Below are positions 1 through 64,000 of a stretch of DNA of 64,000 nucleotides, piece after piece. The notes beneath the pieces are model-generated. The model saw only the letters and a program-made list of their open reading frames with translations, had not been told where the DNA came from and searched no databases. Origin of the DNA: Amyelois transitella (lineage: Eukaryota > Arthropoda > Insecta > Lepidoptera > Pyralidae); NCBI RefSeq assembly GCF_032362555.1, contig NC_083534.1, forward strand, positions 4,268,001 through 4,332,000, written 5' to 3'. The stretch's first letter is position 1, and each line of letters starts with the position of its first letter. The position numbers were made by a program, and so were the translations under genes.

Positions 1-96
1 CTCTCTCCACTCGATCCGATTTTTAAGTTATACCAAGTCTAACACATCCAGGAAAACGCAATAGTTTTCGCATCATACAAGTACAAACATACGAGT

Positions 97-297
97 ACAT
101 TTTTTTTCATGGATGTCGTAAAAGGCGACTAAGGGATAGGCTTATAAACTTGGGATTCTTATTTTAGGTGACAAACTAGCAACTTGTTACTATTTGAATC
201 TCAATTCTATCATTAAGCCGAACATCGTGAACGTGGCGTCGTCAGTCTTTACAAGACTGTTGGAACTGTCTACCCCGCAAGGAATGTAGACGTGATT
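97..297 (+). repeat. SINE-T, headless
   Basis: It begins at the CATGGATGTCGTAAAAGGCG block and ends ATGTAGACGTGATT; it interrupts or ends the exon candidate at 300-459. Confidence 0.75.
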
Positions 298-299
298 AG

Positions 300-459
300 T
301 TTTTTTGTCCTTGATTTGCTGTAAAGGGCAAAATCCATAGCAACTACAGTCGGCAATAACATTTCTCAGAATTTTAGCTGTTATCGCATCGCCCCAGTCA
401 TAAGAATACAATATATGTACCATGAAATAACATTTATTTGAACTTGATATGATACGCAA
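300..459 (-). other. possible coding exon, unrecognised
   Basis: On the minus strand this stretch reads open and coding-like, with a cysteine-spaced end (…ADCSCYGFCPLQQIKD). The open frame then runs into a SINE-T copy at 97-297, so its natural end is unclear. The only nearby acceptor-like AG does not match the reading phase left by the signal-peptide exon at 1931-1991, so I cannot join the two. I do not recognise a family. It may be an exon of that secreted-protein gene with a missing intermediate exon, or chance. Confidence 0.2.
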
Positions 460-579
460 TCTAATCTCAAAGCGGCAGTTACCTATCTACACATCTACAT
501 ATACTAAGTCAGTTTGGTTAATGTGTATATTTTTAAATTAAACGGATTAATTTTAGATTAACTCTCGTGTCCTTCTTAT

Positions 580-634
580 TTGTCTTTTCGAGACTGTTGA
601 CTTTGTCTACACCGCAAGGGATATAGACGTGATT
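580..634 (+). repeat. SINE-T 3' fragment
   Basis: Only the last 55 bases, including CGCAAGGGATATAGACGTGA. Confidence 0.6.
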
Positions 635-719
635 TTACCTATGTACATTTAAATAATTCCATACAAACCTACTTAAGAAGAGAAGTAACTAATCATAAAG
701 TACTCGTAACATAATTATG

Positions 720-802
720 CAAGGATCGTGGCAAGTGGAAAGATGTAGTCTCTGCCTACCCCTCTGGGAAAAAGGCGTGATTTTATGTATGTATGTAAAC
801 GT
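720..802 (+). mobile_element. LINE-C 3' end
   Basis: Short 5'-truncated copy ending GGCGTGATTTTATGTATG. Confidence 0.75.
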
Positions 803-816
803 AACTTCTCTTCTTT

Positions 817-985
817 CCGTGCATATTGTAAAAGTCAATGAAGGGAAATGCTAAAAAACTTAAGATTCTTCTTTTAGGTTATATGCTAGCAACCTGTCAC
901 TATTTGAATCTCAATTCTATCATAAAGCGAAACAGCTGAACTCGGCCTAGACGTAACTCGGATATAGACGTGATTGAATGTAAGT
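817..985 (+). repeat. SINE-T, partial
   Basis: Lacks the head and has an internal loss near 945. Confidence 0.6.
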
Positions 986-1061
986 CTGTATGTTTTAATA
1001 GTTTAGCCGTGAAAGTATAACAGATTAGTGTAGATACCATAACAATCTCAATTTTGACGGC

Positions 1062-1222
1062 CTCTGTGGCGCAGCGGTAGTTCGCTTGTCTGTCTGGTGT
1101 CTGGGTCTTGGATGTTTATCTATATGAGTATTTATTATAAAATATAGTATCGTTGAGTTAGTATCTCGTAACACAAGTCTCGAACTTACTTCGAGGCTAA
1201 CTCAATCTGTGTAATTTGTCAA
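1062..1222 (+). repeat. SINE-G (tRNA-headed SINE), internally deleted
   Basis: Keeps the A-box-like GTGGCGCAGCGGTAG head and the 3' part but has lost the B box. Confidence 0.75.
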
Positions 1223-1264
1223 AAAAAAAATCTTTTTTTCAAAATTTTTTTTTTTTTTTATATT

Positions 1265-1307
1265 TATCCATGACAATAATTATTTAAAAAAATTATTGTC
1301 ATGGATA
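1265..1307. repeat. 17-base perfect hairpin
   Basis: TATCCATGACAATAATT at 1265-1281 pairs with 1291-1307 around a 9-base A-rich loop, after a long A/T tract. Confidence 0.75.
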
Positions 1308-1336
1308 TACTTTACCTTATTTCTTTTATCTATTTG

Positions 1337-1395
1337 TGCCGTGTGGTTCCCGGCACCAATGGAAATAGAAAAAAGAATAGGACTACATCTTTCGA
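1337..1395 (+). repeat. SINE-T head fragment
   Basis: Starts GCCGTGTGGTTCCCGGCACC and breaks off after 59 bases; unusual because the 5' end is kept and the 3' end lost. Confidence 0.55.
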
Positions 1396-1557
1396 CTTGC
1401 CACTATCAATGCATACTCTTTCGATAATCATACAGTCATAAATCTCTTCAAGAGCCTGTTGGTTTCAGATACACTCGGGTACCATTTCCCAAACGGTCTT
1501 CGATTTGATCAAGCTAGGTACGTTCGTCTGGGCGTTTCCACTCCGATAAATTAAAAA

Positions 1558-1812
1558 ACATACATATAATCACGTCTATATCCATTGCGGGGTAGACAGA
1601 GCCAACAGTCTTAAAAAGACTGATAGGCCACGTTCAGCTATGCGGCTTTAAGATAGAATTGAGATTCAAATAGTGACAGGTTGCTAGCCCATCGCCTAAA
1701 AGAAGAATCCCAAGTTTATGAACTATTCGAAGTCGCCTTTCACGACATCCATGGGAAAGAGATGGAGTGGTCCTATTCTTTTTTGTATTGGTGCCGGGAA
1801 CCATACGGTACA
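1558..1812 (-). repeat. SINE-T, near full length
   Basis: Tail (CATA) at 1558 and head GGGAACCATACGGTAC at 1812. Confidence 0.8.
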
Positions 1813-1930
1813 TGAAGTTTTTAATTTAATTGTTTTCCATGTGTAGACACACACGCTTAGTGGCCGACTTATGGCACGCCTTATTAAGAATATGACTCAC
1901 TGATGATAAAAAAAATTACATAATACTTAC

Positions 1931-1991
1931 AGACTTGAGCGTGGCTCACGGCTATGACTAGCAAACACAAAAATAGTCCTCTTAATCCCAT
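1931..1991 (-). CDS. first exon (signal peptide) of an unknown secreted protein
   Basis: The minus strand carries an ATG at 1991 followed by a textbook secretory signal: MGLRGLFLCLLVIAVSHAQV, with a positive Arg, a Leu-rich hydrophobic core and an Ala-x-Ala-like cleavage region (SHA). Twenty codons plus one base end at a strong splice donor (T, then GTAAGT at 1930-1925), so the exon closes in phase 1. The remaining exons should lie to the left; the region to position 1 is mostly SINE-T, SINE-G and Helitron pieces, and only a doubtful exon candidate at 300-459 was seen. Function cannot be stated from the signal peptide alone. Confidence 0.6.
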
Positions 1992-2689
1992 ATTGTCACT
2001 AAACTACACTAAAAACTGCCTAAAATTAACCGGGCCGACCACGCCCAGTGCAAATAAAATTTTTACTTTTTTGCAACGAATTTAGTGAGGCGTCCGACAC
2101 TGTAACACTATATGTAAAGCTTATTTAAAATGATACATAAAATGGTTTACCGCTATCTTATCATATTTCAAAATACTGTGTAAAGGTAGGTGAGATATCT
2201 GTCTTGATAAGGAGATAAAAAGCGTTATATCGATTGGGAGTTGGCGGGCGCTCCGCAAGGCTCATTACTATGACCAGTGGAGTTTATAAATATATAGATA
2301 TATACAGGTTGTTAGAAATATGCTTTCGTTTTGTTGAAATAGAAAATTGATCGCTAAGTTGCCTTTTAATCAAATATTTGGATCCACGAATACAGAACTT
2401 GCGGATGATTCAGATATCGCATTTTGGACAAAGTGAATTAACAAATAATACCAACGGTGGACCTAAAGCCTATGGCGTTTTCTATAAGTCGTTTTCTAAA
2501 TTCGGAACGTCGAGGGAGTTTCAAAGTTGCCCCAATTTCAGAAAAACGTTTCCGACATGTAAAAAGTCCTTACGTAGATCATATAATAAAGGTCGCTTTG
2601 AAACTGCCAACAAGGAAGCGAGAACCAAGCATACCACACTCTATCTGGTTGACCAGGATCGAAAAAGACCTGAATTAAGCCCACTTCCG

Positions 2690-2838
2690 ATGAAAATGCT
2701 GCAGTGTAGTTTGTTCCGCCGCTTCTTCTACACATGCGCTTTGGAAGCTAAGTAGTTATAATTAGATTTAAGTGATGTGACGTCAATAAGTGATACCTTG
2801 TATGCAAATTTGAAAATAAATCTATTCTATTCTACTTA
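2690..2838 (+). mobile_element. LINE-B 3' tail
   Basis: It has the CCGCCGCTTCTTCTACACAT block, then ends AATAAATCTATTCTATTCTA. LINE-B tails finish in (ATTCT)n, unlike LINE-A, although the central GCTTCTTCT motif is shared. Confidence 0.7.
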
Positions 2839-2969
2839 GAAGCCGAAATGGCTCAAGATCGTCCGTTGTGGAGAAGAAGAACATGGAGTGTCGACCCCAA
2901 GTAAATCGTCATTCATTCAAGTCATTTTACCAATTAAACACATTATAAATTATATTTATTTTATTAATA

Positions 2970-3122
2970 TAGATAGACTTATAAAGTTGGGATTCTTTTT
3001 TTAGGCAATGGGCTAGCAACCTGTCAACTCAATTCTATTATTCTATTATTATTATTAAGCCCAACTGAACGTGGCCTATCAGTCTCTGTCTACCACGCAA
3101 GGGATTATACACGTGATTATAT
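2970..3122 (+). repeat. SINE-T, partial
   Basis: Headless, with ATTATT slippage inside. Confidence 0.65.
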
Positions 3123-3145
3123 CAATGAATGGGTCGCAAGTTTTA

Positions 3146-3352
3146 TTATAAACTAGAGGCCGCCCGCGACTTCGTCCGCATGGAAACCCTATAAATCCCG
3201 CGGGAACTCCGGGATAAAAGTAGCCTATATGTTATGTTCAGCTACCTACATACCAAATTTCATCGGAATCGATTCAGTAGTTTTTGCGTGAAAGAGTAAC
3301 AAACATCCATACTGACATACTCATAAACTTTCGCATTTATTATATTAGTAGG
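3146..3352 (-). mobile_element. Hel-2
   Basis: Hel-2 has 5' TCCTACTAATATTATAAATG and 3' GTCGCGGGCGGCCTCTAG, again A/T flanked. Confidence 0.7.
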
Positions 3353-3704
3353 ATATGGATTAATTCATCCTGTGTAGACGGATAAGTCGAAACGGAAAAT
3401 AAGTAGGTAGTATGTTATCTATCAACCATATCATCACCCCTTTTTTCAAATGTGAGTCAACGATTAAGTAGAAGTCTGAGTGAAGCATATTTCTAATTTT
3501 ATGACAGATATCTAGCGTCTGACAATGCCGTTTCCGGCCCTTAAGAATTATTTTCTGTGGATGTCATAATTATAAGCAGTAAGAGAATTTTTTTTCAATA
3601 GAAAAAATAATGGACATCTCTTACCAATTGATGTCGCAAAAGGCGACTAAGGGAATTAATCCTAAGCCATATCCAACTGTTTTACCGACAATGCGTGTTG
3701 GTCC

Positions 3705-4160
3705 CGACATTAATGTATGTGAATGAAAGTTGGTATGGCAAAAGAAGCACGAAAGCAGAATAAATGCAGCGGAAATGAGAGCGTTAAGGAGTATGATGGG
3801 TGTGAAATTGAGTGACCTGATGAGGAACAGCGTGATAAGGGAATGTTGTGATGTGAAAGAAGATGTAGTTACAGGAATAGAAAAGGGTATGTTAAGATAG
3901 ATGGTTTGGTCATGCGGAGAGGATGAGTGAAAGCAAGTTGACCAAGCAGATATACAAGGAGAGTGTGGAGGGAAAGGTCAGAGTGGGAAGACCTAGACGA
4001 ACGTATCTTGATCAAAGGACGTCCTGGTAAAGAGTCAGGTCAAGAGTACCCAAAACCGCCGAGCTTGCGTGAAGATAGTTATGAATGTGGATGAAGCGAA
4101 GGAAGTATGATGTCGTCTCTGCCTACCCCTCCGGGAAAGAGGCGTGATTTTATGTTATGT
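3705..4160 (+). mobile_element. LINE-C C-terminal RT region
   Basis: One of the two longest LINE-C copies (about 150 codons with breaks). It encodes [18 protein letters not shown], an RWFGHxERM motif and [11 protein letters not shown] before the stop, the usual end of an RTE-like LINE protein. The (ATGT) tail is only two units. Confidence 0.75.
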
Positions 4161-4261
4161 TTTACCGACCGCAACGGGATCTTTGGTAAGTAAAACCCCT
4201 GAAGCTTAGTCAAACTTAAATCGAACATAACATTTTGGTAGCAATTTGATTATAATCATTA

Positions 4262-4352
4262 TGTCAGGTTGGCTGGGAGAGATCCCGCTTAGGGATAAGA
4301 CCGCCTTTGTACCTTACTGTTTTTTTATTTGTAATGTACTCCTTTAATGAAC
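4262..4352 (+). mobile_element. LINE-E 3' end
   Basis: Contains GGCTGGGAGAGATCCCGC…GGGATAAG…CCTTTGTACC and a final CAATAAAGC, the usual form of a Jockey/CR1-like 3' untranslated end. Confidence 0.6.
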
Positions 4353-4409
4353 AATAAAGCATTTACTTTCGTATTAAGTTATGATAAAAAAAAAACTATC
4401 ATGAAGCAT

Positions 4410-4872
4410 AGAAAAATTTAATCATGGATTGTGGACATAGGCGTACCCTGGATTCCTCCCAGGAAAGTGATCACGCAGCAGAGACTAGCGTCATAAGGAT
4501 AAGACGAGGAATACCCTTCTTCCTCCCGGCTTCAGTCCCGGTCGCATCCTCACCGCTCTGGAGAGGAGCCCGGGGTGCGCCTTTGACCATGGACCCTGGA
4601 TTAGGTGAGTCAGGTTTTCACACGAAGCAACTCCCGTCTGACCTCCGCAACCTTTGCAGCGGAACCTGACCCGTATTGGATCGATCATGGTTACACATCC
4701 AGTTGCCTGAATGTGCAGGTTTCCTCGCGATGTTTTCCCTCACCGTAAGAGCATCGGTTAGTATTCAAACTAAAATAGTCATTGATATATGACCGAGGCG
4801 GGATTCGAACCCGTGCCTTCATAAGCACCACGCATTTTAACCGGGCACCTTACTAATTCGACCACTGCTCAG
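4410..4872 (-). repeat. SINE-H, long tRNA-like repeat
   Basis: Minus strand: a tRNA-like head near 4870-4790 with GGTTCGAATCCCGCC, then a body with ATCGTGAGGAAACCTGCACA-like blocks. Pieces recur at 10900-10995, 17583-17670, 37905-38008, 38262-38340, 38755-38815 and 61145-61200. Confidence 0.6.
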
Positions 4873-4897
4873 ACGAAGAGAACCCTATATTATATGA

Positions 4898-5042
4898 TGA
4901 AAATGCTGCAGTGTAGTTTGTCCCGCCGGTTCTTCTACACATGCGCTTTGGAAGCGGTAGAAGTTATAATTAAATTAAAGTTGTGACGTCAATAAGTGAT
5001 ACCTTGTATCCAATTTTGAAGATAAATCTATTCTATTCTATA
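4898..5042 (+). mobile_element. LINE-B 3' tail
   Basis: Close match to the 2690 copy, ending CTATTCTATTCTAT. Confidence 0.7.
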
Positions 5043-5437
5043 AGAAAATAATTACGTTTACATAGAAAAAAAGGAGACAAATTATTACAAACTCTTTATT
5101 TCAAAATAATACATTGCACGTGTTATTATACATTATATATAAAAATAATAAAAATAATTCGGCAAAACAATAATACTGCAACCTTACTTAAAAAAAAAAA
5201 ACAAGGAATGTGACTAGCATAGTTTTAGAATAAGCGATATATGATTCACAGTAGCGCCATCTACCTAATGAAAAATTAAAATATATGCTTGTTGACGACT
5301 AAGTAGTTCTTGTGGCGTAACACAGATGTCGCCACCGTAAATATTAAAGTTACTTTATCGACTTATCCGTGTGACTTAACCTATAAACTTACAGGTACCC
5401 AACATAGAAAAAAAACTCGTGTATTAATTAAAATAAA

Positions 5438-5600
5438 GGGAAGGTTTACAAACTTGGGATCTTTTTTAGGGCGATGTGCTAGCAACCTATCACTAATTGA
5501 ATCTCAATCCTATCATTAAGCCAAACAGCTGAACGTGGCCTATCAGTCTTTTCAAGATCGCTGGCTCTGTCTACCCCATAAGGGATATAGGCTCTAATCT
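5438..5600 (+). repeat. SINE-T, partial
   Basis: Headless, tail lost. Confidence 0.6.
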
Positions 5601-5756
5601 CTTTCTAATCAGCTTAATTAGGAAGACGCTTTTTCAACATAGCGCTAAATTCATCGCTTGTTTTTGACATACATGTACATACACATGTCATTAAATTAAA
5701 AAATTACATGTCTTTAAACTAAAATTCGTCGCTTATCATACGCGGCGCTATATTCA

Positions 5757-6240
5757 CGCGAGCGACGCTAGTTAGTTACATAGCCGTCACACAGATGTCG
5801 CTACGTTACACGTTAAAGTCACTTTACCGACAGTTATCGACGGAGTCACTGTCGCTGACGCAGCGCGGTGTGCGCTAGTTAGTTACATAGCCGTCACACA
5901 GATGTCGCTACATTACACGTTAAAGTTACCTTATCGACAGAGTCACTGTCGCTGACGCAATGCGGTAGTTAGTTACGCAGCCGTCACACAGATGTCGCTA
6001 CGTTACACATTAAAGTCACTTTATCGACAGTCCTTTCAACACTGTTGGCTCTGTCTACCCCGCGAGTGATATAGACGTGACCATATGTATGTATCGACAG
6101 AGTCACTGTCGCTGACGCAGCGCAGTGTACGGTAGTTAGTAACATAGCCTTTACACAGATGTCGCTACGTTACACGTTTAAGTCACTTTATCGACAGTTA
6201 TCCACAGAGTCACTGTCGCTGCCGCAGCGCGGTGTGCGGT
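5757..6240. repeat. 107-base tandem repeat array
   Basis: Units carry TAGTTAGTTACATAGCCGTC and CACTTTATCGACAG; successive starts at 5768 and 5875 give the 107-base period. One unit was hit by SINE-T (6031-6092). A related block is at 5320-5365. Confidence 0.8.
6031..6092 (+). repeat. SINE-T, 5'-truncated insert with 8-base target repeat
   Basis: Inserted in a 107-base satellite unit: ATCGACAG at 6023-6030 recurs at 6093-6100. The uninterrupted satellite reads the same motif once, so this is a clean insertion. Confidence 0.85.
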
Positions 6241-6375
6241 CGGGGCACCGCCGACGTGTTGGGCCGCGTGGCGCGTCCGTTCACCGCGTTGTACGATAGA
6301 TAGCGATCGGATAAGTCCGGCGGTTCAATCTGTAACAATGTATAATTAATTAATCCATACATATATATACGTACA

Positions 6376-6560
6376 CTAGCTGTGCCCGCGACTTCGTCCG
6401 CGTGGAAGTTATTTTGGGGATCATTGAAGCCCTCAAGGATGAATAATTTTCCCCGGTTTTTCACATTTTTTTATTTTATTATTACTTTGCTCCTTATTGT
6501 TGCAGCGTGATGTTATATATGTATATAAATATATAAATGGTCTATTCAAAGCAAAAATAA
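6376..6560 (-). mobile_element. Hel-1 (non-autonomous Helitron-like), 3' part
   Basis: Hel-1 reads TCTATACTAATATTATAAAG at its 5' end and GCGGGCACAGCTAG at its 3' end, between A and T, with a short GC hairpin before CTAG: the Helitron plan. This copy lies just past the Klp64D stop codon's poly(A) site. Confidence 0.7.
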
Positions 6561-6598
6561 TTTTTCAATTGTATGTGTGTATGTATATGTATATGTGT

Positions 6599-6622
6599 CC
6601 GTGTGTGTGTGTGTGTGTGTGT
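6599..6622. repeat. (GT)n microsatellite
   Basis: About ten GT units, just past the Klp64D poly(A) signal. Confidence 0.85.
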
Positions 6623-6649
6623 TGTTTTTGTAGTAGTTTCTTTGTTGTG

Positions 6650-6655
6650 TTTATT
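6650..6655 (-). terminator. Klp64D: poly(A) signal AATAAA of Klp64D
   Basis: Minus-strand AATAAA 41 bases past the stop; a GU-rich or CA-rich tract follows further on. Short 3' untranslated region. Confidence 0.55.
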
Positions 6656-6695
6656 AAAAACTAAATTCAAGCGGTCGTAATCGCAACAACTAATA

Positions 6696-9600
6696 TCAAT
6701 TAATACTAACGTGTCTATGCGTCTGCGCAGGTTGACCGCTCATGTTGTTCCCGGTGTAGGCCACACACTTGACCTGCCACTCGCCCAGCTGCTCGTTCCA
6801 GTGCACGTACTGCTCGATCAGCGCCTGCGCAACGTGAAAGAGCAATGTTAATTTTATAATGACGAAAGAACAAGCCGTGTGGTTCCCGGCACCAATACAA
6901 AAAATAATAGAACCACTCCATTTCTTTCCCATGGATGTCGTAAAAGGCGACTAAGGGATAGGCTCACAAACTTGGGATTCTTTTTTAGGCGATGGGCTAG
7001 CAACCTGTCACTATTCGAATCTCAATTCTATAATTAAGCCAAAAAGCTGAACGTGGCCATTCAGTCTTTTCCAGACTGTTGGCTCTGTCTACCCCGCAAG
7101 GGATATAGACGTGACCCTATGTGTGTATGTACGAAAGGACAAACTATAGCGCCATTTTAGAGCCTCTGTGGCGCAGCGGTAGTGCGCTTGTCTGTGACAT
7201 CGGAGGTTCTGGGTTGGAATCCCGCCCAGAGCATGATGGGATAGTTTGACATCGCCATAATTGTGTGGGACTCAGTGGGACAGACAGAAGCCTCAAAACA
7301 CAGCATTATTCTTCATTAATCTTACTTGATACGCCTTAGTTTTTTACGAGTCCAAGACTTTATCAAATAATATGATTGAAACATAGGCTAACAAACTTGG
7401 GGTTCTTTTTAGGCGATGGGCTAGCAACCTGTCACTATTTAAATCTCAATTCTATCATTAAGCCAAACAGCTGAACATGGCCTATCAGTCTTTACAAGAC
7501 TGTTGGCTCTGTCTACCCCGCAAGGGATAAAGACATGATTATATGTATGTATGTATTGTACACAATTTTGAAAATAATTCTATTCTCTGGTGGAACCCAG
7601 TATCATACCTGATACTCCTTAGGTTACACGTTAAAGTCACTTTATCGACAGTTATCGACGGAGTCAGTGTCGCTGACGCAGCGCGGTGTGCGCTAGTTAG
7701 TTACATAGCCGTCACACAGATGTCGCTACGTTACACGATAAAGTCACTTTATCGACAGTTATCGACGGAGTCACTGTCGCTGACGCAACGCGGTGTGCGC
7801 TAGTTAGTTACAAAGCCGTCACACAGATGTCGCTACGTTACACGATAAAGTCACTTTATCGACAGTTATCGACGGAGTCACTGTCGCTGACGCAATGCGG
7901 TAGTTACCTGATACTTCTTAGGTATTTACCAGTCCAACATTTTATCACATAATATAATTGAGTTTTGGGATAGGCAGACGTCACAACAGTTGCTTTGGAA
8001 ACTTAACAAGGATAAAATTCAAAAAATTCAAAATTCAAAATTTTTTATTCATTATTATAGGATATTATTATATCGCTTAATAATTGTCGTATGGTTTAAC
8101 AACTTGGTTGACGTCAAATAAATTACTTAAAAACTAAGTTTACTGCCGCTTCCAAGGCGTCAGTGCAGAAGAAGCGGTAACAAACTGCACTGCAGCATTT
8201 TCATCAACAACGTCAACTTCACAATATTAAATTATACTTAGAATAGAATGTGGACGGGAGAATACATTGTTCACGGGAGATTTATATATTTATGAGATTT
8301 AATATTGAAAAAAGAAAAAAAAATATATATATATATTATGGATTGCCAATTTTAAAAGATTTATGTACAGAGTGTACTGAAATTTTGATTTAAGTTAAAA
8401 TTAAACTACAATTAATTACGAGGTTCCTGTGCCAAGCTCGAGCCAGATGTTTTTATCATTAAGGTAATCATCAGTCCTATAATAAGCCTTCCCACAAAGT
8501 ACTTTCTTTACATACTCTTTGAATTTTCGGTTGGGCATATCAAGAACAGACTCCGGCAACCTATTATAAAATCGTATACAGTTCCCCATAAATGATTTAC
8601 TGACTTTGCTAAGCCTATGAAACGGCATGACTAATTTATGTTTATTACGTAAATTTCTATCAGTTGTGGCACTAACTTTTTGAAAAAAAGAGGTATTTTT
8701 CCTAACATACATTATAAGATCAAAAATGTACTGGGACGCTACTGTAGGTATGTTTATTTTCTTAAAGAGTTGTCTTAACGAGTCTCTTGGTCCTAAGCCG
8801 TAAATTGCGCGAACGGCCCTTTTCTGAATTATAAAAATAGTTTGTATATCAGCCGCGCCACCCCATAAAAGTAAACCATAAGATAACAAGCTATGAAAAT
8901 AGCTAAAATAAACAAGCCTAGCTGTAGCTACATCTGTCAATTGTCGGATCCTCCTAACAGCATAAGCGGCAGAGCTAAGTCTATTGGATAGTTTAGAAAT
9001 ATGAGCACCCCACTGTAGCTTTGCATCAATTATAATTCCTAAAAACTTTGTATTTTCAACAAATTCTAATTTCTGGCCTTCCAGTGTTATGTCAGTATTG
9101 GCCTGCCTTACGTTTGGAAGGGTAAATTTAATGCATTGGGTCTTATTAGCATTTAAAAGAAGATTGTTGGTTGAGAACCAGATAGATATGGCCGACAGTA
9201 TATTATTAACCGAACTTACATTTTCGCTATGGCGATCTAATTTAAATATTTTTTTTATATAGATAGATGACTAGTTTTAAACATATTTAGCTTTAATCTT
9301 GATTATGATGAAACCAAGTATCATACGATTTGACTGCGCCACAGAGGCCGTCATTCATAGATTGACGGCCTCTGTGGCGCAGCGGTAGTACGCTTGCCTG
9401 TGACACCGGGGGTCCCGGGTTCGAATCCCGGCCAGGGCATGATGAGAAAAGAACTTTTTCTGATTGGCCTGGGTCTTGGATGTTTATCTATATAAGTATT
9501 TATTATAAAATATAGTATCGTTGAGTTAGTATCTCGTAACACAAGTGTCAAACTTACTTCGAGGCTAACTCAATCTGTGTAATTTGTCCCGTATATATTT

Positions 9601-12600
9601 ATTTATACCTGATACTCCTTAGGTATATACGAGTCCAGAACTTTATCAGCCAGCTGCAGCTCCCGCCTCAGTGCCCTGATACTGTCCAGAATCCCCTCCA
9701 TCTCCCTCTGCTGTTCTCGCTGCTGGTCAGCCAACTCGGCTTTGGCCGAGTTGAGCAATTGCACGGCCCTCTTCAACTTCCTCGATTTGGCAGCATTCTC
9801 TTCTTGAAGGCTGGAGTAACGTTCTTCTAAGTCTAGACGTTCGGCCTGTGGTAACAGAGTTGAATGTTGAACGATATAACGAGAGACTTTTTTTTTGTTA
9901 TATAAATTTACGAATAAGTCATACATACATATCATCACGTCTAACAAAATATTAAGAGATACATACATATGGTCACGTCTATCTCCCTTGCGGGCTAGAC
10001 AGAACCAACAGTCTTGAAAAGACTGATAGGCCACGTTCAACTTTATTGCTTGATGATAGAATTGAGATTCAAAATAGCAATTATATTTATTTTATTTATT
10101 TATTTATTATTTATTATGAGAACGAGATGGAGTGGTCCTATTCTTTACTAAGGGATAGGCTTAAAAACTTAGGAATCTTCATTTAGGCGATAAGCTAGCA
10201 ACCTGTCACTATTTGAATCTATTAAACCAAACAGCTGAACGTGGCCTATCAATCAGTATTTCTAAAACTGTTGGCTCTGTCCACCCCGCAAGGGATATAG
10301 ACGTGATTACATACACATATGTGTATGTAATCACGTCTTTATCATGTGTATTACATATATGTGTATGTCTATCTCATTTCAAAAATGACACAATCTCAAC
10401 AAACACTCACCTCCTTCTTCATCAGATGATCCTGGAGCCTCGCCTCGTTCATCTTCCTCAGCTCCAGCTCGGAGGCCGCCTGCTCCAGCAGCCTCCTCTG
10501 GGCGTCCGCCTTGTCCAGCAGGTTCTCCCCGCCCACCAGGACCTTGGACTCCAGCCTCTGCAGTTTATCCTTCAGTTCCTCCTGTTGTTTCCTGTTGTTG
10601 AAGTGTCAAAGAATTAATATACAGGGTGTAGGCAATATACATGCATATATATGGTCACGTCTATATCCCTTGCGGGGTAGACAGAGCGAACTGGCTTAAA
10701 AAGACTAAATGGCCACGTTCAGCTGTTTGGCTTGATGATAGAATTGAGATTCAAATACTGATAGGTTGCTAGCCTGACGTCTAAAATAGAATCTCAAGTT
10801 TGTATGCCTATCAATTAGTCGCATTTTACGACATCCATGGGAAAGAGATGGAGTGGTCCCATTCTTTTTTTGTATTGGTGCCGGGAACCACACGGTACAG
10901 TGTGTGACCCGTATTGGATCGATCATCCAGTTGCCTGAATGTGCAGGTTTCCTCACGATGTTTTCCCTCACCGTAACAGCACATTTTGCATCGGGTGTTA
11001 AAAAGAAGATAAAGGTAAACTCACTTCGTTTTGAGCAGTTCAGCCTTCTTCTCCTCCAGAACCTTCCTCGCCTGGTGAGCCTTCTCACGGTTCAGAATCT
11101 CCTGGAGAATTATAGTTATTAATTTCTAAAGAACTTTTTTTTAAAAACCTCCGCCTCCAATAGATGTCCTCCTTTTTTGAAGCCGGTTAAATTTCTAAAA
11201 ACCACCTCCTGAAAACCGCATCAAAATCGGTTCAGCAAAACGCGGGATAATTGCGCAACAAACATACATACATCGTACATGTCTAAGCGGTTAGAAAGTT
11301 ATAAAATTAATGGAAATGTTTATATATTTATGTACTAGAGGCCGCCCGCGACTTCGTCCGCATGGAAACCCTATCAATCCCGCGGGAACTCCGGGAACTA
11401 CTTTTTATAGTAGCCTATATGTTATTCTAGGTCTTCAGCTACCCACATGCCAAATTTCATCGTAATCGGTTCAGTAGTTTTTGCGTGAAAGAGTAACAAA
11501 CATCCATACTGACATACTCACAAACTTTCGCATTTATAATATTAGTAGGAAGTAGAATCATATATTGATACTAGCTGCGTCCGCGACTCCGGCCGCGAGG
11601 AATAGTTATTTTGGGCATCATTGAAGCCCTCAAGGGTGAATAATTATCCCCGTTTTTTTTCCACATTTTCCATTATTTCTTCGCTCCTAATAGTTGCAGC
11701 GTGATGTTATACAGCCTAAAGCCTTCCTCGATAAATATCCTAATCAACACAAAAAGAATTTTTCAATTCGAACCACAAGTTCCTGAGATTACCGCGTTCA
11801 AACAAACAAACAAACTCTTCAGCTTTATAATATTAGTATAATACTGCCCTGGTATAACTAAAATGCCGTTATCTGCCAAATCCTTGTTTTAAGTAAAACG
11901 TCAAAAACTGCGGTAAAAATTTAAACTGATGCCATTCATCAATGAGAACGCCTATTTATGACTTGAAGGTACCAAAAAGTCGTATATACAGATCGAAATT
12001 CTAAGTATAATTTAATATTGTGAAGTTGACGTTGTTGAAGAAAATGCTGCAGTGCAGTTTGTTACCGCTTCTTCTGCACTGACGCCTTGGAAGCGGCAGT
12101 AAACTTAGTTTTTAAGTAATTTATTTGACGTCAACCAAGTTGTTAAACCATACGACAATTATTAAGCGATATAATAGTATCCTATAATAATGAATAAAAA
12201 TTTTGAATTTGAATTTGAAAGAGATTTTTTTTTCTCATTTTACTGGTTAAAAATGTGTAAATCCTGATGTCAGATAACGGCATTTTAGTTATACCACGGC
12301 AGTGTAGATTACAATACCTTCTGCTCCCTCAAAGCTCTCTTCTTGATCTTCCTCTCCTCAGGCTCCAGCCCCTCCAGCTCCGACTCCGAGATGTCAGACA
12401 TCTCCAGCTCGGACAACTCTTCGGCTTCCTCCTCCAATTCTGTATAAGACACATACAAACATACATACATAAAATAACGCCTCTCTCCCGGAGGGGTAGG
12501 CAGAGACTACCTCTTTCCACTTGCCACGACCTCTGCATAGTTCCTTCGCTTCATCCACATTCATAACTCTCTTCATGCAAGCTCGGCTCAAGGAAAATGT

Positions 12601-15600
12601 ACCGTGTGGTTCCCGGCACCATTACAAAAAAGACTAGGACCACTCCATCTCTTTCACATGGATGTCGTAAAAGGCGACTAAGGGATGGGCTTACATACTT
12701 GGGATTCTTTTTTAAGGCGATGTGCTAGCACCCTGTCACTATTTGAATCTCAATTCTATCAATAAGAAAAACAGCTGACCGTGGCCGATCAGTCTTTTCA
12801 AGACTGTTGGCTCTGTCTACTCCACAAGGGATATAGACGTGATCATATGTATGTATGCATCATGCCCTGGCCGGGATTCGAGCCCGGGTTAAGGATTTTA
12901 TAAATAATATTATATATGTATATATATAAATATTAATAATATATATTTTTAATTATTTCAATTCAATATAAACGTGCATACCGTTGGTAGTTTCCTCCAG
13001 CTGTTTTTTGAGTTGATCGATCTCTTGCTGGAACCTGTAAACGAATAAATAATATCAAATGCTCATTCATTCATTCATATAACAACACTAGCTGTGCCCG
13101 CGACTTCATCCGCGTGGAATAGTTATTTTGGGCATCATTGAAGCCCTCAAGGATGAATAATTCTTCCTGTTTTTTTTTCATATATTCCATTATTCCTTGT
13201 CTCTTAAAAGTTGCAGCGTGATGTTATATAGCCTAAAGCTTTCCTCGATAAATTGTCTATTCAACGCATAAAGAATTTTTCAATTCGATCCAGTAGTTCC
13301 TGTGATTAGCGCGTTCAAACAAACAAACAAACAAACATGTATAAGCTTATAAATTTGGGATTCTTCATTAAGGCGATGGGCTAGCAACCTATCACTATTT
13401 GAATCTCAATTCTATCATCAACCCAAACAGCTGAACGTGGCCATTCAGTCTTTTCAAGACTGTTGGCTTTGTCTACCCTGCAAGGGATATGGACGTGACC
13501 ATATGTATGTATGTATGTACATATGTATGTAATGTATGTATGTATGTATGTATGTTTCCCGGGACACTAAGTTCTTCTATAAAAACAGTCACTCACCTGG
13601 TGAGAAGCGCTTCTTGACCCCATATGTATGTATGTACGTATGTATATATGTATGTAATGTATGTATGTATGTCTGGTTGTAATGTATGTATGTATTTAAT
13701 GTATGTATGTATGTATGTACGTATGTATATATGTATGTAATGTATGTATGTATGTATGTACGTGTGCCGGGACACTAAGTTCTTCTATAAGCCACTCACC
13801 TGGTGAGAAGCGCGTCTTGACCATATGTATGTAATGTATATATGTATGTAATGTATGTAATGTATGTATGTACATATATATGTATGTAATGTATGTATGT
13901 ATGTATGTACATATATATGTATGTAATGTATGTATGTATGTATGTACGTGTGCCGGGACACTCAGTTCTTCTATAAGCCACTCACCTGGTGAGAAGCGCG
14001 TCTTGACCATATGTATGTAATGTATATATGTATGTAATGTATGTATGTATGTAATGTATGTAATGTATGTATGTACATATATATGTATGTAATGTATGTA
14101 TGTATGTACGTATGTAATGTATGTAATGAATGTATGTATGTATTTAATGTAATGTATGTATGTATGTACGTTTGCCGGGACTTTCTTCTATAAAAACAGC
14201 CACTCACCTTGTGAGAAGCGCGTCTCCCGGCTCGGTGTTCACGTGCGTCTTGTTCTCAATGTTCTTCGCCCTGTTCGCGTAGCGCAAAGTGCTGATTGTC
14301 TCGACATAATTGCATTCAGCCGGTCCTATTGTCGCTATCTGTGAATTAATTTACTTTATGAATAATCATACATACATACGTATAATCACGTCTATATCCC
14401 TTGCGGGTTAGACAGAGCCAACGGTCTTGAAAAGACGGATGGGCCGCGTTCAGCACTGTTTGGCTTAACGATAGCAATGAGATTGAAATAGTGACTGGTT
14501 GCTAGCCCATCGCCTGAAAGAAGAATCCCAAGTTTATAAGCCTATCCCTTAGTCGCCTTTTACGACATTCATGGTAAAGAGATGGAGCGGTTCTATTCTT
14601 TTTTATATTGGTGCCGAAAACTACACAGCACTAACCACATAAATAAATCATAATATGCATGTGGCGTGTTATTATAATAGAACAGATTTTAATTAAAAAT
14701 TGGACACAAGATTGCCGTGTGGTTCGTGAGTTAGCGTCGATGTAAGTGCGGGTCAAATTACACCGATTGAGTTAGTCTCGAAGTAAATTCGAGACTTGTG
14801 TTACGAGATACTAACTCAGCGATACTATATTTTATAAGAGTAACTGCAAAATCTTAATCGCGTGATGAGAAACAAACTTTCTCTAATTGGCCTGGGTCTT
14901 GGATGTCTATCTATACATATAAGTATTCATTATAAAATACAGTATCATTGAGTTAGTATCTCGTAACACAAGTCTCGAACTTACTTCGAGACTAACTCAA
15001 TCTGTGTAATTTGACCCGAATATATTTATTTATTACTAGCGGCCCGCCCCGGCTTCGCACGGGTGGACATATTTTTGTGTTTTATATTTTGAAATAAATT
15101 TATTTCAAAACAAATTTATGCCTATGTCACTTTTGAAGGTCTATTCTATATCTGTGCCAAATTTTATCAAAATCGGACCAGTAGTTTTTGAGTTTATTCC
15201 ACACAAACATACAAATCTTTCCTCTTTATTATTAGTGTGGATTATCCGCTAGTAAAACACATGTCCGTCAATAGATGGCGCTAAATAAACTTTTTACCAA
15301 CAGATGTCTCTTAAAAAGAAGAAACTGACCATGACAGTCTTGGAGTTCCCCCCCAGGGAGTCCTGCAGCAGGCGGGTCAGCTTGCTGTTCCTGTAGGGGA
15401 TGTGGGTGGACTTCCCGTCCACCAGCGCGGAGATGACATTACCCAGGACCGACAGAGACTGGTTTATCTTCGTTGCCTCCTTCAAGCGCGTTCCTGACGC
15501 TTGAGTCTTGCTTTGGCGTTCGGAACCCTGTGACAAGTAAATTAATATATGTATTTACTAGCTGTGCCCGCGACTTCGTCCGCGTGGAATAGTTATTTTG

Positions 15601-18600
15601 GGCATCATTGAAGCCCTCAAGGATGAATTCTCCGATTTTTTCACATTTTCCATTATTTCTTCGCTCCTTATAGTTGCAGCGTGATGTTATACAGCCTAAA
15701 GCCTTCCTCGATAAATGGTCTATTCAACGCAAAAAGAATTTTTCCATTAGAACCAGTAGTTCCTAAGATTAGCGCGGTCAAACAAACAAACTCTACAGCT
15801 CTATAATATTAGTTTAGATTAATTTTATTAACTTTATTATGTTTTCGTGGGATTCTAAATTCCCACAAAACAGTGATCTTAAATTTCTCATCAGCCGCCT
15901 ACATCGTTGTCACCACAGTGATGTAGAATATGGCGTGCTTACGAGAACTTCCTGGTGCCTGACCTCCTTGACCACGGTCAGAGGGATCCCGTTTTTAAGG
16001 AATCTAGGAGCAACTAGGTATGGTATTTATACAAAAATAAACTAAGTAATTTAATAAAACCAAGATCATGAAAGTAAAATTTTGGGAGTAATTTTATGTC
16101 ACCAAGGTTAAGAAACTTGAGAAGTAAATTAATGACGCCAATGTAACGGTGGTCAAATTTATTATAGATATAATAGATTCAAGGAGGTCAGATGCAAGAC
16201 ACTGAGAGTAGATAACGAAAGACACTCTTCTGACCTTTACTTAGTGACCGATGTCAAAGAAAGAAAGGAAGGTCATGGCGGTCAGATTTTAAACACAGTG
16301 TCAAACAGTTGGTTATTACACTAAAACACTTCCGTTCGACCGAAATCTTACCAAGGTCAAAAAGGTCACTGAGGTCACGGAGGTCAGAATCTCAGAACAG
16401 CATCAGACACTCACCGCCAAGTCGACCAGATGGAGTTTCCCCATGGTAACGTGCAGTTTCTCATCAGCCGCCTTCTTCGATGACTCCACGGTGATGCAGA
16501 AAATGGCGTGCGAGCGGGAGCTCTCCGTGTTCATGGCGGTGGCGCCAATATGGCGGTTCTTGTTGCCGACCGCCATTATCTTTTCCAATTCGTCAGCGTT
16601 GTGGACAACGTAACCTGTTTGAGGGTATGTATTTGAGGATATATACGAGGCATTTCAGTCTTTCAGCAGAAAGGCCTCGTTCAGCAGTTTGGCTTGATGA
16701 TAGAGTTGAGATTCAAATAGTGAAAAGTTGTAAAGTAAAAAAGCCTATCGCTTAGTTTCATTTTACGACATCCATTCCTCCTTCCATTTTCCATTTCCAT
16801 TCCATCCTTCAGACATAAGAGGTCCTATTATTTTTCTAGTGCCGGGAACCACACAGCACAAATACAAAAATGTTTCTTTAAATAAACTTACATAAAAATA
16901 AATACAGTATATATTATGAAGAGAAAAGTGAAAACAAGGAGAATAGAGAAGAATTATAGATTCAAGACCCTTCAAGCATACCAGTGAGATCTTTGACAAA
17001 CACGCCGATATCAGGTCGCTCCTTGACCTCCAGACTCTGATGGGGGTTGTTCCCGAGAAGGTCACGGACTTCCTCGTTGTAAATCTCCAAGTAGGTCACG
17101 CATACCAGAAATCTGATGAGGAAATAGTGAAAAGTCATATCAAACTGCAATTCTAAAAAAATATTGTAATGAAACTAAGAAATAACAGAAAATATTATCC
17201 CATCTCATTCTAGTTCGCTCGCGTTCTCATTCAAACGCATATCCGGCCCGAAGGACCATTTTGTACATGGTCCTTCGAATCGGCTATAAACTTATTAATT
17301 TTACTTATAATTATAAATGAGAAAAATTCAGGCACTTTCTTAAGTCATTTTACATTTCAATAAATGAAATTTAAGACCTAAGGATGTATGGATGTGTGTG
17401 TTACTCTTTGACAAAAGAACTAATAAACGGATTCTCATGAATCTGCAGTAAGTAAAAATTTGATATTTAGAGTAGGCGAAATCGCGGGCTACGAATAGTT
17501 TTGTTATATGCCCATTATTTTAAACAACGCTGTGAAGACTATGTGTCTATGGGCAAAATCAAGTCACTTCAAAAATAACAAACTTTTTTTTTCCTCCTGG
17601 ATTTAATCCCGGTTGTATCCTCACTACACTGGAGAGGAGCCCGAGGTAGGCCTTTGACCATCCTAGATAGGTTATTTAAAAAAAGAACGCGCATTCTCTA
17701 CACAACGCTGTGTAAATAATCGGTATATAATTATATCCAAATCCGGCTCGAAGGACCATTTGGCAGCTATACCAAATGGTCCTTCGACCCGGATACGGAT
17801 TATTTTAAAAAGCGGCAAGGCGCAACAACTCACTTCACATCATCTTTCGCTTTAGCGATATGGCTGAATATATGAGCGAAGGAGTTAGGTATTATCCCCC
17901 TCAGTTCTGGAGCCGAGTTGCTACCGGCCATGGTGTACGTCTTCCCTGTACCCGTCTGACCGTACGCGAAGATAGTCCCGTTGTACCCTTTGAGGACCTC
18001 CTCCACGATCGGGCTAGCCGTTTGTACGTAGATGTCCATCTGGAATTGAATCAATTATTCATTTATTTTAAACTTGTGTGGTTCCCGGTACCATTACAAA
18101 AACAGAATAGGACCACTCCATCTCTATCCCATGGATGTCGTAAAAGGCGACTAAGGGATAGGCTTTTAAACTTGGGATTCCTCTTTTAGGCGATGGGCTA
18201 GCGACCTGTCACTATTTGAATCTCAATTCTATCATTAGACCAAATAGCTGAACGTGGCCATTCAGTCTTTTCAAGACTGTCGGCTCGGTCTACCCCGCAA
18301 GGGATATAGACGTGACCATATGTATGTATGTTTTTTAATCTTTATTGCACAACAAATAAAAAATGTACAAAAGGCGGACTTGATGCCGTTTGGCATTCTC
18401 TACCAGTCAACCAGCTGACCAAACAGAAAAAACTTTAAGTTGGTGGTGCGATAAAGTGCACATGCATACTGTAAAATACATACATTATTGTTGGTAAGCT
18501 AAATAAATTTACAAAGGGATGTGCTTAAATTAATTTGAGATTCTCCTTGTGGGCGATTGGCGAGCAACCTGTCACTATTTTGATCACAATTCCATCAATA

Positions 18601-21600
18601 AGACATCATCTGAACATGGCTATATATCAGTCTTTTTAATTCTGTTGGCTCTGTCTACCCCGCATGGGGTAAAGACGTGACTATATCTATGTATGTATCG
18701 TTGAGCTAGTATCTCGTAACACAAGTCTCGAAGTAACTTCGAGGCTAACTCCAATCTGTGTAATTTGTGCCTTATATTATACTAGCTGCGCCCGCGACTT
18801 CGTCCGCGTGGAATAGTTATTTTGGACATCATTGAAGCCCTTTCAAGGATGAATAATTGCCTCCGTTTTTTTTTTCACATATTCCATTATTTCTTTGCTT
18901 CTTATACTTGCAGCGTATTGTATATATGCTAAAGCCTTCCTCGATAAATGGTCTATTCAACGCAAAAATATTTTTTTAATTCCAACTAGTAGTTCCTGAG
19001 ATTAGTGCGTTCAAACAAACAAACTCTTCAGCTTTATAATATTAGTATAGATTATAATATTAGTATAGATTTGTTTTATATTCCTTACATAACGATACAT
19101 AATCTTTATTAATTATCTATACAGATTATTATATTAATAGATATGTAATATTAATAAATTAATGGCTTCGCTCCAGTGGAAAATTCTAACGTAACTCCCG
19201 AATGTCATGTATCCTATATATGTACCAAATTTCTTGAAAATCAGTCCGTCGGGTCATGAGCATATTCGTTACAAACATACAAAAAATATAAATATTTTCA
19301 TTTTATTATTAACGTTCATTATATATAAATAATCTCGTGCCTTATTGAACAAAAAAAAAACAAGCACAGTACTGCCAACATTTAAGAAATATTCGCGCCC
19401 GTTTCCGTGAGGTTGGCATTCCCGGCTGGGCGGGTGCGATCAATAGCTGACGCTTCGCGCATTGAGGGCATGACCTACTTAGAAGAACCATTGGATTAAC
19501 TTGCTTTGTTCGTGAAACGATGCAAATTAGAGATGCTTGTGGCATATTAACATCATTGAAAATAAAAAACATTTAATATTTTATATTGTGCAGTGTGGTT
19601 CCCGGCACAAATACTTAGAAAAAAAGAATAGGACCACTCCATCTCTCTCCCATGGATGTCGTAAAAGGCGACTAAGGGCTAGGCTTATAAACTTGGGATT
19701 CTTCTTTTAGGCGATGGGCTAGCAACCTGTCACTGTTTGAATCTCAATTCTATCTTGAAGCCAAATAGCTGAGCGTGGCCTATCAGTCTTTACAAGACTG
19801 TTGGCTCTGGCTGTCAAGGGATATAGACGTGATAATATGTATGTTTGTATATTTTATACATACATACATAAAATCACGCCTTTTTCCCGGAGGGGAGACT
19901 ACATCTTACCACTTGCCACGATCTCTGCACACTTCCTTCGCTTCATCCACATTCATAACTCTCTTCATGCAAGCTCGGCGGTTTCGGGTACAGCTGACCC
20001 TCTGCCAGGACGTCTTTAATTTGATCAAGATACGTTCGTCTAGGTCTTCCCACTCCAACCTTTCCCTCCACACTCTCTTTGTATATCTGCTTAGTCAACC
20101 TGCTTTTATTCATCCTCTCCACATGACCAAACCATCTTAACATACCCTTTTCTATTCCTGTAACTACATCTTCTTTCACATCACAACGCTCCCTTATCAC
20201 GCTGTTCCTTATCCAGTCACTCAATTTCACACCCAACATACTCCTTAACGCTCTCATGTCCACTGCATTTATTCTGCTTTCGTGCTTCTTTTGCCATACC
20301 CAACTTTCACTCCCATACATTAATGTAATATTTTACAGTTAATATTAATATTATATAGGCTTAGCTATGTCAGTAAACCTTTATGTGTAACTATATACGA
20401 TTTTATAATAAGTGCCGTGTGGTTCCCTGCACCAATAGAAAAAAGAATAGGACCACTCCATCTCTCTCCCATGGATGTCGTGAAAGGCGACTAATGGGTA
20501 GACTTATAAAATTGGGATTCTTCTTTTAGGCGATGGGATAGCAACCTATTAGTCACTATTTGAATCTCAATTCTATCTTAAAACCAAATAGCTAAACATG
20601 ACCTATCAGTATTTTCAAGACTGTTGGCTCTGTCTACCCAGCAAGGGATATAAATGTATGTATATTATTAGCTATAGCAGTAAATTATTTATGAGGAACT
20701 GTATACGACTTTATAATAGGTTGCCGGAGTCTGTTCTATCAAGAATGTTGTTTGTATATCAATACATGACCATAAATTCAAAGAGTATGTAAAGAAAGTA
20801 CTTTGTGAGACTGCTTATTATAGGACTGATGATTACCTGAATGATAAAAACATCTGGCTTGAGCTCGGCGCAGGAAACAAAGGAAAGGTATTGTAGTTTG
20901 ATTTGAACATTTATTAAAAAATCAGTACACTCACACAGTTAAATAAATTGATATTATCAATTTATTTAAATTTGACTTCCTATTTAAAATTATATTTTTT
21001 ATTATTAAGATCCTACTAATATTATATAAATGCGAAAGTTTGTGAGTATGTTAGGATGTCGGTATGGATGTTTGTTACTCTTTCACGCTAAAACTACTGA
21101 ATCGATTACGATGAAATTTGGTATGTAGGTAGTATCCCGCAGTTCCCGCGGGATTGATTCCACGCGGACGAAGTCGCGGGCGGCCTCTAATTTTGCATAA
21201 ATCATTTAATTGTAACAATGTATTCTGTCGTCCACATTTCAATTCTAAGTTTGGATAGCTGTGAAGTAAACGTTGTTGAAGAAAAGGCTGCAGTGCAGTT
21301 TGTTACCGCTTCTTCTGCACTGACGCCTTGGAAGCGGCAGTAAACTTAGTTTTGAGTAATTTTTATTGACGTCAACCAATGTTGTGAAACCAAAAGATAT
21401 GACAATTATTAAATGATGTCAAAGTGTCTCCCATATTAATTAATAAAAAAAATTAATTTTAATTTGTGGCAATTCTAATGCAATCATTCATTTACACGGA
21501 TGTAGTAATAAGCGACTAAGGAAATGGGAAAATTCATATAAACCTCTCATGGTGATCTGTTCGCAAGGAACAAACATAGTAGGTATACCTAATTTTGTTT

Positions 21601-24600
21601 GTTGCGATTTTAGGAAGTATAGTCGCAAACTTAGTTATTCACTACAGAAGATGGAAGGAGAAAAAAGGAGAGAAATATTCAGTTTAAAATACTATAAATA
21701 TTATGGAAATAAAATTAAAATATTTGACATTAAATACAATCTCTGACATTATTTCCTAACTAGTTACGTTGTTGAAGAAAATGCTGCAGTGCAGTTTGTT
21801 ACCGCTTCTTCTGCACTGACGCCTTGGAAGCGGCAGTAAACTTAGTTTTAAGTAATTTATTTGACGTCAACCAATGTTGTTAAACCAATGTTTTGACAAT
21901 TATTAAGCGATATGAAGTATCCTATAGTCTATACTAATATTATAAAGCTGAAGAGTTTGTTTTGTTTGTTTGTTTGTTTGTTTGTTTGTTTAAACGCGCT
22001 AATCTCAGAAACTACTGAACCGATTTGAATAATTCTTTCACTGTTAGATAGTCTATTTATCGAGGAAGGCTATAGGCTACATTTTATCCCGGATTTCCTA
22101 CGGGAAACGTACACAATGCAGGTGAAAGTTGAATGAGTCGGCCATCTGCGAGCTTTCCACGCGAACGCTGCGCAAACCAAGAAAGATATAGTAAAACAAT
22201 GTACTAAACATGTGAAGTACTCATTTTTTGCCACAAAAAAGTCCGCGAGAGCATATATCTATCTCTTAAGGTTTACTTACAATAACCACTTTTATGTTCA
22301 TTTTTTAAGATTATTTTTTTATTATAAACATAAGTTATTTTGAAACCAATTTTCTTTAATTCAGTATTAATCCTTATCCAAATAAATATGTTTATTACTT
22401 TCGGCTTTTCATGTAGACTAAAATTGCCATTTACAGTATATAAATCAGACGAATAGGTTTTGAGATATAGTCGTTATAAGCAATTTGCAGCGAAACATTT
22501 AATACGGCGAACCAGCGTTCTTTCTAATACGCGTGACCGCCTGACCTAAATATGATGCCCAAAATAACTATTCCACGCGGACGAAGTCGGGGGCACAGCT
22601 AGTAATGAATAAAAATTTTGAATTTTGTCAGTAAATACAATCTCTGACATTATTTCCTAACTAACTGACCATGGCAACCGTTGCTATGGCGTTCATAAAT
22701 AAGGTTGCCTACATGATTATCAATCTCGATGTATACTGGTTACATAAATCCTACTAATATTGTAAATGCGAAAGTTTGTGAGTATGTCAGGATATCAGTA
22801 TGGATGTTTGCCACTTGCGATGGGCTAGCAACCTGTCACTATTTGAATCTCAACTCTATTATTGAGCCACACAGCTGAACCAAGACTGTTGGCTCAGTCT
22901 ACCCCGCAAAGGATATAGACGTAACCATATTCAGGCGGCGTCTGTGTTGCCAGTTGCCATAAAATTGAATTTACAAAAAATAAATCCCGAAAGTACCGAA
23001 AATCCTGGTTCTTTTATTACTAAAAAAATACCGGGATTTTCCCGATTCTATACACTACGGCCAATCAGTCTTTTCAAGACTGTTGGCTCAGTTTACCCCG
23101 AAAGGGATATAGACGTGACAATATGTATGTATGTACCACCCTGTATGCACAAGACAACCTGTATACACAGCGGACCTAGCGGTCGATAGCGGCGTCGTCG
23201 CGCATCGAGGTCAGACCGGTGACCTAGTTAAAAGATACCGAATAGATTCGTCAATCAATAGTAACAATAATATACCAGTAAGTTTGTTACCTCTGCACAC
23301 GTAATCTAAAAAGTAAAAATGTAAAGTAAAAATAATTTATTCACAAAAGACCATAAAAATTAAGGACGTCCTGGTAAAGGGTCTGGTCAAAAGTACCCGA
23401 AACCGCCGAACTTGCATGAAGAGAGTTATGAATGTGGATGAAGCGAAGGAAGTATGCAGAGATCGTGGCAAGTGGAAAGAGGGAGTCTCTGCCTACCGCT
23501 CCGGGAAAGAGGCGTGATTTTATGTATGTATGTATGTAAGACCATAAAAACGAAGGAAACAATAATACATACATATGATCACGTCTTTATCCCTTACGGG
23601 GTAGACAGAGCCAACAGTCTTGAAAAGACTGATAGGCCACGTTCAGCTGTTTCGCTTTGTGATATAATTGAGATTCAAATAGTGACGGGTTGCTAGCCCA
23701 TCGACTAAAAGAAGGATCCCAAGTTGATAAGCCTATCCCTTAGTCGCCTTTTACGACATCTATGGGAACGAGATGGGAGTGGTCCTATTCTTTTTTTAAT
23801 AAACAATAATATGTACAAAAATAGACATGTAGTGAAAGAGGCGTGATTTTATGTATGTATGTATAGACATATAGTATGGTGCTCCCGAAAGGGTTCCCTC
23901 AGCATAATAATGGCTTTAAAAAATATGCTACACAGCCAACGGGATATAGACGTGACCATATGTATGTATGTATGTACATTTAAATGCTCAATAATAAAAC
24001 ACACAACAAGAAGTGTACTTGTTCAAAATTTCTCCTAAGTCTAAGATCTAGTCGTATTTTTTCCCTTGATGTACATAAATGTATAAATAATAAATTAAAT
24101 TAATAACATGCATTGCATAAAATATTAAAAAGCGATAGGAATACAATTCACTACTTCAGAATTTACAGCATAAATTTGTGTAAGTAAATATATTTTACAA
24201 CATATTTTACATAGATATTTACAATTTTTACACATATATTCTTTGATGATACTGTTATTTATTTTAACAAAAAAAATTGTGAATTGTATAATTAGTTTTA
24301 TTTCAAAACAAGATTGAAAATGTCATAACTAAAGATAAAAACACAAAAAATAATCGCAATAACACTAAGAAGTATTTATACAACAGATACATTTGCAAAT
24401 ACATATTCATTAAAAAAAATATACGAGTATATAGGACATTAAGGTACAACTTCTACTTAGAAATTAACAATGATCGTGCATATATATTCATAACAATTTA
24501 CATTTAACATAAATATTATTCAAACATTTTTTTACACTACAACATATTTTACACAGATAATGTATATAAGGTACATCACACACAGCACTCCAAACTAAGG

Positions 24601-27600
24601 GTTTCTTCACACAATCGCAGAGTATTGACTTAACATTCCCGATGCACAAAGCAACTGCTATATAACCTTGCAACGTCCACTGGTTATTCACCAAAACGCG
24701 ACGCAAGATGCAATAAGAATGTTACGCCATGTTTGTTGATATTAAGAGTGCTAAATAGTGTGCATTTGAAAGATAAATAGTATATAATATAATATATATA
24801 TAAGTCATGAAAATTAGAAAGTTTGACACTGTTCTCAAATAAAGCTGCGGTCATCAGAAAATAATGTTATTTACAGGTAACATACAACTTATACAGATTT
24901 TTCATTATATGTAGAGCCTTTGTTTTTGAAGGCACATATTTTACAAAATCAAATATATCGAGTTATTATTTTTTTTTAAATGCAATTTATTTTATGGTAA
25001 AAAAGGACCTATTGAAAAAGTTAAGAAATACTGATTCATTCATCAATATTAGCCACAGAGATCACTTCATAAGATACGTTTAGGAAGAAAATACGACTAC
25101 TTTTCGAAGCGAAGTCGCGAGCTAAATTCTACTTGTAAATACATACATAATTTTCAAATTCAACAAATAATAATTACACTTTACAAGCAAAAAATTTTGC
25201 CACAGATAAGTTATATTCAAACTTAACCATTGATTAAAAAAATATAGATACGTCAATAATATAATAAGCAAAAAAATTGTCACAGATAATATTCAAACTT
25301 AACCATTGATTAAAAACAAAAAGGTAGATACTTCAATAACATTATAAGCCTCTGGAATATTCTTCAACGCATCTTCTCTCTTCTCCACAGATGTAATATG
25401 CAAATCTAACCCACCATTCGACAAGACTGATGCAAATACCGCGTTAGTCGAGACGAATCGTGGATAAGACGTGCACAAATCTTCTCTTCACTCTTCTGTC
25501 TTCAAAATTGTTCTATGTCCACGAATCTTCTAAGTCTTCCTTCTAAATATGAACAAACAAACTGTGCCCGCGACTTCGTCCGTGTGGAATAGTTATTTTG
25601 GGCATCATTAAACCCTCAAGGATGAATAATTTCCTCAGTTTTTTTTTTCACATTCTCCATTATATCTTCGCTCCTAATAGTTGCAGCGTGATGATAAATA
25701 GCCTAAAGCCTACCTCGATAAATGGTCTATTCAACACAAAAAAAGAATTTTTCAATTCGAACCTTAGTTCCTGAGACTAGCGCGTTCAAACAAACGAACC
25801 AAACTCTTCAGTTTTATAATATTAGTATAGATATTATAATCACGTCTCTCTAAGCCTCAAGTCTCGATAATACTGAAAGACCGCGTTCATAAATTTCAAC
25901 TTAATGATTGAACTGTTTGCTAACCCGTTAATAACTTTTATTACACATAAAAATTACAACATTATCTATACTATATTTGTGGTAAAATGATACACAAAAG
26001 AGGAGGCTTAATCGCATCGTACAATCTTTTTCAGACGATCACAAGAAAATTGAACATAATATCGTACGACTCAACGACTCGACAGCGTAACGAAAAATAA
26101 CTTCAGTTCCCGCTGGTATAAAATGAAATCCTGTCTTAAGACCGCACAATATTAAACATTTTAAAATCTCCAGCACTGAGGGCGTTGATATAACAGTCGG
26201 TCAGTCAGTGTCTTCTAGTTTTTGATATTAAGATTAGCAACTAAATAAGAGCCAAATTGACCAAGTTAACGCGACCGCTTCCGAGCGATACTGAAGGATT
26301 ATCACGCGCGTTGACAGGGCAGGTCTTATCTTGCCTCTCCCTCTAACTTTGAGGTTAAACACAAAGATAGAATGAGACGGAAGATAATGTATACGACTTG
26401 TCAACAATGGTTAACGTTAGTTGTCTTTTCCATAATATATAATCACGTCTATGTACCCTCACTGGGTAGACAGAGCCAACTGTCAGCTGTATGGCGCAAT
26501 TTATATTTTTATTATGATTCAATTGGTTTGTTGCAGTTATTTTTTCATTTGTCAAAATTTAATAGCTGCTAAAAATTTAACGCTTCTTGAGGAAGACATT
26601 CTAAGAAAACTATAACGCGTTAATATTTTTTTTGTCCAGAATAGAATATATTTATTAAATTTTATAATAAATATATTCTATTATAATAATAACATAAATA
26701 GCTTTTTTTCCCGGAGGTGTTTCGAGAGCCTCCATCTTTGACACGAACTCTGCACACTATGTACTTTTATTCCATCAACATTCATTATTCTTTCCATGCA
26801 AATTTTATCATGTCAGCCATAAGACGTCTACTGCTGAAGATAGACCTCCTCAAATCACTTTCACCTCGCTCTGTTGGAGAACCTGCTGCCTCATCATCTA
26901 TTATCAGTTTAGTTTTGACTTTATTGTTCTTTCTAAACTAGTTTAAATGAAAAATTTAATACAAACACAGGATGAAAATGAGAACTTAAACATATCAAAT
27001 ATTCGAAATTCTTAAATATATTAAGTGATTTTATCTATAATCTGTGAAATAAAAAACAAATCAAAGTTCTACAATATACATCCTACTAATATTACAAATG
27101 CGAAAGTTTGTGAGTATGTCAGTTTGGATGTTTGCTACTCTTTCACGCAAATACTACTGAACCGATTAGGTAGCATGACCCAGAATAACATATAGGCTAC
27201 TTTTAATCCCGGAGTTTCAGCGGGATTGATTCCAAGCGTACAAAGTCGCGGGCGGCCTCTAGTAAAATATAAAAATATATGTCTGACATACATAAGACAT
27301 ATTTTTTTAGTCTTCCAATCTACCAGCCCCCTTAGCATGAATAGAATAGATTTATTTTCAAAATTGGATACAAGGTATCACTTATTTGAAGTCACATCGC
27401 TTACATCTAGTTATATACTGCTTCCATTGCACGCACAATGACGTTTTATCCTGCGAAATTTCTATTACTGTTACACTTTTTATTTTGTCGAGCGCCTGGT
27501 GGAAGCTTCACAAGCACGAATTCAAACACACTTACCTGAGAAGTGTTGCTATCAAAGACAGCATCGTAAGCGTAAATCCTCGGAGGCTCCGGTGGATTCA

Positions 27601-28745
27601 CATTGTTCCCACGCGTGACAGCTATGGTGTTGTTCACGGGGTCGACTGACACGCAGTTGTATGAGTTCTCCAGTTTCTCGCGCTGGTCCATCGGACGGAC
27701 TCGGACCACCACTCTGACGTTCTCCACAGTGGGAGCTTCAGTGTCTGCATCCTGAGTTAAATTCGGGTTTGGCTATGATATTTAATACGGGAAATTCTAT
27801 AGAGATTGTAGTCTATGGATCCTAAGGCTGTCTCTTACCCATGAACAAGAATCATTCATTCATCATCAAATAATTTCATAGTTTATTTCTCGCCCACCTA
27901 GTGTTTCATTTGCATCTAAAGAAACAGTTTCATTTGCATCTAAAGAAGAAGCCCCAGGTTATGGACCAGAATGGGACGTACTTATGCTATTCTAAAATGT
28001 AGGGACACTAATGGATAGATATTGCCAAATACATATTGACATTCATTATGATTTTATATCTATAGAAATATTGTAGTCTACTTTAAACCTAATCCCAGTC
28101 TGGGCATGATGAAGAAAGAACTCTCTGATTGTTCTGGGTCTTGGTTATAAGTATTTGTTATAAAATATAGTATCGTTGGGTTAGTATCTCTTATTATTTA
28201 TTTATAAGTTTAATTAACAAAGAAAAAGTGATTTGGTACCATCCAAAACTGTTTTCTGCACTTCTTTTATATTACCTGATCACAATTATCTATGTAGAAA
28301 CCTTGACATACTTAAACCTTGGTTACTACACGACCAGAACGCGTGTCCCGCCCTTTTTGTAATTTTCTAATGAGTCATGAAACTAAATGCTTTACCAAGC
28401 GTTTCATTGCTGTGTTGCGTTATTATAAACAGAATTATACCTTTATACCCGGAAGCCAACGTTTGCATAATTAACAGCAGCCCAAGAACAATACAATCTT
28501 GCAACTACGCATTAAAAATGTAGGTGTAGAATGACCCTGAGAGCTTGAAACTATGAGTCATACTCTAAAATGTGTGGTCACGATCGCAAAAATACATGAT
28601 ATTAACATTACAAAGTCATCTATTGGAACAAAGGTAGCTAATTGTGACGAAATAATATAATTAGAAAGGAAAATTCAAGGATTAAAATTAAGACGGATGT
28701 TTCATGAATATGATGTCACATGACACAATTTCTACTTACTGGCAT
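6696..28745 (-). CDS. Klp64D: kinesin-II motor subunit, KIF3A/Klp64D type (complete, 14 coding exons)
   Basis: Plus-end microtubule motor subunit of heterotrimeric kinesin-II, which carries intraflagellar and axonal cargo. Exons on the minus strand: 28740-28745, 27536-27751, 17834-18039, 16982-17112, 16415-16614, 15330-15527, 14208-14338, 12982-13034, 12318-12439, 11025-11101, 10411-10591, 9609-9845 and 6696-6824, i.e. 13 listed blocks; every junction is GT-AG and keeps phase, giving 628 residues and a TGA stop. (The heading's count of 14 allows a possible upstream non-coding exon.) The P-loop GQTGTGKT is at 101-108, switch I SSRSH at 218-222, switch II DLAGSE at 251-256, then neck and a charged coiled coil (about 365-585), then the conserved tail with [12 protein letters not shown] and AYTGNNM. 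The first coding exon holds only ATG CCA, giving MPDADTEAP before [11 protein letters not shown]; Drosophila Klp64D also starts MP. The tail stops 15 residues after the TGNNM motif, shorter than vertebrate KIF3A. An AATAAA lies at 6650-6655. The family call is very secure; the two-codon start exon is inferred. Confidence 0.95.
6874..7130 (+). repeat. SINE-T, full length with target repeat
   Basis: ACGAAAGAACAA (6862-6873) and ACGAAAGGACAA (7131-7142) flank the element, which fixes its ends: GCCGTGTGG… at the head and …TATGT at the tail, 257 bases. It sits 50 bases upstream of the Klp64D exon 13 acceptor. Confidence 0.9.
7156..7240 (+). repeat. SINE-G head fragment
   Basis: Box-A and a mutated box-B (GGTTGGAATCCC). 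Confidence 0.65.
7383..7556 (+). repeat. SINE-T, headless
   Basis: Tail TATGTATGTATGT; lies between two copies of the Klp64D exon 12 end. Confidence 0.7.
7620..7905. repeat. second block of the 107-base tandem repeat
   Basis: Units at 7690 and 7797, in Klp64D intron 12, joined on both sides to copies of the exon 12 end. Confidence 0.8.
8027..9250 (-). mobile_element. LINE-A, 5'-truncated non-LTR retrotransposon with RT C-terminus
   Basis: The minus strand is open from about 9250 to the stop at 8416: roughly 275 residues of the C-terminal reverse transcriptase and thumb region, with [24 protein letters not shown] and the typical [16 protein letters not shown] end. A 3' untranslated part of about 390 bases follows and ends in a TTTTGAATTTTGAA-type tail at 8027. 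It is a CR1/Jockey-like LINE by its simple-repeat tail and RT style. This is the reference copy for the LINE-A tails listed elsewhere. Confidence 0.85.
9363..9602 (+). repeat. SINE-G, full length
   Basis: Head CTCTGTGGCGCAGCGGTAG, box B GGTTCGAATCCC, body with CTGGGTCTTGGATGTTTATC, 3' end AATTTGTCCCGTATATA. It ends 7 bases from the Klp64D exon 12 donor. This is the reference copy. The head is tRNA-derived, not a working tRNA gene. Confidence 0.85.
9960..10075 (-). repeat. SINE-T 3' half
   Basis: Klp64D intron 11; adjoins the next copy in the opposite orientation. Confidence 0.65.
10128..10330 (+). repeat. SINE-T with palindromic tail
   Basis: The tail runs into an inverted stretch (CACATATGTGTATGTAATCACG), a small palindrome around 10315-10345. 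Confidence 0.65.
10640..10900 (-). repeat. SINE-T, full length
   Basis: In Klp64D intron 10, next to a SINE-H piece at 10900-10995. Confidence 0.8.
11335..11552 (-). mobile_element. Hel-2
   Basis: Klp64D intron 9. Confidence 0.7.
11571..11848 (-). mobile_element. Hel-1
   Basis: Near complete; 18 bases from a Hel-2 copy in the same orientation. Confidence 0.7.
12010..12226 (+). mobile_element. LINE-A 3' tail
   Basis: Contains the conserved GACGCCTTGGAAGCGGCAGT block and ends GAATTTGAATTTGAA. It lies in Klp64D intron 9, close to the 12318 donor. Confidence 0.75.
12460..12592 (-). mobile_element. LINE-C 3' end
   Basis: The inverted tail starts 20 bases to the right of Klp64D exon 9 (acceptor side), so it lies within the polypyrimidine/branch region of intron 8. 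Confidence 0.75.
12600..12868 (+). repeat. SINE-T, full length
   Basis: Klp64D intron 8; followed by a 25-base SINE-G B-box scrap (GGCCGGGATTCGAGCCCGGG). Confidence 0.8.
13088..13335 (-). mobile_element. Hel-1
   Basis: The 5' end is cut off by SINE-T at 13338. Klp64D intron 7. Confidence 0.7.
13338..13560 (+). repeat. SINE-T at the edge of the expanded (ATGT) array
   Basis: Its tail appears to be the source of the microsatellite that, with pieces of Klp64D exon 7, fills 13553-14170. Confidence 0.75.
13495..14170. repeat. (TATG)n array with repeated exon-end pieces
   Basis: Units of about 188-221 bases each contain (ATGT)n, a GCCGGGACACTAAGTTCTTC stretch and a copy of the Klp64D exon 7 end with its donor (donors near 13594, 13795 and 13983; the true one at 14207). 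Confidence 0.85.
14368..14632 (-). repeat. SINE-T, full length
   Basis: The tail starts 30 bases from the Klp64D exon 7 acceptor. Confidence 0.8.
14747..15040. repeat. SINE-G inverted pair
   Basis: A minus 3' part (14747-14836) faces a plus 3' part (14862-15030), making an inverted repeat of about 80 bases that could fold in the Klp64D intron 6 transcript. Confidence 0.7.
15038..15240 (-). mobile_element. Hel-4
   Basis: 3' end CTAGCGGCCCGCCCCGGCTT (as seen on plus), 5' end TATTATTAGTGTGGAT; a fourth Helitron-like subfamily. Confidence 0.55.
15558..15817 (-). mobile_element. Hel-1
   Basis: Complete; starts 31 bases from the exon 6 acceptor of Klp64D. Confidence 0.75.
16645..16860 (-). repeat. 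SINE-T, old and degenerate
   Basis: In intron 4 of Klp64D; one of the most diverged copies, suggesting long activity of the family. Confidence 0.55.
17245..17800. repeat. two related stem-loops
   Basis: CGAAGGACCAT at 17249-17259 with its complement at 17267-17277, and CGAAGGACCATTTGG at 17749-17763 with its complement at 17772-17786. Both lie in Klp64D intron 3, about 500 bases apart, and may be the ends of one foldback element. Confidence 0.65.
18074..18332 (+). repeat. SINE-T, full length
   Basis: Only 35 bases upstream of the Klp64D exon 3 acceptor at 18040-18042. Confidence 0.8.
18336..18505 (-). mobile_element. LINE 3' end, (TTTATTGCACA)-type
   Basis: Reverse-complement reads TGTGCAATAAAGATT at its end; similar ends occur near 51704 and 62112. 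Klp64D intron 2. Confidence 0.5.
18515..18700 (+). repeat. SINE-T, headless and degenerate
   Basis: Directly followed by a SINE-G 3' fragment. Confidence 0.55.
18780..19071 (-). mobile_element. Hel-1 with duplicated 5' end
   Basis: The TATAATATTAGTATAGATT end occurs twice in a row. Confidence 0.7.
19592..19848 (+). repeat. SINE-T, full length
   Basis: Flanks resemble each other (ATATTTTATA on both sides). LINE-C follows in the opposite orientation. Confidence 0.8.
19860..20325 (-). mobile_element. LINE-C C-terminal RT region
   Basis: The best-kept LINE-C coding copy: open for 125 codons with [36 protein letters not shown], then a frameshift before the SAYPSGK end. It directly follows the SINE-T at 19592-19848. 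Klp64D intron 2. Confidence 0.8.
20412..20668 (+). repeat. SINE-T, full length
   Basis: Head GCCGTGTGGTTCCCTGCACC, tail TGTATGTAT. Confidence 0.8.
20680..20900 (+). mobile_element. LINE-A RT C-terminal fragment
   Basis: Encodes, with frame breaks, the same end as the copy at 8416 ([29 protein letters not shown]). It is inactive. Confidence 0.7.
21010..21190 (+). mobile_element. Hel-2
   Basis: Slightly shortened centre. Confidence 0.7.
21255..21460 (+). mobile_element. LINE-A 3' tail
   Basis: It carries the paired CTGCAGTGCAG and GCGGCAGTAAACTTAG blocks, with a decayed TTAATTTTAATTTG end. Confidence 0.7.
21766..21925 (+). mobile_element. LINE-A 3' tail
   Basis: Second LINE-A tail within 500 bases of the previous one; it ends abruptly where a long Hel-1 element starts near 21938. 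Confidence 0.7.
21938..22603 (+). mobile_element. Hel-1 long form
   Basis: About 665 bases between typical ends, against about 260 for other copies; the extra interior has no long open frame. Confidence 0.65.
22813..23136 (+). repeat. two SINE-T 3' fragments around a 120-base spacer
   Basis: 22813-22932 and 23053-23136, both plus; the spacer carries GGTTCTTTTATTAC and a CGGGATTTTCCCG palindrome. Confidence 0.6.
23360..23538 (+). mobile_element. LINE-C 3' end with 12-base direct repeats
   Basis: Flanked by AGACCATAAAAA at 23348-23359 and 23539-23550. The insert starts inside the coding region and ends in (ATGT)n, the signature of 5'-truncated target-primed insertion. Confidence 0.85.
23564..23795 (-). 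repeat. SINE-T, head lost
   Basis: Follows the LINE-C insert at 23360-23538 in opposite orientation. Confidence 0.75.
25200..25350. repeat. local tandem duplication, about 80 bases
   Basis: ATTCAAACTTAACCATTGAT occurs at about 25215 and 25291 in two similar units. Confidence 0.7.
25299..25487 (-). other. open 62-residue frame without Met, coding-like, in Klp64D intron 2
   Basis: Between an upstream TGA and a TAA, the minus strand reads an open frame with natural-looking codon use, including [14 protein letters not shown] and [19 protein letters not shown]. There is no ATG at its start and no good acceptor. It could be the last exon of a nested gene or an old retrocopy. Its last codons fall in a local tandem duplication (25200-25350), so the end may be secondary. 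I do not recognise the family. Confidence 0.25.
25558..25832 (-). mobile_element. Hel-1
   Basis: Klp64D intron 2. Confidence 0.7.
25838..25935 (-). repeat. SINE-T, degenerate
   Basis: Faint match only (AATCACGTCTCTCTAAGCC…GACCGCGTTCA). Confidence 0.4.
27080..27262 (+). mobile_element. Hel-2
   Basis: Klp64D intron 2. Confidence 0.7.
27338..27437 (-). mobile_element. LINE-B 3' tail, truncated
   Basis: Starts with the inverted tail GAATAGAATAGATTTATTTT; 99 bases from the Klp64D exon 2 donor. Confidence 0.65.
28096..28195 (+). repeat. SINE-G 3' part
   Basis: Klp64D intron 1. Confidence 0.6.
28740..28745 (-). CDS. Klp64D: Klp64D first coding exon (Met-Pro only)
   Basis: ATG CCA is followed directly by a strong donor, GTAAGT. 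It joins in phase 0 to GAT at 27751, after an acceptor reading TTTAACTCAG. No ATG in frame exists in the 27536-27751 exon before the motor domain; the codon at its conserved Glu-Asn-Val start is preceded by GTG, which is not a eukaryotic start. This makes a two-codon coding exon the simplest solution. The 5' untranslated part should run to the right from here. Confidence 0.6.
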
Positions 28746-29029
28746 CTTTGCTGCTGTTCCTATGCTGTATCACATTAATTTGAATTAAATTATCACTTGA
28801 AGCAACGTTATGTCTTTTGTTCGCCCAATAATGTAAAAATCAATAACGGCGACCTACTTTCGAAGGCACGAGCGGGAGCTGTAGTTATGGCAATGGTGGC
28901 AATTCGGCATGGTATGGCAAGTGTAATAGTGCTGCGCAACTTATTATAAAATTGTCGACATCGTATCGGCCACAGTCATATTCTGCGATACTATTGACCA
29001 AATTTAATAAAGTTATTTGTATTACAGAG

Positions 29030-29330
29030 ATACATACATAAAATCACGCCTCTTTTCTGGTAGGATAGGCAGAGACTACCACTTGCCACGATCTCTGCAT
29101 ACTTCCTTCGCTTCATCCTCCGGTTTCGGGTACTTTTGACCTGACCCTTTACCAAAACGTCGTTAATTTGATCAAGATACGTTCGTCTAGGTCTTTCCAC
29201 TCCGACCTTTCCCTCCACACTCTCCTTGTAAATCTGCTTAGTCAACCTGCTTTCATTCATCCCCTCCACATGACCGAACCATCTTAACATATCCTTTTCT
29301 ATTCCTGTAACTACATCTTCATACAGAGAT
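29030..29330 (-). mobile_element. LINE-C C-terminal fragment
   Basis: It encodes [19 protein letters not shown] and [14 protein letters not shown]; it lies just upstream of the Klp64D start region. Confidence 0.75.
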
Positions 29331-30354
29331 ACGACACAAATAAATTGGAGGCAAAAATACAGTTAAATATCTATGCAGTTTTTCACAGCGATAACTTTCC
29401 AACCGTTAGTCTAAAGTTTGGTAGGAAAAGTTACAATTATTTTCAAGTTCGTTAAACATCAATATCAATGCTTTAGTTCACAAAATAATCGCGCGTTCGA
29501 CCTTTATGGCAAATGACAGGTAATGATAATGTTAAACATGTGACATTAGTTCATACAGATGTCTATTAAGACAACTTGGGACAATAAGACTGAAAAATAA
29601 CATCAGTTAATATTTGATAATAGTACACTCTATTATCACCAGTACTACTTAGATGTCACGAAGTTGTTATAGCTAACTGTAAAGATGGCAAAAATTAGCT
29701 TTTATCGACAGCACAAAAATCGATAGTTTCGAACCCCTAAAATACAATGACGTTGCAACGACGTGACGTAACCTTAGTGTTGCCAACCTAAAGTTGTATC
29801 CGTTCAATTCCGTTCCAGGCAAAGCAATGAATTTAATAAATAAATGTAAAACTTTTAAGCAAGGCATCCGAACGATTACTTTTTTAGTTTCATTTCACCA
29901 TTTAAATAACAGTTGATAATAATGCCTATATCTGATGTTCAAGATGTATTGTGTATACATTGTACCAATATCTAGGCAGTATAGTCTTTGATCTTTGCCA
30001 AATAAATCTTTTTTTATTTAATAATAGAGACAAAGAAAAATTTTTACAAAGCCAACTCTTTTGGCGCCATATCTTTTTATTTCTTTGCTTGTAATTGTTC
30101 AAGTACTCGGATGCTACCATGACCCAATCATATAATAAAAATCTTTCCAGCGTTGAAGTCTTAATTCGCGTTGGATATCGTGACGCTGTAAATCCGTCCC
30201 CGTGAGAATTAAATTATCCTGTTAGCCTAGCATGTAGCAAACATTAATTTGGTCCAGTAGAATCAGAGTGATTCGTTACATCCATAACGTCGATGACGAC
30301 GACGACGATTGGGATCAATGAAGAATAAATAAATCAAATAAATATAAAAAAAAA

Positions 30355-30478
30355 TCATAGTCCACGCTCAACTGCATGGCATATTGATGGAATTGAGATT
30401 CAAATCGTGACAGATTGCTAACCCATCGCCTACAAGAAGAATCTTAAGTTTATAAGCTTTTCTCTTAGATATCTACTA
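30355..30478 (-). repeat. SINE-T, central part
   Basis: Between Klp64D and DNAJB12; tail and head both lost. Confidence 0.6.
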
Positions 30479-32504
30479 CAATTTACGCGAAATAAAAGCA
30501 GATTAAAAAGGAAAAGCAGATAGCACACACTACATAACCAAGTTTTTCTCTGCTCTTCTCCGACCACAAATAAGTAAGTACTTAAATCTTTTCTATTTAA
30601 TCAGTGTGGAAATATAGATCAGAGGTAAGGGAGTTGAAAAAAAATAGAACAAATTTTTGATAACTTTATTTCGTGTCGATAAACAAAACCTTTTTGAAGC
30701 GTAAACACACAGGAAACTTTACTCTGACAGAGGTTTTAAGACTGACCTGTGACCACGAAAGTAGCCTGATACTCTGGTATCATATACATACGCGAATTAG
30801 GTATTTTTTCTTCGTTGTAGCAATCAAACTTCTTCATGAGCTTATTATTGCCAGTGTCGAGTTTTAGTCAGCCCTTATAACAAACTATACATCTTATTAC
30901 TATATAGGTCTACAAAAACATCAAATGTCACTAATTTTGTTATTGTAACACTCCAACACTCATGCTTGTCCACTAAGACAGAATAATCAATAATCCACAC
31001 TTAAAAATCATTAATCGTCGATCGAAAACATATTTTGAAAAAAAAAAATTACAGCATAAACAACATGACGTTTGAGTTCCCGCCAAAAGCTTACTGAACT
31101 CCCTACAATATCGGTACTAGTGACACCTCTTTGTCTAGTAATTTTTCCCTGTATGTTTAACGCTAAAAAATAAACATTTAATAAATAATAACAATATAGT
31201 AGGTACACGAACTAAGTGCGTTCATTGTTCGAGAGTGATATAATTAAGCTAGGAATTGCGAAACATACACGATTATTTATAAAATCCGGTCAAATACAAG
31301 TTCGCATCGCTTGCTATTGCTAGGGATCTATATAATCTGGTAGGATAATATTTTTAGTTTTTTTTATTAGTAAATTCGCCGTTTTTTTTAAATGCATAGA
31401 TATAGGTACTTATTTGAATTTTTCAGATTAATTCTTGTCTTTAAGTCGCATACACGGCAAAAATTTCAAACAACGTATTTTTGATGTCATTTCCGAAATA
31501 CATTGAAGTATTATTTGATATAATAATTTAAAAAATACATTAGCTGATACTAATATAGTAATTTTGATACTTTGGCAAAATGTTATCAAATTTATATTTA
31601 GAAAATAAAAGCGATATTACGTTAGGTATATGAAAATTATATCCACGCAGTTGACTTTTAACATAATATTATGCAAACTTAACTACTTGCTAAATGCCTA
31701 AATCAAAATGGATGGGTTTGTTTATAGGTAATGATTTTATTGTGAAAATGCATAATGCGACATAACGGTGATAACATATCTCAAAAAAAAAAAATAAAGA
31801 TTTTAAACCTTACTACTACTTTAAATAGATTTTATTGCTATCCACCCCGCCGTACTTATTAACCGCTGACCGCTGAAACAATTTTTCTATAAACACAATA
31901 TCCTCCTTCTGTCGCGGTCGGGTAAATAGAAAAACAAATGAAAAACCCACCAATTATAATTTTTGATCGAAACCGTATCTTTATCAGTATCGCTTACACT
32001 GTATTAATTTATCTAAAGGCATAACTTAATAATTTTTATAAATAAAAAGGGAACCGCCTCAAATCGATATCCTCCTTTTTTCAAATAGATATCCTCCTTT
32101 TTTGAAGTCGGTAAAATTTCTAGAACCTTCTACCAAGTGCAACAAACACTTTCCTGCGAACCGCATCAAAATCGGTTCAGCACAACGCAAGATAATGTCG
32201 GGCAAACATACATACTACTTTTTGGAGGCGGTTAAAAACTGTTGAATATATGTATATATTTTTTTTATTTTTGGTTTCAACCTAACCTCTTAACGAGTAC
32301 CCCAAAACCGCCGTGCAGTGCACGTTTGGATGTAAGTAAATTTGAAGACACCCCGTCGCCATTTTGGATCAAGTTATGTTCCTGCAATTACTTTTACCAT
32401 TTTACACATAACACAATGGATTAAATAAATGTGTTTATTTTGGATAAAAAACTATTTCATGTTGAAATTTGTCAATAGTAAAGATGTTATTAAGGTAAGC
32501 TTCA

Positions 32505-32600
32505 GTACATACATACATACATAAAATCACGCCTCTCTCCCGAAGGGGTAGGCAGAGACTACATCTTTCCACTTGCCACGATCTCTGCATACTTCTTTCT
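32505..32600 (-). mobile_element. LINE-C 3' end
   Basis: Inverted (CATA)n tail followed by AAAATCACGCCTCTCTCCCG. Confidence 0.7.
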
Positions 32601-32704
32601 TTTATAAATTTACATAAATCCTGTTTTATCGATGTAACTGTTAAAATATATTATATTTATTCATACATTTTCTAAGTCTTTCTATGACCACGATAAAATA
32701 TATA

Positions 32705-32795
32705 TATAGTATCGTTGAGTTAGCATCTCGTAACACAAGTCTCGAACTTACTTCGAGGCTAACTCAATCTGTGTGATTTGTCGCATATATATTTA
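32705..32795 (+). repeat. SINE-G 3' part
   Basis: Adjoins the MITE at 32883. Confidence 0.65.
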
Positions 32796-32882
32796 TTCAT
32801 ATTTATAAACAACAATAAAAACAAATTTATCGCGTCTCTAACCCTTCCTACTGACAAAACTCAAGACATACAACACAACCAA

Positions 32883-33258
32883 AGATCGGATATTCGGATG
32901 CATATTTACCTAAAGTTGGGGTGTTGGGTTAGTATGGAACGTACTTCTGTACCTCAAAAATTCCGGGATTCGGCATTGATACACTTAATGTTCTAATTAT
33001 GTATTCGAATGCAAATTTACCTAAAATATCACGCGGTATAATTCTAGAATCCCGGTAGGTAGGTAATTTTTTAATAAATATGATCAATTCATCACTTATG
33101 TTTATAAAGGTGTTTATCATACCTAATAATAAGTTTCAATTTCTTGTATAATAAAATTTCCAGGATTCAAAATGATTCGAATCCCGAAAGCAAGAAGCCG
33201 CCTCCATACTTTCTTAGCCAAAATAGTTTAGGTAAATATGCATCCGATTATCCGATCT
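32883..33258. mobile_element. MITE-like element with 32-base inverted ends
   Basis: The arms 32883-32914 and 33227-33258 match at 31 of 32 positions (AGATCGGATATTCGGATGC…). The element is 376 bases and begins 77 bases past the DNAJB12 stop codon. Confidence 0.7.
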
Positions 33259-33334
33259 CTAAACACAACACACATCTACCCTCCCAAAAAAAAAAAATGT
33301 TCACCCCGCGTTTTAACGAATCGATCAGCGCCAT

Positions 33335-36300
33335 CTACCGGTGGTAGGACTGCAGCTTCTCGCAGCTGGGCGTGCGCAGCTTCTGCGCGTCCGCGTACTG
33401 GCGCGAGTCGCCGAAGTTGCGCGCCTTCCACGCCATGCTGTCGCGGTAGTTGCGCTCGCGCTGGCACGCGTGCCGCAGCCCCACTGCAGCGTGCAAAGTG
33501 TGTTATGATACTTGTTTATATATATATATATCAAGGGATAGGCTTACAAACTTGGGATTCTTTTCTAGGCGATGGTGATATATTTATAAATAACATACAT
33601 TTTGACGGCCTCTGTGGCGCAGCGCCAGTACCTACCCTTTTCTGTGACACCGGAGGACCCGGGTTCGAATCCCGGCCAGGGCATGTTGAGAAAATAACTT
33701 TCTCTGATTGGTCTGGGTCTTGGATGTTTATCTATAGAAGTATTTGTTGTAAAATATAGTATCGTTGGGCTACTCTTAACGCAAGTCTCGAACTTACTTC
33801 GAGGCTAACTCGTGTAATTTGTCCAGTATAAATATATTTTTTTTATACAGACATACATATGTTCACGTCCATATCCCTTGCGGGGTAGACAGAGCCAGAC
33901 TGAATGGTCACGTTCAGGTAGTTGGCTATATAGTGACAGTTGCGCTATCCCTTAGTCGCCTTTTACAACATCCATAGGAATGAGACGGAGTGGTCCTATT
34001 CTATTTTTTTATTAGTGACGCGAACCACACGGCATTTATTTATCGTTTTATAAATCTATATAATTATCCGTGCTATATATGTATATCCGTGTGGTTCCTG
34101 GCACCAATATAGGCTTATAAATTTGAGCTTCTTCTTTTATATATATATATATAAATCTAAATTTATTGTATAACTCACCAATATATTCCTCTTCTATGGC
34201 CATCTCGAGTCTCCGCAACGATCCCTGATAGTCCGTGTGGAAATTCTCCTTAACATAATACGGGACCTGGAATTATAATAAAAAAAAACATTACAGACAA
34301 TTTTAATGCCGTGTGGTTCCCGGCACTAATATAAAAAATAATAGCACCACTCCATCTTTCATTACCATGGATGTCGTAAAAGGCGACTAAGGGATATGCT
34401 TATAAACTTGGTATTCTTTTTTTAGGCGATGTGCTAGTAACCTGTCATTATTTGAATCTAAATTCTATCAATATAATATAAATCCAACGGATGAACGTGG
34501 CCTATCAGTATTTTCTAGAGTTTAGGCTCTGTCCGCCCCGCAAAGGATATAGACGTGATTAAATGTATGAATGTATTATCAGGAAAAAAAATGTTTTATG
34601 CTAGACCTTCTGTAAACTTTAAAATCCAAACAGTTTCATAGTTCTTAATTATGGGACACTTCATATCACTTAATAATTGTCATACATACATTCCGGATTG
34701 ACTACATCAACAATCACAAGCCCACCTTCAGATTGACAGTCTCCCTGGGCACCGGGTACTTGGCGCCGGGCGTGAGGCTGAACACCGGCTCGCTGATGAA
34801 GAAGCCGGACATCATGGAGAGCAGCACCAGCACCAGCACGGGCAGCAGCTGCACCAGCCCCGCGTGCGCCTCGCGCGGCGCCGGCGAGCGCGCGCGCCGC
34901 CGGTACGCGGCCGGCCCGCCGCCGGGGAACGCTGCGGAGGGCGTCCCGTTTAGCGTTGAAAATTCCGAAAGAAACAAATTGTTTTTTACGGTGAAAGACA
35001 CGTTTTCTCGCTTTTACCGTTTTATTGGTTTGTTACATTGAAATATATCAGAATAAAACCTTGAGGAAAAAACAGTTTTATTGAGATTTTCGTCGTTTTT
35101 TTCGAAAAATAAAAAAAAAACGATTGGATTGAAACACGTTTAATTACCAATATAAAAAAAAAATTAAAATTTTTCAAACAATGATGCATATTGTAAGAAA
35201 ATCAATACTTTACCGTTTCATTAATAAAAAACATGAAATATTTCATTCTTATTTTTCTTGAAATTTTCGTAAAAAACTTGTACAAATACGAGGGAATTTG
35301 AAAAAAACAGGAAAATTTCCCGCTTTTTCAACACGTTACACTCAACATCCGATAGGCATGATGGCAATAGGCTATTACACTCTTTTTTGAAAACTGTTTT
35401 AAATCAATCCTGAGACTGTGTTATACCTATAGAATTTTTATTAAAATTTTTTGAAGCCGAAAAGTGCTCTAAAAACGATTTATTATTTATGATTTTGTAT
35501 TTTCGCGCGAAAACGCCATCCGCCATGCTGTTTTGACTCGTGACGTCATACTTTTAGTAAACAATACGGCTCTACATAAGACTAAAGTAAAAAGATTTTT
35601 GTAATAATGAATTACAATACATATTGTTGGTGTCTTGTTCCTGAATGCAAGAATACAAGTATAAAAACACCAGAAAAATTGTGGATTCCACTGCCAAGTG
35701 ATATTAAAATGAGAAACACTTGGTTGAAATTAGCAAGAAGAGTCTTCCGGACCTGATTACAAAAAATAGGTTATGTTGGATTGGTTGTGTAATAATTTAC
35801 CTATTATAATTGTGTATTGTAAGAGAATGTTTAATACAATAAATACTTACATCGCTGTTTTAACATTTCTTAACTCAGCAGAACAGAAATCGGGATTGGA
35901 CGCAAAAAATTTCGCCACCATCAACGTATTAATCCTCGGTAGATTTATATTGTCTGCTTTCACAAAACCGTCTTCCATGTTTCTATTAAATTATTAAAGA
36001 GTAAAAACCCAAAAACGTGATAGAAATTTTAAAATTTCAAAATAAACAGATCCTGACATCATCAATATGTTTTCGATTTGATATTTGTTTACTAAAAGTA
36101 TGACGTCACGTCAGTACCCAACATGGCGGATAGCGTTTTCGACTTTTGAAGAACAGATTAAAAAAGAGGATTTTTTAAATTGAATTATAAAATCCATATT
36201 GCACTTTTATGAATAATGATCGATGTTTTTCTTTTATTTTTTACAAAATCTATAAGATACGTGCATTTTTATATTTTTTTTTACATGGTGTAAAATAGCC

Positions 36301-39300
36301 TATTTTATGTTTATGTTTTTGTTTTAATTTAGTTTCACAACGACTAAAACATTGGTCAAATGATGGCGGCAATAAACTGCCTGAGACAACATGACATTGT
36401 ATTTTATGCATTGACATTGACATTTGTATTTTATGCAATGAAGTTTGAATCTTAGGTACCTACTCATATTATTGATGAAATATTTATTTGCAAAGTTATA
36501 ACAAGCGCCATCTATCACTATGCATGTGAACAAAAAGCGACTCGCGCTTTGCTCCGTGTTTGCAGCCATTGTATTATTGTATTGTCTTTGATATACCACA
36601 GTGAACCACGACATTGTTGTTTTATTTAACTTACTAAAGACGATCCAGTTTATATATCATATTAAATTATCAACTATAAATAGGAAAGTTTGTGAGTATG
36701 TCAATCGGAATGTCAGTATAGATGTTTGTTACTCTTTCACGCAAAAACTACTGAACCTATTACGATGAAATTTCGTATGTAGTAGCTGAACATCCAGAAT
36801 AACATATAGGCTACTTTTTATCCCGGAGTTCCCGCAGGAGCGGGACTGATAGGGTTTCCATGCGGACGAACTCCCGGGCGGCCTATAGTAAATAAATAAA
36901 TTAGTTGAAGCATAAACACAAAGCAGATATACAAGGAGAGTGGAGGGAAAGGTCGGAGTGGGAAGACCTAGACGAACGTATCTTGATCAAATTAAGGACG
37001 TCCTGGCAAAGGGTCAGGTCAAAAGTACCCGGAACCGCCGAGCTTGCATGAAGAGAGTTATGAACGTGGATGAAGCGTAGGAAATGTGCAGAGATCGTGG
37101 CAAGTGGAAAGAGGTAGTCTCTGCCTACCCCTCCGGGAAAGAGGCGTGATTTTATGTATGTATGTATGTGCCGTGTGGTTCCCGGCACCAATACAAAAAA
37201 GAATAGGACCACTCCATCTCTTTCCCATGGATGTCGTAAAAGGCGACTAAGGGATAGGCTTACAAACTTGGGATTCTTTTTTAGGCGATGGGCTAGCAAC
37301 CTCTCACTATTTGAATCTCAATTCTATCATTAAGCCAAATAGCTGAATGTGGCCATTCAGTCTTGTCAAGACTGTTGGCTCTGTCTAGCCCATAAGGTAT
37401 ATAGACGTGACCATATGTATGTATGTGTGTAAGTATGTATAAACACAAAGTACAGTCACAGACCTGTAGCCCCGAAGAACATGTTGAACAGCTCCTCAGC
37501 GGTCAGGTCGGATTCGAACCCGCGCGCGTAATACTGGTGATGCGCGTGCGCCTGTTGCACCGGCTCTTCACCGCGCAGGTCGTACTGCTTCCTCTTGTCG
37601 GGATCCGTGAGAACCGCTGCAGCGTTGCCGATTGCCTGGTAGAGTTATGAATAAATAAATATATACGGGACAAATTACACAGATTGAGTTAGCCTCGATG
37701 TAAGTTCGAAACTTGTGTTACGAGATACTAACTCAACGATACTATATTTTATAATAAATACGTATATAGATAAACATCCAAGACCCAGGCCAATCAGAGA
37801 AAGTTCGTTTCTCATCATGCCCTGGCCGGGATTCGAACCCGGGACCTCCGGTGACACAGACAAGCGCACTACCGCTGCGCCACAGAGGCCGTCGTTATGT
37901 TTTATATGACCATGGATCCTGGATTGGGTGAGTCAGGTTTTCACACGAAACGATTCCTGTCTGACCTCCGCGACCTTTGCGGGGGAACCTGACCCGTGTT
38001 GGATCGATACATATGATCACGTCTTTATCCCTTACGGGGTAGACAGAGCCAACAGTCTTGAAAAGACTGATAGGCCACATTCAGCTGTTTGGCTTAATGA
38101 TAGAATTGAGATTCAAATAGTGACGGGTTGCTAGCCCATCGCCTAAAAGAAGAATCCCAAGTTTATAAGCCTATCCTTTAGTCGCCTTTTACGACATCCA
38201 TGGGAACGAGATAAAGTGGTCCTATTCCGTTTTTTATTGGTGCCGGGAACCACACGGCACATGGAACGATCATGGTTACACATCCAGTTGCCTGAATGTG
38301 CAGTTCACATCACGAAGTTCGTGAAAGCATCGGTTATTTTACAAACTAATAGAATAGATTATTTTCAAAATTGGATAAAGGTATTTAAGCTTATTGACGT
38401 CACTACACTTAAATCTATTTATATCTACTACCGCGCATGTTTAGAAGAAGCGGCGGAACAAACTACACTGCAGCATTTCACAAATCACCCGATGTCAATT
38501 TACAAATATTTATATGTAGATCTCTTAAAACTAAATTGTGGACGAATGCACAATGTCCACAAATGTCTCGTGTCACAATGTTTGTCTCCTTACTCCTCCG
38601 AAACGGCTTTACCGATTTTAACCAAATTTTGCATGCATATTTAGTAGGTCTGAGAATATCTGTTTTTCATACCCCTTAGTGAACTTTTTTTTTTAACTAG
38701 AAATTACTTAAAAGTTATTTATATGGCAAAACAACGTTTGCCGGGACAGCTAGTAACTTCTAAAATAGTCATTGGTACGTGGCCAAGGCGGGATTCGAAC
38801 CTATGCCTCCGTACAGGTATAGTATTTACCTTAAAAGCCTCTGCAGCTCCTGGAGCATGATTCTTGTCTGGATGGAGCTGCAAAGCGAGCTTCTTATAAG
38901 ATTTCTTGATGTCAGAGTCAGTAGCCTCTTTCGTCACTCCTGCAATAATTAATGTTTAATGAATGAGTGGCAGGATCCTTTATGGCATTATGAAATATTA
39001 TAAATAATAAACCATTTAGTTATTTATTTGACGTCAACCAATGTTGTGAAACCAAAAGATACGACAAATATTAAGTGTTGTTTGAAGTGTTCCATAAAGC
39101 ATGAATTTTGAATTAGATGTCAGCAACACTAATATTTATAACTAGCTGTGCCTGCGACTTCGTCTGCGTTGAATTGTCATTTGGGCATCATTGAAGCCCT
39201 CAAGGATGAATATAATTTTGTCACAATTTTCTCACATTTTCCATTTATTTCTTTGCTCCTTATAGTTGCAGTGTGATGTTATATAGCCTTAAGCCTTCCT

Positions 39301-40535
39301 ATATAAATGGTTTATTCAATGCAAGAAGAATTTTTTAATTCTAACCAGCAGTTCCTGAGATAAGCGCGCTCAAACAAACAAACAAACTCTTCAGCTTTAT
39401 AAAATTCAAAATTTTTATTCATTATAGTAGGATAATTGGTTGACGTCAAATAAATTACTTAAAACTAAGTTAACTGCCGCTTCCAAGGCGTCAGTGCAGA
39501 AGAAGCGGTAACAAACTGCACTGCAGCATTTTCTTCTTATATATAATATTAATTATATAAAGTCAGCTAGTCTAAAGGGTTACATCATTGTTATGTTTTT
39601 TCTTTCTGTATCCTTAATCTTTACTAATATTTTCCATATCATCATCTCCTCGTTCAGTCGACTGTTCACCGCTGTGTATTCAATCTAGTTTCCTCACGGT
39701 CTTTTGCCATCTGCAGCAATCTTTTACCAGTTTTAATGCATGCATTTAATGTGCTGTGTGGTTCCCGGCACCAATATAAAAAAAGAATAGGACCACTCCA
39801 TCTCGTTCCCACGGATGTCGTAAAAGGAGAATAAGGGATAGGCTTATAAACTTGGGATTCTTCTTTTAGGCGATGGGCTAGCAACCTGTCACTGAATCTC
39901 AATTCTATCATCAAGTCAAAAAGCTGAATGTGGCATGTCAGTCTTTTCAAGACTGTTGGCTCTGTCTACCCCGGCAAGGGATATAGACGTGACTATATGT
40001 ATGTATTTTAATGCATTAAAGAATAGAATATTTATTTGTTTATGAAAAGGTGTAAAATAAAATATATTTCCTCCCAGTCAGCCATTTATTCTACAGAGAC
40101 TTTTGTCTTGAGATGATCTTTGATTCCACCGGTCCATTGGGCTAAAGACCATGAATGACAAATTACACAAACAAAATCTACTAATTAAACAGACTCACCC
40201 AGAATTTCATAGTAGTCTTTACATTTAGTATTTATGCGTCTCACGGCTGCAATCTGTTCCGAGGTGTACTCCCGCTGTGGTGGCTGATGGTTGGGTCTCC
40301 TCTTCCTGACCTCCTCGTTGCTTGAAGAGGGACTGGTCGGCGGCGTTCTCTTCCGTTCCGTTCCAGAACTCGCGGCGGCCCTGACTCTCGTAAGAAATTC
40401 TTTTGCCTTAGCAGTGGGATACAATCTCTCAGCTTTGAGAAGAAATCTCTCGGCTTTCTCCACGTTCCCAGCGGCGAAGGCTATTTGGGCCACTTCAATG
40501 CACTTTTCAGCCTCGTCCTTGTCTTCAATTGTCAT
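33335..40535 (-). CDS. DNAJB12: DNAJB12/DNAJB14-type transmembrane J-domain co-chaperone (complete, 6 exons)
   Basis: Endoplasmic-reticulum tail-anchored Hsp40 that stimulates Hsp70 during membrane-protein quality control. Exons on the minus strand: 40199-40535, 38830-38939, 37464-37635, 34726-34931, 34179-34266 and 33335-33483; all junctions are GT-AG with phase kept, total 353 residues, close to the family size of about 370. The N-terminus ([16 protein letters not shown]) matches the TPR-like start of the family. The J domain begins DYYEILG at 107-113 and has HPD at 135-137. Then come [19 protein letters not shown], the [20 protein letters not shown] stretch, a Gly/Pro/Arg linker, one hydrophobic span at about 232-252, and the DUF1977-like tail ending CEKLQSYHR. 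Exons 4 and 6 are much richer in GC than the surrounding introns. Intron 3 contains a THAP transposon remnant. The stop codon lies 77 bases from a MITE-like element. Confidence 0.93.
33603..33835 (+). repeat. SINE-G, full length
   Basis: DNAJB12 intron 5. Confidence 0.8.
33846..34036 (-). repeat. SINE-T, internally shortened
   Basis: DNAJB12 intron 5; about 60 bases missing inside. Confidence 0.7.
34306..34575 (+). repeat. SINE-T, full length
   Basis: DNAJB12 intron 4, 40 bases upstream of the exon 5 acceptor. Confidence 0.75.
35607..35756 (+). pseudogene. truncated THAP-like zinc finger N-terminus
   Basis: A 49-codon frame from ATG to TGA. It has Y-C-W-C-L-V-P-E-C (Cys9-x4-Cys14 fits the C-x2-4-C start of a THAP finger), [10 protein letters not shown] and TWLKLARR, which follow the spacing of THAP domains of P-like transposases. 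The second Cys-His pair of the C2CH finger is missing because the frame stops early, at what looks like the internal deletion junction. It is unlikely to be functional. Confidence 0.5.
35851..35978 (-). pseudogene. first exon of a transposon-borne SWIM/YqaJ-associated protein
   Basis: ATG at 35978 opens [15 protein letters not shown] and continues [20 protein letters not shown], ending at a GTAAGT donor (exon ends at 35851, phase 2). From memory this matches the N-terminus of common lepidopteran proteins that carry a SWIM zinc finger and a YqaJ-type exonuclease domain and often also a THAP domain. Only this first exon remains in the element. The family assignment rests on recall of conserved order (ADNINLPR…N.DF..AELR..K) and needs a search. 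Confidence 0.45.
36682..36890 (+). mobile_element. Hel-2
   Basis: DNAJB12 intron 3; GC hairpin partly mutated. Confidence 0.65.
36924..37167 (+). mobile_element. LINE-C 3' end, part of a LINE-C/SINE-T composite
   Basis: It starts directly after ATAAACACAAAG (36912-36923); the same 12 bases recur at 37439-37450, after the SINE-T that follows without a gap. The two elements therefore share one pair of target repeats. Confidence 0.85.
37168..37438 (+). repeat. SINE-T, second half of the LINE-C/SINE-T composite
   Basis: Head begins right after the (ATGT)n tail of LINE-C; the shared 12-base repeat follows its own tail at 37439-37450. Confidence 0.85.
37668..37893 (-). repeat. SINE-G, full length
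   Basis: 33 bases upstream of the DNAJB12 exon 3 acceptor. Confidence 0.85.
38008..38262 (-). repeat. SINE-T inserted in SINE-H
   Basis: SINE-H sequence reads GTGTTGGATCGAT before it and GGAACGATCATGG after it, so it splits a SINE-H copy; GATC-like bases flank it. Confidence 0.75.
38345..38475 (-). mobile_element. LINE-B 3' tail
   Basis: Inverted tail at AATAGAATAGATTATTTTC and the AGAAGCGGCGGAACAAACTA block; DNAJB12 intron 2. Confidence 0.65.
38575..38756 (+). mobile_element. Hel-3
   Basis: Ends ACGTTTGCCGGGACAGCTAGT; DNAJB12 intron 2. Confidence 0.6.
38755..38815 (-). repeat. SINE-H head fragment next to a splice donor
   Basis: Carries GGCGGGATTCGAACC and ends 14 bases from the DNAJB12 exon 2 donor (38829-38828). 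Confidence 0.6.
39143..39403 (-). mobile_element. Hel-1
   Basis: DNAJB12 intron 1; end replaced by a LINE-A tail. Confidence 0.7.
39408..39535 (-). mobile_element. LINE-A 3' tail
   Basis: Its tail abuts the 5' end of the Hel-1 copy at 39143-39403, which has lost its last TTAGTATAGAT bases. DNAJB12 intron 1. Confidence 0.7.
39752..40008 (+). repeat. SINE-T, full length
   Basis: DNAJB12 intron 1. Confidence 0.8.
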
Positions 40536-40559
40536 TTTAATTCAAGGAGTTTGTCGTTT

Positions 40560-41850
40560 GTGTAACACAATACTATTGCAACTATATTGCAGTAACGAAG
40601 GCAAGGAGAAAGTGGCGTCAACCACCCGTTCACCACGTAAACTTGGTCTGTTAATCTAATTAGGGTAATTTAATGATTACTTCGATTTGTTAACTCGAAA
40701 TGCGTAATTATTAAAAATTAATCAACAATACCCCAATGACATCAAAAAAAAGAACCAAGAAAAATCTTGGACTACAGTAATGACAGTGACAGTTGTGACA
40801 TTTTGTTTCATAGACAAACGCTATGGTTGCCAAAATCCATAACTCTACATAGGTAGGTATCTCAATCGTTTGTCCGATTTATAGCTGGAATCGACTACCT
40901 TCGATTAAAAAAAGCCATAATGTGTATGTCGCGGAGTAGTTTTATCCTAGAAAGTGTTTTTTTTTGTCATGGAGCTGGCGATAAACAACTATGTAGGCTA
41001 AGCTGTGGACTTATGTACTTACTTGGGTTTGCCTAAATACGTTCCAAAGAGCGGGTAAGGTAATTAAATGAAACGACAGCATTTTATTCAACTCAGGTGT
41101 TTATTCGCTTTATCGGCTCTTACGACATCTACGAGGAGCCACATCATTACTTTTCATCATCTTTTTACAAAAGAAAGAACCGAGTAAGATTTAATAAATA
41201 TTATATTCAAATCACAATCATCAGGTCATCACACAGTCGCATGAGAGAACTACTTCATAAATCATAAAGTAGTTTGATTGGTTAGAATCTTCCATTGTCT
41301 TCCAGTGGCTATGATGATGACGATCACATTATAATTAATAACAATCCTCAAAACTTAATACAAAACACTTGAACTGTATTTCTGATTAATTACGGGGTTA
41401 ACCATTTACGAACATTGACAAGTTAGGTATTTTGTATAGCCTGGGAAGTGAAACTATGCTCTTGTTCCATGAGCGATAGCGATGAACGGGAGAAGCATTA
41501 AGTAAAAACCTGACTTATAAAATCAAGGATCATTAATGACATAAGGGCCCCAGGCACTAGCGTCTTCTACAAAGAGATAGGGACGCAATTGGAACTCACG
41601 CCAAAACAAAGTTCATTGTTAATTTATGCAGTAAATAGCACTGCAGGTGCAGCATCCACAAAATCATGCCTGGAACTGATAAGATTAAAATAAAGTAGTA
41701 TATTAGTCTGTCTGCAATCTTGATGTACATCTTATATCGATAATAAACATAACATCATCCCTTTTGTCGCATCCCTAATTACTAAATTCCGCTTGCCATA
41801 ATCGAGATTAGTCAATCTGAAAAAAAAAAACAGCTATGTTTGTAGACTTG
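40560..41850. other. DNAJB12 upstream region
   Basis: Promoter side of DNAJB12, with GTGACAGTTGTGACA near 40788 and ATGGTTGCCAAAATCC near 40823. The rest is single-copy and AT-rich with no gene seen. Confidence 0.35.
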
Positions 41851-41859
41851 TACATGCAT

Positions 41860-41955
41860 CATACATATATACATTATCATCACGTCTATATGGCTTTGCG
41901 GGGTAGACAGAGGCAATAGTTTTGGAAAGAGTGAAAGGTCACGTTCAGTGACGGA
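41860..41955 (-). repeat. SINE-T 3' part
   Basis: Sixty bases beyond the stop codon of the CYSTM-like gene, so probably part of its transcript or just past it. Confidence 0.6.
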
Positions 41956-42014
41956 ATTCTAAAATTCCTGGCAAAGTGGAATTAGACCCTGCCCACCCCA
42001 GATAACAATAGTGA

Positions 42015-43706
42015 TCATGGAAATTGGTGAGGCTCACCGTCATCGTCATTACCGTTGCCCATGCCCAACAGAGGGCCCAGCGATTGGCATATCGAACAGC
42101 ATATGCAAGTCATGCACGCCATCCATGCTGCCGCCGAGAACAGCTTTCCGCAGACTCCGCTATCTTGGGCTGAAAAAAAAAACTACTCTGGACTACTTCA
42201 GGAAGAGATCCTAATCATATGAGTGGTTATACATTAAATCCCACATCTTTCCCGGAGGGGTAGGCAGAGACTACATCTTTCCACTTGCCACGATCCCCGC
42301 ATACTTCTTTCGCTTCATCCACATTCATAACTCCATGCAAAGTCGGCGGTTTCGGGTATTAACTAACTTTGGCCAGGACGTACATACATACATACATACA
42401 TAAAATCACGCCTCTTTCCCGGAGGGGTAGGCAGAGACTACCTCTTTCCACTTGCCACGATCTCTGCATACTTCTTTCGCTTCGTCCACATTCATAACTC
42501 TCAGGACGTCCCTATTTTATTTCAATATTTACCTATACACACATATTGTCACGTCTATATCCCTTGCGGATTAGGTCACACCCTTAGTCTATTACAACAT
42601 CCACGGGAATGATATGGAGTAGTCCTATTCTAAATTGCCAGGAACCATACGGCATTGTAAGCACTGTAAGTTTTTTATTTAATACTTAACTCGAGGAAGT
42701 GAAAATAAAAATATAATATTAATAAAATAAAAACTAACTTACGTGGCCCTTGTTGTTGATAGTATTGTGGTTGTTGGGGATGGTACACGGGTTGTGGGGG
42801 CGGGTAGTACATAGGCTGTTGCTGTGGGGGGTAGTACCCTTGAGGTGGATAGCCCTGGAATAAATTATACGCGAATGGATAGGGATATCTGCGAATATGA
42901 AGGAATGCCCTTGATTTTGATCAGCAGTAGGATAAAAAGTGCCGTGTGGTTCCCGGCACCAGCACAAAAAAGTATGGGACCACTCCGTCTCTTTCCTATG
43001 GATGTCGTAAAAGGCGACTAAGGGATAGGTATACAAACATGGGATTCTTTTTTTGGACGATGGGCTAGCAACCTGTCACTATTTGAATCTCAATTCTATC
43101 ATTAATCCAAATAGCTGAGCGTGGCCTATCAATCTTTTCAAGGCTGTTGGCTCTGTCTACCCCACAAGGGATATAGACGTGACCATATGTATGTATGTAT
43201 GTATGTAGTAGGATATAAATGACTAAAAAAGAAAATACATACATACTTACGTACAGTCACTTCTATACACAATACACATATAAAAAATCTCGTCTATATC
43301 CCTTACGGGTTAGACAGAGTCAACAGTCTCGAAAAGGCCACGTTCAGCTGTATGGCTTCATGATGGAATTGAGATTCAAATAGTGACAGGTTGCTAGCCC
43401 AGCACATTTTTATCGCGCGAAAATGTATTGCTGTTTCGTTTTTTATTATGACGTAAAACGGGACGGCGTACCTACACGTCGGCGTATACAAAGAGCATAA
43501 AAGGTTTTACTAAATAAATGTGTCTACTCCTTTAGTCGCCTTTTACGACATACATGGGAAAAAGATGGTAGTGTTCCTATTTTACAGGGCCAGGAATCAC
43601 ATGACTTTCAAGCCAATTCGTCGTCTTCTTAAATATAAGAGTTAACACTTGTCGGTAGAGCGGCTTTCCAGTGAATTTTTATTACCTACTGTTCATTTAC
43701 CTGCAT
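42015..43706 (-). CDS. small Pro/Gln/Tyr-rich protein with Cys-rich hydrophobic tail (CYSTM-like)
   Basis: Three minus-strand exons join in phase: 43701-43706 (ATG CAG then GTAAAT), 42743-42854 and 42015-42169, giving about 90 residues. The middle exon starts after TTTATTCCAG and encodes a repeat-like GYPPQGYYPPQQQPMYYPPP segment; it ends at GTAAGT. The last exon starts after a ten-T tract plus CAG and encodes a hydrophobic, Cys-rich stretch (AAWMACMTCICCSICQS), then an acidic end DDDGEPHQFP and TGA. A PQGYPP-rich N-terminus followed by a Cys-rich membrane segment is the layout of CYSTM (cysteine-rich transmembrane) proteins, which sit in membranes and are linked to stress tolerance. The two-codon first exon fits in phase but is the weak part; the other two exons are strong. 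Confidence 0.7.
42240..42512 (-). mobile_element. two tandem LINE-C 3' ends
   Basis: 42381-42512 with a (CATA)4 tail, and 42240-42380, both minus. The left copy is damaged and lacks its tail. The pair lies just outside the last exon of the CYSTM-like gene, in its intron 2. Confidence 0.7.
42540..42655 (-). repeat. SINE-T, internally deleted
   Basis: Both ends are present but about 140 central bases are missing. Confidence 0.65.
42941..43207 (+). repeat. SINE-T, full length
   Basis: CYSTM-like gene intron 1. Confidence 0.8.
43236..43608 (-). repeat. SINE-T split by about 120 foreign bases
   Basis: The insert between 43400 and 43525 (TTTTTATCGCGCGAAAATG…) is not seen elsewhere in the window. 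Confidence 0.6.
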
Positions 43707-44057
43707 AATTTTGACGGTAAATTATAGATATTCAGTAAAATAGATACTTTAAAAACCTTAAACAATATTAAAATTGTTGTATATTTAGGTATAAATAATA
43801 ACAATGTTTATAAACTGATAGAATAATCTGAATTGACATTGATGCAAAAATACAGAACGATTCACGAGGTTTTAACTAAGAAGTTTACATACCTAGGTAG
43901 TTAGAAGGATATAGTTACTATATAACATCACAGACTTACATAATCTTAGGTAACCAGAATGATAAAAGATACTTGAAATATGTATTAGTATGTATAGTAT
44001 TCTACTATCACTACATTTGCTACATCCGAAAGGGTAAATAATGAAGATCTGGTATAC

Positions 44058-44178
44058 ATGAAGAGAGTTATGAATGTGGATGAAGCGAAGGAAATATGCA
44101 GAGATCGTGGCAAGTGGAAAGAGGTAGTCTCTGCCTACCCCTCCGGGAAAGAGGCGTGATTTTATGTATGTATGTATG
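44058..44178 (+). mobile_element. LINE-C 3' end
   Basis: Flanked by GTATACATG on both sides (44051-44059 and 44177-44185), probably its target repeat. Confidence 0.75.
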
Positions 44179-44273
44179 GTATACATGTTAATTTAAGATC
44201 TTGTTGTTCTCATATTATGCAATTAAAAATTTGAATTTGAATATAACCGTGTGAAATTATTACTATGCATACA

Positions 44274-44520
44274 TCTATACTAATATTATAAAGCTGAAGA
44301 GTTTGTTTGTTTGAACGCGCTAATCTCGGGAACTTCTGGTTCGAATTGAAAAATTGTTTTTGTGTTTAATAGACCATTTATTGAGGAAGGCTTTAGGCTA
44401 TATAACATCACGCTGCAACTATAAGGAGCGAAGAAATAATGGAAAATGTGGAAAAAAACACGGGGAAAATTATTCATGCTTGAGGGCTTCAATGATGCCC
44501 AAAATAACTTTTAAACGTAT
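44274..44520 (+). mobile_element. Hel-1, 3' end lost
   Basis: Joined to SINE-T at 44520. Confidence 0.65.
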
Positions 44521-44703
44521 AACAAAATATGAACTTGGGGTTCTTCTTGTAAGCGATGCGACCTACTAACAACCTGTCACTATTTGAATCTCAATTCCAT
44601 CATTACCTAAGCCATACAGCTGAACTTGGCCTTTCAGTCTTTTCAGGACTGTTGACTTTGTCTAACCCGTAAGAGATGAAGACGAGATTATATGTATGAA
44701 TGT
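44520..44703 (+). repeat. SINE-T, headless
   Basis: It replaces the end of the Hel-1 copy at 44274-44520. Confidence 0.65.
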
Positions 44704-44841
44704 AAGCAGTCATAATGCCAGCTGAATAATATCACATCTGATAAGAATACAGTTCAAAGATATGTCGTTATCCCTCTATCAAAAAATCACAAGCTCATAG
44801 TGTGACTGACAACTATGTGAACCTTTTTATTGTAATACACT

Positions 44842-45106
44842 AGCTGTGCCCGCGACTTCGTCCGCGTGGAATAGTTATTGTGGGCATCATTTAAGCCCTC
44901 AAGGATGAATAATTTACCATGTTCTTTTTCACATTTTCCATTATTTCTTCGCTCCTTATAGTTTCAGCGTGATTTTATATAGCCTTAAGCCTTCCTCGAT
45001 AAATGGTCTATTCAACACAAAAATAATTTTTATTTCGAACCAGTAGTTCCTGAGATTAGCGCGTTCAAACAAACAACTCTTCAGCTTTATAATATTAGTA
45101 TAGATT
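44842..45106 (-). mobile_element. Hel-1
   Basis: Complete ends. Confidence 0.75.
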
Positions 45107-45280
45107 AGCGATACAGAATTTCAGTCTGTGGCAGATTTACAATGAAATAATTGTCGGAGATGGCGCACTGAACATAAATGAAATTCATTTAACTAAATCT
45201 GTTACATTAAATTTTTTCTACTCTAAAATATGACGGATTATATATTTTTCAATTGTCAAATATTTTCTGAGCTACTACAT

Positions 45281-45510
45281 ACATACATCACGTCTTTTTC
45301 CCTTACGGGGTAGACAGAGCCAACAGTCTTGAAAAGACTGATAGGCCACGTTCACCCTTTTTGGCTTGATGATAGAATTGAGATTCAAATAGTGACAGGT
45401 TGCCAGCCAACGCCTAAAAGAAGCATCTCAAGTTTATAAGCCCATCAATTAGTAGCCTTTTACGACATCCATGGGAAAGAAAAGGAGTGATCCTGTTCTT
45501 ATATTATTTC
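45281..45510 (-). repeat. SINE-T, head lost
   Basis: In the spacer between the CYSTM-like gene and SERHL-A. Confidence 0.75.
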
Positions 45511-46399
45511 CTATTCTAGTGGTTCTTTAGAGAATCGTAAAGTTAGTTAAAATGTTTTAGATGAGATAAACTATTTCTGTTATTCCATCAAAAACGTTTT
45601 AATCAACTTTAGCTAACAAAGCGCTAATTTACATGTATAGAAAACCAATGGTATTGTTTTTTATAAATGAAAGATATCAATTATGGTATATCATTTATTT
45701 ATCGTCAATCTTCCACCAAACATATAATAACAATATAAAACAAATATAAAAAGAATTATATACAAAAAAATAAATTATAAGTAAGTACTATCAACAATCA
45801 TCTTTTAGTTAATGTGCTTACCACTAAATCCCAAGGTCCCAGATTCTATACACGGTCAGGTCATAATGGAAACTTCTTTTGGTCGGGGATATTAATTAAT
45901 TTAAATGGTTTTTTTTTTAAATAAATCTAGCCTAGGTCCGAAGTTCGTTCAGTCAGTACATTTCTGTCTTCTAACGACTGTTGGTTCTGTCTACCCCGCG
46001 GGGGATACAGACGTCTTATGTTATGTCCGAAGTTCGCTCATGTGGAATTAAAAAAAAAAAAAATTATTTTATTTTTATTTTATATATTTGGATGACCAAC
46101 AGCAAGTTATACAATCATTAGATTTTCAATTATACATTTAAGAGCCAATTACAGGTCTTCACTAATAAAATTTTTAATTTTAAATTGCATTTTTTATGTT
46201 TGTAATCGGGAAATTAGCTAATCTTTATCGACATAAAATTTCATAAAAATCGATCCAATGTATATCCGTGACAGATAGACGGAGAGGCATTAATAACATA
46301 TAATAACATCAGTTAATAGTTTATGTATGTTTATTTATTAATAAGTTTATACATATATATTTAGTGGATAGGTATTACTACTTTTTACTGAATTATCTA

Positions 46400-46535
46400 G
46401 TTCCTTTATTGTTTGCCGATGGCTGGAAGAGATGCCTTCATGGGATAAGTCCGCTATTGCAAGTGATTTGTATCTTTTATAAGTATGTTCTTCTCATAGT
46501 GTAAATTTCTATGCAATAAAGATATTACAAACAAA
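46400..46535 (+). mobile_element. LINE-E 3' end
   Basis: Same GGCTGGAAGAGATGCC…GGGATAAG layout, ending GCAATAAAGAT; decayed. Confidence 0.55.
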
Positions 46536-46589
46536 TAAACATCGTTGGGTCGCTCAAACTTCATTTAATCCACAATATACATATTTATA

Positions 46590-47067
46590 CAGGGTGACAT
46601 TTAAAACATCCGCATCCTTTTAAACATAGACTATACCCATGCTTCTGAGCCGTTTGAGATATTTTTTATTTAAATTAAAAGACATCATTTTGAAATTTAA
46701 AAACCCTCAGAAACTACGCACACACACGCTTTATTAAAGACCAATACTACAAAAAGAAATTAAAACTAAACATGTAAATAAATGTCTGAAAAATAAATTA
46801 TTTTTCTAGTATCAAGATCAAGTAAAGTACAGAGTTGTCGAGATTGCTCAGCTGAATGAATTGTGTCGTTGACCTCTGAATCTTACGCGTCGCTATTCCG
46901 CCGGCCGGGGTGATATTACGTATTTAGAATCGTGGATTTTGATACTTTTATTTTTTTTCGTACTTTCTGAAATATGGACCGATATTTTTCTTTTAACGTT
47001 TTTAAATATCCTTTAGATGAGTACACTTAACAGTTAAATTTATGCAGTTGAATTAAAAGTCACCCTG
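46590..47067. mobile_element. MITE-like element with CAGGGTGAC ends
   Basis: CAGGGTGACATTTAA on the left and its near-complement TTAAAAGTCACCCTG on the right; 478 bases. It starts 28 bases after the SERHL-A stop codon. Confidence 0.65.
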
Positions 47068-47094
47068 CATATATATATCCTACAATTAAAACAT

Positions 47095-50000
47095 TCACAA
47101 TTTAGCCTTACTCTCAACCCCCTCTAATCCGTACAGCAAAAACTGTGTCACAAAACCGGCGACTCTCTCCGGATTAACAAAATGCACATCGTGACCCCCC
47201 TCCACTCTTCTGACCCTATAATTGTTCGCTTTAAAACTACCCTCGTCTAGTAAAAACTCCGCGTTCCTATATAAGCCTTTTTTGATTGAATTTTCCGCCA
47301 TTATGCTCAATGTGGGCGTAGTGATACTGGTAAATACCCGTTTCAAATGTTCGGGAGAGAATGGAACGGCCGCGATGTATTTGTATCGGCGGTCGGAGGT
47401 GAATCTGTAAAGGAAATAAGCGATCCCAACTAATAATATTATACTATAAAGTAGTAAGTGATAGACTATAAAGTAAATTTAATTTTCATCATTGCATTTT
47501 TTAATTTTCATTATTTCATTTTTTAATTTTCATTATTTCATTATTTCATTTTTTAATTTTCATCATTTCATTTTTTTAATTTTCATGCCAATTTAATTTT
47601 TTTTAATTTTATGCCACGCGGGCGTATAGGAGAGATTAGAAAAAAATGATAGGACCATATCATCTCTTTCCCATGGATGTCGTAAAAGGCGACTAAAGCA
47701 TATGCTTATAAACTTGGTATTCTTCTTTTAGGCGATGGGCTAGCAACCTGTCACTATTTGAATCTCAATTCTATCATTAAACCAGACAGCTGAACGTGGC
47801 CATTCAGTCTTCACAATACTGTCGACTATATCTACCCTGCAAAGGATATACACGTGATCATATGTATGAATGTAAATTGTAAAATAAATTAAATTCACAG
47901 CGAACGGCAGTAAACTTAGTTTTAAGTAATTCATTTGACGTCAACCAATGTCGTTAAACCATACGTTTTGACAATTATTAAGCGATACGAAGTATCCCTA
48001 TAATAATGAATAAAAAATTTGAATTTGAACGGTTAGTTAAATAAAATTGACTCGTACCTGACTCTACCCCGCCCGGCTGGTTCAGTCATTCTGTCTACTG
48101 TATCGGCTGCAGTCTTTTCGGTGAGACCTCTGTTCTCTTTAATCGAGTCTATCGCCTGTTATTATTAAAATAATTCATTAATAAATCATTCCTGCACTAG
48201 CACCTAGGTCATAACTGAAAATCAGCGTATTGCTCTACAACAATAAATTCGTTGAGTTGTGACCTTTTTGTATTGCTGCAACTCACACCCTAATTAATTT
48301 GTATTTCATATGAAATTGTAAATCGTGTGTAGCAAATCAAATAAATGAATTATCTATCTATCTATCTAATAATTAAGGACGTCCTGGTAAAAGGTCAGGT
48401 CAAAAGTAGTCACTAAGTTGTTGAAGAAAATGCTGCAGTGCAGTTGGTTACCGCTTCTTCTGCACTGACGTTTTGGAAGCGGCAGTAAACTTAGTTTTTA
48501 AGTAATTTATTTGACGTCAACCAATGTTGTGAAACCAAACGTTTCGACAATTATTAAGCGATATGATAGTATCCTATAATAATGAATAAAAATTTTGAAT
48601 TTGAATTTGAGTACCTGAAACCGCCGAGCTTGCATGAAGAGAGTTATGAATGTGTATGAAGCTAAGGAAGTGTGCAGAGATCGTGGCAAGTGGAAAATGT
48701 AGTCTCTGCCTACCCCTCCGGGAAAGAGGCGTGACTTTATGTATGTATGTATGTATTATTGAAATAATTCATTAATAACTAGCTGGTCCCGGCAAACGTT
48801 GTTTTGCCATATACTTAAATGTTAATTATTTTTAAGTAATTTCTAGTTAAAAAATAAAAAATACACTGAGGGATATGAGAAATACTAGATGTTGGTTGAT
48901 TCTCAGAGCTACTAAATATGCTCACAAAATTTCATGAGAATCAGTCAAGCCGTTTCGGAGGAGTACGGGAACTTCTTTTTGTGTTGAATAGACCATTCAT
49001 CGAGGAAGGCTTTAGGCTATATAACATCACGCTGCAACTATACGAAGCGAAGAAATAATGGAAAATGTGAAAGAAAAAAACGGGGAAAATTATTCACTCT
49101 TGAGGGCTTCAATGATGTTCAAAATAACTATTCCACGCGGACGAAGTCGCGGGCACAGCTAGTATATAAAAGTTAGTATTCCTCACCTGCCGCCTGGTAT
49201 AAGAAGGTGCCTTTTCTTTAGGCGAATTCAATTTCTCGTACTGCTCGTAAAAAGCCGTAAACGATCTGTGGTACCTGAAATATATATATTATATGTATAT
49301 AATATATATACGGGACAAATTACACAGGACCAATCCATCTATCTCCCATGGATGTCGTAAAAGGCGACTAAGGGATAGGCTTACAAACTTGAGATTCTTT
49401 TTTAGGCGATGGGTTAGCAACCTGTCACTATTTAATCTCAATTCTATCATTAAGCCAAATAGCTGAACGTGGCCTATCAGTCTCTACAAGACTGTAGGCT
49501 CTGTCTATCCCGCAAGAGATATAGACGTGATTATATGTATGTATGTATGTATGTTATATTAGAACATTATTTAATAATGTACTCACCATTCAGCAAACTT
49601 GCTGGGTGGCACTGTTATGTGTTTAGTGACAGGATCCAGCTCCACCACCTTGGCTATTGAACCGCGGTACGATAAATCGTATAGTTTACCTGGAATGTTA
49701 CAATTAGAAAGAGGCTTTCCTTGAAGTTGGTTTGCCGTGTGGTTCCCGGCACCAATACAAAAAAAAATTCTATCATTAAGCCAAATACGTGGCCATTCAG
49801 TCTTTTGTGAAAAATGTGAAAAAAGGGAAAATTATTCATCGTTGAGGGCTTCAACGATGCCCAAAATAACAATTCCACGCGGACGAAGTCGCGGGCACAG
49901 CTAGTATATAATAATACTTGTGTCACTTACACAAACGAAAACTTTAGACATATGATAACTACCACTCCATCACTTTCTCATGGACGTCATAAAAGGCGAC

Positions 50001-52440
50001 TTAGGGAATAGGCTTGTAGCGGGAGCGATGATTCGGCTCGACCGCCTACAAAGGGAAGATCTTCCAGGCTAGTGTTATGCCTGGGGAACCGCGGCTCCGA
50101 CGATGATGAGTCGGAGGTTGTATTTATGCTCCAATCCGTGAAATCTTAGCTATCGCGATTTAGACTCATCGCTGCTATTGGCTTAGCGCTTCATTCTCTT
50201 CGCTATGAGTGACAGATAGCGTTACCCAAGCGACAAGCTCGCTAATCTGAAAACACCTTTTCACAAAACTGAACTTTTAACACTAAACAAAATCTCACCA
50301 ATGAGCGTCCCGAGCGAGTGTCCCACGAACGTGAATCTGTCCCAACGGAAATGTCTCACGACCAACGTGACGACGTACACGAGGTCGTAAACGCTGATCA
50401 TCATGCCGGGCGGATAACTGTCCGATTTGCCATTACCTGGCAGTTCTATTGCTGTAACAATGGCACATACATACATACATATGGTCACGTCTATATCCCT
50501 TGCGGGGTAGACAGAGCCAACAGTCTTGAAAATACTGAATGGCCACGTTCAGCTGCTTGGCTTAATGATAGAATTGAGATTCGAATAGTGACAGGTTGCT
50601 AGCACGTCGCCCAAAAAAGAATCCCAAGTTTGTAAGCATATCCCTTAGTCGCCTTTTACGACAACAATTGTATAAATAAATATACATACATACATAAAAC
50701 CACGCCTATTTCCCGAATTCCAAGTTTATACGCCTATCCCTTAGTCGCTTTTTACGACATCCATGAGAAAGAGATAGAGTGGTCCTATTCTTTTTACATC
50801 TGATGCCAAGAACCACACGTCACATTCTAAACAAATGTCATAATTACTTGTTAATTCACTATTGTCATAAAAAATATTTGCACAGCTGTTGGAACTCAAA
50901 TGATATCTCTACATTGCATCGTGTCTATGATAGAAGTCATTCAAGCGATATTTGTACGAATAAACATACATACATATAATCACGTCTATATCCCTTGCGG
51001 GGTAGACAGAGCCAACAGTCTTATAAAAACTGATAGGCCACGTTCAGCTATTTAATGATAGAATTGAGATTCATATAAAATGACAGAAAAGAAGAATCCC
51101 AAGTTCATAAGCTTATCCCTTAGTCAACTTTTACGACCACCACGGGAAAGTGATGGAGTGGTCGTATTCTTTTTTTCTACTTGTGCCGGGAATTAACCTA
51201 TATAGTATGATATGATATTCACCTATATAGTAGAATTTATCGGGCAACATTGCCACTAGTGGTCTGAAGGTAGCTGCCGTGTCTCTGGAGCCGTGGACGA
51301 GGAGAACTGGAGGGTTCATGCAGTCCCCCCACGCTACCACTGTGAACGAAATGAGTTAAAGTAACGCAATTATTACATAACAATATTTACATGCCATACT
51401 TCTGGCGGAACATGCAAGATCACATATATTTCTCACAACCATTTGTGCCATGTTTTAAGTAAATAAAGAATATTTCATTTAATTTAATTTCAATAAAACC
51501 TCATTAATATTTGTAGTATGTGAAACCGACGAGATTGCACGAAGAGAGATATGAATGTGGATGAAGTGAACGAAGTGTGCGGGGATCGTGGCAAGTGGAA
51601 AGATGTAGTCTCTGCCTACCCCTCCGGGAAAGAGGCGAGGTGAGGGATTTATGTATGTATGTTTAAGATTTGTAGTCAATTCAAATAATTGTGAAGTGGA
51701 CTTTATTGCACAAAATACTATATAGGGGCAGTAAAATTAGTTTCAAATAATTCATTCAACATCACCCAATGTTGTAAAACCAAAAGATATGACAATTATT
51801 TATAGTAGGATTTTTATATAACTTTATTTCACTTTCATTTCAAAATATGTTAACTAGGTATAACAAATAAACAATAATTAAGCAAGATAATGAAGAATGA
51901 AGAATAATTAATATGGATCATATTTGGTATATATACAAAACTAGCTTCCATCCATGGATTTCCTTGCATATGAATATTGTTTGTAAATACTTTATTGTAC
52001 ATAACAAATTATTTGCTGTATGTACTAAATAATACATTTAAAAATGCACAATGGCGACCCTATAAGGGATTTATTCCAGTCAACCGTAACATTAACTCAA
52101 ATTATGTATTGTTATGTTGTAAAAAAAACCATTTAATACTATAAAGTTATAGGATATATTATAAGTAAACAGTGTGAAAAGGAACAAAAATACACAAAAC
52201 ATTTGCATTTTTTTATTTTAGTATGCTGTGTGTGACTGACGTCAATAATTTTTGCTAGCTAACAAACACTGTAATTCGATGTCAGTAAAAGATAAGGTTG
52301 GATTATAAAATGCAAATGAACAGACCAAAGTTCAATTTAACAATAACGAAAGATCCCAATTTAATATTTGAAAATTTTTACTCACCACATAACCTGCCCC
52401 ATGGTGCTTCGATAAACCATTCTTTTTCAGATATACTCAT
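47095..52440 (-). CDS. SERHL/kraken-type alpha/beta hydrolase, copy A (complete, 7 exons)
   Basis: Predicted serine hydrolase of the alpha/beta fold (substrate unknown for the family). Exons on the minus strand: 52386-52440, 51223-51339, 50299-50451, 49587-49689, 49187-49274, 48058-48155 and 47095-47404; phase is kept throughout, 307 residues, stop TGA. The N-terminus APWGRL and VAWGD…PPVLLVHG (oxyanion HG at 34-35) match SERHL. AIELPGNGKS follows, then the nucleophile elbow GHSLG with Ser103, and the catalytic His276 in GGHDVH. Exon 3 (153), exon 2 (117) and exon 6 (98) have exactly the same lengths as those of its divergent neighbour at 55462-59174. Unlike that neighbour, it has an intron (49275-49586) inside the helical-cap region, mostly filled by a SINE-T copy. 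A MITE-like element begins 28 bases after the stop, so the 3' untranslated region is probably element-derived. Confidence 0.9.
47478..47615. repeat. T-rich minisatellite
   Basis: Repeated TTTCATTTTTTAATTTTCAT units in SERHL-A intron 6. Confidence 0.75.
47660..47872 (+). repeat. SINE-T, head lost
   Basis: SERHL-A intron 6, followed at once by a LINE-A tail. Confidence 0.7.
47890..48028 (+). mobile_element. LINE-A 3' tail
   Basis: The tail ends 30 bases from the donor of SERHL-A exon 6 (exon end 48058). Confidence 0.7.
48373..48755 (+). mobile_element. LINE-C 3' end split by a LINE-A tail
   Basis: LINE-C at 48373-48410 and 48607-48755 is interrupted by a LINE-A tail (about 48411-48606); the junctions read AAAAGTA/GTC and TTTGAGTACCTG, so GTA is the visible flank. 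SERHL-A intron 5. Confidence 0.8.
48780..49163. mobile_element. Hel-3 / Hel-1 chimera
   Basis: A Hel-3 copy (minus, ACTAGCTGGTCCCGGCAAACG) is fused at about 48970 to a Hel-1 3' part (plus), so both outer ends are 3' CTAG ends. Confidence 0.6.
49327..49555 (+). repeat. SINE-T filling the extra intron of SERHL-A
   Basis: Intron 4 of SERHL-A is 49275-49586 (312 bases); this copy takes about 230 of them, next to a 20-base SINE-G 3' scrap at 49308-49326. Confidence 0.8.
49734..49904 (+). repeat. SINE-T head joined to a Hel-1 3' half
   Basis: SINE-T (49734-49815, internally deleted) is fused to the Hel-1 3' end, 49805-49904, ending CACAGCTAGT. Confidence 0.65.
50463..50824 (-). repeat. two SINE-T pieces around a LINE-C scrap
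   Basis: 50463-50672 and 50715-50824 with CATACATACATAAAACCACG between; adjacent to the SERHL-A exon 3 acceptor. Confidence 0.65.
50963..51192 (-). repeat. SINE-T, near full length
   Basis: SERHL-A intron 2, 30 bases from the exon 2 donor. Confidence 0.7.
51515..51665 (+). mobile_element. LINE-C 3' end
   Basis: The final motif is altered (GGCGAGGTGAGGGATTTATGTATG). SERHL-A intron 1. Confidence 0.65.
51690..51830 (+). mobile_element. LINE-A-like decayed 3' tail
   Basis: It retains the GGCAGTAAAATTAG and CATCACCCAATGTTG blocks in mutated form, in SERHL-A intron 1. Confidence 0.5.
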
Positions 52441-53529
52441 TTTAATAGGTTTTAATTAAAATGTAAATCTTAAAAGTAAACTTTAAACTTCGGTCTTGCC
52501 GCTTTTGACTTGTCTTTCTATTTAGCTTTAAGTCAACGCTTCAGATTCAGGGTGAATTTGTTTACTGCGTCACTAATAACCAGCGTGAATTATTTGTAAT
52601 TACTGAATCATTATTTACACTTTAAATTATCAATTTTTACGAAGAAATGAAAACGAAATTGATAAAGTTTTTCAAGTTATATACGTCAATGTCAATACAC
52701 AACGAAGATTGACAACGTCACTATTATTTTTCTCTCATTGCTACTGATGAGGTCAAGGCAGGCTAAGATCAAAAACCATCGTCATCGTACATAGTATACA
52801 TGATTCCATTACTTATTATCATTTCTGCTTTTTCATTATCCTTTTTTTCGAATACATTAGATGGAAATTATTCAAGCTACTTTATGCCACTCGTGTGATA
52901 CGAAAAATCTCGTTTGTGTCTTGTTTCCTAATTAATTTCAGGAACCCTCTCTTAACCCTACCTACTTTTAACTTCTAGATTCTTACGGTACCTTCATACC
53001 CAGTTGTTAAGTGTTTAATTTTTAAATGGTTTGTAAATGGGTAAATCAGTTACCTACCCAATGACTCTTATCATGGTTCGGACAAAAAACGATGCACGAA
53101 TAGCGATGAATAACTTCTATAATCTTGGAGACTTGAATCGTCAACGCCAAATCGTTCGCGACACATCCAAACAACATCAATGAAATCGATGAAGCGAAAT
53201 CCATTCGTTATATTTTTTGGCCTGGTGTGTACTCAGCTTAATAAGAGTAACAATACCAATGCCTACATAAAACCAATGAAAAAATATTCTTCAGAGCATA
53301 AAACAAAACGTTCCGAAAGAGAAAGAACCAAAGTTTGAATCCATCATTTTAAAAGAGGGCGGGAAGAGAATAGTTTCTAAAAAAAAGAATAGATTGTTTT
53401 TAAAAATACACGTTCTTTACAATAAAATAAAAATGAACAAATATTAACTAAGTACGTCGGCTAGGTAGTACCAACAATATAATAATTTAAAACTGATGCA
53501 AGTCTTATTTGTACTTATAAGTATACATC

Positions 53530-53800
53530 GTCTTTATCCTGGGCTCCCGGGGCACACAGAGTAAACAATCTTGAAAAGACTGAACGTAGGCCACTTTCAG
53601 CTGAACGGCACAATGATGTTCTTGTTCCTATTTTATTGTATTTGTGTTTTGTATCAGTGAGGACCTGTAATTGACCATTTGTTTCACACACGTGGCGCTA
53701 TTTTTGTAAACTTCCAAATAAATAAATAATAATAGATTAAGATTAAAATTATGACAAGTTGCTAGCTCATCACCAGAAAAATTAATCCCAAGTTTATTTG
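53530..53800 (-). repeat. SINE-T, degenerate and split
   Basis: 3' part at 53530-53612 and middle part at 53755-53800. Confidence 0.5.
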
Positions 53801-53904
53801 ACGAAATATTCGTAATGAAATCATTAGTTCTACATTCATTCGTATTTTTTAATGAAGACAATGTGCATTCGTCCACGATTTAGATTTAAGAGATCTATAT
53901 TTAT

Positions 53905-54050
53905 TTATAGTGTAGTTGTTCCGCCGCTTCTTCTACACCATGCGCTTCGAAAGTGGTAATAGTTATAATTGTTATAAATTAGATTTAAGTGATGTAACGT
54001 CAATAAATTTTACCTTGTATCCAATTTGGAAAATAAATCTATTCTATTAA
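53905..54050 (+). mobile_element. LINE-B 3' tail
   Basis: In the spacer between the two SERHL genes; ends AATAAATCTATTCTATT. Confidence 0.65.
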
Positions 54051-54379
54051 CCTTTCTTTTAATTGGCTGTTACATATACATAACTATACCAATACCATTA
54101 TTTTTAATTTTATATTAATAAAAACCGCCATTTTCATTTCCATCAAGACCGAATCAGTTAGAGACTGTAAATATACAAACATTCAATTGACCCCTCAGAT
54201 TACTAAATGATAAATTACGTATTATAATAATTATGTTTTAATCAGTAGATATCAGATTATAACCGGAACTTTTTGGACTTGATAACATGATGAACACAGG
54301 CGTAGGTAACTTATTTAATAGAGACTCAACAATTAATGTATAATATACCTATTCTAATGAAAATCAGTACGTATACTAT

Positions 54380-54590
54380 CCTACTAATATTATAAATGCG
54401 AAAGTTTGTGAGTATGTCAGGATATCAGTATGGATGTTTGTCACTCTTTCACGCAAAAACTACTGAACCGATTACGATGAAATTTGGTATGAAGGTAGCT
54501 AAAGACCCAGAAAACATATAGGCAATTTTTTATCCCGGAGTCCCCTCGGGAATGATTCCAAGCGGATGAAGTCGCGAGCGGCCTCTAGTA
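54380..54590 (+). mobile_element. Hel-2
   Basis: In the spacer between the two SERHL genes. Confidence 0.7.
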
Positions 54591-55461
54591 TTCTATAAAA
54601 GTGTTAACAAAACAATCTGCATGCACACGACATAATTTACTGAAGGCAAATAAAAACTTTTATTAATTTAAACTAAAAAATATAAATTATTCAAATTTTT
54701 ACTTCTCGGTAAGGTTCCATATTGAAAAATATTATTTTTTCGTTGTCCATTTGACAGACCTACTGAACCGTACATTTGACAAAAGCATATGTAAGGCAGA
54801 TAAATTAATAATTGCTTTACTATTTCTTTGAAAGTACCTAGAACAACTACTAACCTACTAACAAGGAATAAGTAGATTCAGAGACTGGTAGTTTGTTTTT
54901 TTTTTTTGCATCGGAAGTTAGTACTAAAACCTTCGCAGACAGCAAAATACAAGCCAATCAATGTTTTTGTTTTATTTTTATTTATTCTTCTCCTGAGATT
55001 TAGGCCCCTGGAAATAATTAATAATTTTCAGTTAATAATGAGATACTAGCGCCATCCTTTAAAGATTGGAATATGTAGCCAATGAAAAAACCAGGGCTAT
55101 AGAACATTTTATTCAAATTAAAAAGTTTTTTTTTTAACTGTGTAGTTACGTGGAACATTTTGTCTATACCTAAACTTTTTTAAATGTTTAGACCCTTTAA
55201 CTTCCCCTGGCTTCTAGAACTTCTTCTAAAGATAATAATGTCATTTTGTCTAAAAAAATATGCAGTCAATAAATTTTATTTTTATCTTTATCACATAAGG
55301 ATACCTACCTATGTCCAGATAAAAAATAATCTGCAAATTAGGGGGTTAAAATAAATCATTTTATTATTGTTTAACAATATCTCCAGTGTTAACATTACAT
55401 CAATAAAATTAAAAAAAAAAATTGTGTCAATTCTTCTACATATTTTTTTTTCTTAATAAAA

Positions 55462-58400
55462 ATGCCTGTGGCCACAAAAAGTGCAGTATTAAATGTAGAT
55501 CTTTTGGAAAAGGAATGGTATATAGAATCACCCTGGGGAAAAATAGCGGGTAAGTACCGTGGGCTCAAGATACAGTTACGACACCTCGCCTTGATTGGAG
55601 TTGACTCAGGTATCTGCTGAGCCGTGTGTACCTACCTCATACATTTTCGTACAACGTTATTTCGTGCACACATATAGCCAAGTCTGTATCATTTGCGGGG
55701 TAGACGGAGCCAACACTCTTGAAAAGACGAAAGGCTACGTTTAGCTGTGTGGCTTAATGATGGAATTGAGATTCAAAACGCGACAAGTTGCTAGCCCATC
55801 GCCTAAATGAAGAATCCCAATTTTATAAGCCTATCCCTAAGTCGCCTTTTACGACATCCGTGGGAAAGAGATGGAGTGATCCTATTCCTTTTTCTAGTGG
55901 TGCCGGGAACCACACAGCACTGCAGTTGAAAACATTAATAATATTGATGGAAGTTATTTTTTTTTTAATCTACCTACCTTAATATATGTGTTAAATACAA
56001 ATTAAGTTAAATGCTACGAGTATCATTCACATCATGTTGACATTCGTGTTTTCAACAGTGATAGCGTGGGGGGACTGCTTCGACCCCCCCGTGCTGCTCT
56101 GCCACGGGCAGGTGGACTCGGCGGCCTGCTTCCGACCGCTCGTGAGACTATTGCCCAGGGACTACTTCTATATCGGTACGTTGCGCGAGTTAAGGGTAGT
56201 AAACCCCCTCAATTCAGACTACTAATTCAACTGATGTACTTTATGATATACAAGAAAGATTTTAAATTGAAATGAATTGAAGACATGGAATGTTCCTATT
56301 CGAAAGTGCTGAGAACCACACGAAAATAAATAGTCATATTTATAATCTCTTTTTCTTTAAAGAATAGGACCACTCCATCTCTTTCCCATGGATGTCGTAA
56401 AAGGCGACTAAGGGATAGGTTTACAAACTTGGAATTCTTTTTTAGGCGATGGGCTAGCAACCTGTCACTATTTGAATCTCAATTCTATCATTAAGCCAAA
56501 CAGCTGAACGTGGCCATTCAGTCTTTTCAAGACTGTTGGCTCTGTCCTCGCAAGGGATATAGACGATACCATATGTATGTATGTTGTAATCTCTTTTACA
56601 GCTATGGAGCTTCCAGGGAATGGCAAGTCAGATCCAGTGCCTCCTGGCCTGATGATGGGTGCCTGGGATGTACTATACGCCATCAAAACTGTAGCTGATC
56701 ACTTCAGATGGGAGAGCTTCATTTATATCGCCCATTCTTTGGGGACGTTATTAGGTAAGTAGGTATTATTGAACGGCCTCTGTGACGCAGCGGTAATACG
56801 CTTGTCTGTGCACCGGAGGTCCTGAGTTCGAATCCCGGTCAGGGCATGATGAGAAACGATCTTTCTCTGATTGGTCTGGGTCTTGGATGTTTATCTATCT
56901 AAGTAATTATTATAAAATATAGTATCGTTGAGTTAGTAGGTATCTCGTAACATAAGTCCCGAACTTACTTCGAGGCTAACTCAATCTGTGGAATTTGTCC
57001 CGTATATAAGTTCTTATTTATGGTTCATTAATAAGTCGCCTGAGGTTCAATGCTAGCCATAGACTTCTTCCAAGACTGCAAGAATCTACCTGGTAGATGG
57101 AGGGATACATACATACATACATACATATGGTCACGTCAACGTCAGAGCCAACAGGCTTAAAAAGACTGAATGCCCACGTTCAGCTGCTCGGCTTAATGAT
57201 GAATAGAATAGAATAAAATAGGTTTATTTTCAAAATTGGATAAAAGGTATCACTGACGTCACATAACTAAAATCTAATTATAACTACTACCGCTTCCAAA
57301 GCGCATGTGTAGAAGAAGCGGTGGAACAAACTACACTGTAGCATTTTCATCGGACGTCAATTTACAAATAAAGATCTCTTAAATCTAAATCGTGGACGAA
57401 TGCACATTGTCGGTCGATGGAATTGAGATTCTAATAGTGACAGGTTGCTAGCCCATCCCCTAAAAAAAAGGATCGCAATTTCATAAGCCTATGCCTTAGT
57501 CGCCTTTTACGACATCCATGGGAAAGAGATGGAGTGGTCCTATTCTTTTTTTGTATTGGTGCCGGGAACCACACTATCAAACGGATTGTATTTCATTCAA
57601 ACAGGCAAACTCTACAGCGTGACTTTCCCCGGTAGAATCTCCCTGATAGTAGACTTGGACCCTACAGCAGCCTACATAACGGTGCCGCCATCAGAGCTGC
57701 CGAAATGGTACAAGCAATATTTCACCAGCTACTTCGACAAATACAAGAAACTCACATCGCCGAGGGAGAATGCGCCGAAGTACACTTATGAAAAGGTATC
57801 TAACAGCAGTGCCGTGTGGTTCCCGGCATCAATAGAAAAAAGAATAGGACCACTCAATCTCTTTCCCATGGATGTCGTAAAAGCCGATTAAGGGGTAGGC
57901 TTATAAACATGGGATTCTTCTTTTAGGCGATGGGCCAGCAACCTGTCACTATTTGGATCTCAATTCCATCATTGAGCCGAGCAGCTGAACGTGGCCATTT
58001 AGTTTTTTCGGGACTATTGGTATACTCTGTCTACCCAGTAAGGGACGAGACGTGACTGAAAGACTAAGACGAACGCACCATGATCAAATTTTTTCATGTC
58101 CTGACAGAAACTGACGGCCTTTGTGACTCAGTGGTAGTGGAATAGTAATTTTGGGCATCATTGAAGCCCTCAAGAATAAATAATTTTCCCCGTTTTTTCA
58201 CATTTTCCATTATTTCTTTGCTCCTTATAGTTGCAGCGTGATGTTATAGAGCCTAAAGCCTTCCTCAATAAATGGTCTATTCAACGCAAAAAGAAAACAG
58301 ACAAACAAATTCTTCAGATTTATAATATTAGTATAGATAATTGGACAACTGTACAAAAATGGCAAGATCTTGATGGTAACATTTGTCTTCAGGCGTTCTC

Positions 58401-59174
58401 CATGATGAAGAAAAACCGAGGTTTGACAGACGACGCGACGCGAACAGCTCTCGAGAGAATTCTAGAACCTGCGGGGAAAGGGCTTTACAGGTAATTCGAG
58501 TTCTGAGGGGTTAGTGCGAGTTTCACTTGATCAAACATCTGACACAACAGCCAAAAGACTTTCCACTAGAATCTAGTGACTAGATACTTTAAAATGGCTA
58601 AAATACATACATACACACATATAGTCACGTCTATATCCCGTGCGGGGAAGACAGAGCCAACAGTCTTGAAAAGACTGACAGGCCACGTTCAGCTATTTGG
58701 CTTAATGATAGAATTGAGATTCAAATAGTGACAGGTTGCTAGCCCATCGCCCAAAAAAGGATCCCAAGTTTGTAAGCCTATCTCTTAGTCGCCTTTTACG
58801 ACATCCATTGGAGACCTATTCTTTTTGTATTGGTGCCGGGAACCACACGGCACTGCTATGGCTAAAATCATATTTTGTTTTGCAGGTTTACATTCGACCA
58901 ACGCGCGAAAATAATAACACTTCCTCCCCTCCCTCCGACATATCTCAAAGCTTTAATGACTTCTATCCCCACTCCTACCCTGTCCATCCTTGCGGAAGAA
59001 TCTATTCAAAATGGCGCATACAAGATGGCCGATTTTGTGTTTGAAGAAGATCTGAAGAGAAAATATCACGTACGGAGAGTGCTTGGAAATCATGATGTTC
59101 ATGTTAGCTATCCAGAGAGAATAGCTCCGCATGTTGTGGAGTTTTTGGCAAAATATAGAGTGGTAGAGGTGTAA
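55462..59174 (+). CDS. SERHL/kraken-type alpha/beta hydrolase, copy B (complete, 6 exons)
   Basis: Paralogue of the minus-strand gene at 47095-52440, transcribed away from it. Exons: 55462-55549, 56059-56175, 56602-56754, 57605-57795, 58393-58490 and 58886-59174; all GT-AG and in phase, 311 residues, stop TAA. It has ESPWGKIA, IAWGDCFDPPVLLCHG (HG at 45-46), AMELPGNGKS, the nucleophile elbow AHSLG with Ser114, and GNHDVH with His285, the form seen in mammalian SERHL. The first Gly of the usual G-x-S-x-G elbow is Ala here. Exon 4 is 191 bases, exactly the sum of exons 4 and 5 of copy A (103+88), so one intron differs between the two genes. AATAAA signals occur at 59628-59633 and near 60080. 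The start Met gives 11 more N-terminal residues than copy A. Confidence 0.9.
55668..55922 (-). repeat. SINE-T, full length
   Basis: SERHL-B intron 1. Confidence 0.75.
56355..56585 (+). repeat. SINE-T, head lost
   Basis: SERHL-B intron 2; its tail ends 16 bases from the exon 3 acceptor. Confidence 0.75.
56773..57010 (+). repeat. SINE-G, full length
   Basis: Starts 19 bases after the SERHL-B exon 3 donor. Confidence 0.85.
57104..57577 (-). repeat. SINE-T split by LINE-B
   Basis: Outer parts 57104-57202 and 57413-57577; it ends 25 bases before SERHL-B exon 4. Confidence 0.75.
57203..57412 (-). mobile_element. LINE-B 3' tail nested in a SINE-T copy
   Basis: It splits the SINE-T at 57104-57577: the host reads …CTTAATGATG on the left and GATGGAATTGAG on the right, so a short GATG repeat flanks the insert. 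Confidence 0.75.
57809..58062 (+). repeat. SINE-T, full length
   Basis: Head starts 13 bases after the SERHL-B exon 4 donor. Confidence 0.75.
58137..58340 (-). mobile_element. Hel-1, 3' end lost
   Basis: SERHL-B intron 4, ends 52 bases before the exon 5 start. Confidence 0.7.
58602..58856 (-). repeat. SINE-T, full length
   Basis: SERHL-B intron 5. GGCTAAAAT or GCTAAAAT flanks both ends (58592-58600, 58860-58868), a likely target repeat. Confidence 0.8.
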
Positions 59175-59627
59175 TTATGAGTTGCGGAGTAAAATGGAAG
59201 TATTATCTCCAACTCTGAATCAACGTCATTGGCGTTGTCAATGTTTCCGAATTTAAAAAGGTGGGCTGGTCCCACTATCGCCGTCCGGGCTGGTTATTTA
59301 CGTACGCCTATGACATTAAAATAAGGGTCAGTTCCCATCGGAACGATACTAGGCGTCATTTTAAAACGACATAAAATTTAACGAAATTTACGTATTTACA
59401 TAACATTTCCGCCACACCTATTAGATAGTTTGCTCTTATCCTGTAAAAGATTAAGATAAAATTTTAATCTCTTCCATTAAATTTCGCTTCACGTTTCACC
59501 GTGGTGTGAATTAACCCTATGAACTTAAAGTAATGTTTTTAAATCTGTGTCTAAGAAGAAGGTATGTGTGTAAACAGTTAAAAGTTTCATAAAACTTAGC
59601 TAATTTTAACGTAACTTATTTAGCATA

Positions 59628-59633
59628 ATAAAA
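59628..59633 (+). terminator. poly(A) signal AATAAA of SERHL-B
   Basis: First canonical signal about 450 bases past the stop; a second candidate is near 60080. Confidence 0.45.
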
Positions 59634-60847
59634 CAACTTAAAACTGGCTTTGTTTCTTGTTCTTTTTGCCCCAAATCACATTGTATCACCCCCTCTTCAA
59701 GCCAATTTCTAATATAGAAATTTATACTCTTCGTATATTATATTGAATTTTTTTTTTAAAAAGGAACATTTAAAAACGAAATAAAATTATTACTAACTGA
59801 TAAGTGCTGTTATAGCGTCAATGACTTTTTAAAAGATATTGTGACATAATTATTATATTTTATTTTTATTAAATATTAATTGATGACATTATTGCTAAAT
59901 ATATATTAATTTTAATTTAGTAGATATAAATTAAGGCGAATTTTAAATTTTTAATTTATTATTGAATGATTTAAATTTTAAATGAAAAAAAATGATCTGA
60001 CTGCATTATTGTACGTCTTGTGAAGACAGATCACAGTGACACGAACTGTTTTGTATCATCTTTTCTACCTGTGTTTCCGCAATAAAGAGATTTGAATAGA
60101 TAGATAGCATTACCATACATACACTGTTACTGTGTGCAAGTTACCAACAAATTCCCTGCGTGGCCACTTCACTTTGAAAATGCTTTTAATCCGTCAGTGT
60201 CTTCACCCTAAGATCAAAAGTTTAGATTGCCAAGAGCAAGGTTTGAACGTTTGCCTAAAAATAATTAAAAACAAACCATATATGTCAAATCAGTTGTCAA
60301 GATTATCAAATCGTGAAAATAACAGTAAATAACAATTTTTGTGAGAACAAGAAGTGAGATTATTAAAATTAAACATAATTTTTCTATTATTTGCGTAAGA
60401 AAAATTATTATTTTAAAATGCAGGCGTTAAAGCATGAAACAGCTATTTTATCAAAAGTTTAACCAAAGAGGTTATAAAGTGTAACGAAACGGCATTACAG
60501 TAAAAGGTTAGTGTTAAAGTTACATTAATAATTAATGTCGGGCACAACTTTTGACTGGTCAAATAAATAGTTATAATAACGAATTTCCGAAGAAAATTCT
60601 GATCATCCAGCTGGTAACCTAATCCGGTAGATATGACCAACACGAAAATATCATATTTGTGTTCTTTAGTTCAATAAGACTTAATTTTTCAAAGTTAGAT
60701 CAGAATGGGATAGAAATATATTTCTTATTGAATGTTTTGAAATTACATATCATGTCTTTATTCTTCAAGGGGTAGCGAGGGACAAAAGTCTTGAAAATAC
60801 TCAAATTACATGTTCAGTATGATTGATAGTTGTCTTTTTTTATTCCA

Positions 60848-61025
60848 TACATACATACATAAAATCATGCCTCTTTCCCGGAGGGGTATGCAGATACTAC
60901 CTCTTTCCACTGGCCACGATCTCTGCCTACTTCCTTCGCTTCATCCACATTCATAACTCTCTTCGTGCAAGCTCGGCAGTTTCGGGTACTTTTGACCTGA
61001 CCCTTTACCAGGACGTCCTTAATTT
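60848..61025 (-). mobile_element. LINE-C 3' end
   Basis: Inverted tail (CATA)3 then AAAATCATGCCTCTTTCCCG; in the spacer before the vezatin-like exons. Confidence 0.7.
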
Positions 61026-61262
61026 TTTTATTCCAGATGGCGCTATATCTGAAGCAGGACTTCTCTCCGCCTGTACTCTCTCGGAGATGGATTGCCATGC
61101 AGTTTAGACCGAATATGGTGACAATACATATAATTACATTAGTTACAATACTAACCAATGCTCTCAGGAGTCGCTTCGTGTAAAAACCTGACTCTCCCAA
61201 TAGATAATGTATCTAGCATTAAGTCAGCCAATTGTATTTTGTACAATGAAGTTTAAATATTG

Positions 61263-61540
61263 TGCCGTGTGGTTCCCGGCACCAATACAAAAAAATAATA
61301 AGACCACTCCAAATCTTTCCCATGGATGTCGTTAAAGGCGACTAAGGGATAAGCTTACAAACTTGGGATTCTTTTTAAGGTGATGGGTTACCAACCTGTC
61401 AATATTTGAATCTCATTTCTATCTTAAAGCCAAATAGCTGAATGTGGCCTATCAATCTTTAAAAGACTGTTGGCTCTGTCTACCCCGCAAGGGATATAGA
61501 CGTGATTATATGTATATATGTATGTATGTATGTATGTTAC
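61263..61540 (+). repeat. SINE-T, full length
   Basis: Tail of about seven ATGT units, the longest clean tail here. Confidence 0.8.
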
Positions 61541-61622
61541 TTTTAATATAAGTCTGTGTCATGTTTAGATTGTGGAGAAAAAATGAAGAAATTTGAATTT
61601 GAAGTTGTTGTAATGTTTCTAG

Positions 61623-63113
61623 GTCATCAACAGCAGACGTCACATAGAATCTATACTGGAGAGCGGTCTCCTGTTCAGGGAGGATAGCGTGAGCGTTGAG
61701 CAGGCGGCGCCGGGCGAGCGCGAGGTGTGGCTCGCGGCGGGCGGGGGGCGCTCGCTCACGCGGGGCGAGCGAGCGCTGGCCGTAATGGCCGCCGCGGTCG
61801 CTGTTGCCGCGTCGCCGCCGAGGAGGTAACTATTTATTTATTTATTACATACATATGGTCACGTCTATATCCCTTGCGGGGTAGACGGAGCCAACAGTCT
61901 TGAAAAGACTGAATGGCCACGTACAGCTATTTGGCTTAACGATAGAATTGAGATTCGAATAGAGACAAGTTGCTAGCCCATCGCCTAAAAAAGAAACCCT
62001 AAGTTTGTAAGCCTATCCCTTAGTCGCCTTTTACGACTTATCCATGGGAAAGATTTGGAGTGGTCCTATTCTTTTTTGTGTTGGTGCCGGGAGTCACACA
62101 GCGTTATTATTTATTTATTTAAAACTTTATTGCACAAAATAAAACAGGATTCGAACCCGGGACCGCCGGTGTCGCAGGCAAGCGTACTACCGCTTCGTCA
62201 AAGAGGCCGTAATAATATAGGGAGGGAATAATGAATTTGTTTATATATATCTGGGTGACGTTCTCGGCGGACGTCACAAAAATATAAGATGAAAAAAAAA
62301 AAACATAAAATGTAGTAAAAATGTATAAGCATCGTTGTGTTAGTATCTCGTAACAGAAACTTCGAACTTACTTCGAGGCTAACTCGATCTGTGTAATTTG
62401 TATACATATATGTATTTATTTATCGATACTAATAATATAAAGCTGAAAAGTTTGTTTGTTTGAACGCGCTAATCTCAGGAACTACTGGTTCGAATTGAAA
62501 TATTCTTTTTGCGTTGAAAATACCATTTATTGAGGAAGGCTTTAGGCTATATAACATCACGCTGCAACTAAAGCGCGAAGGTCTCTGCCTACCGCTCCGG
62601 GAAAGAGGCGTGATTGTTGATTTGTATGTATGTACTAGCTGTGCCCGCGACTCCGTCCGCGTGGAATAGTTATTTTGGGCATCATTGCAGCCCTCAAGGG
62701 TGAATAATTTTCGCCGTGTTCTTTTCACATTTTCCATTACCTATTTCTTCGCTCCTTACAGTTGCAGCGTGATGTTATATAGCCTAAAGCCTTCCTCGAT
62801 AATTGGTCTATTCAACACAAAAAGATTATTTCAATTCGAACCAGCACTTCCTGAGATTAGCGCGTTCAAACAATCAAACTCTTCAGCTTTATAATATTAG
62901 TATAGATGTATGTACATTTTGTTTCAGTTTCAACCGCTCTATCGTCCTCAAGCTAGTTGCGTACGCGTCACTTCCGTTCATCATCAGAGCGTGCCACCGC
63001 AGCCTTTGTGCCGGATCCCTGACCAGCCTGCTCGCCGCCATGAGACGCTATCTCGCTCTGGCGCGCGCGGCGGCCGCGTGTGCGAGGGAGAGCGCTGCGG
63101 TGCACGCCCAGAT
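61623..63113 (+). CDS. two internal exons of a membrane protein, possibly vezatin-like (partial)
   Basis: Exon 61623-61825 follows a TTTCTAG acceptor and ends AG before GTAACT; exon 62928-63113 follows TTTGTTTCAG and ends AT before GTGAGT. They join in phase. The first encodes RRHIESILESGLLFREDS and an Ala/Gly-rich, very GC-rich stretch; the second encodes FNRSIVLKLVAYASLPFIIR, a likely membrane span, then an Arg/Ala-rich helix (MRRYLALARAAAACARESA). From memory, the order 'ILxxxxLLxxED', membrane span, basic helix resembles vezatin, an adherens-junction/dynein-linked membrane protein, but identity is weak. No start exon was found between 59200 and 61600, and the gene continues past the window. 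Exons are far richer in GC than their surroundings, so codon bias is strong. Confidence 0.55.
61848..62105 (-). repeat. SINE-T, full length
   Basis: In the intron of the vezatin-like gene; ATTTATTTATT flanks on both sides. Confidence 0.8.
62140..62420 (-). repeat. SINE-G head (minus) and SINE-G 3' part (plus)
   Basis: 62145-62215 is the head in minus orientation (GGATTCGAACCCGG); 62330-62420 is a 3' part in plus orientation. Confidence 0.55.
62425..62908. mobile_element. inverted Hel-1 pair around a LINE-C scrap
   Basis: Plus copy 62425-62570, minus copy 62634-62908. The pair lies directly before the second vezatin-like exon. Confidence 0.65.
62570..62632 (+). mobile_element. LINE-C terminal fragment
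   Basis: Sixty-base piece lying between two inverted Hel-1 copies (62425-62570 and 62634-62908). Confidence 0.65.
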
Positions 63114-63424
63114 GTGAGTTGTCTTTTGATTTTCTCTAGGGAGCGAGCTGCGTTGTTTTTTTTTTAATTCGTCTATATCGCTTGTGAGTTTTTTTGGTTT
63201 TTTCTAGGGAACGCGCCGCGATTTTTTTTTTTAATTGTAAGTATACATGTTATCTCGTCTATATCGCTTGTGAGTTTATTCTTTTTTTAAAACGACTTCA
63301 TAAAAGAAGGACGTTCTCGATTTGAATGTATTTAATTTCTATGGCATCAACCTAAGTAGCATTGCCGACCTCCGTGCTAGTTGAAATATCATGACGATAT
63401 TGTGTGAAACATTGGCTCTTTATG

Positions 63425-63636
63425 AAGAAGACTTAAAAAGACTGATAGGCCACGCTCAGCTGTTTGGTTTAATGATAGGATCGAGATTCAAATAATGACA
63501 GGTTACTAGCCCATCGCCTTAAAGAAGAATCTCAAGTTTATAAGCCAATCCCTTAGTCGCTTTTTACGACATCCTTGGGAAAGAGATAGAGTGGTCCTAT
63601 TCTTTTGCCGATTGGTGCTGGGAACCACATGGCACT
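63425..63636 (-). repeat. SINE-T, tail lost
   Basis: Intron following the second vezatin-like exon. Confidence 0.7.
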
Positions 63637-64000
63637 AAATAAATAAAAAATATATAAGTATTAGTTGAAAGTGGACATATACGGAGTTTCTTTTAGTTTT
63701 ATGAGTCACAGTCTGGGTCTGACTCTGGTTCATAAGCAGAGATCGGAATAGGTAGATTGATTTTATGTACTTGCATCATGAATTACCATAGAAAGCATAA
63801 CATGGATAAGCCTCTTTTCCGGGATTCCATTTCAATACTTACACTTACAGTAAACTACATTGTCCGCGGGTAACATAGGACTACAATTTACGTGAACGAA
63901 GTCGGGGGAAAACAGCTACCACTAATTATTCTTCATCCCACTTGTAAAAATTCCGGAAAAAATCTTAATAATTTACAAATCCCGTAATCCCGGGCGGAGG

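Follow-up and report, generated by a model that had tools for sequence, protein, structure and literature searches.

Can the signal by which a LINE recognizes its own RNA lie within the last codons of the protein that does the recognizing? The question arises from positions 23460 to 23538 (+) of the window (the whole 64,000-nucleotide stretch of DNA that was analyzed). The genome, which spans 327 Mb in 33 contigs, is by its repeats most likely that of a butterfly or moth. Two families crowd the window: SINE-T, about 250 nt long before its tail, and LINE-C, which is mostly 5' truncated here and of which the genome holds many copies. The first-pass annotation claimed that the two families share their 3' end, that LINE-C codes for protein in this stretch, and that only four bases lie between its stop codon and the tail. 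We conclude that the 3' end of SINE-T probably comes from the LINE-C lineage, and that the LINE-C protein would recognize a hairpin in its own last codons and would move SINE-T.

A LINE-C insertion and its neighbors

The site is the 3' end of a LINE-C insertion (23360-23537, +) flanked on both sides by a 13-bp target-site duplication, AAGACCATAAAAA. The argument draws on the following features of the window.

23360..23537 (+), LINE-C copy, a 5'-truncated insertion of 178 bp with the last ~50 codons, the stop, and the (ATGT)n tail (flanking duplication and frame)
23481..23521 (+), stretch common to LINE-C and SINE-T, without tail (consensus alignment, profile boundaries)
23491..23513 (+), predicted RNA hairpin, consensus GCCU-AC-CCC-UCC-GGG-AAAG-AGGC (minimum-energy fold; the copy here has one inner-stem change)
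23515..23517 (+), TGA stop codon of the LINE-C copy (retained by 12 of the 15 copies in the window)
23522..23537 (+), (ATGT)n tail of the LINE-C copy, directly 3' of TTTT (sequence)
23565..23800 (-), SINE-T copy that faces the LINE-C copy tail to tail (blastn match; alignment row S_23559_23678)
23834..23864 (+), very short insertion of LINE-C (17 nt and the tail), with imperfect repeats ATAGACATGTAG / ATAGACATATAG around it (sequence, anchor scan)
20000..20320 (-), C-terminal part of LINE-C (107 aa) that served as query; the end of this copy is near 19856
36916..37149 (+), longer LINE-C copy whose frame continues to SGKEA*, with one in-frame stop (frame reading)
61262..61511 (+), full-length example of SINE-T, 250 nt before the tail

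SINE-T and LINE-C share a 3' end outside the tail

Window copies were assigned to the family whose profile scored better (17 LINE, 54 SINE); after two LINE and four SINE copies whose alignments ended before the 3' end were dropped, consensus sequences were built from 15 LINE-C and 50 SINE-T copies. LINE-C ends in GGTAGTCTCTGCCTACCCCTCCGGGAAAGAGGCGTGATTTT-(ATGT)n and SINE-T in TGTTGGCTCTGTCTACCCCGCAAGGGATATAGACGTGATTAT-(ATGT)n, and many SINE-T copies end in GTGACCAT instead. Both families thus finish in (ATGT)n, which can be aligned by itself, and this is the point in favor of chance or convergence at a simple-repeat end. The similarity persists without the tail, however: the two ends are alike over about 41 nt, with 31 of 42 columns identical and one gap. 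The tail-less consensus alignment scores 21, compared with means of 6.2 to 7.9 and a largest value of 19 for shuffled sequences (three sets of 10,000 shuffles), and none of 10,000 shuffles is as good at any of the three lengths tried (longest pieces, 105 nt for the LINE and 104 nt). The annotation had named chance-level similarity outside the tail as the outcome that would speak against it; what we found lies beyond chance, and the chance reading is refuted, with next to no probability left to it. Among the matches listed, the LINE-C profile (112 positions) matches SINE-T copies from positions 45 to 71, most often 65, to its end, and the SINE profile matches LINE copies mostly over its last 45 to 53 positions, with the earliest start at 38.

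The loop of the SINE-T end has one extra base, with which the LINE stop falls out of frame, and differences from LINE-C are spread over the three codon positions (3/12, 3/12, and 2/11), with positions 1 and 2 not avoided. SINE-T therefore keeps this end as RNA or DNA, not as protein. Judged from the sequences, the ends of SINE-T and LINE-C are related.

Coding role of the shared stretch in LINE-C

In the LINE-C consensus, the shared stretch comprises the last 11 to 12 codons, TGA, and TTTT, and the (ATGT)n follows. The end string that the annotation read as YPSGKEA is that of the family consensus, found exactly in the window at 37125, 44135, and 42395; the copy at 23460-23538 itself has one change (CTACCG) and reads YRSGKEA. 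The coding claim holds well beyond the window. Of 30 genome LINE loci, 16 lie on the plus strand and 14 on the minus strand. We read the ends of the 16 plus-strand loci, and in 15 of them the open frame runs to YPSGKEA (14 loci) or YPFGKEA (1 locus) and then TGA; the sixteenth (L023) is frameshifted. The four bases TTTT alone separate the stop from the (ATGT)n, as claimed, in the consensus and in genome copies.

A protein search of the whole genome gave 9,607 first-look candidates and 150 scored matches, at least 34 of which are listed with an open frame of 1,059 or 1,061 aa. The intact copy L050:496-3678 is open over 1,061 codons (1,036 aa from the first Met); its protein carries an RVT_1 reverse transcriptase domain (E = 3.8e-41) and matches two endonuclease families (5.1e-06 and 2.6e-04), both just short of the curated cut-offs. 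Given these intact genome copies and the 15 of 16 loci with an open frame up to the stop, the coding claim is independent of decayed fragments. LINE-C fits an RTE-type LINE in its single frame (endonuclease plus reverse transcriptase) and in its very short, simple-repeat 3' untranslated region (UTR), and the best solved-structure relatives of its reverse transcriptase are L1 ORF2 and R2 chains. The 107-aa C-terminal piece had no meaningful match in Pfam or PDB, and protein scans of viral-contig and genome-contig collections confirmed no relatives outside the genome; the single pattern-scan match in the viral-contig collection lies on a GC-rich contig and looks like chance.

A predicted hairpin in the last codons

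The shared stretch of LINE-C is predicted to fold into a hairpin, and the short SINE-T end folds as GUCUA-C-CCC-GCAA-GGG-AUA-UAGAC. The outer stem is the same in the folds of LINE-C, SINE-T, and LINE-C2 (a diverged LINE family described below), and the inner stem is of the CCC/GGG type; the fifth outer pair of the SINE-T hairpin is missing from LINE-C. Pairs were counted in 11 LINE and 30 SINE ends with unbroken spacing, picked from 61 anchor matches. On these 41 ends, the named structure is paired in 88.9% of cells, compared with 9.6 to 50% for versions slid along the sequence. At the second outer pair, 11 of 11 LINE ends have C-G and 29 of 30 SINE ends have U-A. This single compensatory pair represents one evolutionary event, and placing the same number of changes at random does as well in 7 to 10% of trials (0.07-0.10).

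Other measures are mixed. The covariation score and the number of cells changed on both sides exceed 500 of 500 shuffles over the 41 ends, a result that relatedness alone can produce, but neither the pairs changed on both sides nor the pair types are more numerous than in shuffles, of which 306 and 409 out of 500, respectively, reach equally high counts. Since copies decay neutrally after insertion, covariation within copies says little, and the argument is carried by differences between families. The fold energies of the ends are ordinary and weakly low: for short ends, z is -1.7 for SINE-T (36 of 500 shuffles as low or lower) and -1.0 for LINE-C (78 of 500), and for 48-nt ends it is -0.8 (96 of 500) and +0.4 (319 of 500), respectively. 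RNAalifold retains the outer stem and one inner pair across the 41 copies (-2.3 kcal/mol), and the best fold of the 105-nt LINE piece is without this hairpin.

These ordinary energies are among the points that favor another reading, in which the shared end does mark a partnership and the protein recognizes a linear terminus (CGTGATNNN plus (ATGT)n) and not a hairpin, the coding part being inherited baggage. In both families, conservation is among the highest in the block AG(R)CGTGA, and very short LINE-C and SINE-T insertions indicate that little upstream sequence needs copying. Baggage should drift in SINE-T, however, and there the paired letters are mostly kept and the loop and bulge letters differ.

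A role of the hairpin as a reverse transcriptase stop was suggested by several very short window copies or junctions that start at the GGG arm (23834, 23940, and 50714). The five short genome copies listed start elsewhere (e.g., CCCCGC, CTACCCC, and GTCTCTG), so a pile-up at such a stop is not supported.

Comparison with a diverged LINE family

LINE-C2 is a diverged LINE family whose protein is 63 to 68% identical to that of LINE-C over the less decayed C-terminal matches. Four of its ends were available.

L006:1706-2040 (-), two LINE-C2 ends in a row
L049:353-633 (+), LINE-C2 end
L046:1501-1665 (-), LINE-C2 end

The comparison thus draws on three loci with four decayed ends between them. The reference is their majority sequence, used only at sites with two agreeing LINE-C2 copies and with the second L006 end in part. 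LINE-C2 ends by majority in YPNGKQA* and has its own short 3' UTR. Third codon positions are identical between LINE-C and LINE-C2 at 11 of 12 sites in the last 12 codons and at 25 of 44 sites upstream (one-sided Fisher P = 0.024), whereas codon positions 1 and 2 show no difference between the two regions (20/24 in the last codons versus 71/89 upstream). In the last 11 codons, two codons change from LINE-C to LINE-C2: TCC becomes AAT, in the loop, and GAG becomes CAG, at an unpaired base. Within the 23-nt hairpin, all four differences are unpaired, for which P = 0.014 if sites are independent, an assumption violated by three of the four sitting in one codon. In the best LINE-C2 fold, the inner stem is displaced by one base.

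This pattern is what a hairpin constraint inside coding sequence would predict, and not what coding constraint alone would. Conserved third positions together with unpaired hairpin differences suggest that the recognized RNA element probably lies inside the coding sequence. Recognition of a linear terminus leaves the unusual third-position conservation in the last LINE codons unexplained, and we consider that reading unlikely.

Mobility and age of the two families

SINE-T has retroposed with target-site duplications, as full-length copies compared with mismatched controls indicate: duplications score 8 or more in 6 of 19 copies versus 20 of 356 controls, and 10 or more in 4 of 19 versus 2 of 356. 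One of the six (37168) is built from tail repeats, and among the four best, two are doubtful, one being a TAAA-type repeat and the other lying 36 nt beyond the SINE end. SINE-T copies are at least 2.3% diverged, with a median of 7.6% (70 copies, each of at least 180 nt). LINE-C divergence is below 1% in 23 of 46 copies, most of which were found by a search for near matches, and hence LINE-C is recent; the seven window copies measured are 4.2 to 11.9% diverged. SINE-T may be less active now, and its mobilization at present is doubtful.

These ages bear on whether LINE-C is the partner or a relative of the partner. If the SINE-T tail came from another, older LINE of the same lineage, the youngest SINE-T copies could well be 2.3% diverged while LINE-C copies below 1% exist; the SINE-T and LINE-C tails do differ at 11 of 42 columns, and at least one further LINE family has the same type of end. 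We looked at 103 motif-intact ends in 292 kb, of which 49 have LINE-type bodies, 52 have SINE-type bodies, and 2 are ties with the LINE loop. The four-base loop of the SINE type occurs in none of the 49 LINE-type bodies, a small sample chosen in part by way of LINE-C, and the LINE-C2 loop differs as well (AAT). We think an older source, with LINE-C a relative and not the partner, rather less probable than a partnership with LINE-C.

No clear swap of a SINE body with a LINE tail, or the reverse, was seen among the 103 ends. One chimera falls outside that scan because its 5' arm is missing.

50680..50823 (-), chimera in which a SINE-T head (~109 nt) is followed by the final 22 nt of LINE-C, with an ATGT tail (the head aligns to the SINE consensus)

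Over its 22 tail positions, the chimera has 2 mismatches to LINE-C and 4 to SINE-T, and its candidate duplication is imperfect (ATTTGTTTAGA / ATTTATTTATA). It could reflect a single reverse transcriptase that started on LINE-C RNA and switched to SINE-T RNA, for which this copy is suggestive only.

A model for recognition of the shared end

The explanation that we favor is that SINE-T is a nonautonomous retroposon whose 3' end would be derived from a member of the LINE-C lineage. The protein of LINE-C, with its endonuclease and reverse transcriptase, would recognize an RNA end in which a small hairpin precedes GUGAUNNN(AUGU)n, and target-primed reverse transcription would start at that end on LINE-C RNA and SINE-T RNA alike. 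Because only four bases separate the stop from the tail, the putative recognized hairpin falls in the last codons (GCC TAC CCC nnn GGG AAA nAG GCG TGA). These codons would then be under two constraints, one on protein and one on RNA, of which SINE-T would retain the RNA constraint only. From the shared ends, the target-site duplications, the hairpin-like substitution pattern, and the third-position conservation, which fit together, we infer recognition of the stringent type, with the LINE-C protein as the likely agent of SINE-T mobilization. That the enzyme's cis-acting hairpin for template choice may be written wholly inside its own last codons is a claim for which we see the balance as even.

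If the model is correct, the LINE could not freely alter its recognition signal without altering its protein. Its escape from SINEs that copy the signal would be limited, and those SINEs would parasitize a dual-coded stretch, which would bear on why such LINEs remain open to SINE parasitism. A recognition hairpin inside an open frame is also a sharp, testable hypothesis, as synonymous recoding should tell apart what the stretch does as RNA and what it does as protein. It is the double duty of the last LINE-C codons that deserves further attention.

Relation to known SINE-LINE pairs

RTE-type SINE-LINE pairs are widespread in butterflies and moths, and the present pair may bear on how RTE elements recognize RNA with almost no 3' UTR. 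The closest published counterparts, in the parts of the literature available, are PxSE5 and PxLINE1.1 of Plutella, which have a common 43-bp 3' end (84% identity); PxLINE1.1 has an endonuclease and a reverse transcriptase, a short 3' UTR that ends in ATGT repeats, and 13-bp target-site duplications (PMC8010984). The same source describes SfSE1 of Spodoptera, a tRNA-type SINE with an (ATGT)n tail and, over 56 bp at its 3' end, 89.6% identity to the end of PxSE5 (PMC8010984). By their descriptions, PxSE5, SfSE1, and PxLINE1.1 resemble SINE-T and LINE-C in the (ATGT)n tail, a common end of similar length, and the 13-bp duplications; the sections of that article consulted make no mention of an open-frame overlap, seen here, or of a hairpin, predicted here. 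In Helicoverpa armigera, the 3'-terminal 43 bp of HaSE1 are 82% identical to the end of HaRTE1.1, an RTE-type LINE with a short 3' UTR for which a partnership with HaSE1 and HaSE3 was proposed (PMC3272025); the tail there is (TGA)n, in contrast to (ATGT)n in SINE-T and LINE-C.

A minimal 3' UTR is normal for such elements. Lepidopteran RTE elements have a single frame with simple repeats almost directly after the stop (14 bp of 3' UTR in HmRTE-e01), and many of their copies are 3' truncated with target-site duplications (PMC2887409). In LINE-C, too, simple repeats come nearly immediately after the stop; the portions of that report consulted do not treat RNA structure or SINE partners. For RTE elements generally, 3' UTRs of unusually small length are described, as are derivative SINEs (PMC1291365). 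Metulj SINEs, abundant in Heliconius, are suspected passengers of an RTE LINE with a similar tail (PMC6685494), and SINE-T is like them as a lepidopteran SINE with a tail resembling that of an RTE-like LINE. In birds, AviRTE SINEs carry pieces of the LINE 5' and 3' UTRs (PMC4844689), and insertion signatures of Bov-B and Sauria SINEs are the subject of a 2026 paper (PMC13295347).

Hairpins, too, have precedents. Stem-loop recognition was demonstrated for the zebrafish L2 LINEs ZfL2-1 and ZfL2-2 and is described for UnaL2 (PMC4176376), and hairpins with compensatory changes are described for monocot L1 and SINE ends (PMC3747384). In all of these, a LINE and a SINE share a 3' hairpin, as LINE-C and SINE-T are predicted to do; the hairpin of ZfL2, UnaL2, and monocot L1 is described in the 3' tail or 3' UTR, whereas the one predicted in LINE-C lies before the stop codon. 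Stem-loops of mammalian RTE pairs are mentioned in a human L1 paper (PMC5135761).

The literature on RTE and SINE ends at hand, mostly listings without figures or supplements, contains no statement of a recognized RTE hairpin inside an open frame, and a text search of papers for five literal end sequences found none. Since short simple-repeat 3' UTRs are normal and 43-bp shared SINE tails are published, earlier work already implies an overlap with the open frame, which published figures probably show. The overlap is therefore less unusual than the first-pass annotation supposed. The finding is correct and of a published kind, and what is new is modest evidence that an RNA hairpin is maintained in the shared stretch, within the protein code.

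Other features of the window

Two tRNA-His (GTG)-like loci, found by ARAGORN and Rfam, lie in the window at 9368-9439 (+) and 37818-37889 (-), with modest Rfam scores of 29.4 and 39.5 bits; neither of the two is inside a listed SINE-T copy. A 284-aa open frame at 8416-9270 (-), for which a Pfam search found no family, resembles what we take to be a fragment of another LINE reverse transcriptase.

Two LINE-C insertions, 23360-23537 (+) and 60848-61022 (-), start at the same LINE position (TTAAGGACGTCCTGG) and have different target-site duplications. Both adjoin A-runs, and microhomology at the 5' junction may be involved. SINE-T copies also lie within or right beside LINE-C (ATGT)n tails at 37048-37416, 19588-19967, and 23360-23800, tail to tail in two of the three cases. 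A long array of ATGT-like repeats (13530-14190), whose minus strand reads as a low-complexity open frame, adjoins the SINE-T end at 13399-13518.
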